Source: Flavobacterium sp. LPB0248
GTDB taxonomy: Bacteria > Bacteroidota > Bacteroidia > Flavobacteriales > Flavobacteriaceae
Length of the DNA: 64,000 bases
Direction of reading: 5' to 3'
NCBI RefSeq assembly: GCF_013388355.1
Contig: NZ_CP058246.1
Span: forward strand, 3,410,001-3,474,000
The translations under genes and the position numbers were made by a program. Below the pieces are notes generated by a model. That model saw nothing but the letters and a program-made list of their open reading frames with translations, was not told the origin of the DNA and ran no database searches. Of this stretch, positions 1 through 64,000 are shown in pieces (within the stretch, counting starts at the first letter, position 1; every line of letters begins with the position of its first letter).

Positions 1-1194
1 GATATCAACAAATTACGTGATTTAACAGGTTATATTACTCTTGATCCAGGGTATAAAAATTCAGGATCTTGTACAAGTGAAATCACTTTCCTAGATGGAG
101 AAGAAGGAATTTTACGTTACAGAGGATATTCTATTGAAGATCTTGCTGAACAAGCAAGTTTCTTGGAAGTTTCATATCTTTTGATTTTTGGTGAATTGCC
201 TACGGCTTCACAATTAGAGGATTTTGAAAATGGTATAAAAAAACATTCTTTGGTAAACGAAGAAATGAAAAATATCATTGACGGTTTCCCTAAAACAGCT
301 CACCCGATGGGAGTGTTATCTGCTTTGACTAGTGCTTTAACGGCTTTTAATCCTAAAGCAGTTAACGTTGATAATGAAAAAGAAATGTACGAAGCTATTT
401 GTAAAACAATGGCCAAATTTTTAGTGATTGCTACATGGACTTACAGAAAATCTATGGGTTATCCTTTAAATTACTATGATAACACAAAAGGTTATGTAGA
501 AAGCTTCATGCAATTAATGTTTAAATTGCCTACAGGGCCTTACGCTGCAAATCCTGTAATTGTAAATGCTTTAGATAAATTGTTTATTCTTCATGCTGAT
601 CACGAACAAAATTGTTCTACTTCTACGGTTAGAATGGTAGGTTCTTCTCACGCAGGTTTGTTTGCTTCAGTTTCTGCAGGAGTTTCTGCTTTATGGGGGC
701 CACTTCATGGTGGAGCTAATCAAGCAGTACTTGAAATGCTTGAAGAAATCAATAAAGACGGTGGTGATACAGATAAATTCTTAGCGAAAGCGAAAGATAA
801 AAATGATCCATTCCGTTTAATGGGATTCGGACACAGAGTGTACAAAAACTTTGATCCAAGAGCTAAAATTATCAAAAAAGCAGCAACGGAAGTATTAGAA
901 ACTTTAGGTGTTGAAGATCCAATTTTAGATATTGCAAGAAAATTAGAAAAAGCGGCTCTTGAAGATGAGTACTTCAAATTAAGAAACTTATATCCAAACG
1001 TTGATTTCTATTCTGGAATTATTTACAGAGCTTTAGGAATTCCAACAGATATGTTTACAGTTATGTTTGCAATTGGAAGATTACCAGGTTGGATTGCGCA
1101 ATGGAAAGAGATGCGTGAAAATAAAGAGCCAATCGGAAGACCAAGACAAATTTATACAGGACATCCTTTACGAGAGTTTAAGTCTAATAAATAA
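1..1194 (+). CDS. gltA: Citrate synthase, 5'-truncated by the window edge
   Basis: Condenses oxaloacetate and acetyl-CoA to citrate in the cytosolic TCA cycle. The frame is open from base 1, so the start lies outside the window; 397 residues are visible, and roughly 30 N-terminal residues are missing compared with the usual ~430. The type-II citrate synthase signatures are clear: GPLHGGANQAV and GHRVYKNFDPR carry the two catalytic histidines, and NVDFYSGI carries the catalytic aspartate. The first ATG in the window (163) is internal, because conserved sequence such as LDGEEGILRYRGY precedes it. A strong hairpin terminator follows the stop, so the gene is not cotranscribed with what comes next. 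Confidence 0.97.
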   Translation, partial: DINKLRDLTGYITLDPGYKNSGSCTSEITFLDGEEGILRYRGYSIEDLAEQASFLEVSYLLIFGELPTASQLEDFENGIKKHSLVNEEMKNIIDGFPKTAHPMGVLSALTSALTAFNPKAVNVDNEKEMYEAICKTMAKFLVIATWTYRKSMGYPLNYYDNTKGYVESFMQLMFKLPTGPYAANPVIVNALDKLFILHADHEQNCSTSTVRMVGSSHAGLFASVSAGVSALWGPLHGGANQAVLEMLEEINKDGGDTDKFLAKAKDKNDPFRLMGFGHRVYKNFDPRAKIIKKAATEVLETLGVEDPILDIARKLEKAALEDEYFKLRNLYPNVDFYSGIIYRALGIPTDMFTVMFAIGRLPGWIAQWKEMRENKEPIGRPRQIYTGHPLREFKSNK

Positions 1195-1200
1195 AAAACG

Positions 1201-1230
1201 AAAGCTTCACTTAACTGTGAAGCTTTTTTT
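1201..1230 (+). terminator. Intrinsic terminator after citrate synthase
   Basis: A ten-base stem, AAAGCTTCAC pairing with GTGAAGCTTT, encloses the six-base loop TTAACT and is followed directly by a run of T. It separates gltA from the amidinotransferase-family gene. The end of the T run also forms the first base of the next promoter's -7 element. Confidence 0.9.
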
Positions 1231-1237
1231 ATATTTG
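1230..1237 (+). promoter_or_regulatory. Bacteroidota -7 element (TATATTTG)
   Basis: Exact match to the TAnnTTTG -7 consensus used by the Bacteroidota primary sigma factor. It lies 19 bases before the ATG at 1257, so the 5' leader would be only about 10-15 bases. No good TTG -33 element is visible at the expected spacing, so assignment rests on the -7 box and its position. Confidence 0.6.
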
Positions 1238-1256
1238 CTCAAAATACAATAAAGTT

Positions 1257-2171
1257 ATGTTGCAATTAAATGTAAAGAATGAAACGTCTCGACTTCGTGC
1301 TGTAGTTCTTGGTTCTGCTGTTCATAATGGACCAACTCCAACTATAGAAGAGGCTTATGATCCTAAATCATTGGAACATATTAAAGCAGGAACTTACCCT
1401 GTAGAAAAAGATATGGTTGCTGAAATGGAAGCTTTTAATGCTGTTTTTCAGAAATACGATGTAACTGTTTATCGTCCGGAAATGATTGAAAATTACAATC
1501 AGATTTTTGCTAGGGATATTGGGTTTGTTATTGATGATATCTTTGTAAAATCGAATATTCTTCCAGATAGAGAACGTGAATTAGATGCTATTCAATATGT
1601 AATTGATCAGATTGATCCATTAAAAGTAGTTCGTCCTCCAGAAGAAGTTCATATCGAAGGAGGAGATGTGATGCTTTGGAATGATCATATTTTTATCGGA
1701 ACTTATAAAGGAAGCGATTACAAAGATTATATTACTGCAAGAACCAATATGCATGGTGTAAACTATATTAAGTCATTATTTCCTAATAAGATTGTAAAGG
1801 AATTTGATTTAGTAAAATCTAAATTGGAGGCAAGAGATAATGCGTTGCATTTAGATTGTTGTTTTCAGCCGGTTGGAAAAAACAAAGGAATTATCTATAA
1901 AAGAGGTTTCCGTGAAGAAGCAGATTATCTTTATTTAGTGAAACTTTTTGGGAAAGAGAATCTATTTCATATTGAAAGAAACGAAATGTATAATATGTTT
2001 TCGAATGTATTTTCAATTGATGAAAATGTGGTGGTTTCTGAAAAGAATTTCACAAGATTAAACAACTGGCTTCGTGAAAATGGTTTTATCGTTGAAGAAA
2101 TTCCATATGCTGAAATTTCAAAGCAAGAAGGTTTGTTGAGATGTTCGACGCTTCCATTAATTAGAGACTAA
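1257..2171 (+). CDS. Amidinotransferase / dimethylarginine dimethylaminohydrolase-superfamily hydrolase
   Basis: A 304-residue member of the pentein superfamily that acts on guanidino groups of arginine or related compounds. Visible catalytic features are HIEGGD (residues 132-137, with Glu134), His198 in ALHLD, and Cys296 in RCSTLPL near the C-terminus, the usual acid-His-Cys set. FARDIGFVID at 85-93 is the conserved substrate-binding strand. It starts at ATG 1257 just after a -7 promoter box. The next gene is a second member of the same superfamily, so the two probably act in one arginine/citrulline-related step. The exact substrate cannot be read from sequence; arginine deiminase-like or amidinotransferase activity are both possible. 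Confidence 0.85.
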   Translation: MLQLNVKNETSRLRAVVLGSAVHNGPTPTIEEAYDPKSLEHIKAGTYPVEKDMVAEMEAFNAVFQKYDVTVYRPEMIENYNQIFARDIGFVIDDIFVKSNILPDRERELDAIQYVIDQIDPLKVVRPPEEVHIEGGDVMLWNDHIFIGTYKGSDYKDYITARTNMHGVNYIKSLFPNKIVKEFDLVKSKLEARDNALHLDCCFQPVGKNKGIIYKRGFREEADYLYLVKLFGKENLFHIERNEMYNMFSNVFSIDENVVVSEKNFTRLNNWLRENGFIVEEIPYAEISKQEGLLRCSTLPLIRD

Positions 2172-2186
2172 AAAAACAATTTTAAA

Positions 2187-2226
2187 TTTCAGGCTTCTAG
2201 AAAAGCTTGAAACCTGAAACTTGAAG
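2187..2226 (+). repeat. Heptanucleotide repeat cluster (CTTGAAA type)
   Basis: Three tandem 7-base units run CTTGAAA (2206-2212), CCTGAAA (2213-2219) and CTTGAAG (2220-2226). An inverted copy, TTTCAGG, sits at 2187-2193, so the region can also fold into a weak hairpin. It lies in the 69-base gap between the two pentein-family genes. A similar 7-base periodic tract occurs before rfbA at 46430-46464. Confidence 0.6.
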
Positions 2227-2240
2227 CAAAAAAATAAAGA

Positions 2241-3176
2241 ATGAGACAGACTACTAATGCGATCGTGATGATTCGTCCAGTTGCATTCAGAATGAATGAA
2301 CAAACGGCTGTAAATAATTATTATCAAAAAGTATTAGACGGACTTTTACCAAGTACCGTAAATGCAAAAGCGCAACAAGAATTTGATGCTTTTGTAGAAA
2401 AACTTAGAGTGGTTGGAGTAGATGTAACGGTTGTCGATGACAATTTAGAGACTGATACTCCAGATAGTATTTTTCCAAACAATTGGGTTTCATTTCATGA
2501 AAATGGAGACGTTGCACTTTATCCGATGTTTGCTGAAAATCGCCGTCAAGAACGTCGTGAAGATATTTTGGATACTTTGGAAGAAAAAGGATTCGAAATT
2601 GCAAATATCATGGATTATACTTCTGCAGAAGAAGATGGCATTTTCTTAGAAGGAACAGGAAGTTTATTATTAGATAGAGCAAACGGAAAAGCGTATTGCG
2701 CATTATCGCCAAGAGCAGATGAAGAATTGTTTATAGAATTCTGTGAAGATTTTGATTATGCTCCTGTAATTTTTGAAGCTTTTCAAACTGTTGATGGTGA
2801 GCGTAAATTAATTTATCATACCAATGTGATGATGTGTTTAGGTGAAACTTTTGCAGTTATTTGCGCAGATTCTATTGACGATAAAAAAGAACGCAAAATG
2901 GTTCTGGATAATCTTAAACAAGATCAGAAAGAAGTAATTCTAATAACGGAAGATCAAGTGAATAACTTTGCTGGAAATATGCTGGAAGTTAGGGGGAAAG
3001 ATGATAAGAGATATATTGTAATGAGTGCGTCGGCACATCAAAGCTTAAGTCCGAAACAAATTTCGCAATTAGAAAACCACGCTGAAATTTTAAGTTCAAG
3101 TTTGGATACAATTGAAGCTTGCGGTGGAGGAAGTGCCAGATGTATGATGGCAGAAGTTTTCTTGCCAAGGGCTTAA
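2241..3176 (+). CDS. ctlX: Citrulline utilization hydrolase CtlX
   Basis: 311-residue pentein-family hydrolase matching the CtlX group, which is associated with citrulline use in many Bacteroidota. Catalytic features seen: FPNNWVSFH at 78-86, LEGTGS with Glu137, YHTNVMM with His193, and GGGSARCMM with Cys301 near the C-terminus. It starts at ATG 2241, 69 bases after the preceding superfamily member and probably on the same transcript. A strong two-way terminator follows. The family assignment is firm; the precise reaction (citrulline or another ureido/guanidino compound) is from family knowledge rather than sequence. Confidence 0.88.
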   Translation: MRQTTNAIVMIRPVAFRMNEQTAVNNYYQKVLDGLLPSTVNAKAQQEFDAFVEKLRVVGVDVTVVDDNLETDTPDSIFPNNWVSFHENGDVALYPMFAENRRQERREDILDTLEEKGFEIANIMDYTSAEEDGIFLEGTGSLLLDRANGKAYCALSPRADEELFIEFCEDFDYAPVIFEAFQTVDGERKLIYHTNVMMCLGETFAVICADSIDDKKERKMVLDNLKQDQKEVILITEDQVNNFAGNMLEVRGKDDKRYIVMSASAHQSLSPKQISQLENHAEILSSSLDTIEACGGGSARCMMAEVFLPRA

Positions 3177-3192
3177 ATTAAATGAATAGATG

Positions 3193-3239
3193 AAAAGAAA
3201 AAGGGATGAAATTTAAATAATTTCATCCCTTTTTCTTTT
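3193..3239. terminator. Bidirectional intrinsic terminator
   Basis: A perfect 21-base stem (3193-3213 with 3219-3239) has a five-base loop TAAAT. Each arm has an A-rich or T-rich outer end, so it can stop transcription both from ctlX on the plus strand and from the convergent marC-like gene on the minus strand. Confidence 0.93.
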
Positions 3240-3258
3240 GGATAGTAGAGCGTATTAG

Positions 3259-3885
3259 TTAAAAATTTCCTTTAATAATATTGATTATGGCACTTACTAT
3301 ATATTGAATTCCGATTGAAATAACTATAAAGCCAACAATTCTAGAAATTGCAACAATGCCGGAGGCTCCCAATATTCTAGCTAAATAATGTGCGCTTTTT
3401 AGAATAGCAAAGATGGCGATTGCGATTGCAAGGATTGCAAGAGTTGAAATTATAACTTCATTTATTTCATGGTGTTCCTGATAAAAAGCAATTAAAAGTG
3501 ACATAGATCCAGGGCCTGCAAGCATAGGTATTGCGAGAGGTGTAAGTGCAATATCATTTCTATGCTGTGCTTCGTTTTCAATTTTTTTATTGATTCCTCG
3601 TTTCTTGTTGAATTTTCCAGACAATAAAGAGAATCCAGAATTTACGATCACGATTCCTCCAGCAATTCTTAAAGCATCTATGCTAATACCGAAAAAAGTT
3701 AGAACATATTGGCCAATAAAATAAGAAACCAATAAAATGATAAAAACATTAATCGCAGTCCAAAGAGAGATTCGAGATCTTTCTTTCTGAGAATCGTGCT
3801 GGGTTAAACCAACAAAAATGGGTACAGTTCCAATTGGGTTCAGTACCGAGAATAAGGCAGCAAATAAGTAAATAAATAATTCCAT
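3259..3885 (-). CDS. MarC family integral membrane protein
   Basis: 208 residues with about six hydrophobic helices, matching the MarC (UPF0056) family of inner-membrane proteins. Recognisable family sequences are LNPIGTVPIF near residue 15, LRIAGGIVIVNSGFSLL around 72-88 and PLAIPMLAGPGSM around 116-128. The family is often labelled a NAAT or multiple-antibiotic-resistance transporter, but its substrate is unproven. It is the only minus-strand gene recognised in the window and converges on ctlX across the shared terminator. It diverges from the small CoA-binding gene; no convincing minus-strand promoter was found in the 152-base gap. Confidence 0.9.
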   Translation of the reverse strand: MELFIYLFAALFSVLNPIGTVPIFVGLTQHDSQKERSRISLWTAINVFIILLVSYFIGQYVLTFFGISIDALRIAGGIVIVNSGFSLLSGKFNKKRGINKKIENEAQHRNDIALTPLAIPMLAGPGSMSLLIAFYQEHHEINEVIISTLAILAIAIAIFAILKSAHYLARILGASGIVAISRIVGFIVISIGIQYIVSAIINIIKGNF

Positions 3886-4012
3886 AAAATATTGGTTAGT
3901 GAAGTAAATGTAGTTATTTTTTGATGCTTTTGTGCGAAATTATGTTATGATTTTGTTTTTATTACTATCGATTCTGAATCAAATACATAAGGCTTAATCG
4001 TTCTTTTTTGAT

Positions 4013-4020
4013 TACTTTTG
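4013..4020 (+). promoter_or_regulatory. Bacteroidota -7 element (TACTTTTG)
   Basis: Exact TAnnTTTG match ending 17 bases before the ATG at 4038, giving a very short 5' leader. No clear TTG is visible at the -33 spacing. Confidence 0.6.
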
Positions 4021-4037
4021 CAATCTAAATAAAAACT

Positions 4038-4403
4038 ATGAAAAGCAAAAAAACATTAGTTATAGGAGCTTCAACAAATCCAGAACGTTATTCATTCAGA
4101 GCTGTTAATATGCTTGTAGGAAAAGGGCACTCAGTGCTAGCAATAGGGCAAAAAGCAGGTGAAGTTGCTGGAGTGAAAATTCAGACTAAAGCAATACCAG
4201 TTAAAAATATTGATACGATTACATTGTATTTAAATCCTGGTCGTCAAAGAGATTATTATAATTACATTATTGAAGCACATCCTAAGCGTGTAATTTTTAA
4301 TCCTGGAACTGAAAATCCAGAATTGTATCAATTATTGGAATTAAACGATATTCAAATTGAAGAGGCTTGTACATTAGTTTTGCTAACTACAAATCAATAT
4401 TAA
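4038..4403 (+). CDS. Small CoA-binding (Rossmann) domain protein
   Basis: 121-residue single-domain protein of the CoA-binding family (YccU/YneT-like). The N-terminal LVIGASTNPERYSFRAV is the nucleotide-binding loop, followed by FNPGTENPEL at about 90-99 and a conserved acidic-Cys segment EEACTLVLL. Homologues resemble the CoA-binding domain of succinyl-CoA synthetase, but a physiological role is not established. It has its own promoter and stands between marC and recR, unrelated to the polysaccharide genes. Confidence 0.85.
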   Translation: MKSKKTLVIGASTNPERYSFRAVNMLVGKGHSVLAIGQKAGEVAGVKIQTKAIPVKNIDTITLYLNPGRQRDYYNYIIEAHPKRVIFNPGTENPELYQLLELNDIQIEEACTLVLLTTNQY

Positions 4404-4446
4404 TAAAATATTTGATAGTGATTTCTTACTATTGTTAAGACTTGAA

Positions 4447-4479
4447 TTTAATGGTTGTAATGTAGGCTAAACCATTAAA
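4447..4479. repeat. Inverted repeat upstream of the recR promoter
   Basis: Nine-base arms TTTAATGGT (4447-4455) and ACCATTAAA (4471-4479) are separated by 15 bases. The repeat ends six bases before the recR -7 element, so the expected -33 position falls inside its spacer. It lacks a T-tract, which argues against a terminator and leaves an operator as one possibility. Confidence 0.45.
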
Positions 4480-4484
4480 AGTAT

Positions 4485-4492
4485 TACTTTTG
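4485..4492 (+). promoter_or_regulatory. recR -7 element (TACTTTTG)
   Basis: Exact TAnnTTTG match only five bases before the recR ATG at 4498. Transcription starting at the usual short distance downstream would give a leaderless or nearly leaderless mRNA. Confidence 0.6.
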
Positions 4493-4497
4493 TCGTC

Positions 4498-5118
4498 ATG
4501 GAATTTTCATCAAAATTAATCGAAAAAGCAGTAAACGAAATGTCGCAATTGCCAGGAATTGGCAAGCGCACAGCACTTCGATTGGTTCTTCATTTGTTGA
4601 AACAACCTAAAGAACAGACGGCCTTTTTATCTCAGGCATTATTAAATATGCGTGAGGATATAAAGTTTTGTGAAAGTTGCCATAATATTTCTGATACTAA
4701 AGTTTGTGAAATTTGTGCTAATCCTGTTAGAAATCATGAAACGATATGTGTCGTAGAGGATATCAGAGATGTCATGGCAATTGAAAACACGGGACAATTT
4801 AAAGGAATATATCACGTTCTTGGTGGAAAAATTTCGCCTATTGAAGGAGTTGGGCCCAATCAGCTAAATATTTCTAGTTTAGTGACAAAAGTAAAATCAG
4901 GAAATGTTACGGAGATTATTTTTGCATTAAGCTCAACAATGGAAGGGGATACGACAAATTTTTATATTTATAAACAAATTGCAGATTCTGAGATTTTAAT
5001 CTCCACAATTGCGAGAGGAATATCGGTTGGTGATGAATTGGAATATGCAGATGAAATAACATTAGGACGAAGTATTTTGCACAGAATACCTTTCGAAAAA
5101 ACATTTAAAAATAATTAA
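4498..5118 (+). CDS. recR: Recombination mediator RecR
   Basis: RecR works with RecO/RecF to load RecA onto single-stranded DNA at gaps. The 206-residue protein has the normal domain order: helix-hairpin-helix [12 protein letters not shown] (18-29), a four-cysteine zinc finger with Cys58, Cys61, Cys70 and Cys73, and a Toprim domain beginning [14 protein letters not shown] (83-96). The C-terminal Walker-B-like region with [15 protein letters not shown] is also present. Start ATG 4498 gives the expected N-terminus. It is the last housekeeping gene before the polysaccharide locus, which has its own promoter downstream. Confidence 0.97.
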
Positions 5119-5166
5119 CCAACTCCAAATAATAACTTGATTTTCCTGAACACTGTAAGGAAAGGC

Positions 5167-5174
5167 TATGTTTG
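5167..5174 (+). promoter_or_regulatory. -7 element of the first polysaccharide unit (TATGTTTG)
   Basis: Exact TAnnTTTG match 16 bases before the ATG at 5191. It lies downstream of an in-frame TTG at 5137, so that upstream codon would not be on the transcript. This helps fix the lipoprotein start at 5191. Confidence 0.65.
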
Positions 5175-5190
5175 CGATAAAATTGAACGA

Positions 5191-5982
5191 ATGACAAAAA
5201 AAAGCTTTTTTCTGTTTCTATTAATTTTAATGTTGTTTACATCATGTATTCCGATTAAAGATTTGGTCTATCTTCAGGATAAAAATGATTCTGGTGAGCA
5301 ATCAGCGATTGCAGCGGTAGAGGCAAAACCATATAGATTACAGGTAAATGATGTTTTGAGTATTAATATAAAAGCAATTGATCCAAAATTAGTTTCTATT
5401 TTTAATACAACAGAAAACCAATCAACTCAAACAGGTAAAACTGAATCTAGTTTGTATTTTGATGGATTTACAGTTGATGATCATGGAAATATTAGAATGC
5501 CAATTTTAGGAGAAATAAATGTAATTGGATATACTCTTGAAGAAGTTCGTTTAAAAATTGAAAAGAAATTATTAGAAGAATATTTTAAAAGCGAAGCTAA
5601 TGTCTTTGTTACAGTAAAGTTGGCAGGTTTTAGATATACTATTAATGGGGAGGTTGCAAGTACGGGAACGAAAACATTGTTTAAAGATAATGTAACCATT
5701 TTGGAAGCTGTTGCAAATGCAGGAGATATCACGACTGTTGGAAATAGAAAAGAAGTAACAGTAATTCGTCAGACTCCAACTGGTGTGCAAATGCACGATC
5801 TTGATCTTACGGATGTGAATGTAATGAAGTCGCCTTATTATTATTTACAGCCAAATGATTATATCTATGTAAAACCGCTGAGACAAAAAACTTGGGGAAC
5901 AGGTCAGACGGGAATACAGTCAATAGGAACAATAATTACACTATTGTCTTTAGCTACTACAGTTTACCTAATTATAAAGTAA
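5191..5982 (+). CDS. Outer-membrane polysaccharide export (OPX, Wza-like) lipoprotein
   Basis: Forms or gates the outer-membrane exit for polysaccharide. The ATG at 5191 is chosen over an upstream in-frame TTG (5137) because it directly yields a lipoprotein signal peptide, MTKKSFFLFLLILMLFTSC, with lipobox FTSC, and because the promoter -7 box lies between the two candidates. The mature part carries a Poly_export domain (YRLQVNDVLSINI onwards) and an SLBB domain (FRYTINGEVASTGTKTLF), and ends in a hydrophobic stretch IGTIITLLSLATTVYLIIK that may span the outer membrane. At about 263 residues it is the short OPX type. It is followed 15 bases later by its Wzc-like partner. Confidence 0.93.
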   Translation: MTKKSFFLFLLILMLFTSCIPIKDLVYLQDKNDSGEQSAIAAVEAKPYRLQVNDVLSINIKAIDPKLVSIFNTTENQSTQTGKTESSLYFDGFTVDDHGNIRMPILGEINVIGYTLEEVRLKIEKKLLEEYFKSEANVFVTVKLAGFRYTINGEVASTGTKTLFKDNVTILEAVANAGDITTVGNRKEVTVIRQTPTGVQMHDLDLTDVNVMKSPYYYLQPNDYIYVKPLRQKTWGTGQTGIQSIGTIITLLSLATTVYLIIK

Positions 5983-5997
5983 AAATAGATTTTTAAA

Positions 5998-8439
5998 ATG
6001 TTAGATATTAAAGACTTTGCCATTTTTGAAAATCATTTACATTTTGATTTTAAAGGGTTTTTGTTAAAAATTGTAGGCTATTGGAAATGGTTTCTTGTAA
6101 GTTTGATTATTGCATTCACTATCGCTTATCAAATAAACGTTCGTAAAGAGAAAATTTATGAAATGCAGACCTTGGTTTCTATTAAAGAAGAAAATAATCC
6201 TTTTTTTACTGCAAATACAAGTTTGGTCTTCAATTGGGGAGGGATTTCTGATCAAGTAAATGGTATTTCGACAATCTTACAATCGCGATCTCATAATGAA
6301 TTGGTAGTAGACAAGCTTCAATTTTATACTGATTATTTAGAACAAGGAAAGTATAATTTAATAGATTCATACGGAGCCGTACCATTTTATGTTGACATTG
6401 ATAAAACAAAAGGACAGCTTGCAAATACATTAATTGGCATAAAGTTTTTAAGTGGAAATGAATATCAAATCGAGATTCCATTTGAAAATAGCTCAGTTTC
6501 ACTGATTACTTATGGCAATAATTCTTATAGTAATACTTCTGTACAACCTGTAACTTTTATAAAGAAATACAAAGTAGGTGAGAGTGTTAATCTTCCATTT
6601 TTGAATTGGAAACTTCAAATAAATGACAATCCAGGATTTTATAAAGGAAATGAATACTTTGTTAGATTTAATGATTTTGATGGAACTGTATCTCGATATA
6701 AAAGTATAAATGTTGATACCGGAAGAAGTGGGGGGTCAATATTAACTTTATCGTTGCAAGGAACAAATAAGGCAAGGATGGTTGATTATTTGAACTCTAC
6801 TGTAAAAATGCTTATTAAAATTCAGCTTGATGGTAAAAATCAATTTGCGACAAATACTATTAGATTTATTGATAGCACACTTGTGGCAATGGAATCTCAG
6901 CTCAAGCAGACAGGTAATGAATTAAAATCTTTTCAAAAAGATAAAAATGTTTACGAAATAGAAGGGGGTGGTTCTAAAGTTTCAGAGAAAATAATGGATT
7001 TCGATGTCGAAAAAGACCAGCTAACGAGGAAAATTGCGTACTATAATTCGCTAAAATCATATTTAAATAATAGCGTCGATTATTCTAGATTACCAGCGCC
7101 TTCTGTTGCTGGAATTGAAGATCCAAATATTGTAGCGAATGTTTCTAAACTTATAGCGCTTTCAACCCAAAGATCAGAAATGGCTTATGCTGTAAAAAGT
7201 GAAAAAATATTTAAAGATTTTGACAATCAAATGGCAGCAGTAAAGAATGTTCTTCAAGAGAATATCATTACTGCAAAAGCATCTTTATTGTATGATTTAT
7301 CTTTGATAAATGCAAAAATTGGTCAGGCGGAAAGTACAGTAAGAAGACTCCCAGCAGAACAGCAAGAATTATTGAAAATTAAAAGGAAATACGATCTTAA
7401 TGATAATATTTATACAGAATTTCTTCAAAAGAGAAATGAAGCAGAAATTGTAAGAGCGTCTAATTTATCAGATATTCATTTTATTGATCCTGCAAAAGAT
7501 ATTGGAGAAGGTTTAATTGGTCCCAAAACCTCTGTAAATTATATAATGGCTTTGTTTTTAGGAGTTTTAATTCCTTTATTATTTGTATTGGTATTTTTTT
7601 TTATTAATAATTCAATTCAAAATAGTGAAGATATTAGTAAGCTAACTCAGATTCCACTGCTTGGAGTTATTGGGTTTAATAAGGATTCTGGTAATTTAGC
7701 TGTTTTTGATAAGCCAAAATCAGCACTTTCAGAAGCATTTAGAGGTATACGTTCTTCTCTTCAGTTTCTGTATAAAAAACAGCAGGTTAGCGGATCAAAG
7801 ACACTAATGATTACCTCTTCAATTAGCGGTGAAGGTAAAACATTCTGTTCCATAAATATTGCTACTGTATTTGCTTTAAGTGAAAAGAAAACAGTAATTG
7901 TTGGTTTAGATTTACGAAAGCCAAGATTGGCAGATGAATTTCAAATAAAGTCGTCTTTGGGAGTTGTCAATTATTTAATTAAACAAAATAATTTAGAAGA
8001 GATAACTAATTCAACTCCAATTCCAAATTTAGATGTAATTCTTTCAGGACCTATTCCTCCAAATCCTTCAGAGTTAATTTTAAGCGACACGATGAAAGAA
8101 ATGATTGATGAACTGAAAAAGAAATATGATTATATTATTTTAGATACTCCACCAGTAGGTTTAGTGGCAGATTCATTAGAATTAGTTCAGTTTGCAGATG
8201 TAACATTGTATATAGTAAGACAGAATTATACTAAGAAAGATATGATAACGTTGTTAAATACCAGACTTAAACGTGGAGAGCTAAACAATGTGAGTATTGT
8301 GTTGAATGGTTATGAAAATAAAGCAAAATATGGTACTGGCTACGGATATGGTTATGGCGCTTACTCAAACGGTTATCATGAAGAAGAAGTCAAAGCTGGT
8401 TTTTGGAAAGCATTTATGAGTCGGTTTAAAAAGAGCTAA
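5998..8439 (+). CDS. wzc: Polysaccharide co-polymerase / tyrosine autokinase (Wzc-like)
   Basis: Inner-membrane chain-length regulator fused to a BY-kinase that controls polymerisation and export by cyclic autophosphorylation. In order: TM1 near residues 30-50, a large periplasmic Wzz/GNVR region with coiled-coil segments, TM2 around 512-537, then the kinase. The kinase has Walker A SGEGKT near 609-614, Walker A' VIVGLDLRKPRL and Walker B YDYIILDTPP near 710. A tyrosine cluster (YGTGYGYGYGAYSNGY) lies close to the C-terminus of the 813-residue chain and is the expected phosphorylation site. It pairs with the OPX gene just upstream. No matching low-molecular-weight tyrosine phosphatase gene is in the window. 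Confidence 0.95.
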   Translation: MLDIKDFAIFENHLHFDFKGFLLKIVGYWKWFLVSLIIAFTIAYQINVRKEKIYEMQTLVSIKEENNPFFTANTSLVFNWGGISDQVNGISTILQSRSHNELVVDKLQFYTDYLEQGKYNLIDSYGAVPFYVDIDKTKGQLANTLIGIKFLSGNEYQIEIPFENSSVSLITYGNNSYSNTSVQPVTFIKKYKVGESVNLPFLNWKLQINDNPGFYKGNEYFVRFNDFDGTVSRYKSINVDTGRSGGSILTLSLQGTNKARMVDYLNSTVKMLIKIQLDGKNQFATNTIRFIDSTLVAMESQLKQTGNELKSFQKDKNVYEIEGGGSKVSEKIMDFDVEKDQLTRKIAYYNSLKSYLNNSVDYSRLPAPSVAGIEDPNIVANVSKLIALSTQRSEMAYAVKSEKIFKDFDNQMAAVKNVLQENIITAKASLLYDLSLINAKIGQAESTVRRLPAEQQELLKIKRKYDLNDNIYTEFLQKRNEAEIVRASNLSDIHFIDPAKDIGEGLIGPKTSVNYIMALFLGVLIPLLFVLVFFFINNSIQNSEDISKLTQIPLLGVIGFNKDSGNLAVFDKPKSALSEAFRGIRSSLQFLYKKQQVSGSKTLMITSSISGEGKTFCSINIATVFALSEKKTVIVGLDLRKPRLADEFQIKSSLGVVNYLIKQNNLEEITNSTPIPNLDVILSGPIPPNPSELILSDTMKEMIDELKKKYDYIILDTPPVGLVADSLELVQFADVTLYIVRQNYTKKDMITLLNTRLKRGELNNVSIVLNGYENKAKYGTGYGYGYGAYSNGYHEEEVKAGFWKAFMSRFKKS

Positions 8440-8461
8440 ATTTGAATAAATTAGAAATAAA

Positions 8462-9433
8462 ATGAAAGGCACAATTTTGATTACAGGAGGAGCTGGTTTT
8501 ATAGGTTCGAATTTGACGGAGTATTTTTTAGGCTTTGGTTACAAGGTTATTTGTTTGGACAATTTCGCTACTGGACATCGTCATAATTTGAAAGATTTTT
8601 TGGATAATCCAGATTTTAAATTAATTGAAGGTGATATCCGAGATTTAGCTGATTGTAATCTAGCTGTTGAAGGAGCAGATTATGTTTTGCATCAAGCTGC
8701 CTTAGGTTCTGTTCCTAGATCAATTAAAGATCCAATTACAACTAATGATGTAAATATTTCTGGTTTTTTAAATATGCTTACAGCAGCACGCGATGCTAAA
8801 GTAAAGCGATTTGTATATGCGGCAAGTTCATCAACTTATGGAGATTCTCAAGGACTGCCAAAAGTAGAAGATGTTATTGGAAAGCCATTGTCGCCTTATG
8901 CAATTACTAAATATGTAAATGAGTTATATGCAGAAATTTTTAGTAAAACTTATGGCTTAGAGACAATAGGTTTGCGTTATTTTAATGTTTTTGGAAGAAA
9001 ACAAGATCCAAATGGAGCTTACGCGGCGGTAATACCGAAATTTGTAAAACAATTTATGAATCATGAAAGTCCAGTGATCAATGGAGATGGAAATTATTCT
9101 CGTGATTTCACCTATATTGATAATGTTATTCAGATGAATGAGTTAGCAATGACCTCACAAAATCCAGAAGCGATTAATTCTGTTTATAATACTGCATTTG
9201 GAGATAGGAATACATTGAATGACTTAGTTAAATATTTAAAAGAATACTTGTCTGAGTTTGATTCAAAAATAAAAGATATTCCAGTCGTTTATGGTGAAAA
9301 TAGAGCTGGTGACATTCCACATTCATTAGCAAGTATTGAAAAGGCAAAAAGAATGTTGGGCTATAATCCAAAGTATTCTTTGCAAGAAGGATTGAAAGAA
9401 GCTGTTGGATGGTATTGGAATAATTTAAAATAA
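8462..9433 (+). CDS. UDP-N-acetylglucosamine 4-epimerase (WbpP/TviC-like SDR)
   Basis: Extended short-chain dehydrogenase predicted to interconvert UDP-GlcNAc and UDP-GalNAc (or their uronic acids). The NAD loop TGGAGFIGSNL is at residues 8-18; the active site has a Ser-rich ASSSTYG strand and Tyr-x3-Lys in YAITK. HQAALGSVPRSI and the SxYGDS region match the WbpP/TviC group rather than GalE. Length 323 is normal. It stands next to UDP-glucose dehydrogenase, and a TviB-like dehydrogenase is at 11685, so together they can supply UDP-GalNAcA or UDP-GlcA. Exact specificity cannot be settled by eye. Confidence 0.85.
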   Translation: MKGTILITGGAGFIGSNLTEYFLGFGYKVICLDNFATGHRHNLKDFLDNPDFKLIEGDIRDLADCNLAVEGADYVLHQAALGSVPRSIKDPITTNDVNISGFLNMLTAARDAKVKRFVYAASSSTYGDSQGLPKVEDVIGKPLSPYAITKYVNELYAEIFSKTYGLETIGLRYFNVFGRKQDPNGAYAAVIPKFVKQFMNHESPVINGDGNYSRDFTYIDNVIQMNELAMTSQNPEAINSVYNTAFGDRNTLNDLVKYLKEYLSEFDSKIKDIPVVYGENRAGDIPHSLASIEKAKRMLGYNPKYSLQEGLKEAVGWYWNNLK

Positions 9434-9461
9434 AATTTAAGATCAAGATAAAAGAGATCAA

Positions 9462-10853
9462 ATGAAAATTACAAAAATTTGCTGCATTGGTGCAGGATAT
9501 GTCGGAGGACCAACAATGGCGGTTATTGCTCAAAAATGCCCACACATTCAAGTTACTGTTGTTGATTTAAATGAACAAAGAATAGCTGATTGGAATGATC
9601 CAAATCCTGAAAATATTCCTATATATGAACCAGGTCTTTCAGAAATTGTGGCAGAAGCACGAGGAAGAAATTTGTTTTTTTCTACAAATGTTGATGAAGC
9701 AATAGACGATGCTCAAATGATATTTATCTCAGTTAATACTCCTACCAAAACTTATGGAAAAGGTAAAGGCATGGCGGCTGACTTAAAGTATATTGAATTA
9801 TGTGCGAGACAAATAGCAAGAGTAGCAAAACAAAATAAAATTGTAGTAGAGAAATCAACTTTGCCAGTTAGAACAGCTGAAGCAATTAAAAGTATTTTAG
9901 ATAATACGGGAAATGGTGTTCAGTTTCAGATTCTTTCAAATCCAGAATTTTTAGCAGAAGGAACAGCAGTTACAGATTTATTAAATCCAGACAGAATTTT
10001 AATTGGTGGTGATACAACTCCAGAAGGAGAAGAGGCAATTAATTTATTGGTAGATGTTTATTCAAATTGGGTAAGTAAAGATCGAATTTTGACAACAAAT
10101 GTTTGGTCATCAGAATTATCGAAGCTTACAGCAAATGCATTTTTAGCGCAACGTATTTCTTCAATTAATGCAATGTCGGAATTATGTGAACAAACGGGGG
10201 CAGATGTAAGTGAAGTAGCGAGAGCAATTGGAATGGACAGTAGAATTGGGCCTAAATTCTTAAAAGCTTCAGTAGGATTTGGCGGTTCTTGTTTTCAGAA
10301 AGATATTCTAAACTTAGTTTACATAGCAAAGTCCTACGGATTGAATGAAGTGGCAGATTATTGGGAACAGGTTATTATTATGAATGATCACCAAAAGAGA
10401 AGATTTTCAAATAAAATCGTTCAGACTTTGTATAATACGGTAGCTGATAAAAAAATAACATTTTTAGGCTGGGCTTTCAAGAAAGATACAAACGATACCA
10501 GAGAATCACCAGCAATTTATGTGGCTGATGATTTAATAAACGAACAAGCTAAAATTTCAGTTTACGACCCTAAAGTTTCTGAAAATAAAATGTTGAGTGA
10601 TTTAAATTATTTGGAAACAAGATCAAGTCAAGAAAATGCAAAAGCATTAAATGTGTTTGAAAATGCTTATGAAGCATGTAAAGATGCTCATGCAATTGCA
10701 GTCTTAACAGAGTGGGACGAATTTACGACTTATGACTGGCAAAAAATTTATGACTCTATGCATAAGCCAGCTTTTATTTTTGATGGAAGAAATATTTTAG
10801 ATGTGAAGTTGCTTGAGTCTATTGGCTTTGTATATAGAGGAATAGGGTCTTGA
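9462..10853 (+). CDS. ugd: UDP-glucose 6-dehydrogenase (animal-type UGDH)
   Basis: Oxidises UDP-glucose to UDP-glucuronate with two NAD+. The 463-residue protein resembles the eukaryotic UGDH form more than the ~390-residue bacterial one. It has N-terminal Rossmann [16 protein letters not shown], the VEKSTLPV and [12 protein letters not shown] motifs, and the catalytic cysteine Cys277 in [10 protein letters not shown]; the final third is the C-terminal UDP-binding domain with [18 protein letters not shown]. It lies 28 bases after the epimerase in the same transcription unit. UDP-GlcA would be used directly in the polymer or converted further. Confidence 0.95.
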
Positions 10854-10936
10854 ATTTCTTTTTGTATTAAGTGAAGTGAAATGATTTAAAAATGTGAAGT
10901 AGTATTTTGAGTTTTGCTTCTTTAATAAATAAAAAA

Positions 10937-11401
10937 ATGAATTGGTACGTAGTTTATACAAAACCTAAATGGGAAAAAAAAGTAGCCGATAAACTTAGTC
11001 AATTGGGAGTAGAATGTTATTGTCCGCTTATTACTCAGGTTAGACAATGGTCTGACAGAAAGAAGAAGATAGAAGTGCCACTTTTTAACTCTTACGTTTT
11101 TGTTCAATTGCCAGACTCAGAGCGAAGTTCTGTTTTTAATGTGGCAGGGGTTGTTAGGTATTTGTTTTGGCTAGGAAAACCCGCAATTGTGAAAAATGAA
11201 GAAATAGAAACAATAAAGAAAAGTCTTAAAGCTTCTAATATTAGTGATGTTTCAGTTTCTGCTATTCAAGTTGGAGATAAAATTAAATTAGAATCGGGTG
11301 TATTCAGCAATCAAAGTGGGGTGGTTCAAGAAGTTTCAAATAATTATTATACTTTGGTTTTAGAAAGTTTAGGATGTATTTTGAAAATAAAATATAAATA
11401 A
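10937..11401 (+). CDS. NusG-like transcription antiterminator (UpxY/RfaH type)
   Basis: A NusG paralogue predicted to bind elongating RNA polymerase and let it read through long polysaccharide operons. ATG 10937 gives the canonical NusG N-terminus MNWYVVYTKPKWEKKVADKL; an upstream in-frame TTG (10907) would add an unlikely extension. The NGN domain covers about residues 1-100, and a KOW motif follows (QVGDKIKLESGVFSNQSGVVQEV, about 111-133). At 154 residues it is shorter than housekeeping NusG. It is followed by an intrinsic terminator, a promoter with two dyads and a structured leader, and then a 38-kb gene run, exactly the setting where such factors act. Confidence 0.9.
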   Translation: MNWYVVYTKPKWEKKVADKLSQLGVECYCPLITQVRQWSDRKKKIEVPLFNSYVFVQLPDSERSSVFNVAGVVRYLFWLGKPAIVKNEEIETIKKSLKASNISDVSVSAIQVGDKIKLESGVFSNQSGVVQEVSNNYYTLVLESLGCILKIKYK

Positions 11402-11422
11402 TAGCGTTATCCTAGTAAAATT

Positions 11423-11470
11423 AACAGAAGAGAAAGTCTTTTTTTAGATTTTTTTTCTTCTGTTTTTTTT
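11423..11470 (+). terminator. Intrinsic terminator after the NusG-like gene
   Basis: AACAGAAG (11423-11430) pairs with CTTCTGTT (11457-11464), with further A/T pairs inside, followed by a T run to 11470. It separates the first polysaccharide unit from the second. Because it directly follows an antiterminator gene, it could be conditional. Confidence 0.75.
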
Positions 11471-11548
11471 ATAAAGTAATTATTTACATCCTGATTAATA
11501 AGGTATTGTAATTAAGTGTTTTTTTATTAACAATTAGTTTTTAAGTAT

Positions 11549-11562
11549 TACGGGAAACCGTA
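11549..11562. promoter_or_regulatory. Dyad TACGG-GAAA-CCGTA abutting the -33 element
   Basis: Five-base arms (11549-11553 and 11558-11562) flank GAAA, and the right arm touches the TTG -33 element at 11563. The position suits an activator that contacts RNA polymerase, or a repressor. No assignment to a known regulator is made. Confidence 0.5.
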
Positions 11563-11593
11563 TTGAATAAGTAGACTTATTGTGCTATATTTG
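11563..11593 (+). promoter_or_regulatory. Promoter of the main polysaccharide operon, with an internal dyad
   Basis: TTG at 11563-11565, a 20-base spacer and TATATTTG at 11586-11593 fit the Bacteroidota TTG-N17-23-TAnnTTTG consensus fully; it is the best promoter in the window. The spacer contains a perfect 7-2-7 palindrome, AATAAGT-AG-ACTTATT (11566-11581), so a protein binding there would sit between the two polymerase contacts. Transcription should start near 11600, giving a leader of about 85 bases before the ATG at 11685. Confidence 0.8.
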
Positions 11594-11606
11594 CCGAAAA
11601 TGATTA

Positions 11607-11673
11607 ATTTAGGTAGCTGAGTCAGAGATTTGTGACTTGGAACGGCGAAGCCGTGAATTGTAATGACCTAAAT
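11607..11673 (+). promoter_or_regulatory. Structured 5' leader RNA (three-way junction)
   Basis: The leader can form a closed three-way junction. The outer stem is ATTTAGGT (11607-11614) with ACCTAAAT (11666-11673), eight pairs. The first inner hairpin is 11617-11624 with 11633-11640, eight pairs including two G-U pairs and an eight-base loop. The second is ACGGC (11642-11646) with GCCGT (11650-11654) closing a GAA loop. It lies wholly between the predicted start of transcription and the ATG at 11685. It matches no riboswitch class that I recognise. It may be a recruitment or pausing signal for the NusG-like protein encoded just upstream. Confidence 0.6.
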
Positions 11674-11684
11674 AAATTGAAGAA

Positions 11685-12971
11685 ATGGAATTAGAAAAAA
11701 ATGTGAAAATTGCGGTTATTGGTTTAGGATATGTAGGCCTGCCTTTAGCGCGATTATTCGCGACAAAATATGTGGTTGTAGGTTTTGACATAAACGAAGC
11801 AAGAGTTACGTCATTAAAATCTGGAACAGATTCAACTTTAGAAGTTGAAGATGATATTCTGCAAAAGGTTTTAGTTGAAAAACCTAACAAAAAAGGATTG
11901 TATTGCACAACTTCAGTAGATGATATTGCAAGTTGTAATTATTATATTGTTACGGTTCCTACTCCAGTCGATAAAAATAATAGACCTGATCTGACTCCGT
12001 TATATAAATCGAGTGAGACAGTTGGTAAAGTATTGAAAAAAGGAGATATTGTGATCTATGAGTCTACGGTATATCCAGGTGTTACAGAAGAGCAATGCGT
12101 TCCTGTTTTGGAGCGAGTTTCTGCCTTAAAATTCAATGAGGATTTTTTTGCGGGATATTCACCGGAAAGAATCAATCCAGGAGATAAAGAACATACTGTT
12201 GAAAAAATACTAAAAGTCACTTCTGGTTCAACTCCCCAAATAGGATTAAAAGTCGATGCTTTATACAAATCTGTTATTACAGCAGGGACTCATTTAGCTC
12301 CAACAATTAAAGTTGCAGAAGCAGCAAAAGTTATTGAAAACTCACAGCGAGATATTAATATTGCCTTTGTAAATGAATTGGCTAAAATATTCAACTTAAT
12401 GAATATTGATACCCAAGAAGTATTGGCTGCAGCTTCAACAAAATGGAATTTTTTACCATTTAAACCTGGTCTTGTTGGTGGACATTGTATTGGCGTAGAT
12501 CCTTACTATTTAGCCCAAAGAGCACAAGAATTTGGATATCATCCTGAAATTATATTAGCTGGAAGAAGATTAAATGATAGCATGGGAGAATATGTGGCTT
12601 CACAAATAGTGAAGTTAATGATTAAAAAAGGCATTTCAGTTAATGGTGCTGAACTATTGATGCTAGGAATTACTTTCAAAGAGAATTGCCCAGATGTTCG
12701 AAACACTAAGATTGTTGATGTTGTTAAAGCATTAAAAGATTATGGAATTGTAGTAACAATATTTGATCCACTAGCAAACGTTTATGATGTGAAAAAAGAA
12801 TATAATTTAGCAACATTAAACTCTATTCCCGATAATAGATTTGATGCAATAGTTCTTGGAGTTTCACACGCTGAATTTTTAGAATTGCAATTTTCAAATT
12901 TGCAGAAAGAAAAAAGTTTAATTTATGATGTAAAGGGAGTTTTAGGATCTTTAGCTGATAATAGGCTTTAA
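11685..12971 (+). CDS. UDP-N-acetyl-hexosamine 6-dehydrogenase (TviB/WbpA/WbpO family)
   Basis: Oxidises UDP-GlcNAc or UDP-GalNAc at C6 to the uronic acid. It shows Rossmann IAVIGLGYVGLPLARLFA at about 9-26, the YESTVYPGVTEE and FAGYSPERINPGD motifs, and catalytic Cys268 in GLVGGHCIGVDPYYL; SPERINPGD and the HCIGVDPYY context are typical of the UDP-HexNAc branch rather than of UDP-glucose dehydrogenase. Length 428 is normal. It is the first gene after the promoter and structured leader. With the 4-epimerase at 8462 it would make UDP-GalNAcA; the 2-epimerase-type genes here belong to nonulosonic sets. Confidence 0.92.
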   Translation: MELEKNVKIAVIGLGYVGLPLARLFATKYVVVGFDINEARVTSLKSGTDSTLEVEDDILQKVLVEKPNKKGLYCTTSVDDIASCNYYIVTVPTPVDKNNRPDLTPLYKSSETVGKVLKKGDIVIYESTVYPGVTEEQCVPVLERVSALKFNEDFFAGYSPERINPGDKEHTVEKILKVTSGSTPQIGLKVDALYKSVITAGTHLAPTIKVAEAAKVIENSQRDINIAFVNELAKIFNLMNIDTQEVLAAASTKWNFLPFKPGLVGGHCIGVDPYYLAQRAQEFGYHPEIILAGRRLNDSMGEYVASQIVKLMIKKGISVNGAELLMLGITFKENCPDVRNTKIVDVVKALKDYGIVVTIFDPLANVYDVKKEYNLATLNSIPDNRFDAIVLGVSHAEFLELQFSNLQKEKSLIYDVKGVLGSLADNRL

Positions 12972-13001
12972 ATTTTAACTTCTTTTTTATTTTAAGAAAA
13001 T

Positions 13002-14009
13002 ATGAATTCAGACAAAAGCATTACACATGTTATCCTTACTGGAGGAGTAGGAAGTCGATTATGGCCACTTTCTCGTAAAAGCCGTCCAAAACAATATCTT
13101 GAAATATTTGATGGAAAGTCTTTATTTGAAATGACTGTTGAACGAAATAGTCATTTAGCAAATAAAGTAATGGTAGTAGGGAATGTTGATAATCATCAAC
13201 TAAGTGGAAAAGTAATGGAGAAAACAAGTACTTCTTATGTAAATATTATTGAGGCAACACCAAGAAATACCGCTGCAGCTATAGCTTTCGCAGCATTCGC
13301 ATCCCAACCAGATGATATTTTAATTATTACTCCTTCGGATCATATAATAGATCAAATGGAGAATTATAATCAAGCTATAAGCGAGGCTGTACAAAAAGCT
13401 AATGAAGGATTTATAGTAACATTTGGTGTTATTCCAACTAAACCAGAAACAGGATATGGGTATATTGAAGCAGAGAATGACAATGTGATTTCTTTCCGCG
13501 AAAAACCAAACGAAACTACAGCAAAAGAATTTATTGCAAAAGGCAATTTCTTGTGGAATAGTGGAATGTTTTGTTTTAAAGCAAATGTTCTTTTAGAAGA
13601 ATTGAAGAAATTTCAACCTGATGTGTATGAAAAATCAAAAGCAGTTTGGGAGGCGAGTAAAGACGGTTTTTTAGATTTAGACTTATCTATGCAAATTCCT
13701 TCAATAAGTATAGATTATGCGGTGATGGAACGTAGTAAAAAAATTAAAGTTGTTCCTGCTTCTTTCTCTTGGTCGGATTTAGGTTCATTTGAATCAGTTT
13801 ATGATTATTTATACTTAAAAGGCCATTCAACAGATTCTAATGGTAATATGGTTATCGGATGTGATAAGCACACCACTTTCCTTGGCTTGAAAAATACTAT
13901 TTTTGTTTACACAGAAACAGCTAATCTAATTTTACAAAAGGAAAATTCGCAAGATGTAAAAGATATATATAACGAATTGGAAAGACAAAATTCGGATTTA
14001 TTAAATTAA
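13002..14009 (+). CDS. manC: Mannose-1-phosphate guanylyltransferase
   Basis: Makes GDP-mannose from GTP and mannose-1-phosphate. The nucleotidyltransferase signature is ILTGGVGSRLWPLSRKSRPKQ (residues 11-31), and later motifs include EATPRNTAAAI and IITPSDHII. At 335 residues it is the short form without the phosphomannose-isomerase cupin of bifunctional ManC. No GMD/fucose synthase genes follow, so GDP-Man is probably used as such. An alternative role of making a GDP-sugar for another branch cannot be excluded, since the legionaminate route at 18712-25552 may use GDP-linked intermediates. Confidence 0.92.
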   Translation: MNSDKSITHVILTGGVGSRLWPLSRKSRPKQYLEIFDGKSLFEMTVERNSHLANKVMVVGNVDNHQLSGKVMEKTSTSYVNIIEATPRNTAAAIAFAAFASQPDDILIITPSDHIIDQMENYNQAISEAVQKANEGFIVTFGVIPTKPETGYGYIEAENDNVISFREKPNETTAKEFIAKGNFLWNSGMFCFKANVLLEELKKFQPDVYEKSKAVWEASKDGFLDLDLSMQIPSISIDYAVMERSKKIKVVPASFSWSDLGSFESVYDYLYLKGHSTDSNGNMVIGCDKHTTFLGLKNTIFVYTETANLILQKENSQDVKDIYNELERQNSDLLN

Positions 14010-14024
14010 TAAAAGCATTTAAAA

Positions 14025-15071
14025 ATGAAAAAAATTCTAATAACTGGTGGTGCTGGTTTTATTGGTTCTCATGTAGTAAGACGTTTTGTGAACAAATATC
14101 CAGAATACCAGGTTTTTAATTTAGATGCGTTAACTTATGCTGGAAATCTAGAGAATATAAAAGATATCGAAGATAAATCAAATTACACTTTTGTTAAAGG
14201 AGATATTGTTGATGATAATTTTGTTAATGAACTTTTCAAGCAATACGATTTTGACGGAGTTTTACATTTAGCTGCAGAATCTCATGTTGATCGTTCTATT
14301 GAAGATCCTCTTGCTTTTGTTAAGACAAATGTTATAGGTACTATGAATTTGCTAAATGCGGCTAAGAATCAATGGAAAGAGAACTTTGAAAAAAAGAGGT
14401 TTTATCATATCAGTACAGATGAAGTTTACGGTTCTTTAGGGACTAAGGGATTGTTTACAGAAGATACTCCTTATAATCCAAATTCTCCCTATTCAGCTTC
14501 TAAAGCAAGTTCAGATCATTTTGTGCGAGCTTATGGTGAAACTTATGGCTTACCATACGTTTTAACCAATTGTTCAAATAATTACGGATCATACCATTTT
14601 CCTGAAAAATTAATTCCACTTTTCATTAATAATATTATTAATAACAAGCAATTGCCAGTTTATGGAGATGGTAATTATACTCGTGATTGGCTTTTTGTTG
14701 AAGATCATGCTATTGCAATAGATTTAGTTTTTCATGAAGGAAAAAATCATGAAACTTATAATATTGGAGGATTTAATGAATGGAAAAATATTGACTTAGT
14801 TAGACTGTTATGTGAAATAATGGATCAAAAATTAGGAAGAGAAAAAGGAACTTCCCAAAATTTAATTACCTATGTGAAAGATAGACCAGGCCATGATCTA
14901 CGTTACGCTATTGATGCTTCAAAAATAAATGTGGATTTAGGGTGGAAGCCTTCTGTAACGTTTGAAGAAGGTTTGGAAAAAACTATAAATTGGTATCTAA
15001 ATAATGAGGAATGGCTTAAAAATGTTACTTCAGGAGCTTATAAAGATTATTATCAGAAACAATACTCATAA
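14025..15071 (+). CDS. rfbB: dTDP-glucose 4,6-dehydratase
   Basis: Second step of dTDP-L-rhamnose synthesis, giving dTDP-4-keto-6-deoxyglucose. NAD loop ITGGAGFIGSHVV at residues 5-17, the DAD/E-type signature in HISTDEVYGSLG, and Tyr-x3-Lys in SPYSASKASSDHF identify RmlB. Length 348 is standard. The rest of the pathway (rfbC, rfbD, rfbA) lies 30 kb downstream at 44996-47352, an unusual split. Its product also feeds the 4-aminosugar branch at 51672-53389. Confidence 0.96.
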   Translation: MKKILITGGAGFIGSHVVRRFVNKYPEYQVFNLDALTYAGNLENIKDIEDKSNYTFVKGDIVDDNFVNELFKQYDFDGVLHLAAESHVDRSIEDPLAFVKTNVIGTMNLLNAAKNQWKENFEKKRFYHISTDEVYGSLGTKGLFTEDTPYNPNSPYSASKASSDHFVRAYGETYGLPYVLTNCSNNYGSYHFPEKLIPLFINNIINNKQLPVYGDGNYTRDWLFVEDHAIAIDLVFHEGKNHETYNIGGFNEWKNIDLVRLLCEIMDQKLGREKGTSQNLITYVKDRPGHDLRYAIDASKINVDLGWKPSVTFEEGLEKTINWYLNNEEWLKNVTSGAYKDYYQKQYS

Positions 15072-15116
15072 AAAGAAAGATATAATAAATATATTAAGAT
15101 AATTTTTCCCATAAAT

Positions 15117-17600
15117 ATGAAAAAAATAATATACGTTCTTACTCTATTTTTAGCATTAACGACATTTAATGCAACTGCACAAGATATAATGAAATCTAAA
15201 GATCTAAGCACAGTAAAAGTAGACTACTTGTCGGATGATGATTTGGCAAAAATTAGTGCGCAATTAAAAAGTAATAATACGACTATTGATCAAGTTGAAT
15301 CAATGGCACTTTCAAAAGGAATGAGTCAAACGGAGTTTAATAAACTTAAGGTCAAGCTTAATGGCTATGAAAAGAAAAATGTTAAAGATAAAAATAAAGA
15401 TAGTAAAGTAAATACGAAAGGAAAGGATTCAGAGTTCGGAAGAAAACAGGATAAAATTAATAATGATAAAGTAAAAGACTCAGTAAATGCTTTGATTTTT
15501 GGTTCAGAGTTATTTGATAATCCTACTTTAAATTTTGAGCCTGATTTGAATTTGGCAACTCCTATGAACTATGTTCTTGGGCCTGGGGATGAACTACAAG
15601 TAAGTGTTTATGGTGTTCAAGAATATAATGCCAATATACCAGTAAGCGTTGAAGGGAAAGTTACTATCGATTACGTAGGACAAATTTCTGTTTCAGGAAT
15701 GTCTATTGAGGCAGCAACACAAAAAATAAAAGCTGCAATTTCGAGAGTTTACAGTACAGTCCGTTCTGGACAATCTCAGGTAAGCATTAGTTTAGGAAAA
15801 ATACGTACTATAAAAGTAACAATTGTCGGAGGTAAACAACCAGGCAATTATTCAATTTCTTCTTTGGCAACTGTTTACAATGCACTACATTTAGCTGGTG
15901 GACCTGGAAAAAATGGAAGTTATAGAAATATTGAATTAATTAGAAATAATAAAGTTTATAAAAATATTGATGTCTATAGATTCTTAGTTAAAGGAGATCA
16001 ATCTGATAATGTTACTTTAAAGGAAAATGATGTAATTAGAATTCCTTCTTATAGTCAAAGAGTTACCATTGAAGGAGAAGTTAAGCGTCCTGGTATTTTT
16101 GAAATGAAAAAAGGTGAGAGGTTCTCAGATTTATTAAATTTCGCGTCAGGATTTAACGAATTTGCTTACACAGCTTCAGTAAATGTACTACAAAAGACAG
16201 GGAAAGAATTTAAAGTACATGATATTAATGAGAGTGAATATAATAATTATCAGCCACAATCAGGAGATGTTTTTAAAGTTACAAAGATTTTAAATAGATT
16301 TGAAAATCGTATTAAAATTGAAGGAGCTGTTTTCAGACCAGATTATTATTCTTTTACAGAAGGAATGAGAATTTCTGATCTTATTACAAGAGCAGAGGGA
16401 TTGAAAGAAGATGCTTATAGTAAACGAGCAAGAATTATTCGTTTAAAAACTGATTTGACAACAGAAATTGTTAATGTTGATTTGGGTTCTGCCTTGTCAG
16501 GAGATCTGAATGCAGATATTGAATTAAAAAGAGAAGATGTGGTTACAGTTTATTCTATTTTAGATTTTAGAGAAGAGTACAAAGTAACTATTGACGGCGA
16601 GGTAAAAAATCCTGGAGAATATGAGTATTTCGAAAATTTAACATTAAACGATTTAGTGGTTCAGGTAGGTGGATTAACAGGTTCAGCCTCAAAAAGAGTC
16701 GAGATTGCTAGAATGATTAAATCTGATGCTATTGATGATGCAGATCCTAAACGCATTGAATTAGTCGAATTAGAGATAACAGCTGATAATAATGAACAAA
16801 TTAAAAATTTCGTTTTAAAACCTTTTGATGTCATTAATGTTCGTCGAATGGCGGTTTATGAGAAACCAGAAATGGTTAAAGTTAGTGGAGCCGTGACTTA
16901 TCCGGGGAAATATGTTTTAGCTAATAAAAAAGAAAGAGTTTATAATGTTGTGATGAGAGCAGGAGGATTAACCTCTATAGCTAATTTAGATGGGATGAAA
17001 ATTAAAAGGCCGATCAAAGAAGAGCAAATAGAGCAATTGGAAAGTATTAATCTTAACTTGGAGAAAAAAGAAACTTTGGAGAAAAAGGAAGGAACTTTAG
17101 AGGAATCAAATCTTAAAACTAAAGATACACTCAAATCTAAATTATCAAAGAAATTAAGAGACGAATTAAAATACACAACTATTCCTGTTAATTGGGAGAA
17201 AATTGTAAAAGATAAAAATCACTATTCGAATGTTACATTATTTCCTGGTGATGAAATTGAAGTTGCAGTTTATAATGAAGGAGTAAAAGTTACAGGTAAT
17301 GTGTTGTTAACATCTGAGATACCTTATAGAAGTGGAAAAGGATTTAAATACTATATTAACTCTGTAGGAGGGGTTGATAATAAAGGATGGAAAAGGAAAG
17401 CATATATAATCTATCCTAATGGAAAAGCAGCAGTAACAACTTCATTTTTGTTTTTTAGATCTTATCCTAAAGTTGAACCAGACTCACAAATTGTTGTGCC
17501 TGAGAAGCCAGAAAAGAAAAAAATGACTGCAGGAGAATGGGTTGGAATTGGTAGCGTAATTTCTAGTTTAGCATTATTAATAGTAACGGCTTTTAAATAA
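15117..17600 (+). CDS. Large OPX protein with repeated SLBB domains
   Basis: Second export channel component of the locus. A Sec signal peptide (MKKIIYVLTLFLALTTFNATAQ) has no lipobox cysteine, unlike the OPX at 5191. A lysine-rich linker follows (about residues 85-125), then a Poly_export domain starting near MNYVLGPGDELQVSVYG (about 150), and at least four SLBB-type repeats recognisable by phrases such as VTIEGEVKRPGIFEM, VTIDGEVKNPGEYEY and VKVSGAVTYPGKYVL. A charged coiled-coil insert lies around 640-690, and a C-terminal hydrophobic helix (WVGIGSVISSLALLIVTAF) closes the 827 residues. It pairs with the Wzz-like gene six bases downstream. Confidence 0.92.
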   Translation: MKKIIYVLTLFLALTTFNATAQDIMKSKDLSTVKVDYLSDDDLAKISAQLKSNNTTIDQVESMALSKGMSQTEFNKLKVKLNGYEKKNVKDKNKDSKVNTKGKDSEFGRKQDKINNDKVKDSVNALIFGSELFDNPTLNFEPDLNLATPMNYVLGPGDELQVSVYGVQEYNANIPVSVEGKVTIDYVGQISVSGMSIEAATQKIKAAISRVYSTVRSGQSQVSISLGKIRTIKVTIVGGKQPGNYSISSLATVYNALHLAGGPGKNGSYRNIELIRNNKVYKNIDVYRFLVKGDQSDNVTLKENDVIRIPSYSQRVTIEGEVKRPGIFEMKKGERFSDLLNFASGFNEFAYTASVNVLQKTGKEFKVHDINESEYNNYQPQSGDVFKVTKILNRFENRIKIEGAVFRPDYYSFTEGMRISDLITRAEGLKEDAYSKRARIIRLKTDLTTEIVNVDLGSALSGDLNADIELKREDVVTVYSILDFREEYKVTIDGEVKNPGEYEYFENLTLNDLVVQVGGLTGSASKRVEIARMIKSDAIDDADPKRIELVELEITADNNEQIKNFVLKPFDVINVRRMAVYEKPEMVKVSGAVTYPGKYVLANKKERVYNVVMRAGGLTSIANLDGMKIKRPIKEEQIEQLESINLNLEKKETLEKKEGTLEESNLKTKDTLKSKLSKKLRDELKYTTIPVNWEKIVKDKNHYSNVTLFPGDEIEVAVYNEGVKVTGNVLLTSEIPYRSGKGFKYYINSVGGVDNKGWKRKAYIIYPNGKAAVTTSFLFFRSYPKVEPDSQIVVPEKPEKKKMTAGEWVGIGSVISSLALLIVTAFK

Positions 17601-17606
17601 TTTTTA

Positions 17607-18680
17607 ATGGACAATAAAAGTGTTGATACTGGCGAAATTTCGTTAAAGGAACTTATTATAAAACTAAAAGAATTGTGTTTTTATTTTTTAGCACAATGGA
17701 AAATAATTTTATTAGCAGGAGTAATTGGATCGGCTTTAGGTCTAACGTATTCTTTTATTAAAAAACCTATCTATACCGCATCATTATCATTTGTTTTGGA
17801 AGACGAGAAAGAAGGAGGAGGTGGTTTAGGAGGAGCTTTAGGATTAGCTAGTTCATTTGGATTAGATTTAGGAAGTGGCGGGGGAGGAATTTTTACTGGT
17901 TCAAATTTACCGGGGCTATTTAAATCAAGGTCAATGGTTGAAAAAACTTTATTATCTCCTGTATACGAAGATGGAAACCAAGTTTCCTTAGCAGAAATGT
18001 ATATACAAAATAACAAATGGAGAGAAAAATGGTTAGGAAATGCAAAATTAGCTAAAATAGAATTTTTACCTCAATCTAATCGTAAAGCCTTTACAAGAGT
18101 ACAAGATAGTATATTAGGAGAAATTTATAAAGATTTATCGAAATTGAGTTTGTCTGTTGGACAAAAAGATAAAAAAAATGGTATAATAAGCATTGATGTT
18201 ACATCAACAAATGAATTATTTTCAAAATATTTTTGTGAAGCTTTAGCTAAACAGGTTGGCATGTTTTATGTTGAAACTAAAAGTAAAAAAGCTAGATTAA
18301 ACATGGCTATTTTACAACGTCAAGTCGACTCTATTAGAAGGGAGCTAAACGGTGCAATTACTGGCGTAGCTGTAGCAAATGACAATGCATTTAATTTAAA
18401 CCCTGCTCTAAATGTTCGTCGTGCTCCGTCTGTTAAAAGACAGGTTGATGTCCAGGCAAATACAGCGATACTTACGGAATTGGTTAAACAAAGTGAATTA
18501 GCAAAAGTGACATTAAGAAAAGAAACCCCTCTAATTCAGGTTATAGATAGACCAATTTTACCTTTGCCTAAAGAGCGTTTTGGCAAATTAAAAGGATTAA
18601 TTTTAGGAGGTTTTTTAGGAGGTTTTATAGTTATAATTGTTTTAGCGGCTAGATTGTTGTTTAATTCAATTATGAAATAA
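17607..18680 (+). CDS. Wzz-type chain-length determinant
   Basis: Inner-membrane polysaccharide co-polymerase of 357 residues without a kinase domain. TM1 is about residues 34-52 (WKIILLAGVIGSALGLTYSF), the periplasmic part includes a striking Gly-rich stretch (about 72-103, many GG pairs) and a coiled coil, and TM2 lies near the C-terminus after a PxxP-type motif (IDRPILPLPKERFGKLKG). It follows the large OPX gene by six bases. The locus therefore has two OPX/co-polymerase pairs, one with a kinase (5998) and one without. Confidence 0.9.
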   Translation: MDNKSVDTGEISLKELIIKLKELCFYFLAQWKIILLAGVIGSALGLTYSFIKKPIYTASLSFVLEDEKEGGGGLGGALGLASSFGLDLGSGGGGIFTGSNLPGLFKSRSMVEKTLLSPVYEDGNQVSLAEMYIQNNKWREKWLGNAKLAKIEFLPQSNRKAFTRVQDSILGEIYKDLSKLSLSVGQKDKKNGIISIDVTSTNELFSKYFCEALAKQVGMFYVETKSKKARLNMAILQRQVDSIRRELNGAITGVAVANDNAFNLNPALNVRRAPSVKRQVDVQANTAILTELVKQSELAKVTLRKETPLIQVIDRPILPLPKERFGKLKGLILGGFLGGFIVIIVLAARLLFNSIMK

Positions 18681-18711
18681 AATTATAAGATTTAAAGTAA
18701 ATTAATTATAA

Positions 18712-19899
18712 ATGAACATTTTAGATTTAATTGGGAGAAAAGAAGAAATATTTGGCAATGATATTTTAAAATATGAAAGTGAACTGAAAAAAATAATTAA
18801 AGCTTCTTCATTCTTAGTTATTGGTGGTGCTGGTTCAATAGGTCAAGCTGTAACTAGAGAAATATTTAAAAGAAATCCAGCTAAATTACATGTGGTTGAT
18901 ATTAGTGAGAATAATATGGTGGAGCTTGTAAGAGATATTAGAAGTTCTTTTGGTTATATTGATGGTGATTTTCAAACTTTTGCTTTAGATATTGGATCAA
19001 TTGAATATGATGCCTTTATTAAATCTGATGGTCAATATGATTACGTTTTAAATCTCTCAGCGTTAAAGCATGTTCGAAGTGAAAAAGATCCTTTTACTTT
19101 AATGCGAATGATTGATGTGAATGTTTTTAATACTGAAAAAACATTACAGCAGTCGATAGAAAATGGCACGAAAAAATATTTTTGCGTATCTACCGATAAG
19201 GCCGCTAATCCAGTAAATATGATGGGGGCTTCAAAAAGAATCATGGAAATGTATTTGATGCGTAAGAGCGAACAGATTAAAATTTCGACTGCTCGTTTTG
19301 CAAATGTTGCTTTTTCAGATGGATCTTTATTACACGGTTTTAATCAAAGAATTATTAAAAAACAACCAATTGTAGCTCCGAATGATATCAAAAGATATTT
19401 TGTTACACCAAAAGAATCTGGAGAGTTATGTTTAATGTCTTGTATTTTTGGAGAAAATAGAGATGTATTCTTTCCTAAATTGAGTGAAAACTTGCATTTA
19501 ATAACATTCGCAGATATTGCAGTAAAATATTTAGCAGATTTAGGTTATGAAGCTTATCCTTGCGCTTGTGAAGAGGAAGCTAGAAATAATTCGGAAGCAT
19601 TAATCAAAGAGAAAAAATGGCCATGTCTCTTTACTGCTAGTGATACTACTGGCGAAAAAGATTTTGAAGAGTTTTTTACAGAGAATGAAATACTTGATAT
19701 GCAACGTTTTGATAACTTGGGCGTTATAAAGAATGATGCTATTTTCGAACAAGATAAACTGGAGAATTTTTCAGAAAAAATAGCGAATATGAAATTTAAT
19801 AAAGCATGGAAAAAGGAAGAAATAGTTGATTTATTTCATACAATGATTCCTAATTTTGGTCATAAGGAAACTGGAAAGTATTTAGATTCAAAAATGTAA
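18712..19899 (+). CDS. legB: Nucleotide-sugar 4,6-dehydratase, legionaminic branch (LegB-like)
   Basis: First committed enzyme of the legionaminic-type pathway: 4,6-dehydration of an NDP-GlcNAc (GDP-GlcNAc in Campylobacter). The 395-residue protein has the NAD loop VIGGAGSIGQAV at about 37-48 and the FlaA1/PseB/LegB-type active site, STDKAANPVNMMGASKR, where Met replaces the usual Tyr of Tyr-x3-Lys. There are no N-terminal membrane helices, unlike the WbpM-like protein at 47396. The next gene, two bases downstream, is the aminotransferase. The GDP versus UDP preference cannot be read by eye; a PtmE-like gene at 23782 favours GDP. Confidence 0.85.
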   Translation: MNILDLIGRKEEIFGNDILKYESELKKIIKASSFLVIGGAGSIGQAVTREIFKRNPAKLHVVDISENNMVELVRDIRSSFGYIDGDFQTFALDIGSIEYDAFIKSDGQYDYVLNLSALKHVRSEKDPFTLMRMIDVNVFNTEKTLQQSIENGTKKYFCVSTDKAANPVNMMGASKRIMEMYLMRKSEQIKISTARFANVAFSDGSLLHGFNQRIIKKQPIVAPNDIKRYFVTPKESGELCLMSCIFGENRDVFFPKLSENLHLITFADIAVKYLADLGYEAYPCACEEEARNNSEALIKEKKWPCLFTASDTTGEKDFEEFFTENEILDMQRFDNLGVIKNDAIFEQDKLENFSEKIANMKFNKAWKKEEIVDLFHTMIPNFGHKETGKYLDSKM

Positions 19900-19901
19900 T
19901 T

Positions 19902-21047
19902 ATGAATAATGCTATTAACGCTACAATTTCTTTTATAAAGGAACAGTACAAAACAGAAAATTTTATACCTCTTCATGTGCCTCGCTTTGATGGTAATGAA
20001 AAGAAATATTTATTAGAAACCATAGATTCAACTTTCGTTTCTTCAGTTGGGGCTTATGTAGATCAATTTGAAGTAATGATGCAAGATATTACTAATACCA
20101 AAAGAGCAGTCGCAGTTGTAAATGGTACAGCAGCCATTCAGATCGCTTTGCGTTTAATTGGTGTGAAGGCAGGTGATGAAGTTTTAACACAAGCTTTAAC
20201 TTTTGTGGCTACAGCCAATGCAATTGCATATCAAAATGCAACTCCTGTTTTTCTAGATGTTGATTTAGATACAATGGGGTTATCGCCAAAATCTGTTGCT
20301 CTTTTCTTGGAAGAATTTGGAGATTTACGAGAGGATGGCTGTTATAATAAAAAAACAGGAAAAAAGATAAGTGCTTGTTTGCCTATGCATACGTTTGGTT
20401 TTCCTGTACATTTAGATGAATTAATTGATATTTGTGATAAGTGGAAAATTCCTGTATTAGAAGATGCAGCGGAATCTTTAGGTAGTCAATATAAGGGGAA
20501 ATCAACAGGTAGCTTCGGAAAAGTTAGTGCATTTTCGTTCAATGGAAATAAAATAGTAACGTGTGGCGGAGGTGGTGCAATCGTTACAAATGATCCTAAA
20601 TTAGGAGAAAAGGGTAAATATTTGACTACTACAGCTAAGATTCCACATCCTTATGAATATGTTCACGATGAAATGGGATACAATTTTAGAATGCCTAATC
20701 TAAATGCAGCTTTGGCATGTGCGCAATTGGAGCAGTTAGGGGATTTTCTTGAGAACAAAAGGCAATTGGCAAAGGAGTATGAATCTTTTTTTGCATCTAA
20801 TAGTGTGAAATTTAGAACTGAAACCCCAGATACAAAGGCTAACTATTGGCTAATGTGTGTAGAACTTGAAAATAAGAGAGATCGTGATTTGTTTTTGAAG
20901 GCAACAAACGATAATAATGTAATGACACGACCTATTTGGCAGCTAATGTATCGTTTACCAATGTATTGTAACTGTCAAAGAGATAAACAAATTAATGCAG
21001 AGTTTTTAGAAGAAAGAATTGTAAATATACCTAGTAGTGTCAGATAA
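19902..21047 (+). CDS. legC: LegC-family PLP aminotransferase
   Basis: Transfers an amino group to C4 of the 4-keto intermediate. DegT/DnrJ/EryC1 fold, 381 residues. The Schiff-base lysine is Lys217 in AFSFNGNKIVTCGGGG; the VVNGTAAIQIAL and LEDAAESLGSQYKGK motifs bind PLP. The FNGNKI form and the long region before it are typical of the LegC group. It starts two bases after legB and overlaps the next gene by 11 bases, so translation is probably coupled. Confidence 0.9.
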   Translation: MNNAINATISFIKEQYKTENFIPLHVPRFDGNEKKYLLETIDSTFVSSVGAYVDQFEVMMQDITNTKRAVAVVNGTAAIQIALRLIGVKAGDEVLTQALTFVATANAIAYQNATPVFLDVDLDTMGLSPKSVALFLEEFGDLREDGCYNKKTGKKISACLPMHTFGFPVHLDELIDICDKWKIPVLEDAAESLGSQYKGKSTGSFGKVSAFSFNGNKIVTCGGGGAIVTNDPKLGEKGKYLTTTAKIPHPYEYVHDEMGYNFRMPNLNAALACAQLEQLGDFLENKRQLAKEYESFFASNSVKFRTETPDTKANYWLMCVELENKRDRDLFLKATNDNNVMTRPIWQLMYRLPMYCNCQRDKQINAEFLEERIVNIPSSVR

Positions 21048-21660
21048 GGAAATTATTCTTGTGGGATATTCAGGACATGCATATGTTGTTGCTGATGCAA
21101 TTTTGGCTAATGGTTATTGCATTGTTGGATATTCAGATAAACAAAAAGCAAGTTTAGATCCATATGGCCTAACTTATTTAGGATTCGAGAAAGAAATAGA
21201 TTTTGTAGGATGGCTTAAAGACATTCCCTTTGCACTTGGTATTGGTGATAACAAACTAAGGCAAAGTGTTTCAAATTTGATTGAAGAAAAAGGAAAAGTA
21301 GTTCAAACTATTATAGATAAAACTGCAGTTATTTCTAAAAATGTTTCAATTGAATCTGGGACTTTTATTAATAAAAATGTAACTGTAAATGCTCTTGCGA
21401 GAATTGGAAAAAATGTAATTTTGAATACTGGATGTATTATTGAACATGAATGTATTTTACAAGATGCGGCACATATTGCACCAGGGGCAGTCTTAGCAGG
21501 AAATGTTACAATTGGAGAAAGAAGTTTTGTGGGAGCAAATTCTGTTGTGAAACAAGGTGTTAATGTTGGAAAAGATGTAATGATAGGAGCAGGATCTGTT
21601 ATTATTTCTGATATTCCTGATGGGAAAAAGGTTGTAGGTAATCCAGGAAGAATAATTTAA
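21037..21660 (+). CDS. NeuD/PglD-family N-acetyltransferase (LegH role)
   Basis: Probably acetylates the 4-amino group made by LegC. The start is a GTG at 21037 inside the end of legC; no ATG is available nearby. N-terminal Rossmann-like PglD domain (EIILVGYSGHAYVVADAI) is followed by a left-handed beta-helix of hexapeptide repeats from about residue 90 to the end (NVTIGERSFVGANSVV). Catalytic His is expected in IIEHECIL. The family includes both LegH/PglD N-acetyltransferases and NeuD O-acetyltransferases; position between legC and legI favours N-acetylation. Confidence 0.85.
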   Translation: MSDKEIILVGYSGHAYVVADAILANGYCIVGYSDKQKASLDPYGLTYLGFEKEIDFVGWLKDIPFALGIGDNKLRQSVSNLIEEKGKVVQTIIDKTAVISKNVSIESGTFINKNVTVNALARIGKNVILNTGCIIEHECILQDAAHIAPGAVLAGNVTIGERSFVGANSVVKQGVNVGKDVMIGAGSVIISDIPDGKKVVGNPGRII

Positions 21661-21662
21661 AA

Positions 21663-22685
21663 ATGAGCAAAGTAATTATTATAGCTGAAGCAGGAGTCAA
21701 TCATAATGGTGATATCCAAATAGCAAAGAAATTAATAGATGCCGCTGTAGAAGCTGGAGTTGATTATGTTAAATTTCAAACTTTTAAAGCTGATAATTTG
21801 GTAAGTAAATCGGCAAAAAAAGCAACTTATCAAACTGTAAATATTAATGATGGTGATGATTCTCAGTATACGATGTTGAAAAATTTGGAGTTAAGCCATG
21901 AAGATCATTTGGAATTAATGTCTTATTGTTCAGAAAGAAACATTAATTTTTTTTCTACAGCATTTGATGTTGAAGGAGTAAAATATTTAAATGATTTAGG
22001 CCTTACATTTTTTAAAATTCCAAGTGGAGAAATAACCAATTATCCATACCTAAAAGCTGTGGCTCTTTGCAAAAAGCCGGTTATTATGTCTACGGGAATG
22101 TGTTCTGAAAAAGATATTGAAAATGCTTTGGAAGTATTAGTTAAATTTGGACTGGCGAAAGAAATGGTTTCAATTTTGCATTGTAATACAGAATATCCAA
22201 CTCCGATGAAGGATGTTAATCTTAAAGCGATGCTTTCTATTAAAGAAAAATTTCAAACTCAAGTAGGGTATTCAGATCATACACTCGGTATTGAAGTTCC
22301 TGTGGCTGCCGTTGCTTTAGGAGCTCAAATTATAGAAAAACATTTTACTTTAGATAAGACTTTGCCAGGACCAGATCATGTTGCGTCATTAGAACCGCAT
22401 GAATTGAAAGACATGGTTCTAGCAATTCGTAATATCGAATTGGCTACAAGCGGAGACGGGGAGAAAGTGCCAAGTGAAAGCGAAACAAAAAATATAGCTA
22501 TTGCAAGAAAAAGCATTCATTTAAATAAGAATTTGAAAAAAGGACATATTTTAACCGATAATGATCTTATATCATTGCGTCCAGGCGATGGAATTTCACC
22601 AATGGAATGGGAAAAAATTATTGGAAAGAAACTAATTCAAGATAAGATTGAATTTGATAAACTTTCATTTTCTGATATTCAATGA
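21663..22685 (+). CDS. legI: Legionaminic/N-acetylneuraminic acid synthase (NeuB family)
   Basis: Condenses phosphoenolpyruvate with the free 2,4-diacetamido-6-deoxymannose to give the nine-carbon acid. The 340 residues form a TIM barrel (IIAEAGVNHNGDIQIAKKLI at the N-terminus, with conserved PSGE and GYSDHTLG motifs) plus a C-terminal antifreeze-like SAF domain (ARKSIHLNKNLKKGHILTDNDL). The sequence conforms to the standard NeuB motifs, unlike the second copy at 58138. It overlaps the next gene by four bases (ATGA). Confidence 0.92.
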   Translation: MSKVIIIAEAGVNHNGDIQIAKKLIDAAVEAGVDYVKFQTFKADNLVSKSAKKATYQTVNINDGDDSQYTMLKNLELSHEDHLELMSYCSERNINFFSTAFDVEGVKYLNDLGLTFFKIPSGEITNYPYLKAVALCKKPVIMSTGMCSEKDIENALEVLVKFGLAKEMVSILHCNTEYPTPMKDVNLKAMLSIKEKFQTQVGYSDHTLGIEVPVAAVALGAQIIEKHFTLDKTLPGPDHVASLEPHELKDMVLAIRNIELATSGDGEKVPSESETKNIAIARKSIHLNKNLKKGHILTDNDLISLRPGDGISPMEWEKIIGKKLIQDKIEFDKLSFSDIQ

Positions 22686-23785
22686 AAATAGGTGTTTTAA
22701 CAAGTTCACGTGCAGATTATGGAATATATCTTCCTCTACTCAATAAAATTAAAGAAGATCAATTTTTTGAGCTGGAAATTATTGCTTTTGGCACACATTT
22801 ATCCAGAAGTCATGGTTTTACACTAAAAGATATAGAGAAGGATGGCTATAATTGTATTCATACAATATCATCTCTGATTTCAAATGACAGTGAAGAATCT
22901 ATTGCTTCATCCTATGGTTTGACCGTTTTAAAATTTGCAGAATTTTGGCGAGCTCATAAATATGATTTAGTCTTTTGTTTGGGAGATCGTTTCGAAATGA
23001 GTGCCGCAGTTCAGGCAGGAATTCCTTTTGGAGTTAATTTTGCGCATCTCCACGGAGGTGAAACAACATTAGGAGCGATTGATAATATATATCGTCATCA
23101 AATTTCCTTAGCTTCAACTCTTCATTTTGCAGCGGCTGATATTTTTTCAGAAAAAGTCTCTAATCTTATAGATTCCTCAAAAAATGTTTTCACAACGGGA
23201 TCTTTGAGTTTAAATGATATTAAAAGTTTTGTACCATTAGAAAAGCAAACTTTTTTTGAGAAGTTTGGAATATCTGAGGAGGATTACATTCTAGTAACTT
23301 TTCATCCAGAAACGATGTCTTCGCAAGATAATTTTCAATATGCGGAGGAAATGAAAAATGCATTAAGAAAAATATCAGAAAATAAATTTGTTGTTATTAC
23401 AATGCCAAATGCTGATACGCAAGGATCAATTTACAGAGAGGCTATTGAAAAGTTAAAAGTAGAGATTCCCAATAGAATTTTACTAATTGAAAATTTTGGA
23501 AAGATAAATTATTTTTCAGCAATGTATTACGCTTCAATTTTATTAGGAAATACTTCCAGTGGAATCTTAGAGGCCGCTTCATTTGGAAAATATGTTGTCA
23601 ATGTTGGAGATAGACAAAAAGGCCGTGCACAAAGCGATAATATTATTAATTGTAAATTTGAAGAAAAGGTAATCGTTTCTTCTTTTAGAAAAGCAATTGA
23701 ATCAAATGTTTATACAGGCGAAAATATTTACTTTAAAATAAATGCAGCGGATAGTATAATTAAAATTATTAAGCAATTCTCATGA
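22682..23785 (+). CDS. legG: Hydrolysing nucleotide-sugar 2-epimerase (LegG/NeuC family)
   Basis: Removes the nucleotide and inverts C2 to release the mannosamine-type sugar used by LegI. The 367-residue protein has the N-terminal LTSSRADYGIYLPLL typical of NeuC/LegG, then HLHGGETTLGAIDN, and the GT-B-type C-terminal LLGNTSSGILEAASFGKYVVNVGDRQKGR. It is joined by four-base overlaps to legI and to the next gene. A separate NeuC-like protein at 59277 belongs to the second nonulosonic set. Confidence 0.92.
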   Translation: MKIGVLTSSRADYGIYLPLLNKIKEDQFFELEIIAFGTHLSRSHGFTLKDIEKDGYNCIHTISSLISNDSEESIASSYGLTVLKFAEFWRAHKYDLVFCLGDRFEMSAAVQAGIPFGVNFAHLHGGETTLGAIDNIYRHQISLASTLHFAAADIFSEKVSNLIDSSKNVFTTGSLSLNDIKSFVPLEKQTFFEKFGISEEDYILVTFHPETMSSQDNFQYAEEMKNALRKISENKFVVITMPNADTQGSIYREAIEKLKVEIPNRILLIENFGKINYFSAMYYASILLGNTSSGILEAASFGKYVVNVGDRQKGRAQSDNIINCKFEEKVIVSSFRKAIESNVYTGENIYFKINAADSIIKIIKQFS

Positions 23786-24828
23786 GAATTTATACCGACC
23801 ACTTAATTCTTTCAGGAAGTAAAATAAAACAAGCTTTACTCCAGTTCAATGAATTATCGCAAGATGCAATACTTTTTGTTGTTGATAATCAAGATAAATT
23901 GATTGGGGCATTAACAGATGGAGATGTAAGAAGAGGTTTACTTAAAGGATTCACAATAGAATGTGATGTTGATGAGATAATTCAGGATAACCCTAGATAT
24001 ATTGTCAAGGGAGAAAATAATCTTAAAAAAGTCATAGAATATCGTGAAGGTGATTTTAGAATTGTACCAGTTGTTGATGAAAATCATAAAGTTGTAAATG
24101 TTATCAATTTTAGAAAAATAAGATCATATTTACCTATTGATGCAGTTATTATGGCTGGGGGAAGAGGACAAAGACTGCAACCATTAACTGATACTGTGCC
24201 TAAACCGCTTTTAAAAGTTGGTAATAAACCTATAATGGAGCATAATTTAGATCGATTAGCCTTGTTTGGAATTGATGATTTTTGGGTTTCTGTAAAATAT
24301 CTTGGTGAACAAATTGAGCAACATTTTGGAAAAGGTGAAAATAAAAATGTAAAAATTGAATATGTTTGGGAAAATGAGCCCTTAGGAACCATTGGTGCTG
24401 TATCTCAAATTAAAAATTTTGAGCATGACTATATTCTTGTTACTAATTCTGATCTATTAACCAATATAGATTATGAGCAATTTTTTCTTGAATTTATGAG
24501 ACAAGATGCTGATCTAGCTGTTTTAACTATTCCATATCAAGTTAATATTCCCTATGCCGTTTTGGAGACAAATAAAGGAGAAGTAAAAAGCTTTAAAGAG
24601 AAACCAACTTATACCTATTATTCTAATGGTGGAATATATTTGATTAAAAAGAAAATGTTAGATTTCATTCCAAAAGAAACATTTTTTAATGCAACTGACC
24701 TGATGGAAGAATTAATTAGCAAAAATCTAAAAGTTATTTCATTTCCTTTTTCTGGTTATTGGTTAGATGTTGGAAAACACGAAGATTTTGAAAAAGCCCA
24801 TATAGATATCCACAACATAAAATTTTAA
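23782..24828 (+). CDS. ptmE: CBS-domain sugar nucleotidyltransferase (PtmE-like)
   Basis: Two CBS motifs occupy about residues 1-115 (DNQDKLIGALTDGDVRRGLL and RIVPVVDENHKVVNV), followed by a nucleotidyltransferase domain starting IMAGGRGQRLQPLTDTVPKP near residue 122. This architecture matches Campylobacter PtmE, which makes the GDP-glucosamine precursor of legionaminic acid. Its presence inside the leg genes supports a GDP-linked route. Homologues of PtmF and PgmL were not seen in the window, so glucosamine-1-phosphate must come from central metabolism. Confidence 0.85.
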   Translation: MRIYTDHLILSGSKIKQALLQFNELSQDAILFVVDNQDKLIGALTDGDVRRGLLKGFTIECDVDEIIQDNPRYIVKGENNLKKVIEYREGDFRIVPVVDENHKVVNVINFRKIRSYLPIDAVIMAGGRGQRLQPLTDTVPKPLLKVGNKPIMEHNLDRLALFGIDDFWVSVKYLGEQIEQHFGKGENKNVKIEYVWENEPLGTIGAVSQIKNFEHDYILVTNSDLLTNIDYEQFFLEFMRQDADLAVLTIPYQVNIPYAVLETNKGEVKSFKEKPTYTYYSNGGIYLIKKKMLDFIPKETFFNATDLMEELISKNLKVISFPFSGYWLDVGKHEDFEKAHIDIHNIKF

Positions 24829-24829
24829 A

Positions 24830-25552
24830 ATGAAAATATTAATAACTATTTGTGCTAGAGGTGGGTCTAAAGGGATACCAGGCAAAAATATAAAAGAAAT
24901 AAACGGGAAGTCATTGATTGGATATTCGATTGATTTAACAAAAAAACTAAAAGAAAAATTTGATATAAAAGTAGCTTTATCAACAGATGATCAAGCCATA
25001 AAAGAAAAAGCGGAGTCCTTTGGTTTAAAGACTAGTTACTCTCGACCAGACTACTTAGCAACAGATGCTGCAGGAAAAATAGATACTATAAGAGATTTGT
25101 TGCTTTATGAAGAATCAATCGCAGATGATAAATATGATTTTATTTTAGATCTGGATGTAACTTCGCCTTTACGAACTTTAGAAGATATTGAAAATGCATT
25201 ACATATTATTCTTGAAAATACGGAAGCATTAAACTTATTTTCTGTAAACCCAGCTGCTAGAAGTCCATATTTTAATATGGTTGAAAAAAATACCGAAGGG
25301 TTTTATTCGCTAGTTAAAACTAATCCTGATGGAAGTATTATGACACGTCAATCTGCTCCAAAAGTATATGAGTTAAATGCATCATTTTATTGGTATAGGA
25401 GATCTTTTTTTGACAAAGGACTAAAAAGCGCAATTACAGACAAATCCTTAATTTATGAGATGAATCATATATGTTTTGACTTAGATCATCCAGTTGATTT
25501 TCTATTTATGGAATATCTACTTCAAAATAATAAACTTGATTTTGAACTATGA
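24830..25552 (+). CDS. legF: CMP-nonulosonate cytidylyltransferase (LegF/NeuA family)
   Basis: Activates the nine-carbon acid with CTP to its CMP-glycoside. Its 240 residues begin with the CMP-sialate synthetase signature ICARGGSKGIPGKNIKEING, followed by STDDQAIKEKAESFG and the DLDVTSPLRTLEDI motif. It starts one base after the ptmE-like stop and overlaps the next gene by four bases. A second copy at 60436 serves the downstream nonulosonic set. Confidence 0.93.
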   Translation: MKILITICARGGSKGIPGKNIKEINGKSLIGYSIDLTKKLKEKFDIKVALSTDDQAIKEKAESFGLKTSYSRPDYLATDAAGKIDTIRDLLLYEESIADDKYDFILDLDVTSPLRTLEDIENALHIILENTEALNLFSVNPAARSPYFNMVEKNTEGFYSLVKTNPDGSIMTRQSAPKVYELNASFYWYRRSFFDKGLKSAITDKSLIYEMNHICFDLDHPVDFLFMEYLLQNNKLDFEL

Positions 25553-26475
25553 AAGTATTGATTATAGGTTTAGGTTCAATTGCTAGAAAACATATTAATG
25601 CTTTACAAAGTTTGAATATAGAGGATATTAATATTTATGCATTAAGATCAAATTTAAATTCACAAATTGAAAAAGGAATTGAAAATATTTATGATCTTGA
25701 AAATTTAGAAGTTTCTTTTGACTTTGCTATTATCTCAAATCCAACTCATTTGCATTTTGAATTTATTGAAAAATTAGCCAAATTAAATATTCCTTTACTT
25801 ATTGAAAAACCTGCAGTACATACATTAAAAGATGTTGATAAGTTAATAGAGTTAATTGAGAGTAAACAACTTATTACTTATGTCGCTTGCAATTTGAGAT
25901 TTCATCCTTGTATCGAGTATTTGAAAAATAAATTAACTAATGAATATTTAAAAATTAATGAAGTAAATGTATATTGTGGCTCAAATTTACCAGATTGGAG
26001 ACCTAATGTAGATTTTAGAAAGGTGTATAGTGCTAATGCATCCATGGGAGGAGGTGTTCATTTAGATTTATTTCATGAACTAGATTATACTGGTTGGTTA
26101 TTTGGAATTCCCAATAAAAGCAAATCAACATTAAGATGTGTTTCTAGCTTAAATATTGATGCAATTGACTATGCAAATTATGTGTTAGAGTATGAAACAT
26201 TTACAGCAAATATTATATTAAACTACTATAGAAAAAAATCTAAAAGACTTATCGAAGTTGTTTTTGATAATGAAATTTTAGAATTAGATTTAATAAATAA
26301 TCAAATTTTAGACGATGAGAATAATATAGTTTTTAAGGCTCCTGCTTTTGAGGTTAAAGATACTTATGGTTTTCAATTAGATTATTTTATAAGTTGTTTG
26401 AGAAATAATATACTTCCAATGAACTCTTTTAAAGAGTCTATAGAAATATTAAAGATTATCCTTAAAGATGAATAA
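25549..26475 (+). CDS. Gfo/Idh/MocA-family oxidoreductase
   Basis: NAD(P)-dependent sugar oxidoreductase of 308 residues. The N-terminal Rossmann domain has LIIGLGSIARKHINAL (residues 3-18) and the catalytic-lysine motif LLIEKPAVHT around 82-91. The second half is the alpha/beta substrate domain with GGGVHLDLFHELDY. It lies between legF and an SDR within the nonulosonic block, so it may modify a nonulosonic acid or its precursor, as PtmA-region enzymes are thought to do in Campylobacter. The actual substrate is unknown. Confidence 0.85.
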   Translation: MKVLIIGLGSIARKHINALQSLNIEDINIYALRSNLNSQIEKGIENIYDLENLEVSFDFAIISNPTHLHFEFIEKLAKLNIPLLIEKPAVHTLKDVDKLIELIESKQLITYVACNLRFHPCIEYLKNKLTNEYLKINEVNVYCGSNLPDWRPNVDFRKVYSANASMGGGVHLDLFHELDYTGWLFGIPNKSKSTLRCVSSLNIDAIDYANYVLEYETFTANIILNYYRKKSKRLIEVVFDNEILELDLINNQILDDENNIVFKAPAFEVKDTYGFQLDYFISCLRNNILPMNSFKESIEILKIILKDE

Positions 26476-27211
26476 CAGATTAGAAAACAAAATAATTATA
26501 ATTACCGGAGGGAATGGACTTTTGGGAAAAGCGATTATAAAACGACTGATTTCTGAAGGAGCGTTTTGTATTAATTTTGAAATTAATCATGCAACAAATG
26601 AAGATTTATCCAATGTATATTGTGATATAACTGATTCTGTGTCCATTGATAAAGCATTGGAAATAGTTATAAAAAAGTATAATAGGATTGACGGACTTGT
26701 AAATAATGCCTACCCAAGAACAAAAGACTGGGGAAATAAATTTGAAGATATTATTTTTGAATCATGGAAACAAAATATTGATTGGCAATTAAATAGTTAT
26801 TTCTATTTAACGCAAAAAGTTGCCTCCCAAATGGCAACCCAAAAAAAGGGAAGTATCATCAATATGGCTTCTATTTATGGAGTTGTTGGTGCTGATTTCA
26901 ATGTTTATGAAGGAACAGCAATGACAATGCCTGCCGCATATTCAGCAATAAAGGGAGCACTTGTAAATTTCACGAGATATGTAGCTTCTTATTTTGGTCC
27001 GCAGCAAGTTAGAGTAAATACAGTTTCGCCTGGCGGAATTTTTGATAATCAGAATGAGATTTTTGTAAATAATTATTGCAAGAAAGTGCCAATGCGAAGA
27101 TTGGGGACGCCAGAAGATATTGCACCAACAGTTGCTTTTCTGCTTTCAGACGATTCGCAATATATCACAGGACAAAATTTAATTGTTGATGGAGGTTGGA
27201 CATCTATTTAA
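26468..27211 (+). CDS. Short-chain dehydrogenase (PtmA-like)
   Basis: Classical SDR of 247 residues: cofactor loop ITGGNGLLGKAI near 13-24, NNAYPR, the active-site Ser in NMASIYG and Tyr-x3-Lys in YSAIKGALVNF, ending with the usual YITGQNLIVDGGW. PtmA of the Campylobacter legionaminic gene set belongs to the same group, and the position here after legF and the Gfo/Idh/MocA gene is similar. Its reaction is not established. It overlaps the preceding gene by eight bases. Confidence 0.85.
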   Translation: MNNRLENKIIIITGGNGLLGKAIIKRLISEGAFCINFEINHATNEDLSNVYCDITDSVSIDKALEIVIKKYNRIDGLVNNAYPRTKDWGNKFEDIIFESWKQNIDWQLNSYFYLTQKVASQMATQKKGSIINMASIYGVVGADFNVYEGTAMTMPAAYSAIKGALVNFTRYVASYFGPQQVRVNTVSPGGIFDNQNEIFVNNYCKKVPMRRLGTPEDIAPTVAFLLSDDSQYITGQNLIVDGGWTSI

Positions 27212-27238
27212 GGACGTTTTTTAAAGTATAATTAAGAT

Positions 27239-28084
27239 ATGAAGACAGTTAGGATAATCCCAAGATTAGATATAAAGGGGCCAAATTTGGTAAAGGGGAT
27301 TCATTTAGAAGGATTGAGAGTTTTAGGAAAACCAGCTGATTTTGCAAAATATTATTATGAGCAAGGAGCTGATGAATTAATGTTTATGGATGTAGTTGCA
27401 TCCTTATATGAACGAAATAGTTTGCATGACATAATATCGGAAACAGCTAAGAAGATTTTTATACCAATTACAGTTGGTGGAGGCTTAAGAACAATTTCAG
27501 ACATTAAAGAAGTTCTAAGAGTTGGAGCAGATAAAGTATGTTTAAATACTGCGGTTATAAAAAATCCACAGTTAATTAAGGATTCATCGAGAATGTTTGG
27601 ATCTTCGACAATTGTCGTAGCTATCGAGGCAATAAAAGAAGGGAACGGGAAATATTTAGCTTATACTGATAACGGAAGGGAATATACAGGAGTTGATGTT
27701 TTTGAATGGGCTCAAAAAATTGATGAGTTAGGCGCAGGTGAAATTGTAATTACTTCGGTTGACAGAGAAGGAACAGGTCAGGGATATGATATGGAACTTA
27801 TTTCTAAAGTTAGTAGTTTAGTGAGTATCCCTGTGATAGCTCATGGTGGTCCTGGAAATAAGCAGGATGTGGTGAAAGGATTAAAAGAAGGCCATGCTGA
27901 CGCGGCTATGATATCTTCATTATTTCATTACGATTTTATCAAAAATAACGAATCTAAAGCTTCAGATGACGAAGGCAATATAGAGTTTTTGAAACAAAAG
28001 AGAAGTTTCCACACTTTTGAGCCATGCAGTATATTTGACGTTAAAAAAGAACTTACTACTAATCAAATAGAATGTAGAATATAA
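27239..28084 (+). CDS. HisF-like ammonia-channel/synthase subunit for sugar amidination
   Basis: A (beta/alpha)8 HisF paralogue of 281 residues, longer than normal HisF (~252). Asp11 of the catalytic pair is kept (IIPRLDIKG), but the residue matching HisF Asp130 is Glu130 in VVAIEAIKEG, and the usual Cys before LDV is Arg. It forms a compact set with the HisH-like gene (one-base overlap) and the WbpG-type amidotransferase. In Pseudomonas O-antigen loci HisF2/HisH2 feed ammonia to WbpG to create an acetamidino group. Histidine synthesis itself is unlikely because no other his gene is nearby. Confidence 0.88.
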   Translation: MKTVRIIPRLDIKGPNLVKGIHLEGLRVLGKPADFAKYYYEQGADELMFMDVVASLYERNSLHDIISETAKKIFIPITVGGGLRTISDIKEVLRVGADKVCLNTAVIKNPQLIKDSSRMFGSSTIVVAIEAIKEGNGKYLAYTDNGREYTGVDVFEWAQKIDELGAGEIVITSVDREGTGQGYDMELISKVSSLVSIPVIAHGGPGNKQDVVKGLKEGHADAAMISSLFHYDFIKNNESKASDDEGNIEFLKQKRSFHTFEPCSIFDVKKELTTNQIECRI

Positions 28085-28746
28085 TGGATCAGATAAATAA
28101 AAAAGTGGTAATTATTGATTATCAATTAGGTAATTTATTTAGTGTTAAACAAGCTTGTGATGCAGTTGGCATGAACGCGATTTTAAGTTCGGATAAGAAT
28201 GATGTTTTAAACGCTGATGCTTTAATATTGCCAGGTGTAGGAGCTTTTAATGAAGCAATGACAAATCTTAATAATTTAGGTTTAGTCGAAGCTATTAAAG
28301 AAAAAGTGATAAACGAAAAAAAACCAATTTTTGGCATCTGTTTAGGACAGCAGTTATTGTTCACAGAAAGTGAAGAATTTGGAGCAGGTAACGGTCTGGA
28401 TTTGCTGCCTGGTGTGATTAAAAGATTTCCAGAACAGTATGAGGATAGAAAAATTAAAGTTCCACATATTGCTTGGAACAAAATTTACAAAACTGATACT
28501 ATAACTTGGGAAAATACTCCGCTTAAAGATTTAGAAAGTAATGAGTTTGTTTATTTTATTCATTCTTATTATGTTAAGCCTTCTAATGAATCTTGCGTAA
28601 TAACAAAGACTAATTACGATGGCATAGAATTTTGTTCAGCAGTATCATCTAATAATATATTTTCGACACAGTTCCATCCTGAAAAAAGTGCTGAAAAAGG
28701 AATTACAATCTATAAAAATTGGGCTTTAATTAACAACTTATTATAA
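28084..28746 (+). CDS. HisH-like glutamine amidotransferase subunit
   Basis: Class-I glutamine amidotransferase of 220 residues that releases ammonia from glutamine. The nucleophile is Cys86 in FGICLGQQLLF; the catalytic His and Glu lie in STQFHPEKS near the C-terminus. The oxyanion-loop sequence LPGVGAF is intact. It overlaps the HisF-like gene by one base and the WbpG-like gene by one base, so the three are almost certainly made together and form a complex that amidinates a sugar. Confidence 0.92.
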   Translation: MDQINKKVVIIDYQLGNLFSVKQACDAVGMNAILSSDKNDVLNADALILPGVGAFNEAMTNLNNLGLVEAIKEKVINEKKPIFGICLGQQLLFTESEEFGAGNGLDLLPGVIKRFPEQYEDRKIKVPHIAWNKIYKTDTITWENTPLKDLESNEFVYFIHSYYVKPSNESCVITKTNYDGIEFCSAVSSNNIFSTQFHPEKSAEKGITIYKNWALINNLL

Positions 28747-29975
28747 TGTCAGAGAAAAAATTTGAGGCTTTTTATGGCCTACCTAATGAAGTAAAGTTTT
28801 GTACAAAATGTATAATGTCTAATCAGAGACCTGCTTCTGCAATAGAATTTAAGCATACCGCAGATAGTAAAAAAACTACAATGAACTTTGATGAAGAAGG
28901 TGTTTGCGATGCTTGCAGAACGGCAGAAATTAAAGATAATATTGATTGGGGAATGCGAGAAGAGGAGCTTGTAAAGTTACTTGATAAGCATAGAAAAAAC
29001 GATGGTTCTTATGACTGCTTAGTGCCTGGAAGCGGTGGAAAAGATAGTGCTTATCAAGCCCATGTGCTTAAATATAAATATGGGATGAATCCACTTACGG
29101 TTACTTGGCCTCCGATTCTTTACACCGATTATGGTTTGCAAAATTGGAGAAATTGGTTAGATAGTGGTTTTGATAATATTTCATTTTATCGTAATGGTAA
29201 AGTAATGAAATTATTGACTAAATTATCTATTGAGAATTTAATGCACCCATTTCAAACCTTTATTTTGGGGCAAAAAAATTTAGCACCTAAAATTGCTGCC
29301 AAGCATGGAATTAACTTGATTTTTTATGGTGAAAATGAAGCAGAATATGGTAATCCTTTGGCTGATAACATGAGCTCTTTGAGGGATAAATCATATTATA
29401 GTTTTGATAATCTAGATGAAATTTATCTTGCTGGAGTCTCTATAAAAGAGTTAATGGAAAAATATGATGTAAGATTAAGTGATCTAATGGCGTACCTTCC
29501 TCCAAAAGTAGAAGATCTTGAAAAAGCAAATATAGAAGTACATTATCTTGGCTATTATTTAAAATGGACACCTCAAGAAGTATACTATTATGCAGTTGAA
29601 AACACTGGTTTTAAAGCGAGACCTCATAGAACGCAAGGTACTTATAGTAAATATAGTGGTATTGATGATAAAATTGATGACTTACATTTTTATACTACCT
29701 TTATTAAATTTGGAATAGGAAGAGCGTCTTATGATGCATCACAAGAAATAAGAAATAAGCATTTAACTAGAGAAGAAGGTGTAGCATTAGTTAGTCGTTT
29801 TGATGGAGAATTTCCTGATCGTTATTTTAATGATGTAATGACTTATCTGGATATGGACCCTAATTATTTTCATGAATTAGTTGATAAATTTAGATCTCCT
29901 CACTTATGGGGTAAAGATCAAGATGGTAATTGGAAATTGAGGCACAATGTTGCAAATACTGGATTAGATGATTAA
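28746..29975 (+). CDS. N-acetyl sugar amidotransferase (WbpG/PseA family)
   Basis: ATP-dependent PP-loop enzyme that converts an N-acetamido group to an acetamidino group using ammonia from the HisH/HisF pair. In 409 residues it has a four-cysteine zinc site (Cys19, Cys22, Cys54, Cys57) and the PP-loop SGGKDS at 96-101. PseA does this on pseudaminic acid and WbpG on a mannuronic acid derivative; here the gene follows a legionaminic-type pathway, so an amidino-legionaminic acid such as Leg5Am7Ac is the best guess. Which carbon is modified cannot be told from sequence. Confidence 0.9.
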   Translation: MSEKKFEAFYGLPNEVKFCTKCIMSNQRPASAIEFKHTADSKKTTMNFDEEGVCDACRTAEIKDNIDWGMREEELVKLLDKHRKNDGSYDCLVPGSGGKDSAYQAHVLKYKYGMNPLTVTWPPILYTDYGLQNWRNWLDSGFDNISFYRNGKVMKLLTKLSIENLMHPFQTFILGQKNLAPKIAAKHGINLIFYGENEAEYGNPLADNMSSLRDKSYYSFDNLDEIYLAGVSIKELMEKYDVRLSDLMAYLPPKVEDLEKANIEVHYLGYYLKWTPQEVYYYAVENTGFKARPHRTQGTYSKYSGIDDKIDDLHFYTTFIKFGIGRASYDASQEIRNKHLTREEGVALVSRFDGEFPDRYFNDVMTYLDMDPNYFHELVDKFRSPHLWGKDQDGNWKLRHNVANTGLDD

Positions 29976-29982
29976 AAAATAG

Positions 29983-30537
29983 ATGATTTCTGAAGTAAGA
30001 AATAAAATAAAATTTTGGAAGAATACTGATCGAATTGGACCTGATATTTTAGGTACATATTGGAGGCTATTTTTTAAAAGCAAAATGATTAAACTTTGTA
30101 AAAAAAAGTTTGGTCATTTTGCTGATGATGCTGATTTTAGACCAGGAGCATATGCTATTGGCTGTTCTCAAATCTCAATTGGGCGAAGAGTTGTTATTCG
30201 TCCAGGAACAATGTTACATGGCGAAACTGATACATTAAAAGATTCAATTGTAATTGAAGATGATGTATTAGTGGGGTGTGGTGTACATATATATGTTGAA
30301 AATCATCGTTTTATCAAACTGGATTTGCCAATAATTGATCAAGGGCATACGGAAGCTCGTAAAGTAATATTAAAAAAAGGATGTTGGATAGGTGCAAATG
30401 TAATAATATTGCCTGGAGTTACTATTGGTGAGAATTCAGTTGTTGGTGCAGGTTCAGTGGTTACAAAAGATGTGTCTGCAGGAGTTGTTGTGGCTGGAAA
30501 TCCAGCAAGAATTATTAAATCAATTGGGAATGAATGA
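29983..30537 (+). CDS. Hexapeptide-repeat acyltransferase
   Basis: 184-residue left-handed beta-helix acetyltransferase (WbbJ/maltose acetyltransferase type). Hexapeptide repeats begin about residue 60 ([15 protein letters not shown]), the catalytic-His region is [18 protein letters not shown], and the end has [24 protein letters not shown]. It sits between the amidination trio and the candidate nonulosonyltransferase, overlapping the latter by four bases. An O-acetylation of the nonulosonic acid or of the glycan is plausible; the target is not known. Confidence 0.85.
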
Positions 30538-31703
30538 TTAATAAAGTAATATATATAAATTATCAACCAATTACTTCAAAGTATTATTCCGACTATTATA
30601 TTGACAAATGTATCGAAAATGGAATTGATGTTGAGTATTGGGATGTTTCTAAATGGTATTTTCCAGAGGTTGTATTTAATTCTGATTTTGATTTTAAGAA
30701 TATTATCTATATTAAATCTTCAAAAGAATTTAAGAAACAATTATCGATTCAAGTCTTAGGATCTACATTTTTTGTTACTAACATTACTTATGAATTTAGA
30801 GCAATAAAATTATTTTTGGATCTTTCTTCACTTAATTGTAAAAAAGCATTTTTTGCACGCGGTATGCATCCTCTTCCTGAAACGGCTAAAAGTAGGAAAC
30901 TGAGTAAAATTATTTTATCCTTTAATTTTCGAAAATTATTAGTAGTAATAGAAAATAGAATTGCATTACTAATGAAGAAAGTTAATTTAGTAAAGCCATA
31001 CGATTATATTTTTAGGGCTGGCTCTTCTGGTGGTTTGACAATTGGATATGGGAGCGATTATGATTTAGGATTTGGGAAAATTAGGGAGATTAATTATTTT
31101 GACTATGACAAATATCAAACTATAGATAATTCTGAGCTTCTTATTGAAGGCAAATATTGTCTTTTTATTGATCAATATTTAGCATCTCATCCTGATATTG
31201 CAATTTGTGGATTAGAAAATGTAAATCCTAAACAATATTACTTTGAATTGAATAACTATTTTGATTATATTGAATTAAAGTATAGAGTAACTGTCGTTAT
31301 TGCAGCACACCCCAAAGCTGTAGATTATATTACTAGTAATCCTTTTTTCGGTAGAAAAATAGTTTTTAATAAAACTTGTGAATTAGTAAAAGATGCAGAA
31401 TTTGTTATGACACATCATAGTACTGCAATTAGTTTTCCTATTTTGTTTAAAAAACCAATTATTTTTTTAAATAGTTTAGAAATAAAAAGAGCAATGCCTT
31501 TTCTTTATGATTTAACTAATTTCCTTGCTAATTACTTAAATACAGAGGTTGTTGACCTGAATAATTTTGAAGATAACAAAGAGTTAAATTTAAATGTGAA
31601 CCTTGAAATTTATAATAATTATAAGTATAAGTTTTTGACATCAAAAGAGAGTGAAAGTCAATTAACATCGGATATATTTATTAAAACTCTACTTTCGCTA
31701 TAA
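30534..31703 (+). CDS. Unassigned protein with HP motif; candidate nonulosonyltransferase
   Basis: 389 residues not matching a family I can name with certainty. The C-terminal half resembles a GT-B glycosyltransferase: [14 protein letters not shown] (208-221), [12 protein letters not shown] (254-265) and [24 protein letters not shown] (289-312). An HP dipeptide followed by a Ser/Thr-rich motif is characteristic of bacterial sialyl- and polysialyltransferases and some capsule transferases that use CMP-sugars. It directly follows the genes that make and modify the CMP-nonulosonic acid and precedes the flippase with a one-base overlap. Alternatives are a generic capsule transferase or a modifying enzyme. 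Confidence 0.6.
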
Positions 31704-33238
31704 TGCAAAAATCTTATACAAAAAATTATCTAAAAATTTATCTTTGGCAGATCGTCTCTCTAATTTTAAATTTTCTTTCAATGTTTATAGTAATACCATA
31801 TCTTACTTCTGATCCGGAAATTTATGGTATATATACAATATGTATATCATTTTCAATTTTTCTTTCTTATGCTGATTTAGGATTTGTTGGGGCAGGACAA
31901 AAGTTTGCAGCAGAAAGTTATGCCCAAGGTAATAGGGAGGAGGAGGTTAAAATAATAGGATTTACTAATTTTGTTTTATTGTGTTTTCTACTTTTTTTTG
32001 GTATAACATTTTTTATTTTAAGCTTTCATCCGAACCTTATTGTGAAAGGAATTGATAGCATTGAAAAGGGGAATATTGCATCATCATTAGTCTTAACTCT
32101 AGCGGCTTTTACTCCAACAACTATTTTGCAACGTTTATTGCAAATGATTTTTGGAATCAGGATGGAAGATTTTATTGTACAACGTATTAATATTATTGGG
32201 AGTATCATAAAGATATCCTCTATTTTATGGTTTTTTAAGATTGGTAAATATGATATTGTTGGTTATTTTTTATTTACTCAAATAATAAACTTTCTATCTG
32301 CAATTTGTGCTTTGTTTATTGCAAAAAAGCGATATGATTATGATTTTAGATTCCTCATTAAATGTATTCGATTTAATAGAGAAGTATTTAATAAAACAAA
32401 GGGACTGGCATATACGAGTTTATTTGCTATTATTTCTTGGATTTTATATTATGAACTTGATACGATAGTCATTGGTAAATTTTTAGGAGCTCAACAAGTT
32501 GCAATTTTTGCTATTGGCTTAACTTTGCTATCGTTTTTCAGAAATATATTTGGGATACTATTTTCTCCCTTCAATGTGAGATTTAATCATTTTATTGGAA
32601 TGGGAGACGAGAGTAGTTTAAGATTATTCTATTTGCAAATAGTTGCAATTTTAGCTCCTGTCATAGTTTTCCCTATAATTACTATAGCAATGATGGCAAG
32701 ACCATTTGTGCTCACATGGGTAGGTGTAGACTATTCTGACTCCATATCTGTAGTTCAAGTTTTAGTTTTCTGTAATATTTTTGCTTTTATTACTTATCCA
32801 ACAAATTTTATGTTAGTTGCCAAAGAACATCAAAAGGCGTTGTATTTAGTAAATACGTTACTGCCTTTTATTTATTGGGGAGGAATTGTTTTTACATTTA
32901 ATTTTTTTGGTGTTAATTCTTTTGCAGTTTTTAAACTAGTAGCTTTTGTGGTTTCTGCCTGTATTTTGTATAAAATGATGGTAGATTATTTGAGCTTAAC
33001 TTTAATTGAATCATTTAAAATAATTTTTTTACCAATGGTGATTCCTTTATTTTTTTTAATTCTTACTACTATGGTGGCTAAAGATTTTTTACCTGTTGTT
33101 AAGTCAAAAATTAATTTTATTGAAGTGGTAATGGTGTCAGGAATTTTGTTGGTTCTAACTTTTATTATTCAATATTTTGTTTCTATTACATGGAGAGAAA
33201 TTTTGAGAAAAATAATTAAAGCAGTAAAGGTTAGTTAG
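31703..33238 (+). CDS. wzx: O-unit flippase (Wzx)
   Basis: Polytopic inner-membrane protein of 511 residues with roughly 12-14 hydrophobic helices and short loops, matching the polysaccharide transporter (PST/MATE-like) family. It should translocate the undecaprenyl-linked repeat unit to the periplasm. Typical features are the N-terminal IPYLTSDPEIYGIYTI and a conserved YADLGF segment. Coding is strongly AT-rich like its neighbours up to about 44 kb. The polymerase at 38823 completes a Wzx/Wzy system. Confidence 0.92.
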   Translation: MQKSYTKNYLKIYLWQIVSLILNFLSMFIVIPYLTSDPEIYGIYTICISFSIFLSYADLGFVGAGQKFAAESYAQGNREEEVKIIGFTNFVLLCFLLFFGITFFILSFHPNLIVKGIDSIEKGNIASSLVLTLAAFTPTTILQRLLQMIFGIRMEDFIVQRINIIGSIIKISSILWFFKIGKYDIVGYFLFTQIINFLSAICALFIAKKRYDYDFRFLIKCIRFNREVFNKTKGLAYTSLFAIISWILYYELDTIVIGKFLGAQQVAIFAIGLTLLSFFRNIFGILFSPFNVRFNHFIGMGDESSLRLFYLQIVAILAPVIVFPIITIAMMARPFVLTWVGVDYSDSISVVQVLVFCNIFAFITYPTNFMLVAKEHQKALYLVNTLLPFIYWGGIVFTFNFFGVNSFAVFKLVAFVVSACILYKMMVDYLSLTLIESFKIIFLPMVIPLFFLILTTMVAKDFLPVVKSKINFIEVVMVSGILLVLTFIIQYFVSITWREILRKIIKAVKVS

Positions 33239-33329
33239 AATGGAAAAGCTTTCTTAATATTTTACATCTGTAAATAATTTTGATACGTGGAACTATAGTT
33301 ATCATACTTAAATTTTTTATTTTGACAAT

Positions 33330-34544
33330 ATGAATATTTGTTTTTTTACAGAAAACTATTATATAGGAGGACTTGATACATTCATTATAAATCTAATTAA
33401 CCATTGGCCAAATAACTCTGATAAAATTACTATTATTTGTAATTTTTCACATCCTGGTAATAGCATAATTGAAAAAAAAATTGTAAGGCCTAATGTTTTT
33501 TATAAAAGGCATAAGTTGTTAATGTTTAATGATGTAGAATCTAAGTTTAATGCTAGATTTAAGTTTCTATTTAAACCGTTTTTTTTTATTTTAAGATATT
33601 TCTTTTTTATATATTATATTATAAAATTAGACAAGGTCTTTAATGTTGATTATTATGATGAATTGATGATAATTAATGGTGGATATCCTGGTGGATGGTC
33701 TTGTAGAGCGGCTACTATTTTTTGGGGATTAAAAAAGAAGAAAAAGTCGATTCATAATTTCCATAATTTTGCTGAACCACCAAGGTTAATCGTAAAAATG
33801 TTTGAAAACTTTATTGATTCGTTAGTTAATAAATATACTAGCTTTTTTGTAACCGTTTCAAAAGTCTGCATGGATTCCTTAAAAAAACGAGAAAGTATTA
33901 AACAGAATAAGAATATTCAATTTATTTACAATGGTATAGGTGAAAAAAGTTTGGTTTTGCCTGTCAATATTAGGAAAGAATTAGGTTTAGATCGAGAATC
34001 AAAGATTTGTTTGCTATTGGCGACATTTGAAAAACGAAAAGGGCACAAATTTTTAATTGATGTTTTTCAAGAAGTTTTTAAGACTGAATATAACGCTTTT
34101 TTAGTTTGTTGCGGTTATGGTAGTAAAGAAGAAAGGCTATCCATACAGAATTATATTAATTCTTTAGGTCTCGCAAAAAACATTTTTTTATTAGATTATC
34201 GAGAGGATGCAGCTAGCATTTTGGCAGATTCAGATTTATTAGTTATTTCATCCAAGGAATTTGAATCCTTTGGATTAACTGCTATTGAGGGAATGAAACA
34301 TAGTATTGCAGTTATTAGCACTAATACTGGAGGATTAAAAGAGGTAATTGCGGATGGAGAAGGCGGTTTTTTATTTGATTATGGAGATGTTGATGGCTTT
34401 TCTGGAAAAGTAAAAGAATTATTACGTGACAATTCTAAACGAATAGATCAAGGAAAATTAGGACGTGAAAGATTTGTTAATTATTTTACAGCTAATAAAA
34501 TGGCAAAATCATACAGGGATTTGATGAATAGTAATAATGTCTAA
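33330..34544 (+). CDS. Glycosyltransferase family 4 (GT-B)
   Basis: 404 residues with a GT4-type C-terminal domain: LLATFEKRKGHKFLIDVF (donor-domain start, near 227), and the E-x7-E region in SKEFESFGLTAIEGM followed by AVISTNTGGLKEVIADGEGG. The N-terminal half is hydrophobic in places (FKPFFFILRYFFFIYYIIK), which may anchor it to the membrane. Sugar and linkage are unknown. It follows the flippase after 91 bases in which nothing recognisable is seen. Confidence 0.9.
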   Translation: MNICFFTENYYIGGLDTFIINLINHWPNNSDKITIICNFSHPGNSIIEKKIVRPNVFYKRHKLLMFNDVESKFNARFKFLFKPFFFILRYFFFIYYIIKLDKVFNVDYYDELMIINGGYPGGWSCRAATIFWGLKKKKKSIHNFHNFAEPPRLIVKMFENFIDSLVNKYTSFFVTVSKVCMDSLKKRESIKQNKNIQFIYNGIGEKSLVLPVNIRKELGLDRESKICLLLATFEKRKGHKFLIDVFQEVFKTEYNAFLVCCGYGSKEERLSIQNYINSLGLAKNIFLLDYREDAASILADSDLLVISSKEFESFGLTAIEGMKHSIAVISTNTGGLKEVIADGEGGFLFDYGDVDGFSGKVKELLRDNSKRIDQGKLGRERFVNYFTANKMAKSYRDLMNSNNV

Positions 34545-34619
34545 AATGGTTTATTTAAATACTTATAATTAATTCGATTAATTTTCTTTGAAATTTTAAA
34601 TTAAAATTCCTATAAATAT

Positions 34620-35417
34620 ATGAAAACAGTGATACTTTGTGGTGGATATGGTACTCGAATTCGAGATGTAGCTGAAGATATACCAAAGCCAATGATCCCA
34701 ATAGGTGGGAAGCCAATAATTTGGCATATAATGAAAACTTATGCATACTATGGATATACAAATTTTGTTTTATGTATGGGTTATAAAAGTGAAGTGATAA
34801 AAGATTTTTTTATTAATTATGAATTGCGAAGTGCAGATGTTACAATTCAGTTAGGCAAAAAATCAGAGCAAGTTATTTCTGAAGCTAATCATGATGAAGA
34901 TGGTTGGCGTATTAGTCTAGCAGAAACAGGACTTAAATCGATGACAGGAGCTAGGGTTAAAAAGATAAAGAAATATATAGGTGAAGATTCACATTTTATG
35001 TTGACATATGGAGATGGAGTTGGTGATATTGACATAGATGCTTTAGTAAAATTTCATAAGTCACATGGAAAAATGGTTACTCTTACAGGAGTGAGACCAC
35101 CAGGAAGATTTGGTGAGTTAGGTATAGATGAAGATGGAACTACCATAACTGGATTTAATGAAAAGCCTCAAGCAAGTGGTGGTCGCATTAACGGTGGGTA
35201 TTTTGTTTGTAATAGAGAGTTTTTAGATTTACTTAGTGATGCTGAAGATTTGGTATTGGAGCAAGAACCTATGAAAAAACTTGTAGAATTGAGAGAATTA
35301 AAAGTTTTTGAACACGATGGATTTTGGCAACCAATGGATACTTCTAGAGAGTATTCTTTATTAAATGAACTTTATAATAACAAGAAGGCACCTTGGGTAA
35401 AATGGAAAATAAAATAG
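34620..35417 (+). CDS. rfbF: Glucose-1-phosphate cytidylyltransferase
   Basis: Makes CDP-glucose, first step of CDP-linked deoxysugars. The signature VILCGGYGTRIRDVAEDIPKP (residues 4-24) is the RfbF/DdhA form, and TYGDGVGDIDI and GVRPPGRFGEL are also typical. Length 265 fits. The next gene, overlapping by 16 bases, is the CDP-glucose 4,6-dehydratase. Confidence 0.95.
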   Translation: MKTVILCGGYGTRIRDVAEDIPKPMIPIGGKPIIWHIMKTYAYYGYTNFVLCMGYKSEVIKDFFINYELRSADVTIQLGKKSEQVISEANHDEDGWRISLAETGLKSMTGARVKKIKKYIGEDSHFMLTYGDGVGDIDIDALVKFHKSHGKMVTLTGVRPPGRFGELGIDEDGTTITGFNEKPQASGGRINGGYFVCNREFLDLLSDAEDLVLEQEPMKKLVELRELKVFEHDGFWQPMDTSREYSLLNELYNNKKAPWVKWKIK

Positions 35418-36517
35418 TTTTTGGAGATATCTATCGGGATAAAAAGGTTTTGGTTACTGGTAATACCGGATTTAAAGGATCTTGGTTATGCACTTGGCTT
35501 ATTTCACTTGGCGCAGATGTTTATGGAATTTCTAATGAAATACCTACGAATCCATCAATGTTCGATGAATTGGGGCTAACCAATAAAATGACACACTATT
35601 TTGCGGATGTTCGCGATTTAGAATCGATCAGTCAAATCATTAATGATGTGGAGCCACATTTTTTGTTTCATTTAGCAGCACAGCCGATTGTTTCTTTGTC
35701 GTACAGTGAACCAATTGATACAATTTCAATAAATGTGATGGGTACAGCAAATGTTCTTGAGGTATTGCGTAAATATCCAAAACCATGTACTTCTATAATA
35801 ATCACAAGTGATAAATGTTATGATAATGTAGAATGGATTTATGGATATAAAGAAACGGACGCTGTAGGAGGTAAAGATATTTATAGTGGTAGTAAGGGTG
35901 CAGCAGAATTAGTTTTTAAGTCGTATTATCATTCATTCTTTAAAAAAGAAGATGGTTTAGTCCAAATTGCCTCAGCGCGAGCTGGAAATGTAATCGGTGG
36001 TGGTGATTGGGCATTGGATAGAATAATTCCAGATTGCATGCGTTCATGGAGTGAAGGTAAAGTAGTAGAGATTAGAAGTCCTAAAGCAACTCGTCCTTGG
36101 CAACATGTTTTGGAGCCCTTGAGTGGATATTTACAATTAGGAGAGCGTTTATATAAGGATCATAGTTTGAATGGAGAAAGTTTTAATTTTGGACCAAAAC
36201 CCGAATATAATCATACAGTTCAAGAAATATTAGAAGATATGAGTCTTAGATGGCATTTTGAAAATTCAAAGGATGCTTATCGAGTAACAGGGAATATTAA
36301 ATTTTATGAGGCTGGCTTGTTGAAATTGAATTGCGATAAAGCGTTATTTCATTTTCAATGGAAACCAACACTTGATTATCAAACATTAATAGAATATACT
36401 AGTGATTGGTATTATGAGTTTTATAAAAATAAAGAGAATATGTTCAACTATACAGTTTCTCAAATTAAAGGATACGAAAATTTAGCTAAACGTGAAAATA
36501 TTGCATGGACAAGATAA
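35402..36517 (+). CDS. rfbG: CDP-glucose 4,6-dehydratase
   Basis: Converts CDP-glucose to CDP-4-keto-6-deoxyglucose. The ATG at 35402 is preferred to a TTG three codons earlier; it overlaps rfbF by 16 bases. Family motifs: VLVTGNTGFKGSWLCTWL with the GNTGFKG loop specific to RfbG, ITSDKCYDN, and Tyr-x3-Lys in YSGSKGAAE. 371 residues. No DdhC-type PLP dehydrase follows, so the keto sugar is not 3-deoxygenated by a gene in this window. Confidence 0.95.
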   Translation: MENKIVFGDIYRDKKVLVTGNTGFKGSWLCTWLISLGADVYGISNEIPTNPSMFDELGLTNKMTHYFADVRDLESISQIINDVEPHFLFHLAAQPIVSLSYSEPIDTISINVMGTANVLEVLRKYPKPCTSIIITSDKCYDNVEWIYGYKETDAVGGKDIYSGSKGAAELVFKSYYHSFFKKEDGLVQIASARAGNVIGGGDWALDRIIPDCMRSWSEGKVVEIRSPKATRPWQHVLEPLSGYLQLGERLYKDHSLNGESFNFGPKPEYNHTVQEILEDMSLRWHFENSKDAYRVTGNIKFYEAGLLKLNCDKALFHFQWKPTLDYQTLIEYTSDWYYEFYKNKENMFNYTVSQIKGYENLAKRENIAWTR

Positions 36518-36948
36518 CAGTTGATCAGGTTTTGTTGACCCCATTGAAAAGAATACATCATCCTAAGGGTGATGTATTTCATGGTATGAAAAAAACTGAC
36601 CCAGGTTTTTTAGGATTTGGCGAGGCATATTTTTCTACAATTAATTATCAAGATACCAAGCCTTGGAAAAAACACTTTGAAATGACATTGAATTTTGTCG
36701 TACCAGTAGGTGAAATAAGATTTGTGATATATGATGATAGGGAGGGTAGTCCAACAAATGGTAATTTTATGGATATTACCTTGGGAGAGAATAACTATCA
36801 AAGGATTACGATACCTCCAGGAGTGTGGGTGTCATTTAATGGAGTTGGTTCGAAATACAATTTATTATTGAATTTAGCCAATCTAGAGCATGATTCAAAT
36901 GAAATTGAACGTAAAGAAAACTTATCCGATATAAATTATCAATGGTAG
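36505..36948 (+). CDS. RmlC-like cupin epimerase of the CDP-sugar branch
   Basis: 147-residue single cupin related to dTDP-4-dehydrorhamnose 3,5-epimerase. RmlC-like features are HHPKGDVFHGMKKTDPGF at the N-terminus and RITIPPGVWVSFNG in the second cupin motif. It overlaps rfbG by 13 bases and the SDR gene by seven, so it almost certainly acts on CDP-4-keto-6-deoxyglucose, inverting C3, C5 or both. It is shorter than RmlC (~180 residues), as is common for single-site epimerases. Confidence 0.8.
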   Translation: MDKITVDQVLLTPLKRIHHPKGDVFHGMKKTDPGFLGFGEAYFSTINYQDTKPWKKHFEMTLNFVVPVGEIRFVIYDDREGSPTNGNFMDITLGENNYQRITIPPGVWVSFNGVGSKYNLLLNLANLEHDSNEIERKENLSDINYQW

Positions 36949-37892
36949 GAAAAAAAGTTTTAGTAACGGGTGGCAGTGGTTATATAGGTGCACGTCTTTG
37001 TTTACATTTGGCTAGTGAGGGATATTTAGTGACAGCGCTTTGTCATTCCAAATTACCTCAAGATGAAAATTGGATTTCAAAAATGGAACATGTGTTAATT
37101 GGCGACATTAGGGATGAAGTTTTTTTACAGGACTTAGCTCAGAATAATTTCGATATAGTTATACATTTGGTTTCGCTTGACCATAAACAATCAAATGGAA
37201 TTCCTTCGTTTGTTGGCTCGGTAAACATTATTCCAGTTTGGTCTATGTTGGATATTTTTTCTAAGCATGGGTTAAAGAAGTTTATTTATTTTTCTACAGC
37301 CCAGGTTTATGGTTCTTTACTAGATGAAATTGTGAGAGAAGATTACAGATTAGTAACTCAAAATGCTTACGGTTTAACTCATCATATTGGAGAAGTGATT
37401 TGTGAATATTATAATAGAAGTTCAACTGTTGATTGTCGGATTATTAGGCTTTCAAATAGCTATGGAGCACCTGTTTTTAGCGAAAATAATTGCTGGTGGT
37501 TAGTGGTAAATGATTTGTGCAGTATGGCTTTTGCTAAAAAGGAAATTGTTTTGCAATCGGATGGTACTCAGTTGCGTGATTTCATACACGGATGGGATGT
37601 TTGTAATGGGGTGCAAGCAGTAATAGAGACTACAATGCCATATGTGACATATAACTTGAACTCAGGAGCTACATTTTCAATAATGGAACTTGCAAAAAAA
37701 ATAAAAAGTGTTTATGCAGATAGATATGGAATTGAATTGACCATCAGTGCTGCTGAAAGAAAGAATACAGATATGACAGTTAAGTATGTCTTAGACAACT
37801 CTCAAATTCTAGGTATAGGTTTTAGACCAAAATGGTCGCTTGAAGACGGAATTAATGAACTTTTTGATTATTTAGAGCAAAAGAATGAATAA
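36942..37892 (+). CDS. SDR-family NDP-sugar reductase/epimerase with Tyr-x3-His
   Basis: Extended SDR of 316 residues, probably the final 4-keto reductase of the CDP-6-deoxyhexose branch. NAD(P) loop VTGGSGYIGARL is at residues 8-19, and the SxxxxYG strand is YFSTAQVYG. The catalytic motif reads Tyr143-x3-His147 (YGLTHH) where Tyr-x3-Lys is expected. Together with rfbF, rfbG and the cupin it could make a CDP-6-deoxyhexose such as the gulose or altrose type known in Yersinia. The exact product is not determinable here. Confidence 0.8.
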   Translation: MVGKKVLVTGGSGYIGARLCLHLASEGYLVTALCHSKLPQDENWISKMEHVLIGDIRDEVFLQDLAQNNFDIVIHLVSLDHKQSNGIPSFVGSVNIIPVWSMLDIFSKHGLKKFIYFSTAQVYGSLLDEIVREDYRLVTQNAYGLTHHIGEVICEYYNRSSTVDCRIIRLSNSYGAPVFSENNCWWLVVNDLCSMAFAKKEIVLQSDGTQLRDFIHGWDVCNGVQAVIETTMPYVTYNLNSGATFSIMELAKKIKSVYADRYGIELTISAAERKNTDMTVKYVLDNSQILGIGFRPKWSLEDGINELFDYLEQKNE

Positions 37893-38769
37893 TATATCTC
37901 CTTTTTTTTCAATTATTATTCCTACGTATAATCATGCCCATTTTATTAAAAAGTGTTTAGATAGCCTATTGAGTCAATCTTATCAAAATTGGGAAGCAAT
38001 TATTGTAAATAATTTTTCAGAAGATACAACTATTGAAATAGTGGAAAGTTATGAAGATTCACGCATTCGGTTGATTAATAATGCGAATAATGGTATAATT
38101 GCAGTCTCAAGAAATAAAGGAATTGCTGAGGCAAAAGGTGATTGGATATGTTTTTTGGACTCTGATGATTGGTGGTATTCAAATAAATTAGAATCCATCT
38201 TACCTTTTTTAAACAATTATGATTTTTTATATCATAATTTGGATAGATATTATGACTATAATAAACCAAATGGTAAAATGATTGGTAGGGAATTAGATGA
38301 AGATATAGTTAGGGATGTGCTTTTGAGAGGTAATAGAATTTCAAATTCAAGTGTTGTAATTAGAAAATCAATTGTGGATCAAGTTGGCTATCTGAGCGAG
38401 GATAAGGAATTAGTAGCCATCGAAGATGCAGATTATTGGATACGAACAGGTTTGGTTACCAATAAGTTTAAACTAATTAATATTAGTTTAGGGGGATATT
38501 GGATTGGTGGTGGAAATCTTTCTTATTCTATTAAGCATATTCAAAAAGAAGAAAATTTATTGAATAAATATATCGGTTATTTAAAGCAAGAAGATAAAAA
38601 AGAGGCCTTTTTTAGATTCTATTTTAGTTCTGCAAGGAAATACCATTGTTTTGGCATGTATAAAGAAGCAAATAAAGAATATTTAAAATCAATAAAATCA
38701 AAGCAATTAGAGTTGAAGCTTAAATCCTTTGTTGGATTGTTTTTTAGTACTATACATTTTAAAATGTAA
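37885..38769 (+). CDS. Glycosyltransferase family 2 (GT-A)
   Basis: 294 residues with a classic GT2 N-terminus: FSIIIPTYNHAHFIKKCLDSLL, and the DxD-type metal site in CFLDSDDWW near residue 90. ED at about 180 (VAIEDADYWIRTG) is the catalytic-base region. It overlaps the CDP-sugar SDR by eight bases, which suggests that it may transfer the CDP-linked sugar, though position is weak evidence. Confidence 0.9.
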   Translation: MNNISPFFSIIIPTYNHAHFIKKCLDSLLSQSYQNWEAIIVNNFSEDTTIEIVESYEDSRIRLINNANNGIIAVSRNKGIAEAKGDWICFLDSDDWWYSNKLESILPFLNNYDFLYHNLDRYYDYNKPNGKMIGRELDEDIVRDVLLRGNRISNSSVVIRKSIVDQVGYLSEDKELVAIEDADYWIRTGLVTNKFKLINISLGGYWIGGGNLSYSIKHIQKEENLLNKYIGYLKQEDKKEAFFRFYFSSARKYHCFGMYKEANKEYLKSIKSKQLELKLKSFVGLFFSTIHFKM

Positions 38770-38822
38770 TTAAGTAAAGACTTTTAAAAATGATAATAGT
38801 AAATTTTATTAGATGTTAAATT

Positions 38823-40031
38823 ATGCATGAAGATTATAAAGATACAAGAGTGATGAAACTTTTTGTTTTGTTGTTTTTTTTTTCATCTATTATTAATTAT
38901 TATTTGTTTCCAACGTTTTTAATAACTGAGATTTTTGTTTTTTTTGTTGTTATTAGAGGCGTTATTAAGGGCAAAGCAAAAGCTATTCATAAACATTTTT
39001 TTTCGGCTCTAATGCTTTCTTTTTTTTCACTAATAATTTTCTTCTATGGAAGTTTATTGCCAAAAAATGAATTAGATGGTTTAGTTAAAGAATCTTATAG
39101 ATTTTTATTTATCCCATTTATGATGTTACCTTTTTATTTTATTGATCCTGACTATAAAAAAATATTTTATTTAATTTTATTGCTATGCAGATTTTGTATT
39201 TTATTTAACTTATATGAAGTTATATATATAAATTTGATTGATCCAGGTGGCATAAAAAACTCATTATTGGGAAATGCTATTTATGGTTTTTTTAATGATG
39301 TAGACACTTCTGATTATTTTTTGCCTCAAGGAGAATTTGGAATTCCTTTTATAAGACCTTTTGGGCTATGGTTACAACCTCAAAAATCTGCATTCGTTTT
39401 TCCACTCGCAATTATAGTTGAGTACGTTTATTCTAAAGACTTTGATAAAAAAGTTTATACCAATTTTTGGTATGTTTTGTTCATTGTTTCCTGTATATTG
39501 TCTGGAGCAAAGACAGCTTTGATTGCTTCTATTTTTATTGTCTATATAATTAAAATTGATTTTTTGAAAGTTAGAATGTCTTTAAAGCAATTTTGGTTTT
39601 TAACGATATCTTTATTCTTGTTTGTTTTTGGTGGAGTGGGGATATGGTCTTTTAGTCAATCAGGCCATGGCAGTGCCAGCGCAATGTCTATAGAACTGGC
39701 TACATTTGTACAATTACCATTGTTTTCAAAGTTATTTGGAATTGGTTTTATTAATACTTACGATTTTCTAAGTTATGGATTTACGGGAGAAAGTTTTTTA
39801 ATCAGGTTTGCAGTGCAGATAGGTGTTGTTTTTTTTATTTTTTATATATGTTTTTTTGCTTTATCAATAATAAAAAAAATCGATAAGATAAATATTCTGC
39901 TTGTAGTTGTGATATTTTTTATGATATTGCATTACGCTGTGATTAATGTTTATTTTTTTACAAATATTATCTGTTTCCTTTTTTATTACAATAACGAATT
40001 TAAAAATGAAAAAAGAAATAGTATTTCTTGA
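38823..40031 (+). CDS. wzy: Polysaccharide polymerase (Wzy-like)
   Basis: 402-residue polytopic membrane protein with about 11 helices and one longer periplasmic loop, as expected of an O-antigen polymerase/ligase-family protein. A recognisable stretch is IVSCILSGAKTALIASIF, similar to the SxSR/TG-type region preceding the large loop in Wzy proteins. Wzy sequences are poorly conserved, so the call rests on topology and on its place among Wzx and glycosyltransferases. The gene is very AT-rich, with many T-runs. Confidence 0.8.
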   Translation: MHEDYKDTRVMKLFVLLFFFSSIINYYLFPTFLITEIFVFFVVIRGVIKGKAKAIHKHFFSALMLSFFSLIIFFYGSLLPKNELDGLVKESYRFLFIPFMMLPFYFIDPDYKKIFYLILLLCRFCILFNLYEVIYINLIDPGGIKNSLLGNAIYGFFNDVDTSDYFLPQGEFGIPFIRPFGLWLQPQKSAFVFPLAIIVEYVYSKDFDKKVYTNFWYVLFIVSCILSGAKTALIASIFIVYIIKIDFLKVRMSLKQFWFLTISLFLFVFGGVGIWSFSQSGHGSASAMSIELATFVQLPLFSKLFGIGFINTYDFLSYGFTGESFLIRFAVQIGVVFFIFYICFFALSIIKKIDKINILLVVVIFFMILHYAVINVYFFTNIICFLFYYNNEFKNEKRNSIS

Positions 40032-41094
40032 AGATTCATCAAAATCACAATTTGGAGGTGGTCAGAGAATTAGCTTGATCGTATTGAAGGAGTTGTCAAC
40101 AAAGTATTTTATAACATTGTTTGATACTTCATTAGACTCAAGGTTTAATATTGAAGCGTCTCAATATGTGTCCAAATCTTATCAGTTATCGAATTTTAGC
40201 AAAGTTAAATCAGGTAAATACGGTGTTTTTCTGAAAATTATTGAAGCCTGTATTTTTCCGTTCTTTATTTTTCTAAATATAATAAAAATAAAGAATACTC
40301 TTGATAAGAGTACAGAAGTTATTTTATTTGCTACAACTAAGAAAGTATTAATTTATGCTTATTTTCTTAATGTTTTGTGGAAATATAATTTTGTATATCA
40401 TGCCCATTTAGTAGAAAAAAAACGAATTGTTAGATTTTTTTATTTAAAAACTTTGAAAAAGGCTAAATATGTTATAGCCGTATCGGATATAGTTAAAAGA
40501 AATATTGGTTTGAAAAATGTAGTTTTGATTTCTAATCCAATTGATTTAATTATAAGATCAAATTTTCCTAAAGTTTTTCAAAAGAAAGTTATTGTAGCAA
40601 CTTTTTCAACTTTAATTGATGTTAAAGGAATTAATTATTTTATTGAAAGTTATCAATACTTAAATACGAATGTAGATGTTGAATATTGGATATTTGGTGA
40701 AGGACCTGAAAAAAAGAATCTTATAGAGTCTGCTTGTAATAAAGTATTTTTTAAAGGATTTTGTGATGATGTGGTTGGTGAGCTTTCGCAGTTTGTACAT
40801 ATTTTATGTTTTCCTTCCATAATTGAAGAATCATTTGGGATGGTAATTATTGAGGCTTTTTCAAGTGGTGTGCCGGTAATTACGACTAATATTGGTGGTC
40901 AAAGTGAACTTGTTAAAGATGGTTATAATGGATTGCATGTTTCCATAAAATGTGCTCAAGAAATTGCTGAAAAAGTCACTTTTTTGTGTAATTCTCCTGA
41001 TCTTTATAAAACTTTTTCTTGTAACGCTTTGTCAAGTGTAAAGGATTTCGATATATCAATTTTTAATAAAAAATTGCAAAAAATAGTTATTTAA
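40006..41094 (+). CDS. Glycosyltransferase family 4 (GT-B)
   Basis: 362 residues from ATG 40006 (MKKEIVFLEDSSKSQFGGGQ); an upstream in-frame ATG at 39946 lies deep inside wzy and would add a hydrophobic tail encoded by the other frame. The Gly-rich FGGGQRISL loop near the N-terminus binds donor, and the E-x7-E motif is in EESFGMVIIEAFSSGVPVITTNIGGQSELV. It overlaps wzy by 26 bases. Donor and acceptor are unknown. Confidence 0.9.
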   Translation: MKKEIVFLEDSSKSQFGGGQRISLIVLKELSTKYFITLFDTSLDSRFNIEASQYVSKSYQLSNFSKVKSGKYGVFLKIIEACIFPFFIFLNIIKIKNTLDKSTEVILFATTKKVLIYAYFLNVLWKYNFVYHAHLVEKKRIVRFFYLKTLKKAKYVIAVSDIVKRNIGLKNVVLISNPIDLIIRSNFPKVFQKKVIVATFSTLIDVKGINYFIESYQYLNTNVDVEYWIFGEGPEKKNLIESACNKVFFKGFCDDVVGELSQFVHILCFPSIIEESFGMVIIEAFSSGVPVITTNIGGQSELVKDGYNGLHVSIKCAQEIAEKVTFLCNSPDLYKTFSCNALSSVKDFDISIFNKKLQKIVI

Positions 41095-41097
41095 AAA

Positions 41098-42228
41098 ATG
41101 AAAATACTACAATTGGGAAAAGCATTCCCACCAATTAAAAAGCTAGGAGGTGTTGAAAAAGTAATGGAATATTTCTATTATGGGCTCAATGAATCTGGAA
41201 TTAAATGTGACGTTTTAGGAGCTAATGATAAAAATAGTAGAAAAATAGATAAGTACTGTGAAGAAGGATTAGTATATAGGGAATCTTTATTGTTTAAAGC
41301 GAAATCTACTTTTTTTTCCATTTCATTAATTTTTCGACTATGGAAGATTAAGGACGAGTATGATATCATTCATGTCCATTTACCTGACCCAATGGCTTTA
41401 TTAGCATTGTTTCTTACTCGACCAAAATCGAAAATAATAGTTCACTGGCATAGCAATATTTTAAAACAGAAGTATGCTTATTTAATAATTAAGTATTTTG
41501 AAACTTGGGTTTTAAAAAAAAGTGACTTAATATTATGTACGACACCAAATTACTCTATAAATAATAAAGTGCTTAAATCTTTTATTAATAAGGTATCATA
41601 TGTAGTAATTGGATTAGATATTGATAAATCATTATTTAGTTCTCAGACTGAGTCCAAGATTAATGAAAATTACCAAACAAAGAAGAAATTGATATATGTT
41701 GGTAGATTTGTTTATTATAAAGGAATAGAGTTTCTTATACAAGCAATGAGCTTAATAGAATCTGATTGTGTTTTGTTTCTTATTGGTGATGGGGAAATGA
41801 AGATTCAGATGGAGAATTTAGTAAGTGAATTAAAGATTTCTGATAAAGTAATTTTTTTAGGAGAAGTAGATGATTCTTATAAGTTTAGCTATATTAAGTC
41901 CAGTGATATGTTAGTTTTACCATCGTTGTTTAAAACTGAGGCGTATGGAATTGTACAAGTTGAAGCAATGGCATTAGGTGTACCAGTACTTTCGACAAAA
42001 ATTGAAGGGTCTGGTGTTGATTGGGTTAATAAAGATTCGGAATCAGGAGTAATAGTCACGCCAGGTAAAAGTAAAGAGATTGCGAAAGCAATAGATAAAG
42101 TTTTTTCAAATCCTGAGTTTTTAATGGATATTTCGGAAGGAGCAAAAAAACGATATGAAACGTTATTTACTAAAGAGAAAATGATTAATCAAGTCGTATC
42201 TAAATATAATGAAGTGCTAAAAAAGTAG
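41098..42228 (+). CDS. Glycosyltransferase family 4 (GT-B)
   Basis: 376 residues. N-terminal LGKAFPPIKKLGGVEKVMEYF is the donor-side Gly-rich loop; later IYVGRFVYYKGIEFLIQAM starts the C-terminal domain and TEAYGIVQVEAMALGVPVLST carries E-x7-E. The overall form is close to mannosyl- and rhamnosyl-type GT4 enzymes. It starts three bases after the previous glycosyltransferase. Confidence 0.92.
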   Translation: MKILQLGKAFPPIKKLGGVEKVMEYFYYGLNESGIKCDVLGANDKNSRKIDKYCEEGLVYRESLLFKAKSTFFSISLIFRLWKIKDEYDIIHVHLPDPMALLALFLTRPKSKIIVHWHSNILKQKYAYLIIKYFETWVLKKSDLILCTTPNYSINNKVLKSFINKVSYVVIGLDIDKSLFSSQTESKINENYQTKKKLIYVGRFVYYKGIEFLIQAMSLIESDCVLFLIGDGEMKIQMENLVSELKISDKVIFLGEVDDSYKFSYIKSSDMLVLPSLFKTEAYGIVQVEAMALGVPVLSTKIEGSGVDWVNKDSESGVIVTPGKSKEIAKAIDKVFSNPEFLMDISEGAKKRYETLFTKEKMINQVVSKYNEVLKK

Positions 42229-42230
42229 TT

Positions 42231-43139
42231 ATGATGAGTGATGTTTTGATTACTGGAATGAATGGTTTTTTAGGAAAGGCAATTAGTGAAAAACAAAAAA
42301 AATGTTTTAATTTATTTGGATTATCTAGATCTTCTGGATATTATAATATTGAATTAGAAAATGATATTCCTGTTTTTAATAAGGTTTTTTCATTAGTAAT
42401 TCATTCTGCTGGAAAGGCTCATGTTATTCCCAAAAACGAATTAGAGAAAAAAGAGTTTTATAAAGTAAATGTAGTCGGAACTAAAAATTTATTGAAAGGA
42501 CTTGAGAAAATGGGAGTGCCTAAGCAATTTGTTTTTATTAGTTCTGTTTCAGTTTATGGTTTGGAAAATGGAATCAATATTAAAGAAGAAGATGCTTTAC
42601 TAGCAAAAGATCCATATGGGAGAAGTAAAATTGAAGCGGAAGCAATAGTGGCTCAATGGTGTAGAAAAAATAATGTTGTTTGTACTATTTTGCGTTTGCC
42701 TCTTTTGGTAGGGAAATGTCCTCCAGGTAATTTAGGGGCGATGTTAAAAGCTATAGATAGAGGATACTATTTTAATATTGGTGGCGGTAAGGCACGAAAA
42801 AGTATGGTGTTGGCAGAAGATGTTGCTGGATTTATTCCAAAGGTTGCGGCTGTAGGAGGTATTTTTAATCTTACAGATGGAGTTCACCCAAATTTTAGTG
42901 AATTAAGCAGTGCTATTTCAAAGCAGAAGAAGAAAAAGAAATCTCCTTTGAACTTGCCTTTATTCATTGCAAAATTAATAGGATATAGTGGTGATATATT
43001 TGGTAAAAAAGCTCCTATTAATTCATTGAAAGTAAAAAAAATAATTTCGGATTTGACTTTCGATGATTCAAAAGCTAGAGAATTATTGGGATGGGAGCCA
43101 GGATCAGTTTTGGAGTATTTAAATAACAATAATTTATAG
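42231..43139 (+). CDS. UDP-4-keto-sugar reductase (WbpV/QuiNAc-synthase type SDR)
   Basis: 302-residue SDR with cofactor loop ITGMNGFLGKAI near residue 7, SSVSVYG, and an intact Tyr-x3-Lys in YGRSKIEAE. In Pseudomonas and related loci WbpV-type reductases make UDP-D-QuiNAc (or UDP-D-FucNAc) from the 4-keto product of a WbpM-type dehydratase, and lie beside the WbpL phosphoglycosyltransferase. The same pair occurs here (next gene), and a WbpM-like gene is at 47396. A short run of lysines (KQKKKKK) near residue 228 is unusual but probably a surface loop. Confidence 0.85.
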   Translation: MMSDVLITGMNGFLGKAISEKQKKCFNLFGLSRSSGYYNIELENDIPVFNKVFSLVIHSAGKAHVIPKNELEKKEFYKVNVVGTKNLLKGLEKMGVPKQFVFISSVSVYGLENGINIKEEDALLAKDPYGRSKIEAEAIVAQWCRKNNVVCTILRLPLLVGKCPPGNLGAMLKAIDRGYYFNIGGGKARKSMVLAEDVAGFIPKVAAVGGIFNLTDGVHPNFSELSSAISKQKKKKKSPLNLPLFIAKLIGYSGDIFGKKAPINSLKVKKIISDLTFDDSKARELLGWEPGSVLEYLNNNNL

Positions 43140-43270
43140 ATAAAGCTAATATAAATTTTAAGATAGAAAATAAGTTATTATTTATTGCTGGAAAGCAAAA
43201 TAATTCTAGAAAGACTATCAAAAAAGTTTATGATGAAACAAAATTAACTAACTAACAATAATCTTGTAGA

Positions 43271-44242
43271 ATGGGACATATAATTTTAGGAATTATACTA
43301 ATGATCATAATGTTACTTTATTTTAAAGTCGCAGATCGTTTTAACATTATTGATAGGCCTAATGAAAGAAGTTCACATACAGAAATAACTTTACGAGGTG
43401 GAGGAATAATTTTCTGGTTTGCATCACTACTTTATTTTGTGCAACATATTCCGGATAATTACTATTTTTTTACAGGAATTACATTAGTTAGTCTAGTAAG
43501 CTTTTGGGATGATATTCAAAGTTTGTCTAATAAAATGAGGATTTTGATTCATTTTATTGCAATTACTTTAATATTCATTGATTTTGAATTATTTAATTTA
43601 GTTTCAATCTTAGGTGTAATATTGGCATATATTTTAGCTATTGGTTTAATAAATGCCTATAATTTTATGGATGGAATTAATGGTATTACGGGGTTGTATA
43701 CAATTGTAATAATGTCCTCTTTATTGTATGTAAATGCTAAAATCCAGCTTTTTACTGATGACATGCTTATAAAATATGCAATAATTGCCAGTTTAGTTTT
43801 TCTCTTTTTTAATTATAGAAAAAAAGCAAAATGTTTTGCTGGCGATGTTGGAAGTATTACCATAGCTTTTTGGATAATTTATTTAGAAATAAAACTTATT
43901 CTAGTAACAAAATCGCTTATTTGGATATTATTTTTAGCAATATATGGAGTTGACACAGTTTGTACAATTTTGCATAGACTTTATCTTAAGCAAAATATTT
44001 TCGAAGCTCATAGGTTACATTTATATCAAGTGCTAAGTAATGAATATAAGTTGCAACATAGGTTGGTATCTTTCCTTTATGCTTTAGTTCAGGCTGGAGT
44101 TTCCTTATTGGTTATTCTCCTTTACCAAAAAGTTCAAGATGCAATTATATTTTTAATTGTCATTTTTCCTTTACTACTAATTTATTCAGTAAAATTTTAT
44201 TTGTTAAATAAAAGCTGTTTACGACTGAATCATGGAATCTAG
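43271..44242 (+). CDS. Undecaprenyl-phosphate phosphoglycosyltransferase (WbpL/WecA family)
   Basis: Starts repeat-unit synthesis by moving a HexNAc-1-phosphate to undecaprenyl phosphate. The 323-residue polytopic protein has the family motifs in order: SHTEITLRGGGI, the Asp pair in FWDDIQSLSNKMR, NAYNFMDGINGITG, FAGDVGSIT and the cytosolic HRLHLYQ. QuiNAc or FucNAc is the likely sugar given the WbpV-like neighbour. The 131 bases before it hold an open frame without a start (43139-43255). Confidence 0.93.
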   Translation: MGHIILGIILMIIMLLYFKVADRFNIIDRPNERSSHTEITLRGGGIIFWFASLLYFVQHIPDNYYFFTGITLVSLVSFWDDIQSLSNKMRILIHFIAITLIFIDFELFNLVSILGVILAYILAIGLINAYNFMDGINGITGLYTIVIMSSLLYVNAKIQLFTDDMLIKYAIIASLVFLFFNYRKKAKCFAGDVGSITIAFWIIYLEIKLILVTKSLIWILFLAIYGVDTVCTILHRLYLKQNIFEAHRLHLYQVLSNEYKLQHRLVSFLYALVQAGVSLLVILLYQKVQDAIIFLIVIFPLLLIYSVKFYLLNKSCLRLNHGI

Positions 44243-44663
44243 AATAATTCAAGGCGGAAAATTTTCAGATCATCGAGGGATTATATCGTATGTGAACGAT
44301 TTTAGTTTTGAGAATATTGAAAGGTTTTATATTATTAGTAATTCTCACGAAAATCCAATTCGAGCTTGGCAGGGACATAAATTAGATTCTAAAAATTTTT
44401 ATTGCGTTTCAGGCTCGTTTAATATTCATTTTACAAAAATTGATAATTGGGAGAATCCTTCAAAGGAATTAATTATTAAGACTATTTATGTGTCTGAATC
44501 TGATAGTAAAATTGTACACATTCCATCTGGTTATGTGAATGCTATAGAATCTCTTGAAGAAAATTCAAAGTTGATATCCTTTTCTACATTACCACTAATT
44601 AATGTGGGAGAGGACGATGTTAGATTTCCATTAGATTATTGGCAGTTAACTAATGGGCAATAA
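44232..44663 (+). CDS. FdtA/QdtA/WxcM-like sugar cupin
   Basis: 143-residue cupin of the group that includes the 3,4-ketoisomerases FdtA/QdtA and WxcM-type proteins. SDHRGIISYVNDFSFENIERFYIISN and AWQGHKLDSKNFYCVSG are typical, and IVHIPSGYVNAIESL is the second cupin motif. Such enzymes convert a 4-keto to a 3-keto sugar before amination at C3, but the gene that follows is the ruined remains of an aminotransferase. This cupin may therefore be an orphan or may act as an epimerase. It overlaps the phosphoglycosyltransferase gene by 11 bases. Confidence 0.75.
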   Translation: MESRIIQGGKFSDHRGIISYVNDFSFENIERFYIISNSHENPIRAWQGHKLDSKNFYCVSGSFNIHFTKIDNWENPSKELIIKTIYVSESDSKIVHIPSGYVNAIESLEENSKLISFSTLPLINVGEDDVRFPLDYWQLTNGQ

Positions 44664-44961
44664 GAAAATCTGGTCATCATTAGTATTAAGAAAAAGTCAA
44701 ATTGAGAACTAATATATTGATAAAGGTCTAGAATCAAATTGATTTCTTGTAGATTGAACATAGATTAGTTTGAAAACGAAAACATTGTTCCAACATTAAA
44801 TTTTATTAAATCTGATATGTTTGTTTAATAATAATTGTATTGGTAAGATTTAAGAATGTTTTATTATAGGAGCAAAAAAAAAGCTGAAATGCTGTTTGAA
44901 AGAACTGTGTTTGCCGTCAGATTCAAATTTAACTAATGAAGATAAAAGGAGAATAAAATAA
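44653..44961 (+). pseudogene. Decayed DegT-type aminotransferase (internal deletion and frameshifts)
   Basis: The stretch between the cupin and rfbC still shows both ends of a PLP aminotransferase. The ATG at 44653 overlaps the cupin stop and reads MGNKKIW-SS, like the KIWLSSPHMG start of PglE-type enzymes. In the same frame YIDKGLESN appears at 44713-44739 after a stop. A frameshifted piece, NIDxFENE, follows at 44757-44780. The C-terminal part reads AEMLFER at 44883-44903, then shifts by an apparent two-base loss to LCLPSDSNLTNEDKRRIK and a stop at 44959-44961, the usual end of this family. About 370 codons have shrunk to 309 bases. Confidence 0.75.
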
Positions 44962-44995
44962 ATTATTAATTTCTTTATGAAATACGAGTTAAAAT

Positions 44996-45544
44996 ATGCG
45001 AATTGAAAAAACATTTATTAAAGATTTGATAATTATAGAGCCAACTATATTTGGAGATGAAAGAGGTTATTTTTTTGAATCGTACAGTAAAATTAAATTT
45101 GATGATTTAGGAATTAGTATTGAATTTGTACAAGATAATCAGTCGTTTTCGAAGAAGGGAACTCTAAGAGGGTTGCATTATCAGAATCCTCCTTTTGCTC
45201 AAACAAAATTGGTTCGAGTATTGGAAGGTGAAATTATTGATGTAGCAGTAGATTTAAGAAAAGACTCTCCAACATATGGAAAATCATTTAGTATTTTGTT
45301 ATCAGCAGAAAATAAAAAACAATTATTGGTGCCTCAGGGATTTGCTCACGGATTTTCTGTTATTAGTGAAACGGCTTCTGTAATGTATAAATGTGATCGA
45401 TTTTATAATAAAGATTCAGAAGGCGGAATTAAATATAATGATCCTTCATTATATATTGATTGGGGTATGGATTTAAATGATGCAATTGTTTCCGAGAAAG
45501 ATCAGATTCTTCCATTTATTGAAAATTGTAACAGTTTATTTTAA
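44996..45544 (+). CDS. rfbC: dTDP-4-dehydrorhamnose 3,5-epimerase
   Basis: Third step of dTDP-L-rhamnose synthesis. The 182-residue cupin has FGDERGYFFESYS, DNQSFSKKGTLRGLHYQ with the catalytic His, and the LVPQGFAHGFSVIS motif of RmlC. Its stop overlaps the rfbD start by one base. It follows the decayed aminotransferase by 34 bases. Confidence 0.97.
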   Translation: MRIEKTFIKDLIIIEPTIFGDERGYFFESYSKIKFDDLGISIEFVQDNQSFSKKGTLRGLHYQNPPFAQTKLVRVLEGEIIDVAVDLRKDSPTYGKSFSILLSAENKKQLLVPQGFAHGFSVISETASVMYKCDRFYNKDSEGGIKYNDPSLYIDWGMDLNDAIVSEKDQILPFIENCNSLF

Positions 45545-46389
45545 TGAAAAAAATTCTTGTAACAGGAGCAAATGGACAGTTAGGGTCAGAACTTCGTGGT
45601 TTATCTGAAAATTATAAAAACTACAAATGGATTTTTGCTGATAGAAACAAAATGCCATTAGATAATTTAGAGTTACTAAAAACACAATTAAATACGATGG
45701 ATCCAGATGTAATTTTTAATTGCGGCGCATACACCTCAGTTGATAAAGCAGAAAGTGAGAAAGAACTTGCCTTTGTCGTAAACCATTTAGCTGTTGAAAT
45801 AATTGCAAAATTTGCTTCAGAAAATAAAGCTAAATTAATTCACGTTTCTACTGATTATGTTTTTGATGGAACTTCTTCTGTGGCCTTAAATGAAGAAGCA
45901 AATACAAACCCTGTAAATGTTTATGGAGAGAGCAAATTAGCTGGAGAAATTGCCTGCTTAAAAGAGAATCCAGACTCTATTATTATTAGAACTTCATGGG
46001 TCTATAGTAAATTTGGAAACAATTTTGTAAAAACCATGAAACGATTAATGCAGGAAAGAAATATTATTAATGTTGTTAATGACCAAATTGGCTCACCGAC
46101 TTATGCGGCTGATTTGGCGCAAGCAATGATTGATATTCTTGAATTTTCAAAATGGATTCCGGGAATATATAATTATTCAAATGAAGGTGAAATAAGTTGG
46201 TATGATTTTGCGTTGAGCATTAAAGAATTTGGAGGATACAATTGTAATGTTGGAGGGATTTCTTCTACTTCTTATCCAACTCCAGCAAAACGTCCAAAAT
46301 TTTCACTATTAGATAAAAAAAAAATTAAAGAGACTTACTGCTTGAATATTCCCGAATATAGGGAAAGTTTAAAAAAAATGTTTATTTAA
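45544..46389 (+). CDS. rfbD: dTDP-4-dehydrorhamnose reductase
   Basis: Final NADPH-dependent step giving dTDP-L-rhamnose. 281 residues with cofactor loop VTGANGQLGSELR at 5-17, the NCGAYTSVDKAESE motif, HVSTDYVFDG and Tyr-x3-Lys in YGESKLAGE, all diagnostic of RmlD. Cotranscribed with rfbC through a one-base overlap; a 78-base gap with a 7-base repeat tract precedes rfbA. Confidence 0.97.
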   Translation: MKKILVTGANGQLGSELRGLSENYKNYKWIFADRNKMPLDNLELLKTQLNTMDPDVIFNCGAYTSVDKAESEKELAFVVNHLAVEIIAKFASENKAKLIHVSTDYVFDGTSSVALNEEANTNPVNVYGESKLAGEIACLKENPDSIIIRTSWVYSKFGNNFVKTMKRLMQERNIINVVNDQIGSPTYAADLAQAMIDILEFSKWIPGIYNYSNEGEISWYDFALSIKEFGGYNCNVGGISSTSYPTPAKRPKFSLLDKKKIKETYCLNIPEYRESLKKMFI

Positions 46390-46429
46390 ATCATTGCTAG
46401 ATTTTTATTTAAGCTTGATTTTAAAGAAG

Positions 46430-46464
46430 TCTAAAATTCAAAATCTAAGATCTAAAATTAGAAA
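46430..46464 (+). repeat. Five-unit heptanucleotide repeat before rfbA
   Basis: Five consecutive degenerate 7-base units: TCTAAAA, TTCAAAA, TCTAAGA, TCTAAAA and TTAGAAA, ending three bases before the rfbA ATG at 46468. The 7-base period is the same as in the tract at 2206-2226. The A-rich end covers the usual ribosome-binding position. Confidence 0.55.
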
Positions 46465-46467
46465 TAT

Positions 46468-47352
46468 ATGAAAGGAATTATACTAGCAGGAGGTTCAGGT
46501 ACTCGTTTGCATCCTTTAACTCTTGCAATGAGTAAACAAATGATGCCTGTTTATGATAAGCCAATGATTTATTATCCATTATCAACTTTAATGATGTCAG
46601 GGATTAATGAAGTATTAATTATTTCTACTCCGTATGATTTGCCAAATTTTAAAAAATTATTAGACGATGGCTCAAGTTTAGGATGTAAATTCAGTTATGC
46701 AGAACAAGCAATTCCTAATGGCTTAGCACAAGCGTTTGTCATTGGTGAAGAATTTATAGGCAATGATGACGTAGCTTTAATTCTTGGTGATAATATATTT
46801 TTTGGTTCTAATATGCAGGAACTTCTAAAATCTAATACAAAACCAAATGGTGGAGTCGTTTTTGCTTATCATGTGTCAGATCCTGAACGATATGGCGTAG
46901 TTGAGTTTGATTTAAATTTTAAAGCCATTTCAATTGAAGAAAAACCATTAAAACCAAAATCTAATTATGCTGTTCCAGGTTTATACTTTTACGATAATTC
47001 TGTTGTAGAGATTGCAAAAAATATAAAACCTAGTGCCCGTGGAGAATATGAAATCACGGACGTAAATAAAGTATATCTTGAAAAAGGAAAATTAAAAGTA
47101 GGCATATTAAGTAGAGGAACGGCTTGGTTGGATACAGGAACTTTTAATAGTTTAATGCAAGCAGGGCAATTTGTGCAAGTTCTTGAAGAGAGACAAGGTT
47201 TAAAAGTAGGTTGTATTGAAGAAATTGCTTGGAGACAAGGTTTTATTAGCGATGAGCAGCTTGAAGAATTGGCCCAACCCTTACTTAAATCAGGTTATGG
47301 AACCTATCTTTTAGAATTTTTAAAACAAAAGAGAAAAGGTGTTAAAGTTTAA
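46468..47352 (+). CDS. rfbA: Glucose-1-phosphate thymidylyltransferase
   Basis: First step of dTDP-sugar synthesis, glucose-1-phosphate plus dTTP. The 294-residue protein has the RmlA signature [21 protein letters not shown] (residues 3-23), the [10 protein letters not shown] motif, and [20 protein letters not shown]. Its product serves rhamnose and also the 4-aminosugar genes at 51672-53389. Confidence 0.97.
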
Positions 47353-47390
47353 TTTGCTTCACCAAGTAATTATTTAAAACCTTTAATTTG

Positions 47391-47398
47391 TATTTTTG
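47391..47398 (+). promoter_or_regulatory. -7 element (TATTTTTG) before the WbpM-like gene
   Basis: Exact TAnnTTTG match in the gap after rfbA. It overlaps the TTG at 47396 that would be the most upstream start of the next gene, so both cannot be right. No clear -33 element is visible. Confidence 0.4.
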
Positions 47399-49405
47399 TA
47401 TAAAAGTTCAAATTTTACTGACTTAAAAAAAGCTAAATTGAATACTGAAAAACCAAATAATGTTACCTCTTTATTGTATAAAACCTTTTCTCCAAGAAAT
47501 CTTAGGGCAAATATCAATAATTTGAGTTATCTGCCTAGGTGGATTATCATCGCCATTGATGTAATGGTTTTGTTTTTTTCTTTTTCTTTTACCTATTTGC
47601 TTTTTGATGGGACAGCTATAGGGTATATTATAACATCACACGATTTTTATTTTGTAGCAAGTCTTATAACAGTGAATGTGTTTTTCTTTTGGCTGTTTCG
47701 TACTTATTCCGGAATTATTAGACATTCATCCTATATTGATGCCATAAAACTACTTTTTTCTCAAATGTCAGTTTTGGTTTTCTTTTTGTTTATAAATTTA
47801 ATTTTTGAGTTATATACGGGGCATAAAGCCTTTTTAAATACTGCGCTTTTTATCAATTTAGTTTTATCATTTTGTGGATTGTTTTTATATCGTGTAGTTG
47901 TAAAACAGACATTTGAAATGTATTTTTCTGAAAAAGCGACGACTAAGCTTGTTAGAACAGTAATTTATGGTACTGATGCAAATGCCATTTCTGTAGCCAA
48001 TGCTTTAAAATTTGAAACACCTTCACGATTTAAAATAGTTGGTTTTGTTGATAAAAATAACCAGAATGCATCTAAGCGTATGCTGGATCTTCCAATTTTG
48101 ATCTTAAGAAAAAAACTTCCAGCCTTAATGCGATCTGTTGCAGCGGAAGGAGTGATTATTGCTGATAAAAGCTTGACAAAAGATGAACAGCTTATTATTG
48201 TAGATCAATGTTTAGAATTTAATTATAGAGTATATACAGTTCCTTTGATTTCAGATTGGGAAAATCAAAAAGAAATTTCTCAGAAAGTAAAAAATATACA
48301 GATCGAAGATTTATTAGAAAGAAAACCTATAGTTTTAGATAGTAAATCAATTTCTAAACAATTAAAAGATAAAACAATTTTAATTACTGGAGCTGCTGGT
48401 TCAATTGGAAGCGAGATTGTAAGACAGGTCCTGAATTTTGGTCCAAAAAATGTTATAGTTCTAGATCATGCTGAGACACCATTACATAATTTGTGTTTAG
48501 AAACTCAAACAATGAGTTTTAGCACTAAGATTGTTGCTGTAATCGCAGATGTGAGAAGTAAAAAAGCATTGGAAAAAGTTTTTAAAAATTATAACCCACA
48601 TGTAGTTTTCCATGCTGCTGCATACAAACATGTGCCTTTAATGGAAGAAAATCCTGCTCAGGCAATTCAAACTAATATAAAAGGAACTAAAAATCTTGCT
48701 GATTTAGCTTGTAAATATCAGGTAAAGAAATTTGTAATGGTTTCTACAGATAAAGCTGTTAACCCAAGTAATGTAATGGGGGCCAGTAAACGTATTGCTG
48801 AAAAATATGTTCAATCTTTATTCTTGAAAAATCAACAAGAGAATGTGGAAGGTGGTACAAAATTTATTACCACTCGTTTTGGAAATGTTTTAGGTTCAAA
48901 TGGTTCTGTTGTTCCATTGTTTACCAAGCAAATTGCCGAGGGAGGGCCAGTAACTATTACACATCAGGATATCATTCGCTATTTTATGACAATTCCAGAA
49001 GCTTGCCAGCTAGTATTAGAGGCAGGAGCTATGGGGAATGGTGGTGAAATCTATATTTTTGACATGGGTAAACCAGTTAGAATTATTGATTTAGCTCGAA
49101 AAATGATTAAGTTAGCAGGTTTTATACCAGATAAAGAAATTAAGATAAAAATTGTTGGTCTAAGACCTGGAGAGAAACTTTATGAAGAATTGCTAAACGA
49201 TACCTCTAAAACTCTTCCGACATATCATAATAAGATTATGATAGCCCAAGAAATTCAAGACGAATATGAAACTCTTCATAATGATGTTGATGAATTAATT
49301 GGTATCGCTGATTTTTATGAAAATGATGATATCGTTGCTAAGATGAAAAAAATTGTTCCAGAATTTAAAAGTATGAATTCTACTTTTGAAGTTTTAGATA
49401 AATAG
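47396..49405 (+). CDS. Membrane nucleotide-sugar 4,6-dehydratase (WbpM/CapD family)
   Basis: Converts UDP-GlcNAc to the 4-keto-6-deoxy intermediate for QuiNAc/FucNAc-type sugars. Four hydrophobic helices lie at about residues 47-170, then an N-terminal Rossmann-like domain (TVIYGTDANAISVANAL), then the dehydratase: ITGAAGSIGSEIV near 330 and STDKAVNPSNVMGASKR with Met in place of Tyr. About 669 residues, the normal WbpM size. No ATG occurs before TM1; the start is either TTG 47396, inside a -7 promoter match, or TTG 47441 (MNTEKPNN). It should work with the reductase at 42231. Confidence 0.9.
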   Translation: MYKSSNFTDLKKAKLNTEKPNNVTSLLYKTFSPRNLRANINNLSYLPRWIIIAIDVMVLFFSFSFTYLLFDGTAIGYIITSHDFYFVASLITVNVFFFWLFRTYSGIIRHSSYIDAIKLLFSQMSVLVFFLFINLIFELYTGHKAFLNTALFINLVLSFCGLFLYRVVVKQTFEMYFSEKATTKLVRTVIYGTDANAISVANALKFETPSRFKIVGFVDKNNQNASKRMLDLPILILRKKLPALMRSVAAEGVIIADKSLTKDEQLIIVDQCLEFNYRVYTVPLISDWENQKEISQKVKNIQIEDLLERKPIVLDSKSISKQLKDKTILITGAAGSIGSEIVRQVLNFGPKNVIVLDHAETPLHNLCLETQTMSFSTKIVAVIADVRSKKALEKVFKNYNPHVVFHAAAYKHVPLMEENPAQAIQTNIKGTKNLADLACKYQVKKFVMVSTDKAVNPSNVMGASKRIAEKYVQSLFLKNQQENVEGGTKFITTRFGNVLGSNGSVVPLFTKQIAEGGPVTITHQDIIRYFMTIPEACQLVLEAGAMGNGGEIYIFDMGKPVRIIDLARKMIKLAGFIPDKEIKIKIVGLRPGEKLYEELLNDTSKTLPTYHNKIMIAQEIQDEYETLHNDVDELIGIADFYENDDIVAKMKKIVPEFKSMNSTFEVLDK

Positions 49406-49434
49406 TATACATATATAATATTCAGAAATATAAA

Positions 49435-49465
49435 TCAAAAGGTGTTTTTTTAAAACACCTTTTGA
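49435..49465 (+). terminator. Intrinsic terminator closing the main operon
   Basis: A perfect 14-base stem, TCAAAAGGTGTTTT (49435-49448) with AAAACACCTTTTGA (49452-49465), has a TTT loop and is followed by CATTTTT. It is the first convincing terminator after the one at 11423, so it defines the end of the long run that starts at the 11563 promoter. Confidence 0.88.
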
Positions 49466-49536
49466 CATTTTTAAACAAATTCTAAAATGTTAAAAATCTT
49501 GTTAATTTTTAAGACAGGATTTTTTAGTTCTTTTAA

Positions 49537-50400
49537 ATGGATTCTAAAAACACAAATGACTGGCTGTTTGAAATAACACCTAAGAATAAATTTTTCTCGC
49601 TGAATTTTAAAGAAATTTGGCAGTATCGAGATTTATTAATGCTTTTTGTAAAACGTGATATAATTACAGTTTACAAACAGACTGTCTTGGGACCACTTTG
49701 GTATCTAATTCAACCTTTATTTACTTCTATAACCTTTACTATTATATTTAATAATGTTGCTGGAATTCAGACTGGGACAATTCCGCCATTTTTATTTAAT
49801 CTTGCCGGAATCATGGTTTGGAATTATTTTACTTCTTGTTTAAATGGAACTTCAGATACATTTAAATCTAACGCGGCTATATTCGGTAAAGTATATTTTC
49901 CAAGAATCATTACTCCACTATCGATCGTGATTTCTAACTTGATTAAAGTTGGAATTCAATTTTGCATATTTATTGTTTTTTATATTTTCTTTTTTTTTCA
50001 AGGCGCAGATTTAAGTTTAAATGTATCATTGGTATTTTTTCCAGTCTTAATAGTATTTATGGGGATTTTGGGACTGGGTTTAGGAATGATGATTTCTTCA
50101 ATGGTTACGAAGTATAGGGATCTAAATAATTTGGTTGGATTTGGAGTTCAATTATTAATGTATGTATCGGCGGTAATGTACCCAATGGAATTAATAAAAG
50201 AAAAACTTCCGAAATTTGGATGGATAGTGCAGTATAATCCTTTAGCATATATAATAGAAACTTCTCGTTATATGATTTTAAATATTGGTAGCATTTCAGT
50301 TTTTGGTCTATTATATACAGCAGTAGTTACATTGGTTGTTTTCTTTGCTGGATTATTGGTTTTTAATAAAACAGAGAAAAGCTTTATAGATACCGTATAG
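49537..50400 (+). CDS. wzm: ABC-2 type polysaccharide exporter, membrane subunit (Wzm)
   Basis: 287 residues with about six transmembrane helices. VKRDIITVYKQTVLGPLWYLIQPLFTSI is the characteristic cytoplasmic entry region of Wzm/TagG/KpsM proteins, and a late VSAVMYPMELIKEKLP loop is also typical. It pairs with the ATPase that starts directly after its stop codon. This is an export route independent of Wzx/Wzy for an undecaprenyl-linked glycan. Confidence 0.93.
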   Translation: MDSKNTNDWLFEITPKNKFFSLNFKEIWQYRDLLMLFVKRDIITVYKQTVLGPLWYLIQPLFTSITFTIIFNNVAGIQTGTIPPFLFNLAGIMVWNYFTSCLNGTSDTFKSNAAIFGKVYFPRIITPLSIVISNLIKVGIQFCIFIVFYIFFFFQGADLSLNVSLVFFPVLIVFMGILGLGLGMMISSMVTKYRDLNNLVGFGVQLLMYVSAVMYPMELIKEKLPKFGWIVQYNPLAYIIETSRYMILNIGSISVFGLLYTAVVTLVVFFAGLLVFNKTEKSFIDTV

Positions 50401-51672
50401 ATGAAAGATATAATATTAAAAGCTGAAAATATTTCGAAGCAATACCGTTTAGGGCAAGTTGGCACAGGAACTTTAAGTCACGATTTAAATAGATGGTGGC
50501 ATATAATTAGAGGAAAAGAAGATCCATATTTAAAGATTGGGGACACAAATGATCGTTCCACAAAAGGTACTTCAGATTATGTTTGGGCATTGCAGGATGT
50601 TAATTTTGAAGTTGAACGTGGAGAAGTTTTAGGTATTATTGGAAAAAACGGAGCAGGAAAATCTACACTTTTAAAAATACTTTCGAAAGTAACAGCTCCG
50701 ACAACCGGAAGTATAAAATCGCGCGGAAGAATAGCATCTTTGTTAGAAGTAGGTACAGGTTTTAATGGTGAAATGACTGGAAAAGAAAATATATTTCTAA
50801 ACGGAGCCATTTTAGGGATGACCAAAAAAGAAATTGCATCAAAGCTAGATGAAATTATAGAATTTTCAGGTTGCGAACGTTATATAGATACTCCTGTGAA
50901 AAGATATAGTTCTGGAATGACAGTTCGTTTGGCATTTGCTGTTGCCGCTTTTCTTGAACCTGAAATTTTGGTTATAGATGAGGTTTTGGCAGTTGGTGAT
51001 GCTGAATTTCAAAAGAAGGCAATTGGAAAAATGCAGGATATTTCTAAAAGTGAAGGTAGGACAGTTCTTTTTGTAAGCCATAATATGGCTGCTGTAAAAA
51101 GTTTGTGTACAAGAGGAATTGTTTTAGAGCATGGTAAGGTGAAACTTATTAGTAATATTGAAAAAGCAGTTAGTTATTACCTAAGCGGAGATTCGGAAGT
51201 TATCAATCAAAAAACATTTGGTCTAGATTATGAAACGGATGAGTTCAAATTAGAAGAAATTTCAATTAATTGTTTAGGTAAAAGTATATATGAACCGCTA
51301 ATAGAAAATAGTGAAATTGAATTAAAAACTGTAATAAATCTGAAAGATAGATATTTGGGGAATTATTGTGTAACTTATCATTTATATAACGAGATGGGAG
51401 AGTCTCTTTTCTCTTTTTCAAATGGAGAGGAAGAGGAAAAATTACAATATGGTAAAAATGAATTAACATGTTTTTTTCCTTCCTCATTTTTTCAGTCTGG
51501 TCAATATTTTTTATCATTCTTTTTTATAAAAGACAGACGTGAAGCTCTTTTTGTTGAAAATGATATTCTATGTTTTACTATTATTGATGGCGGACGAGAT
51601 TTAGGAGTATATATGGGGAGAGAACCAGGTTACATTAAGCCTAAATTTAATTGGATATTAAAAAAGAACTAA
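50401..51672 (+). CDS. wzt: ABC-2 type polysaccharide exporter, ATPase with C-terminal glycan-binding domain (Wzt)
   Basis: 423 residues. Walker A GIIGKNGAGKST is near residues 79-90, the signature YSSGMTVRLAFA near 168-179 and Walker B ILVIDEVLAVGD near 188-199. Beyond about 250 is a beta-rich extension like the Wzt C-terminal domain that recognises the finished, capped glycan. Presence of this domain suggests that the exported chain carries a terminal modification. It overlaps the aminotransferase by one base. Confidence 0.93.
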   Translation: MKDIILKAENISKQYRLGQVGTGTLSHDLNRWWHIIRGKEDPYLKIGDTNDRSTKGTSDYVWALQDVNFEVERGEVLGIIGKNGAGKSTLLKILSKVTAPTTGSIKSRGRIASLLEVGTGFNGEMTGKENIFLNGAILGMTKKEIASKLDEIIEFSGCERYIDTPVKRYSSGMTVRLAFAVAAFLEPEILVIDEVLAVGDAEFQKKAIGKMQDISKSEGRTVLFVSHNMAAVKSLCTRGIVLEHGKVKLISNIEKAVSYYLSGDSEVINQKTFGLDYETDEFKLEEISINCLGKSIYEPLIENSEIELKTVINLKDRYLGNYCVTYHLYNEMGESLFSFSNGEEEEKLQYGKNELTCFFPSSFFQSGQYFLSFFFIKDRREALFVENDILCFTIIDGGRDLGVYMGREPGYIKPKFNWILKKN

Positions 51673-52748
51673 TGATAAATGTTACCAAAACTTTTCTTCC
51701 TCCTATAGAAGAATATAATTCTTATCTTAAACGGGCTTGGGATATGGAATGGCTCACAAATAGAGGAGAGCTTGTATTGGAATTAGAAGAGAAGTTAAAG
51801 GCATATTTAAATGTATCTAATATTATTGTGACTAACAATGGTACTGTACCATTACAAATAGCATTGAAGTTATTAGGAAATCAAGGTGAAATTATAACTA
51901 CTCCTTTTAGTTATGTAGCAACTACTGCATCAATAGTTTGGGAAAATTGTAGCCCAGTTTTCGTGGATATCCATCCAGAATATTTGACTATCGATGAAAC
52001 TAAAATAGAAGTAGCGATTACGTCCAGAACTAAAGCCATATTAGCTACTCATGTTTTTGGAAATCCATGTAATGTTGTTGATATTGAGTTGATTGCAAAA
52101 AAGTATAATTTAAAGGTTATCTATGATGCCGCACATTGTTTTGGTGTGGAATTCAATAATAAATCTATTTTTGATTACGGAGATGTAAGTACATGCAGTT
52201 TTCATGCAACAAAGTTATTTCATACTGGAGAAGGTGGTGCCATGTTTACCAATGATGCAGATTTGAGGGATAAATTGTTTTATTCTCATAACTTTGGACA
52301 TAATGGCACTCTTGCTTTTCATGGATTAGGGATTAATGGTAAAATTTCAGAGCTACAAGCAGCACTGGGTTTGGCTGTTTTTCCTTATATGAATAAAATA
52401 CTAAGGGAAAGAAAAAAAATAGTTGAATTTTATAATGATAATCTAGATTTTTCGAAGTTGCAATGTTTAAAATTAAGGGAAAATACGAATTGGAATTATA
52501 GCTATTATCCAATAATTTTTGATACAGAAGAACAATTGCTAAAAGTTCAAAAGGAATTAAACAGAAATCAAATTTTTCCAAGACGTTATTTTTATCCTTC
52601 TTTGAATACAATTGAATATACAAGAGGCTCAGAAATGCCAATTTCAGAAAGCATTTCATCTCGTATAATGTGTTTGCCTCTGTATGTAGAGTTACAATTA
52701 CAGCAATTAGAAAAAATTGTAGTATTAATTAATTCAAGTTTATGTTAA
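51672..52748 (+). CDS. DegT/DnrJ/EryC1 aminotransferase (dTDP-4-amino-6-deoxysugar, VioA type)
   Basis: PLP aminotransferase of 358 residues from ATG 51672, which overlaps the wzt stop by one base (an upstream TTG at 51651 is less likely). Lys181 in STCSFHATKLFHTGEGG is the Schiff-base lysine; VTNNGTVPLQIALKLL and YDAAHCFGVEF bind PLP. The following gene is an acyltransferase, so the pair probably makes an N-acylated 4-amino-4,6-dideoxyhexose, such as dTDP-Qui4NAc or Fuc4NAc, from RfbA/RfbB product. C3 amination is an alternative. Confidence 0.85.
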   Translation: MINVTKTFLPPIEEYNSYLKRAWDMEWLTNRGELVLELEEKLKAYLNVSNIIVTNNGTVPLQIALKLLGNQGEIITTPFSYVATTASIVWENCSPVFVDIHPEYLTIDETKIEVAITSRTKAILATHVFGNPCNVVDIELIAKKYNLKVIYDAAHCFGVEFNNKSIFDYGDVSTCSFHATKLFHTGEGGAMFTNDADLRDKLFYSHNFGHNGTLAFHGLGINGKISELQAALGLAVFPYMNKILRERKKIVEFYNDNLDFSKLQCLKLRENTNWNYSYYPIIFDTEEQLLKVQKELNRNQIFPRRYFYPSLNTIEYTRGSEMPISESISSRIMCLPLYVELQLQQLEKIVVLINSSLC

Positions 52749-53389
52749 TTATTGGCGCTAAAGGTTTTGCAAAAGAAGTTTTAGAAATTGTTTATCAATT
52801 AAATCAGCTGGAAAATTTGAGATTTTATGATGATGTTAATGGTGAGATAAACGAACCTTTATTTGGTATATTTCCTGTATTAAAAACCGTTGAAGATGCT
52901 TCAAATTACTTCAGGACAGTAGATAAGAAATTTACAATAGGAATAGGCAACCCAATATTGCGAAAAAAATTATATGATAAATTTACTTTAATAGGAGGCG
53001 AATTTTCTTCTACAGTAAGCCCATTAGCGCACATTGGTAATTTTGGCAATGAAATAGAATTGGGTTGTAATATAATGACAGGAACCATTATTACATCTGA
53101 CATTAAAATAAAAAAAGGCGCTTTAATTAATTTAAACTGTACAATTGGACATGATTCTATAATAGGCGAATTTGTAGAATTATCGCCGGGAGTTAGTATT
53201 TCTGGAAATTGTAAACTTGGCGATTATACTGTTTTAGGAACTAATTCAACTGTTCTTCCAAAGGTAACGATTGGTAAAAATGTTATTGTAGGAGCCGGAG
53301 CTGTAGTTACAAAAGATATCCCTGATAATAGTTTAGTTGTTGGCATTCCCGGTAAAATCATTAAAGTGTTGCCCCAACTTAATTTTTAA
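52742..53389 (+). CDS. NeuD/PglD/VioB-family sugar acyltransferase
   Basis: 215 residues: N-terminal PglD-type domain (LIIGAKGFAKEVLEIV) and a left-handed beta-helix from about residue 95 (VSPLAHIGNFGNEIELGCNI onwards) with catalytic His in LNCTIGHDSIIGEFVELSPG. It overlaps the aminotransferase by seven bases and should acylate the amino sugar made there. Acetyl is the usual donor, though other acyl groups occur in this family. Confidence 0.87.
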   Translation: MLIIGAKGFAKEVLEIVYQLNQLENLRFYDDVNGEINEPLFGIFPVLKTVEDASNYFRTVDKKFTIGIGNPILRKKLYDKFTLIGGEFSSTVSPLAHIGNFGNEIELGCNIMTGTIITSDIKIKKGALINLNCTIGHDSIIGEFVELSPGVSISGNCKLGDYTVLGTNSTVLPKVTIGKNVIVGAGAVVTKDIPDNSLVVGIPGKIIKVLPQLNF

Positions 53390-53391
53390 AA

Positions 53392-54291
53392 ATGAATTCT
53401 TATTTAATAGTTAGCATCTGTATGATCACTTATGGTCATGAAAAATTCATCAAGCAGGCTATTGAGGGGGTATTGATGCAAGAGTGCGATTTTGAAATAG
53501 AACTTATCTTGGCTAATGACTGTTCTCCAGATAAGACAGATTCAATTATTACAGAAATTTTAAAGAGTCACCCAAAAGCTTCAAAGATAAAATATTTTAG
53601 ACATGAGAATAATATTGGAATGATGCCTAATTTTATTTTTGCTATGAAACAATGTTTAGGGACTTATATAGCTTTGTGTGAAGGCGATGATTATTGGACT
53701 GATTCTTTAAAATTACAGAAACAAGTTGATTTTTTAGAAAATAATTCGAATTATGTAGTATGCTACCATGATTGTTCTGTGGTTGATCAATTTAATAATC
53801 TAAAGGTACCATCATTTTTAGGAAATTCTAAAAAGGATTATAATGAAAAAGACTTAAAAAAAGGAGCGTGGCTGCCTACATTAACAAGGTGTTTTAGAAA
53901 TGTAATAAAAGAATATCCAGTTTTTTTTGACAGAGTTAACTGTGGAGATTTATTCTTGACCTCTTTTTTAGGGGATTATGGTAAAGCAAAGTATTTAGAT
54001 TTTAATGGAGCTTCTTATCGAGAGCATGCCGGAGGGGCGTGGAGTGGAGTGGATGAAAGTTTTAAAACAAAAAAATTGATTTCCGATTACATATATTTGT
54101 GCAAATTTTATAAAAATCGTGAAATCGAAGTGTATAAGTTTTATAAAAACAGTCTTAATAAAAGTTTTTTGAAAGATTTTAAAGCTGATTTACGATTAAG
54201 AAATATTGTCTATAATTTTAATGAATTCAAGTTTTATTATTGTACATTTTTATTAAGCACAATTATAAAAAAAATAAAAACAATATTTTGA
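53392..54291 (+). CDS. Glycosyltransferase family 2
   Basis: 299 residues, GT-A fold. N-terminal VSICMITYGHEKFIKQAIEGVLMQ, ILANDCSPDKT and the metal site in ALCEGDDYWTD are typical of GT2 enzymes that act in O-antigen assembly. It starts three bases after the acyltransferase. The sugar is unknown; a 4-acylamino-deoxyhexose is possible by position. Confidence 0.9.
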   Translation: MNSYLIVSICMITYGHEKFIKQAIEGVLMQECDFEIELILANDCSPDKTDSIITEILKSHPKASKIKYFRHENNIGMMPNFIFAMKQCLGTYIALCEGDDYWTDSLKLQKQVDFLENNSNYVVCYHDCSVVDQFNNLKVPSFLGNSKKDYNEKDLKKGAWLPTLTRCFRNVIKEYPVFFDRVNCGDLFLTSFLGDYGKAKYLDFNGASYREHAGGAWSGVDESFKTKKLISDYIYLCKFYKNREIEVYKFYKNSLNKSFLKDFKADLRLRNIVYNFNEFKFYYCTFLLSTIIKKIKTIF

Positions 54292-55151
54292 TTAAAGTAG
54301 GTTATCTTGTTTCTTATGACTATCAAATGCTTCTAACCTCGATGAAGCAATTGTATCCATATGTCAATAAAATTGTTATTGGCATTGATTGTGAATATAA
54401 AACATGGAGTGGGAATTCTTTCGAGATTCCAGATTCTTTTTTTCAGGAGGTTAAAATCTTCGATACCAAAAATATAATAGAATTTTATTTTGATAATTTT
54501 TATATTCCTTCTTTAACTCCAATTCAGTGCGAATCAAGAGAAAGGAATATGATTTTGAAAAAATTGGGTAAAGGATGGAAATTACAGTTAGATGTTGATG
54601 AGTATATATATGATTTTGAAAAATTGTTTATATACTTAAATAAGTACTGGTATCTAAATATTTTTCCTAATTTAACTCCAATATGTATTCAAGGAAAATT
54701 AGTTACTTTATATAAACAATTAAATGATGGATACCTATTTATAAATAATAAAGAACAGTTTCCTTTTATAACAAATCAATTATCGAATTCTCACACAAGA
54801 AGAAATGATAATGTGAGGAATTACTATTCAAACATAAATGTTATTCACCAATCTTGGGCAAGAAGTGAAAGTGAAATAATACAAAAAATTACGAATTGGG
54901 GACATAGAGATGATTTTGATACTCAAAAATATTTTCAGTTTTGGAAATCACTGTCCAGTTTAAATTATAAAAATTTTACAGATATTCATCCCATGGTGCC
55001 ACGGGTTTGGGACAAACTTGATTTTTTACCAGCAGAATCAATTGATGGATTTATTGATGAATTCTCTGAGAGAAACCACCAAAATTTAATGGATTTGCCA
55101 TTAAAGATTATCTTTAAGAAAGGTATAAAAAAAATAATTGGCAGAAAATAA
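54288..55151 (+). CDS. Putative glycosyltransferase, GT2-like
   Basis: 287 residues if it starts at TTG 54288, which overlaps the previous stop (TTGA) and gives LIKVGYLVSYDYQMLLTSM; extending further upstream enters the other gene's frame. The protein lacks a textbook GT2 start but has RERNMILKK followed by WKLQLDVDEYIYD, where DVDE is a likely metal-binding motif as in some GT-A enzymes. Late in the chain is a Trp/His-rich segment (HQSWARSESEI). Family membership is inferred and the substrate is unknown. Confidence 0.65.
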   Translation: MIKVGYLVSYDYQMLLTSMKQLYPYVNKIVIGIDCEYKTWSGNSFEIPDSFFQEVKIFDTKNIIEFYFDNFYIPSLTPIQCESRERNMILKKLGKGWKLQLDVDEYIYDFEKLFIYLNKYWYLNIFPNLTPICIQGKLVTLYKQLNDGYLFINNKEQFPFITNQLSNSHTRRNDNVRNYYSNINVIHQSWARSESEIIQKITNWGHRDDFDTQKYFQFWKSLSSLNYKNFTDIHPMVPRVWDKLDFLPAESIDGFIDEFSERNHQNLMDLPLKIIFKKGIKKIIGRK

Positions 55152-55156
55152 AGAGA

Positions 55157-56080
55157 ATGAATACTGATCATCTAAATTTTCCATTAATCTCAATTGTAAT
55201 ACCAACTTTTAACAGAGAAAATCTAATAAAAGAAACATTGCAATCAATAATAATACAAACTTATTCAAACTGGGAATGTATTATTGTCGATGATGGTTCA
55301 TCAGATAAGACAGTAGATGTTGTTAAAGAATTTATAAAAAAAGATTCTAGATTTTCATTATATTGTTTAGGACATAAAGGGGTAAGTTCTGCTCGGAATT
55401 ATGCTTTAAGTAAAATTTCAGGAGAGTTTATTCAGTTTTTAGATTCGGATGATTTATTGGACGAAAATAAATTTGTAAAATCATTGGAAATAATAACAGA
55501 TCAAGAATTGAATAATAAAGTGGTTATTTCCAATTTTATGATGTTTCGTGGTAATTTAAAAATTATTGAGGGCCCTTTTTGTAAATTATCTTTATCTAAA
55601 TTTACTTTTGAAAAAGTTCTTTACGATTGGGATTTTGAGTTTAATATACCAATTCATTGCGGTTTTTTTCATAAAAGTATTTTTAAAGATTTCAAATTTT
55701 CGGCAGAATTGGGAGCAAAAGAAGATTGGGTTATGTGGTTGAAAATTTTCAAAAATAATCCAGACGTTATTTTTTTAGATCTCCCTTTGGCATATTACAG
55801 ATACCACGAAAAAAATATGACCAAAGATTTTATTCATATGAAAAGTAATTTCTTTTATTCTTTTCCAATTCTAAAAACATTATTGGCAGACAATGATTTT
55901 GAGAAATTTTTAATTTTTTTAATTGAGAAATATTATCAGCAATCAAGAGAAAGAGGAATTGAAGTAAAGAAATATAAAAATTCTGGGTCATATAGATTAG
56001 GATATAAGGTTAAAAATATCCTAGTCAATTTACATTTGCTTTCATTTGCAAATTGGATACTTAAAAAGGTTAAAAAGTGA
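55157..56080 (+). CDS. Glycosyltransferase family 2
   Basis: 307 residues with ISIVIPTFNRENLIKETLQSI, IIVDDGSSDKTVDVV, and QFLDSDDLLDENKF as the DxD site. The region GAKEDWVMWLKIF is the catalytic-base helix. It overlaps the next glycosyltransferase by four bases (GTGA). Part of a run of five glycosyltransferases behind the ABC exporter. Confidence 0.92.
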   Translation: MNTDHLNFPLISIVIPTFNRENLIKETLQSIIIQTYSNWECIIVDDGSSDKTVDVVKEFIKKDSRFSLYCLGHKGVSSARNYALSKISGEFIQFLDSDDLLDENKFVKSLEIITDQELNNKVVISNFMMFRGNLKIIEGPFCKLSLSKFTFEKVLYDWDFEFNIPIHCGFFHKSIFKDFKFSAELGAKEDWVMWLKIFKNNPDVIFLDLPLAYYRYHEKNMTKDFIHMKSNFFYSFPILKTLLADNDFEKFLIFLIEKYYQQSRERGIEVKKYKNSGSYRLGYKVKNILVNLHLLSFANWILKKVKK

Positions 56081-57039
56081 TAGCTATAGTAATACCATAT
56101 TACAAACTTGAGTTTTTTGAGAAGACTTTAGAGTCCTTAAAAAGACAAATTGATAAAAGATTTAAGGTTTACATAGGAAATGATTCAAGTCCAGAAAATC
56201 CAGTCTTTTTATTAGAAAAATATAAAAATGACTTTAGTTTTAAATATCATTATTTTGACCAGAATCTAGGCGGAATTTCATTAGTAAAACAATGGGAAAG
56301 ATGTTTAAATTTAGTAGAAAACGAAGAATGGATCATGATTCTCGGAGATGACGATGTTCTTAATGAAAATGTGGTAGCCTCTTTTTATAGAAATTTAGAA
56401 GATATAAACAAGAATGAAATAAATGTAGTTCGTTTTGCGACGAAAGTTATAAATGAAAAAGAAGAGACTATTTCCCAAAAATATAAGCATCCAGTTTTAG
56501 AATCTGGACAGGACTTTTTGACTAGGAAATTTTCAAAAAGAACAAGGAGCTCGTTAAGTGAATATGTTTTTAAAAGAAATAAAATAGAAAATATAAAATT
56601 TAAGGAATTGCCATTGGCTTGGCATTCAGATGATTTGGCGGTTTTAGAATTCTCTATTCCAAATTTTATTTATTCAATCAATGAAGCTCAAGTATTAGTC
56701 CGAGTTTCAAATTTAAGTATCACTGGCGACTCTAGTTCAAAAAATCAAAAGAACTGGGCTACTTTCGAATTTTGCGAAATTTTGTTTAAAGACCATAATT
56801 TACTTTTTACAAAATTTCAAAAGAAAATAATTTTAAAAAAACTGGAAGTTGCTTTTTTAAACATTCCATCTTTTAAAACGTATCAAAAAATAACAAGCTA
56901 TTATTTTGAACAAATCGGGTTTTGGTCTGCTATAAACTTTCAGTTGCTTTTAATAAAATATCGTATGATTTTGATCTTACAAAAACTTAAAATTTTTAAT
57001 GGCATTTATGCGATATATGCCAAATTACTAAATAAATGA
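56077..57039 (+). CDS. Glycosyltransferase family 2
   Basis: 320 residues starting at GTG 56077. IAIVIPYYKLEFFEKTLESL, YIGNDSSPENP and MILGDDDVLNENV mark a GT2 enzyme; LAWHSDDLAVLEF holds the likely catalytic acidic residues. Overlaps both neighbours by four bases. Donor unknown. Confidence 0.88.
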   Translation: MIAIVIPYYKLEFFEKTLESLKRQIDKRFKVYIGNDSSPENPVFLLEKYKNDFSFKYHYFDQNLGGISLVKQWERCLNLVENEEWIMILGDDDVLNENVVASFYRNLEDINKNEINVVRFATKVINEKEETISQKYKHPVLESGQDFLTRKFSKRTRSSLSEYVFKRNKIENIKFKELPLAWHSDDLAVLEFSIPNFIYSINEAQVLVRVSNLSITGDSSSKNQKNWATFEFCEILFKDHNLLFTKFQKKIILKKLEVAFLNIPSFKTYQKITSYYFEQIGFWSAINFQLLLIKYRMILILQKLKIFNGIYAIYAKLLNK

Positions 57040-57887
57040 AAAGCTTTTTTTTAGTTATTCCAACAAGAGATAGATTATCCTATTTGTCTAATTTACTTAT
57101 AGACTTAAATGCATTCGAAAAATATATTTCTCAAGTTGTCATTGTAGATCAAAGTCAACAGGATATAGAGGCAGATATAAATAAATTACCGCTGAATTAT
57201 AAATTTACTTTTGTAAAGAACGCAAGAGAAAATTCAGTAAATCATTCTAGAAATCAGGCTTTAAAGTTTTATAAAGAAGAGGAATGGTTATTTTTTCTAG
57301 ATGATGATTTAAGAATCTCAAGTGCCGCATTTGAGCAGATTGTTGAAATATTAAAACCTAATGTTATTGATGTTCTAATACCTGGAATTCAATTTGAGGG
57401 AATGGAAACTACAGAATTTAAGTACCATACTATTTTAGATACTATCTCTAAACCTAGTAATTTTTCAAAGCCTCGATTTAGACTTCAAGTTTGTTCAGGT
57501 CTAAATGTTGCAAAAAGAGAAATTTTTAAGGAAGCAGGTTTTTTATTTGATGAAAATTTTACAATTTGGGGAGACGATTGGGATTATGGAATGCGCTTGC
57601 TTCAAGCAGGAGCAAATATTTATTTTCAACCAAAAATTTTAGTAGAACATTTGTCGGCTTCGGTTGGAGGGCAAAGAGATAAATGGACATCGTTAAATAT
57701 GAAATTAGAAAAGGAGACATTATATTTTTACTTTTTAAAAAAACATTTTTCCAAGACTGTAGTCAAACATCAATTTTTTGTAAAGTTTATTCAGGCTATT
57801 AAACTTCTTTTTTCAGCAGGAGAATTATCAAACATTAGAATTTTACTGAAAGCTCATAAAGCGGCATCAAAAATGTCAATTTTTTAA
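57036..57887 (+). CDS. Glycosyltransferase family 2 (galactofuranosyl/rhamnosyl-like)
   Basis: 283 residues. FFLVIPTRDRLSYLSNLL, VVIVDQSQQD, the acidic metal site FFLDDDLRI and WGDDWDYGMRLLQAG fit GT2 enzymes whose donor can be dTDP-rhamnose or UDP-galactofuranose. The next gene lies 250 bases on, so this probably ends the ABC-exporter transcription unit, although no clear hairpin terminator was found. Confidence 0.85.
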   Translation: MKSFFLVIPTRDRLSYLSNLLIDLNAFEKYISQVVIVDQSQQDIEADINKLPLNYKFTFVKNARENSVNHSRNQALKFYKEEEWLFFLDDDLRISSAAFEQIVEILKPNVIDVLIPGIQFEGMETTEFKYHTILDTISKPSNFSKPRFRLQVCSGLNVAKREIFKEAGFLFDENFTIWGDDWDYGMRLLQAGANIYFQPKILVEHLSASVGGQRDKWTSLNMKLEKETLYFYFLKKHFSKTVVKHQFFVKFIQAIKLLFSAGELSNIRILLKAHKAASKMSIF

Positions 57888-58137
57888 TCAGATCGATACT
57901 ACAATATAACTAAATTTTGCCGTAAGATAGATTCAAAATAAAGTTTTGGATTATTGTAAAAGTGCAAACTCGTTGAGAAATCTAATTTATAGAAAAGTTA
58001 TGTAATGATATAAAATCATTTTAGAAGGGAATGAAACGGATCATGGCAACATTTAAGAAACCTTAAATTTGATGAAAAACTAGAACTATGAAATGAATAT
58101 AATGATTGAAAATCCGAAGAAAACTTAATTTAACTTT
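57888..58137 (+). other. Gap with possible gene remnant
   Basis: 250 bases without an intact gene. Short open stretches in shifting frames, for example YYNITKFCRKIDSK followed one base out of frame by KVLDYCKSANSLRNL, and further on YKIILEGNETDHGN, look like decayed coding sequence. The first resembles the N-terminus of some acetyltransferases or glycan enzymes, but no family can be named. No TAnnTTTG promoter match was found for the gene that follows. Confidence 0.3.
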
Positions 58138-59181
58138 ATGGACACTTTTTTGAAAACAGCTGATAAAAAAAATGAATCAAATTTGCCATTTATTATTGCC
58201 GAAATTGGTCAGGCACATGATGGTAGTCTTGGAGTTTTGTATTCATATATTGATGCTCTTGCCCAAACTGGTGTAGATGCTGTGAAGTTTCAAATGCATA
58301 TTGCTGAAGCTGAAAGCAGTATGCATGAACCCTTTCGTGTAAAGTTTTCATTGGAGGACAAAACAAGATTTGATTATTGGAAACGAATGGGATTTTCTTT
58401 AGAGCAATGGAAAGCTATAAAAAAGTATTGTGATGAGGCAGGTTTAAGATTTATTTGCTCTCCGTTTAGTAATTTGGCAGTTGATTGGCTAGAAGAATTA
58501 GGAGTAGAGCAATACAAAATAGGTTCTGGAGAAGTTAACAATTTTTTGATTTTAGAAAAAATCGCTCGAACTGGAAAGCCAGTGATTTTGTCGTCAGGAA
58601 TGAGTTCATACGAGGAATTAAATAAAACAGCTGAATTTTTAAAAGAAAGAAATGTTGAATTCTCTATTTTGCAATGTACAACAGCTTACCCGACTCAGCC
58701 AGAGCAGTATGGTTTAAACGTTATCCAAGAATTAAAAGATCGTTATAATGTTAAAGTTGGATTTTCTGATCATTCTGCAAAGGTCGAAACTTGCATAGCA
58801 GCAACAGCTTTAGGTGCTGATATTTTAGAATTTCATGTGGTATTTGACAGACAAATGTTTGGGCCAGATTCAAAATCTTCATTGACCATTTTTGAAACCA
58901 AAGAGCTTGTAAAAGCGGTTAGAAATATAAAAACTTCATTATCAAGTCCAATAGATAAAAATAATAATGAAGCATTTTCTTCACTAAAACAAATTTTTGA
59001 AAAATCATTGGCAATTAATAAAGATCTATGTAAAGACCATGTTCTGACTTTCGATGACTTAGAATCTAAAAAACCAAAAGGTTTTGGAATTGACGCGTTT
59101 CGATTTCATGAAATTATCGGGAAGACATTAAACAAAGATTTGAAAAAGTGGGATTTTTTAAATGAGACAGATTTGATATAA
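58138..59181 (+). CDS. Divergent NeuB-family nonulosonate synthase
   Basis: 347 residues. TIM-barrel NeuB domain plus a C-terminal SAF-like domain (EKSLAINKDLCKDHVLTFDDL). Conserved points include FIIAEIGQAHDGSLG, where other NeuB proteins read EAGVNHNG, then KIGSGEVNNF, LSSGMSSYEEL and VGFSDHS. The altered first motif and an extra segment (MHIAEAESSMHEPF) set it apart from the LegI at 21663, so its substrate or product probably differs. It is followed by NeuC- and NeuA-like genes. PEP-dependent aldol condensation is expected from the family. Confidence 0.85.
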   Translation: MDTFLKTADKKNESNLPFIIAEIGQAHDGSLGVLYSYIDALAQTGVDAVKFQMHIAEAESSMHEPFRVKFSLEDKTRFDYWKRMGFSLEQWKAIKKYCDEAGLRFICSPFSNLAVDWLEELGVEQYKIGSGEVNNFLILEKIARTGKPVILSSGMSSYEELNKTAEFLKERNVEFSILQCTTAYPTQPEQYGLNVIQELKDRYNVKVGFSDHSAKVETCIAATALGADILEFHVVFDRQMFGPDSKSSLTIFETKELVKAVRNIKTSLSSPIDKNNNEAFSSLKQIFEKSLAINKDLCKDHVLTFDDLESKKPKGFGIDAFRFHEIIGKTLNKDLKKWDFLNETDLI

Positions 59182-59276
59182 ATCTAGTTTCGACAGTTTA
59201 AAAAGAAAGTTAAAATTAATCTTTTTTCAGCATGTTTTTTTTTGACTACTTTTAACCCGAGTTTAATATAATTAAA

Positions 59277-60434
59277 ATGCCAAAAAGAAAAATAGCTGTA
59301 GTAATAACAGCTCGTCCTTCATATAGTCGAGTAAAGACGGTATTATCAGCCATTCAGGAACATCTAGATTTAGAATTGCAATTAATTATTGCTGCTTCTG
59401 CATTATTGGATCGTTATGGTTCAGCCGTAAATTATATTGAAAAAGATGGTTTTCATATTGCAGCAAAGGTTTTTAATGTATTAGAAGGAGAAAATCTAAC
59501 TGCAGCTGCAAAAACTACTGGAATTGGTATTCTTGAATTATCTACAGTTTTTGATAATTTGAAACCAGATATTGTGGTAACTGTTGCAGATAGGTTTGAG
59601 ACAATGGCAACCGCTATTGCCGCTTCATATATGAATATTCCTTTGGCGCATATTCAAGGTGGAGAAGTTACTGGTAACATTGATGAAAAGGTTCGTCATG
59701 CAATTACAAAGTTAGCAGATTATCATTTTGTTGCCTCTGAAAGTGCAAAAGAAAGAGTAATAAAACTAGGAGAAGATTCTAAAATGGTTTTCAATACGGG
59801 ATGTCCTTCTATCGATTTGGCCTCAGAAATATTAGAGACTGAAAAACTTCCTTTTAATCCTTATGAAAAATATGGAGGTGTAGGAACAAAACCAGATTTA
59901 TCTAAAGGCTATCTGGTTGTAATGCAGCATCCAGTTACAACAGAGTATCAAGACTCAAGAAAACATATCGAAGTTACACTTGAAGCAATCTATAAATTAA
60001 ATAAGCCAACACTTTGGTTTTGGCCAAATGTAGATGCTGGAGCAGATGGAACTTCTACGGGAATACGTGCTTTTAGAGAGCAACATTTATTACCAAATGT
60101 TCATTTTTTCAAGAACATGGAAGGCAAAGATTTTCTGCAATTGTTGAAACATAGCGATTGTTTAATTGGGAATTCAAGTGTAGGTATACGTGAATGTGCT
60201 TTTCTGGGCGTTCCAGTTGTTAACATTGGTTCGCGTCAGAATAGAAGAGATCGAGGAGGAAATAGTATAGATACAGATTATTCAGAAGAAGAAATTGGTT
60301 TGGCGATTAATAAAATGGTGAAAAAAGGAAAAGTTGATTCATCTCCTATTTATGGTGATGGAAAAGCAGGAGTGAAAATAGCTAAATTGTTGACGGAAGT
60401 ACCTTTACAATTTCATAAGACAATTGTTTATTAA
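59277..60434 (+). CDS. Hydrolysing UDP-GlcNAc 2-epimerase (NeuC family, second copy)
   Basis: 385 residues. N-terminal AVVITARPSYSRVKTVLSAI, IQGGEVTGNIDEKVRHAI and the C-terminal LIGNSSVGIRECAFLGVPVVNIGSRQNRRDRGGN are NeuC motifs. Substrate is probably UDP-GlcNAc, giving ManNAc, but a 6-deoxy-diacetamido sugar cannot be excluded. It overlaps nothing upstream (95-base gap) and is followed by the cytidylyltransferase one base after its stop. Confidence 0.9.
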   Translation: MPKRKIAVVITARPSYSRVKTVLSAIQEHLDLELQLIIAASALLDRYGSAVNYIEKDGFHIAAKVFNVLEGENLTAAAKTTGIGILELSTVFDNLKPDIVVTVADRFETMATAIAASYMNIPLAHIQGGEVTGNIDEKVRHAITKLADYHFVASESAKERVIKLGEDSKMVFNTGCPSIDLASEILETEKLPFNPYEKYGGVGTKPDLSKGYLVVMQHPVTTEYQDSRKHIEVTLEAIYKLNKPTLWFWPNVDAGADGTSTGIRAFREQHLLPNVHFFKNMEGKDFLQLLKHSDCLIGNSSVGIRECAFLGVPVVNIGSRQNRRDRGGNSIDTDYSEEEIGLAINKMVKKGKVDSSPIYGDGKAGVKIAKLLTEVPLQFHKTIVY

Positions 60435-60435
60435 T

Positions 60436-61134
60436 ATGAAAGTACTGGCTATAGTTCCTGCACGTGGTGGTTCCAAAGGAGTGCCAGGTAAGAATATTAA
60501 AGATTTGGGAGGAAAGCCTTTAATATCGCATGCAATAGAATGTGCTTTAGAGTCTAATTTGGTATCTAAAATTGTTGTATCAACGGATGATGATGATATT
60601 GCTGCGGTAGCCAATCTATATGATGTAGATGTTTTAAAAAGACCAGATTATTTGGCAGATGATACGAGCAATGTTGTTGATACTGTTGAGCTTGTTATTG
60701 AACAATGCCAGGAAGATTTTGACATTGTCATTCTATTACAGCCAACATCGCCTCTGCGTACATATCATGACTTGAATAATATTATTAATTTATTGGCTGA
60801 GAAAACGGAAATTGATGGCGTGATTAGTGTCGTGCCAATGAACGATGTTAATCCGGCTAGAATGTATAATTTAATGGATGATAATAAATTGATTCCGTTA
60901 GATCATAGTAGTGAGACTTCTAGAAGACAAGATATAGAACCTGTGTACTATAGAAATGGATGTTTTTATGCTGTAAGACTTAAAGCTTTTTCAGACCAAA
61001 AAACGTTTATGGTCAAAAAAAAGATGGCCTATATAATGAACCCCGATTGGTTGGTGAATATTGATACAATTAGAGATTTTAAATTAGCAACACTTTTATA
61101 TGACGATTGGAAAAAAGAGGTTATTAATAACTGA
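60436..61134 (+). CDS. CMP-nonulosonate cytidylyltransferase (NeuA family, second copy)
   Basis: 232 residues from ATG 60436; an upstream TTG at 60424 lies inside the neuC-like gene and is less likely. VLAIVPARGGSKGVPGKNIK, VVSTDDDDIAAVAN and LLQPTSPLRTYHDL are family motifs. It completes the second NeuB/NeuC/NeuA set. Its last 35 bases overlap the dehydrogenase gene. Confidence 0.92.
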   Translation: MKVLAIVPARGGSKGVPGKNIKDLGGKPLISHAIECALESNLVSKIVVSTDDDDIAAVANLYDVDVLKRPDYLADDTSNVVDTVELVIEQCQEDFDIVILLQPTSPLRTYHDLNNIINLLAEKTEIDGVISVVPMNDVNPARMYNLMDDNKLIPLDHSSETSRRQDIEPVYYRNGCFYAVRLKAFSDQKTFMVKKKMAYIMNPDWLVNIDTIRDFKLATLLYDDWKKEVINN

Positions 61135-62050
61135 ATCTAATAATTTTAGTGAAAATGCTTTGACAACTTTGAATGATTTTTTTCAGGTAAAACAGGGAAG
61201 AATAGAGAGTCGAGATGAGTTGAAGATAGAAATTGCTGATATAGATATAATTTTTGTTAGATTAGGATTTGTAATTGATAAAGAAATTATTGATAGCGCA
61301 CCCAATTTAAAATTCATTTTAACCGCTACAACTGGTCTGGACCATATAGATGTAACTTATTTTGAAAATGTTGGCGGGAAAGTCATTTCACTTAGAAACG
61401 AGTTGGATTTCCTTAAAAGTATTCCTTCTACAGCAGAACATACATGGGCATTATTGTTAGCATTGCTAAAAAAAATTCCAAGTTCATTTGATCATGTAAA
61501 AAAGGGTGAATGGAATAGGAATTTATACATTAATACAAATCTGAAATGTAAAAAAATCGGTATTTTAGGGTTAGGCAGAGTAGGGCTGCAAGTAGCAAAT
61601 TTTGCAAAAACCTTTGATATGGAGGTTGGTTTTTTTGACATAAAGGATGTTGAAAGTCAGTTTGATAAATTCAAAACTTCGCAAGAATTGTTTGCTTGGG
61701 CAGACATAATTAGTATACATATTCCTTACACTGAGACAAATAAAAATTTTGTTGATAAAGAATTACTTTCATATTTGAAAAGTAATTCGGTAATTATTAA
61801 TACTTCGAGAGGTGGTATTTGGGATGAGGAAGAAATCGCTTTTTTAATTGAAAAAGGTATCATTAGTGGTGTTGCGACAGACGTTTTGAAGAATGAATTA
61901 AGTCTAAAATCTATTTCATCAAATCCATTAGTGCTTCTGGCAAATCAAGATTTTAATGTGATTATTACTCCTCACGTTGCTGGAGCATCTAAAGAATCTA
62001 TGGAAATGACAGAAGAATTCATTGTGCACAAATTTTTAGATCAGATCTAA
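61100..62050 (+). CDS. D-isomer-specific 2-hydroxyacid dehydrogenase
   Basis: 316 residues of the phosphoglycerate-dehydrogenase-like superfamily. NAD loop GILGLGRVGLQVA near 153-165, catalytic Arg in NTSRGGIWDEEE, and catalytic His in ITPHVAGASKES. ATG 61100 lies inside the neuA-like gene; a later TTG could also serve. A 2-hydroxyacid dehydrogenase joined to neuBCA-type genes is uncommon; it might act on an alpha-keto acid sugar or provide a modified three-carbon unit, but nothing in the sequence decides this. Confidence 0.88.
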   Translation: MTIGKKRLLITESNNFSENALTTLNDFFQVKQGRIESRDELKIEIADIDIIFVRLGFVIDKEIIDSAPNLKFILTATTGLDHIDVTYFENVGGKVISLRNELDFLKSIPSTAEHTWALLLALLKKIPSSFDHVKKGEWNRNLYINTNLKCKKIGILGLGRVGLQVANFAKTFDMEVGFFDIKDVESQFDKFKTSQELFAWADIISIHIPYTETNKNFVDKELLSYLKSNSVIINTSRGGIWDEEEIAFLIEKGIISGVATDVLKNELSLKSISSNPLVLLANQDFNVIITPHVAGASKESMEMTEEFIVHKFLDQI

Positions 62051-62085
62051 AAGTAGGGTATTATATAATTAATTAAAAAATAAGT

Positions 62086-63804
62086 ATGTGTGGGATTGCA
62101 GGGATTGTAGGAGATTATAAAGAGCATCAACTAGATGCAATGCTTATAAGTCAGCATCATCGCGGCCCAGATACTACGAAAAAATATAATGATGATTGCT
62201 TTGCAACCTTAGGGCATAACCGTTTGGCAATTATTGATTTATCTTCACAATCTAATCAGCCATTTATAGATAATTCAGGACGATATATTTTGGTGTTTAA
62301 TGGCGAAATTTATAATTATATTGAAATTAAAGAGGCTTTAAAAAATCAATATAAATTTAAGACAGAGTCTGATACCGAAGTCTTGTTAGCTGCATTCACT
62401 ATTTATGGAGAATTTTGTTTGGAAAAATTCAACGGGATGTTTGCCTTTGCTATTTGGGATAATCAAGAAAAGAAGCTTTTCGCTGCACGAGATCGATTTG
62501 GAGTGAAACCTTTTTATTATAGTGTATTGAATAATTCTTTATTTTTTTCTTCAGAAATAAAAGCATTGCATGCTGCTGAAATTCCCAAAAAACCTAATGA
62601 AAAAGTTTGGGCTTCTTATTTTGCTTTTGGCTCTTACGGAATGCCGAATGAAACTTTTTGGGAGGATATCATGCAATTACCAGGAGGACATTTTTTGAAA
62701 TATGAAAACGAGAATCTAACTATAAAAAAATGGTATCTTTTTGAAGAAGAAGTTGCCAAACAACCAAAGATAATAACCTTTAGTCAAGCAAAAGACCATT
62801 ATACATCGCTTTTAAAAGATAGTATTAATTTACGATTTAGATCTGATGTTTCGGTTGGTTTTAATATCAGTGGCGGATTGGATAGTTCTATTTTATTAGC
62901 TTTGGTTAATCTTCAAGAGAATAACTCTAGAATTAATGCCTATACTTTTTACACAAATAATTCTGATTATGATGAATTACCCTGGGTTGAAAAAATGATT
63001 ACAACTACTAATAATCCGTTAGCAGAAGTATTGCTTCAGGCAGATGAAATTCCTGTTTTTACAAAAAAAATGGCTTTGCAACAAGACGAACCGTTTGGAG
63101 GGATCCCAACCTTAGCCTATGCTAAAATTTTCGAAAAAGCTAGAAAAGATGGCGTTTTAGTTCTTTTGGATGGACAAGGAATGGATGAACAATGGGCTGG
63201 ATATGATTATTATACTCAAAAAAATGATGCCACAATTCAAGGAGTTGAGAATTCGCCATATAAGATAAAAATGCTTTCAGATTCTTTTTTGTCTAAAGCT
63301 GAAAAGCCTATATACCCTAAGATTTTCGATGATGAGATTTTAAATAAGCAATATCGAGATTTATTTTATACTAAAATTCCTCGTGCATTACGATTTAACG
63401 ATCGTGTTTCAATGATGTATTCTACTGAACTGCGAGAACCTTTTTTAGATCATCGATTGGTTGAATTTGCTTTTTCCTTGCCTGTGGAGTTTAAAATTAA
63501 AGATGGAATTTCTAAATATATTTTAAGAGAAATTGCTTCAGAATTTCTTAGTAACAATGTAGCTTTTGCCCCTAAAAGACCTTTACAGACCCCACAGCGT
63601 GAGTGGTTGGCAGACGATCTAAAAGAATGGGTTAATGGATGTTTAAAGACTATTGAAAATTCCTGTTTTTCTGAGTGGTTCGTAAAAGCTGAATTAGAAA
63701 GAGAATTTGATTCTTACTTTAATGGTAATATTCAATCCAGTTTTCATATTTGGCAATGTATAAGTTTGTGTCAAATAGAATTGTCTGTTCCAATAAGTAA
63801 TTAA
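62086..63804 (+). CDS. asnB: Asparagine-synthase-like glutamine amidotransferase
   Basis: 572 residues. Processed N-terminus MCGIAGIVG leaves Cys2 as the glutaminase nucleophile; HHRGPDTT, GHNRLAIIDLS and FNGEIYNY are class-II amidotransferase motifs. The synthetase half has SGGLDSSILLAL near residue 263 and LDGQGMDEQWAGYDYY. In glycan loci such proteins (WbpS-like) can amidate uronic acids or sugar carboxylates, so UDP-HexNAcA or a nonulosonic acid is a possible target; free asparagine synthesis is the alternative. Confidence 0.88.
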   Translation: MCGIAGIVGDYKEHQLDAMLISQHHRGPDTTKKYNDDCFATLGHNRLAIIDLSSQSNQPFIDNSGRYILVFNGEIYNYIEIKEALKNQYKFKTESDTEVLLAAFTIYGEFCLEKFNGMFAFAIWDNQEKKLFAARDRFGVKPFYYSVLNNSLFFSSEIKALHAAEIPKKPNEKVWASYFAFGSYGMPNETFWEDIMQLPGGHFLKYENENLTIKKWYLFEEEVAKQPKIITFSQAKDHYTSLLKDSINLRFRSDVSVGFNISGGLDSSILLALVNLQENNSRINAYTFYTNNSDYDELPWVEKMITTTNNPLAEVLLQADEIPVFTKKMALQQDEPFGGIPTLAYAKIFEKARKDGVLVLLDGQGMDEQWAGYDYYTQKNDATIQGVENSPYKIKMLSDSFLSKAEKPIYPKIFDDEILNKQYRDLFYTKIPRALRFNDRVSMMYSTELREPFLDHRLVEFAFSLPVEFKIKDGISKYILREIASEFLSNNVAFAPKRPLQTPQREWLADDLKEWVNGCLKTIENSCFSEWFVKAELEREFDSYFNGNIQSSFHIWQCISLCQIELSVPISN

Positions 63805-63813
63805 AATTAAAAT

Positions 63814-64000
63814 ATGATATCAATAGTTATTAGAAATAAAAACGAGGGTAGAGCCCTTGAAAATACGTTATCAATTTTAACTAAATTGTATTCAAATGAC
63901 TTTGAAGAAATAATAATTGTTGACAATAATTCTACAGATAACAGTATTGAAGTTGCAAAAAAATTTAATTGCAAAATAATAACCATCGATAATTTTACTT
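63814..64000 (+). CDS. Glycosyltransferase family 2, truncated by the window edge
   Basis: Open from ATG 63814 to the end of the window (62 codons visible). MISIVIRNKNEGRALENTL and EIIIVDNNSTDNSIEVAKKF are the start of a GT2 domain. It follows asnB by nine bases, so the locus continues beyond the window. Nothing can be said about its donor. Confidence 0.85.
   Translation, partial: MISIVIRNKNEGRALENTLSILTKLYSNDFEEIIIVDNNSTDNSIEVAKKFNCKIITIDNFT

Follow-up and report, generated by a model that had tools for sequence, protein, structure and literature searches.

A candidate ops-like loading site for UpxY-type NusG paralogs in the leaders of Bacteroidota polysaccharide operons

What could a short, stably folded leader be doing between the gene of a NusG paralog and a long operon? 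The question arose in the window (the whole 64-kb stretch of Flavobacterium DNA that was analysed), where a first-pass annotation had drawn an RNA three-way junction at 11607-11673 and proposed that it either serves as the signal by which the NusG-like factor is loaded or the polymerase paused, or senses a metabolite. The fold was recovered exactly as drawn, with a closing stem P1 of 8 pairs, a hairpin P2 of 8 pairs, and a hairpin P3 of 5 pairs with a GAA loop. The minimum free energy of this 67-nt leader is -20.6 kcal/mol (z -3.17), and 2 of 200 dinucleotide shuffles were equally low. It was also said to match no recognised RNA family, and indeed no Rfam family reached its gathering score in the 64-kb window; when the leader region was scanned with E relaxed to 10, two weak matches were obtained, neither overlapping the element. 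JUMPstart RNA (Rfam RF01707), a leader element of polysaccharide operons, had no match in either of these scans. The features of the locus are the following.

10937-11401, + strand: upxY-like gene (NusG paralog, 154 aa from its ATG); NF033644 141.3 bits for a cut-off of 100, Pfam NusG
11586-11593, + strand: -7 box TATATTTG (TAnnTTTG type), from the leader alignment; predicted start a few nt 3′
11607-11614, + strand: P1 5′ arm, closing stem, 8 pairs with 11666-11673; accessory at most
11612-11657, + strand: whole element, by covariance models R1 (50.8 bits) and R2 (50.8 bits)
11617-11640, + strand: P2 hairpin, arms 11617-11624 and 11633-11640, 8 pairs; proposed nascent pause hairpin
11631-11637, + strand: TGTGACT (conserved as TG[GT]GACT), 17-23 nt 5′ of the putative pause
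11642-11646 and 11650-11654, + strand: P3, 5 pairs, GAA loop
11644-11655, + strand: ops-like 12-mer GGCGAAGCCGTG, P3 or DNA mini-hairpin plus pause sequence; putative pause nucleotide T11654
11645-11651, + strand: GCGAAGC core (GC-GNA-GC DNA mini-hairpin), from the tabulation of GNA loops and published stability
11666-11673, + strand: P1 3′ arm, made only after the putative pause; accessory at most
11685-12971, + strand: nucleotide-sugar dehydrogenase, first gene downstream; TIGR03026 388 bits, above cut-off, TviB best match, below cut-off, and Pfam

The TAnnTTTG sequence is a Bacteroidota promoter type, and its presence at 11586-11593 puts the element early in the leader, before the first ATG at 11685, in agreement with the placement first given to it. 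Directly 5′ of the -7 box, at 11550-11568, lies a block ACGGGAAACCGTATTGAAT (palindromic ACGGgaaaCCGT) that varies little across L001-L013, L015 and L016; it may be where a regulator acts on this promoter. The plus-strand genes ahead of the element are, as scanned, largely polysaccharide genes.

The NusG-like gene, described as ending 205 nt before 11607, does so (stop at 11401) and belongs to the UpxY family. It is the sole gene of this genome above the NF033644 cut-off, and probably encodes the cognate factor of the element. A weak NusG/UpxY-like fragment (23 bits, with an internal stop) lies about 11.5 kb ahead of the window start, at G000:C1:3398447-3398617. The nearest solved structures by sequence are those of RfaH (E 2e-8), whose residues K10, H20, R23, Q24, N70 and R73 are described as contacting ops (PMC5995543). 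In the UpxY alignment, K10 and N70 are kept while H20, R23, Q24 and R73 are changed, so that recognition by UpxY would have to differ in detail from that by RfaH; this residue pattern would fit a site related to ops but different from it.

A DNA search of 150 relatives matched the leader region in 19 other genomes of the same genus at E < 1e-4, a threshold used in place of E <= 1, where the tally (142 of 150 genomes) was mostly due to chance. The leader was 3′ of upxY in 18 of the 19 matched genomes (L002-L019), as in the window; the weak match L020 sits elsewhere in its genome, ahead of a ferredoxin reductase gene. Across the 19 aligned leaders L001-L019, 93.7% of the cells were paired in P3, 85.5% in P2 and 69.9% in P1. 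The covariation score of this alignment was equalled by 14 of 500 shuffles and its number of doubly changed cells by 25 of 500, but doubly changed pairs and pair types were no better than in shuffles (245/500 and 437/500). With two of the five pair measures at shuffle level, the close relatives alone leave covariation unsettled.

A second set of loci was chosen by the UpxY gene (NF033644 over cut-off), which avoids selection by the leader itself. UpxY was over cut-off in 91 of the 150 Flavobacterium genomes, at 106 places, of which 90 were read (14 of the remainder are leaders already found by the DNA search). In these 90 loci the heptamer GCG[AGT]AGC has 88 occurrences on the strand of upxY and 17 on its complement. 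An intergenic element behind a hairpin was present in 64 loci (sense matches, hand-picked), 3′ of upxY in 63 and just 5′ of it in one; in the other 26, no recognised element was found within the DNA read around them. The related element consists of hairpin P2, whose stem covaries freely, followed by GGCGAAGCCGTG or a variant of it. Six loci (L104, L108, L109, L111, L112 and L115) hold further UpxY paralogs with no element nearby, and a conserved stretch 3′ of them resembles a small regulator gene when the opposite strand is read. A TAnnTTTG box was found 40-75 nt 5′ of the core in 40 of the 64 elements; of 6144 control windows, 126 had one (Fisher 1e-48). Among the 24 boxless elements, 17 sit 48-61 nt 3′ of the upxY stop, as if upxY and the target genes shared one transcript.

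Compensatory changes had been sought in all three stems; they were found in P2 and, as swaps of the outer pair, in P3, P1 giving little. For 46 dereplicated sites taken by the sequence rule only, the mean P2 stem score was 8.71, versus 5.96 +/- 0.24 with permuted 5′ arms (0/1000 as high). The 25 sense sites outside the sequence rule scored 5.52 versus 4.89 permuted (10/1000), and 13 antisense sites had no pairing excess (3.88 versus 4.30; 943/1000). On 47 hand-picked sites, no permutation out of 2000 was as high. The covariance model R1, which describes P2 plus P3, was trained on 16 gapless sequences that had been selected because they pair in one register, and pair counts within this training set therefore lean towards structure. 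In the window it gave a single match at E <= 0.02, at 11612-11657, this copy being one of the 16 that trained it. Among 45 model matches, in an alignment fitted to the model and hence with counts leaning towards structure, 120 cells were doubly changed versus 38 +/- 6 in shuffles (0/500), 10 of the 11 P2 pairs being affected, and the number of doubly changed pairs was reached by 133 of 500 shuffles. The outer pair of P3 was G-C in 34 model matches, C-G in 4 and U-G in 4. RNAalifold predicted P3 alone, both on alignment A1 and on the MAFFT alignment A2 of the 64 elements, in which the P2 5′ arm was misaligned; it was replaced by the anchored permutation tests and the 16-sequence model.

Aligned in register with E. 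coli ops12, GGCGGTAGCGTG, the core GGCGAAGCCGTG shares 8 of its 12 bases with it (p 0.003 for a single fixed alignment, modest on its own), and for this reason the element is called ops-like and not filed as ops. As described in PMC5995543, ops has its loop at G4-A7 and the pair C3:G8 in its stem, and the pause falls at U11, just ahead of G12. The TG at ops positions 11-12 is matched by T in 64 of 64 elements and by G in 49. Numbered from the putative pause, the signature bases are T(-1) in 64 elements, G(+1) in 49, G(-2) in 49 and G(-11) in 48; G(-10) is present in 64 of 64 but is part of the searched motif. Positions -11, -10 and -2 are what we take to be pause consensus positions. Between the end of P2 and the pause T there are 10-14 nt in 58 of the 64 elements (10 being the search minimum), and a pause hairpin sits about this far back, in the RNA exit channel. 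The conserved TG[GT]GACT is placed immediately upstream of the bubble.

The loop of P3 follows a rule of its own. Hairpins with two pairs and a three-base loop, 1-9 nt after TGKGA[CG]T, were tabulated in 143 UpxY loci without specifying the loop, and 67 of 109 had a GNA loop (related loci being non-independent), versus 0 of 24 in the antisense control (Fisher 4e-9). The middle base of these 67 loops was A in 55, G in 5, T in 4 and C in 3, and the stem was GC..GC in 64; GNNA loops were practically absent from UpxY sites (1/78). As RNA, the sequence GCGAAGC would be far less stable than as DNA. Extraordinarily stable DNA mini-hairpins are described as having a GNA or GNNA loop and two or more G-C pairs, with a melting temperature of 78 C for GCGAAGC (PMC4686876), and a two-pair DNA mini-hairpin is given as melting at 76.5 C (PMC10527192). 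The window core GCGAAGC has both the loop and the pairs. Since the GC-GNA-GC core obeys the rule for DNA mini-hairpins, P3 is likelier to be a hairpin of the non-template DNA strand than an RNA hairpin, and it is in this form, reduced to its core, that it probably acts. The DNA hairpin predicted in the ops register, with a three-base loop, has an energy of -3.1 kcal/mol, and 15 of 200 shuffles were as low. The authors of the ops study argue that only C3:G8 fits the 10-11 nt bubble, the outer pair G2:C10 of the crystal likely being an artefact (PMC5995543); by the same argument, two or three hairpin pairs may be too many for the bubble here.

Comparison with the known molecules places the element close to ops, the site of RfaH. 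The element and ops are both leader signals of long surface-polysaccharide operons, with a NusG paralog as the factor and a small stem-loop followed by a pause TG. They differ in that the loop is a three-base GNA in the element and a four-base GNNA in E. coli ops, in that a covarying hairpin and TG[GT]GACT stand ahead of the element, and in that its probable factor is of UpxY type and often encoded alongside. The GC-GGTA-GC contained in E. coli ops can be read as a mini-hairpin of this class with a GNNA loop, a link drawn here from the descriptions in PMC5995543 and PMC4686876. With d(GCGAAGC), or d(GCGNAGC), the element has in common an identical core, the GNA rule and two G-C pairs; the mini-hairpin is treated as a chemical structure and a tool in what PMC4686876 and PMC10527192 describe, whereas here it is a conserved genomic signal. 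Within the literature searched, no paper was found to join RfaH with DNA mini-hairpins and none to describe the element, a search outside which the work of Saba et al. 2024 fell.

Taken on sequence grounds, these data make it likely that the element resembles ops in pausing the polymerase and loading UpxY, that P2 acts in it as a nascent pause hairpin, and that such sites occur in many Bacteroidota. Of the functions first suggested for the leader, loading of the NusG-like factor or pausing for it is supported as far as linkage and sequence signature go, binding and pausing being steps that we infer. RNA polymerase would begin just past 11593 and make P2, which would fold behind it as a nascent hairpin. 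About 55 nt into the transcript, at T11654, the polymerase would pause, at a point set by GGCGAAGCCGTG, and GGCGAAGCC in the exposed non-template strand would snap to the GC-GNA-GC DNA mini-hairpin. UpxY would read this mini-hairpin, probably together with the upstream TG[GT]GACT (recognised either in the DNA duplex or in the RNA, where it is the 3′ arm of the hairpin), board the polymerase, and remain on it as an antiterminator through the long polysaccharide operon. Such a searchable signal of fixed anatomy could point to candidate target operons, even far from upxY, and makes the recruitment mechanism testable. More tentatively, with belief and doubt close to balanced, we suggest that a d(GCGNAGC) mini-hairpin of the non-template strand, formed in the paused bubble after a nascent pause hairpin, recruits UpxY-type NusG paralogs throughout Bacteroidota, that GC-GGTA-GC of ops is its form with a four-base loop, and that the reading of GNA/GNNA hairpins is a general principle of recruitment of specialised NusG proteins. 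The GNA rule could then explain the appearance of ops-like sites by the physics of single-stranded DNA, beyond base sequence alone.

Alternatively, UpxY might bind P2, P3 or both as RNA once they are outside the polymerase, pausing being secondary. P2 is, after all, a covarying RNA-type hairpin, a multi-pair hairpin of the non-template strand may exceed the bubble (from the argument in PMC5995543), and LoaP, another NusG paralog, is described as binding an RNA hairpin of the dfn leader (PMC12691694). That system also resembles the present one by its long operon and nearby pause (PMC12691694). It differs in that LoaP reads a UNCG-type RNA hairpin, the core of the element being a GC-GNA-GC located at the putative pause; no UNCG-type hairpin was found in the element, in which P2 loops vary and the P3 loop is a three-base GNA. 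Against the RNA reading, P3 obeys the GNA rule of DNA mini-hairpins and is followed by the pause bases in a fixed register, and in several copies (L078, L095 and others) P2 overlaps the first strand of P3, so that only one of the two RNA hairpins could form at a time in such copies. We consider this reading unlikely, and keep to a DNA mini-hairpin read by UpxY at a pause.

A different possibility is that the element pauses or attenuates transcription by itself, with the housekeeping NusG or NusA and independently of UpxY. The pause consensus and the spacing of the hairpin would be accounted for, but linkage to UpxY would not. R1 at E <= 0.1 matched 67 of the 150 Flavobacterium genomes. As far as the lists show, this is the same draw as for the UpxY counts, and the element was present in 66 of the 91 genomes with UpxY versus 1 of the 59 without (Fisher 4e-20), although NusG is expected in all; the lone UpxY-lacking genome, G082, gave a weak match (E 0.087). 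Leaving out the 15 genomes that provided the 16 training sequences, the counts were 51 of 76 versus 1 of 59 (Fisher 7e-17). UpxY adjoins the element in other families as well, as detailed below. Action independent of UpxY is therefore quite improbable, and an element serving UpxY remains the preferred reading.

Specialised NusG paralogs are reported in about half of Bacteroidota (PMC7593976). The covariance model R2 at E <= 0.05 matched 23 of 299 Flavobacteriaceae genomes; of the 28 loci read, among which three (L183, L184 and L189) resemble coding false positives and were left in the family-level counts, 12 had UpxY, all on the element strand, one of these 12 being a Flavobacterium. At E <= 0.02, 26 of 345 Bacteroidota genomes were matched, 9 of them outside Flavobacteriaceae, and 3 of these 9 matches adjoin a UpxY-like gene (L210, L215 and L216, the protein of the latter scoring 95 bits, under the NF033644 cut-off of 100). 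R2 gave a match in 2 of 30 UpxY loci of other families (E < 0.01) and in 3 of 23 at the level of the class, meaning that many UpxY genes there are without a detected copy nearby.

An exact-pattern scan, blind to taxonomy, of 84,980 species returned at least 118 stretches in at least 80 loci. Among the matches listed (80 loci), 72 were Bacteroidota by title and 8 were others, these 8 being about what chance predicts for the complete scan (6.5 loci). The Bacteroidota among the matches listed were Flavobacteriales, Chitinophagales, Sphingobacteriaceae, Emticicia, Saprospiraceae and Bacteroidales. With a profile of UpxY derived from 34 sequences (matches score 104-244, and the housekeeping NusG of this genome 41.5), UpxY was found in 41 of these 72 listed loci, always on the element strand, before the element in 33 and after it in 8, and within 260 nt in 38; none was found in the 8 other loci among the matches listed. 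In the UpxY tree, motif variants were clustered (for the commonest, 0 of 500 shuffles were as low), but this says little on co-evolution, as element-less rows are scattered, near-copies favour the grouping, and the placement of some long branches is uncertain.

There remains the junction, on which the idea of a metabolite sensor depended. The predicted three-way junction is stable, and P1 has paired changes at 3 of its 8 pairs in the 19 leaders and scores slightly above permutation. Its score was 7.55 versus 7.01 permuted in 10 dereplicated leaders of the johnsoniae type (37/1000) and 6.20 versus 5.81 in 47 other sites (12/1000), so within and beyond this Flavobacterium subgroup, with 4 of 500 as high in the pooled test. 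These values are only hints, and P1 is accessory at most. P2 and P3 recur far outside Flavobacterium, with little sign of P1, and the first-pass junction did not survive as a conserved or functional unit. The element is moreover found 3′ of upxY, 5′ of it and distant from it, ahead of unrelated sugar genes, and it has no Rfam match. A riboswitch built on the junction is thus very improbable, and the metabolite-sensor alternative was dropped. L001-L019 are one orthologous locus, as conservation without function through recent shared descent would have it; that reading is hardly credible, since divergent copies in other families and at other loci of the same genomes keep the pairing and the core, and P2 shows compensatory changes in the permutation tests. 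The junction as a conserved unit, the riboswitch and simple shared descent were accordingly rejected, on the weakness of P1 and on the divergent copies.

The UpxY system of Bacteroides involves the same protein family. In the work of Saba et al. 2024, UpxY of Bacteroides reportedly recognises the polymerase at a pause by way of the non-template strand and the DNA duplex upstream, with help from nascent hairpins. The family with the best UpxY scores (up to 12 family matches per genome) was taken to be Bacteroidaceae. R2 found no match in 121 such Bacteroidaceae-like genomes, which low sensitivity may explain. Inside the 5′ coding end of Bacteroides-like upxY, 20 nt before the profile start, GCGTAGC was found in 14 of 20 further loci (one genus, among L421-L440); 12 of these 14 copies were behind TGGGAC or TGTGACT, and four had a CTGCC/GGCAG hairpin. 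In a separate set of 26 Bacteroides-like loci, GCGTAGC was at the same place in 5. The pause T is absent from this motif, which we regard as a lead, part of which protein conservation could explain. In L370 and L396-L400, Bacteroides-like upxY likewise carries GCGTAGC; over these loci and the 14 together, it mostly comes behind TGGGAC or TGTGACT, and its spacing to the conserved domain is constant.

Finally, 15 weaker or second matches of the element were read, one of which (L164, from a genome without UpxY) looks poor. The promoter box was found 50-58 nt before the core in 9 of the 15. Pfam analysis of 10 proteins encoded after 9 such copies gave cytidylyltransferase-like proteins (2), epimerases (3) and a flippase-type Polysacc_synt protein, the rest being a nucleotide-sugar dehydrogenase, a ferredoxin reductase, an HMGL-like protein and one without match. 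As copies distant from upxY precede polysaccharide genes, UpxY may act in trans, by analogy with RfaH. In L211 (genome G530, of another family), the element lies between apparent sugar genes, and UpxY is on a different contig. The distant genome G566 has 17 element matches, and the two that were read (L204 and L218) sit in a similar repeated leader.
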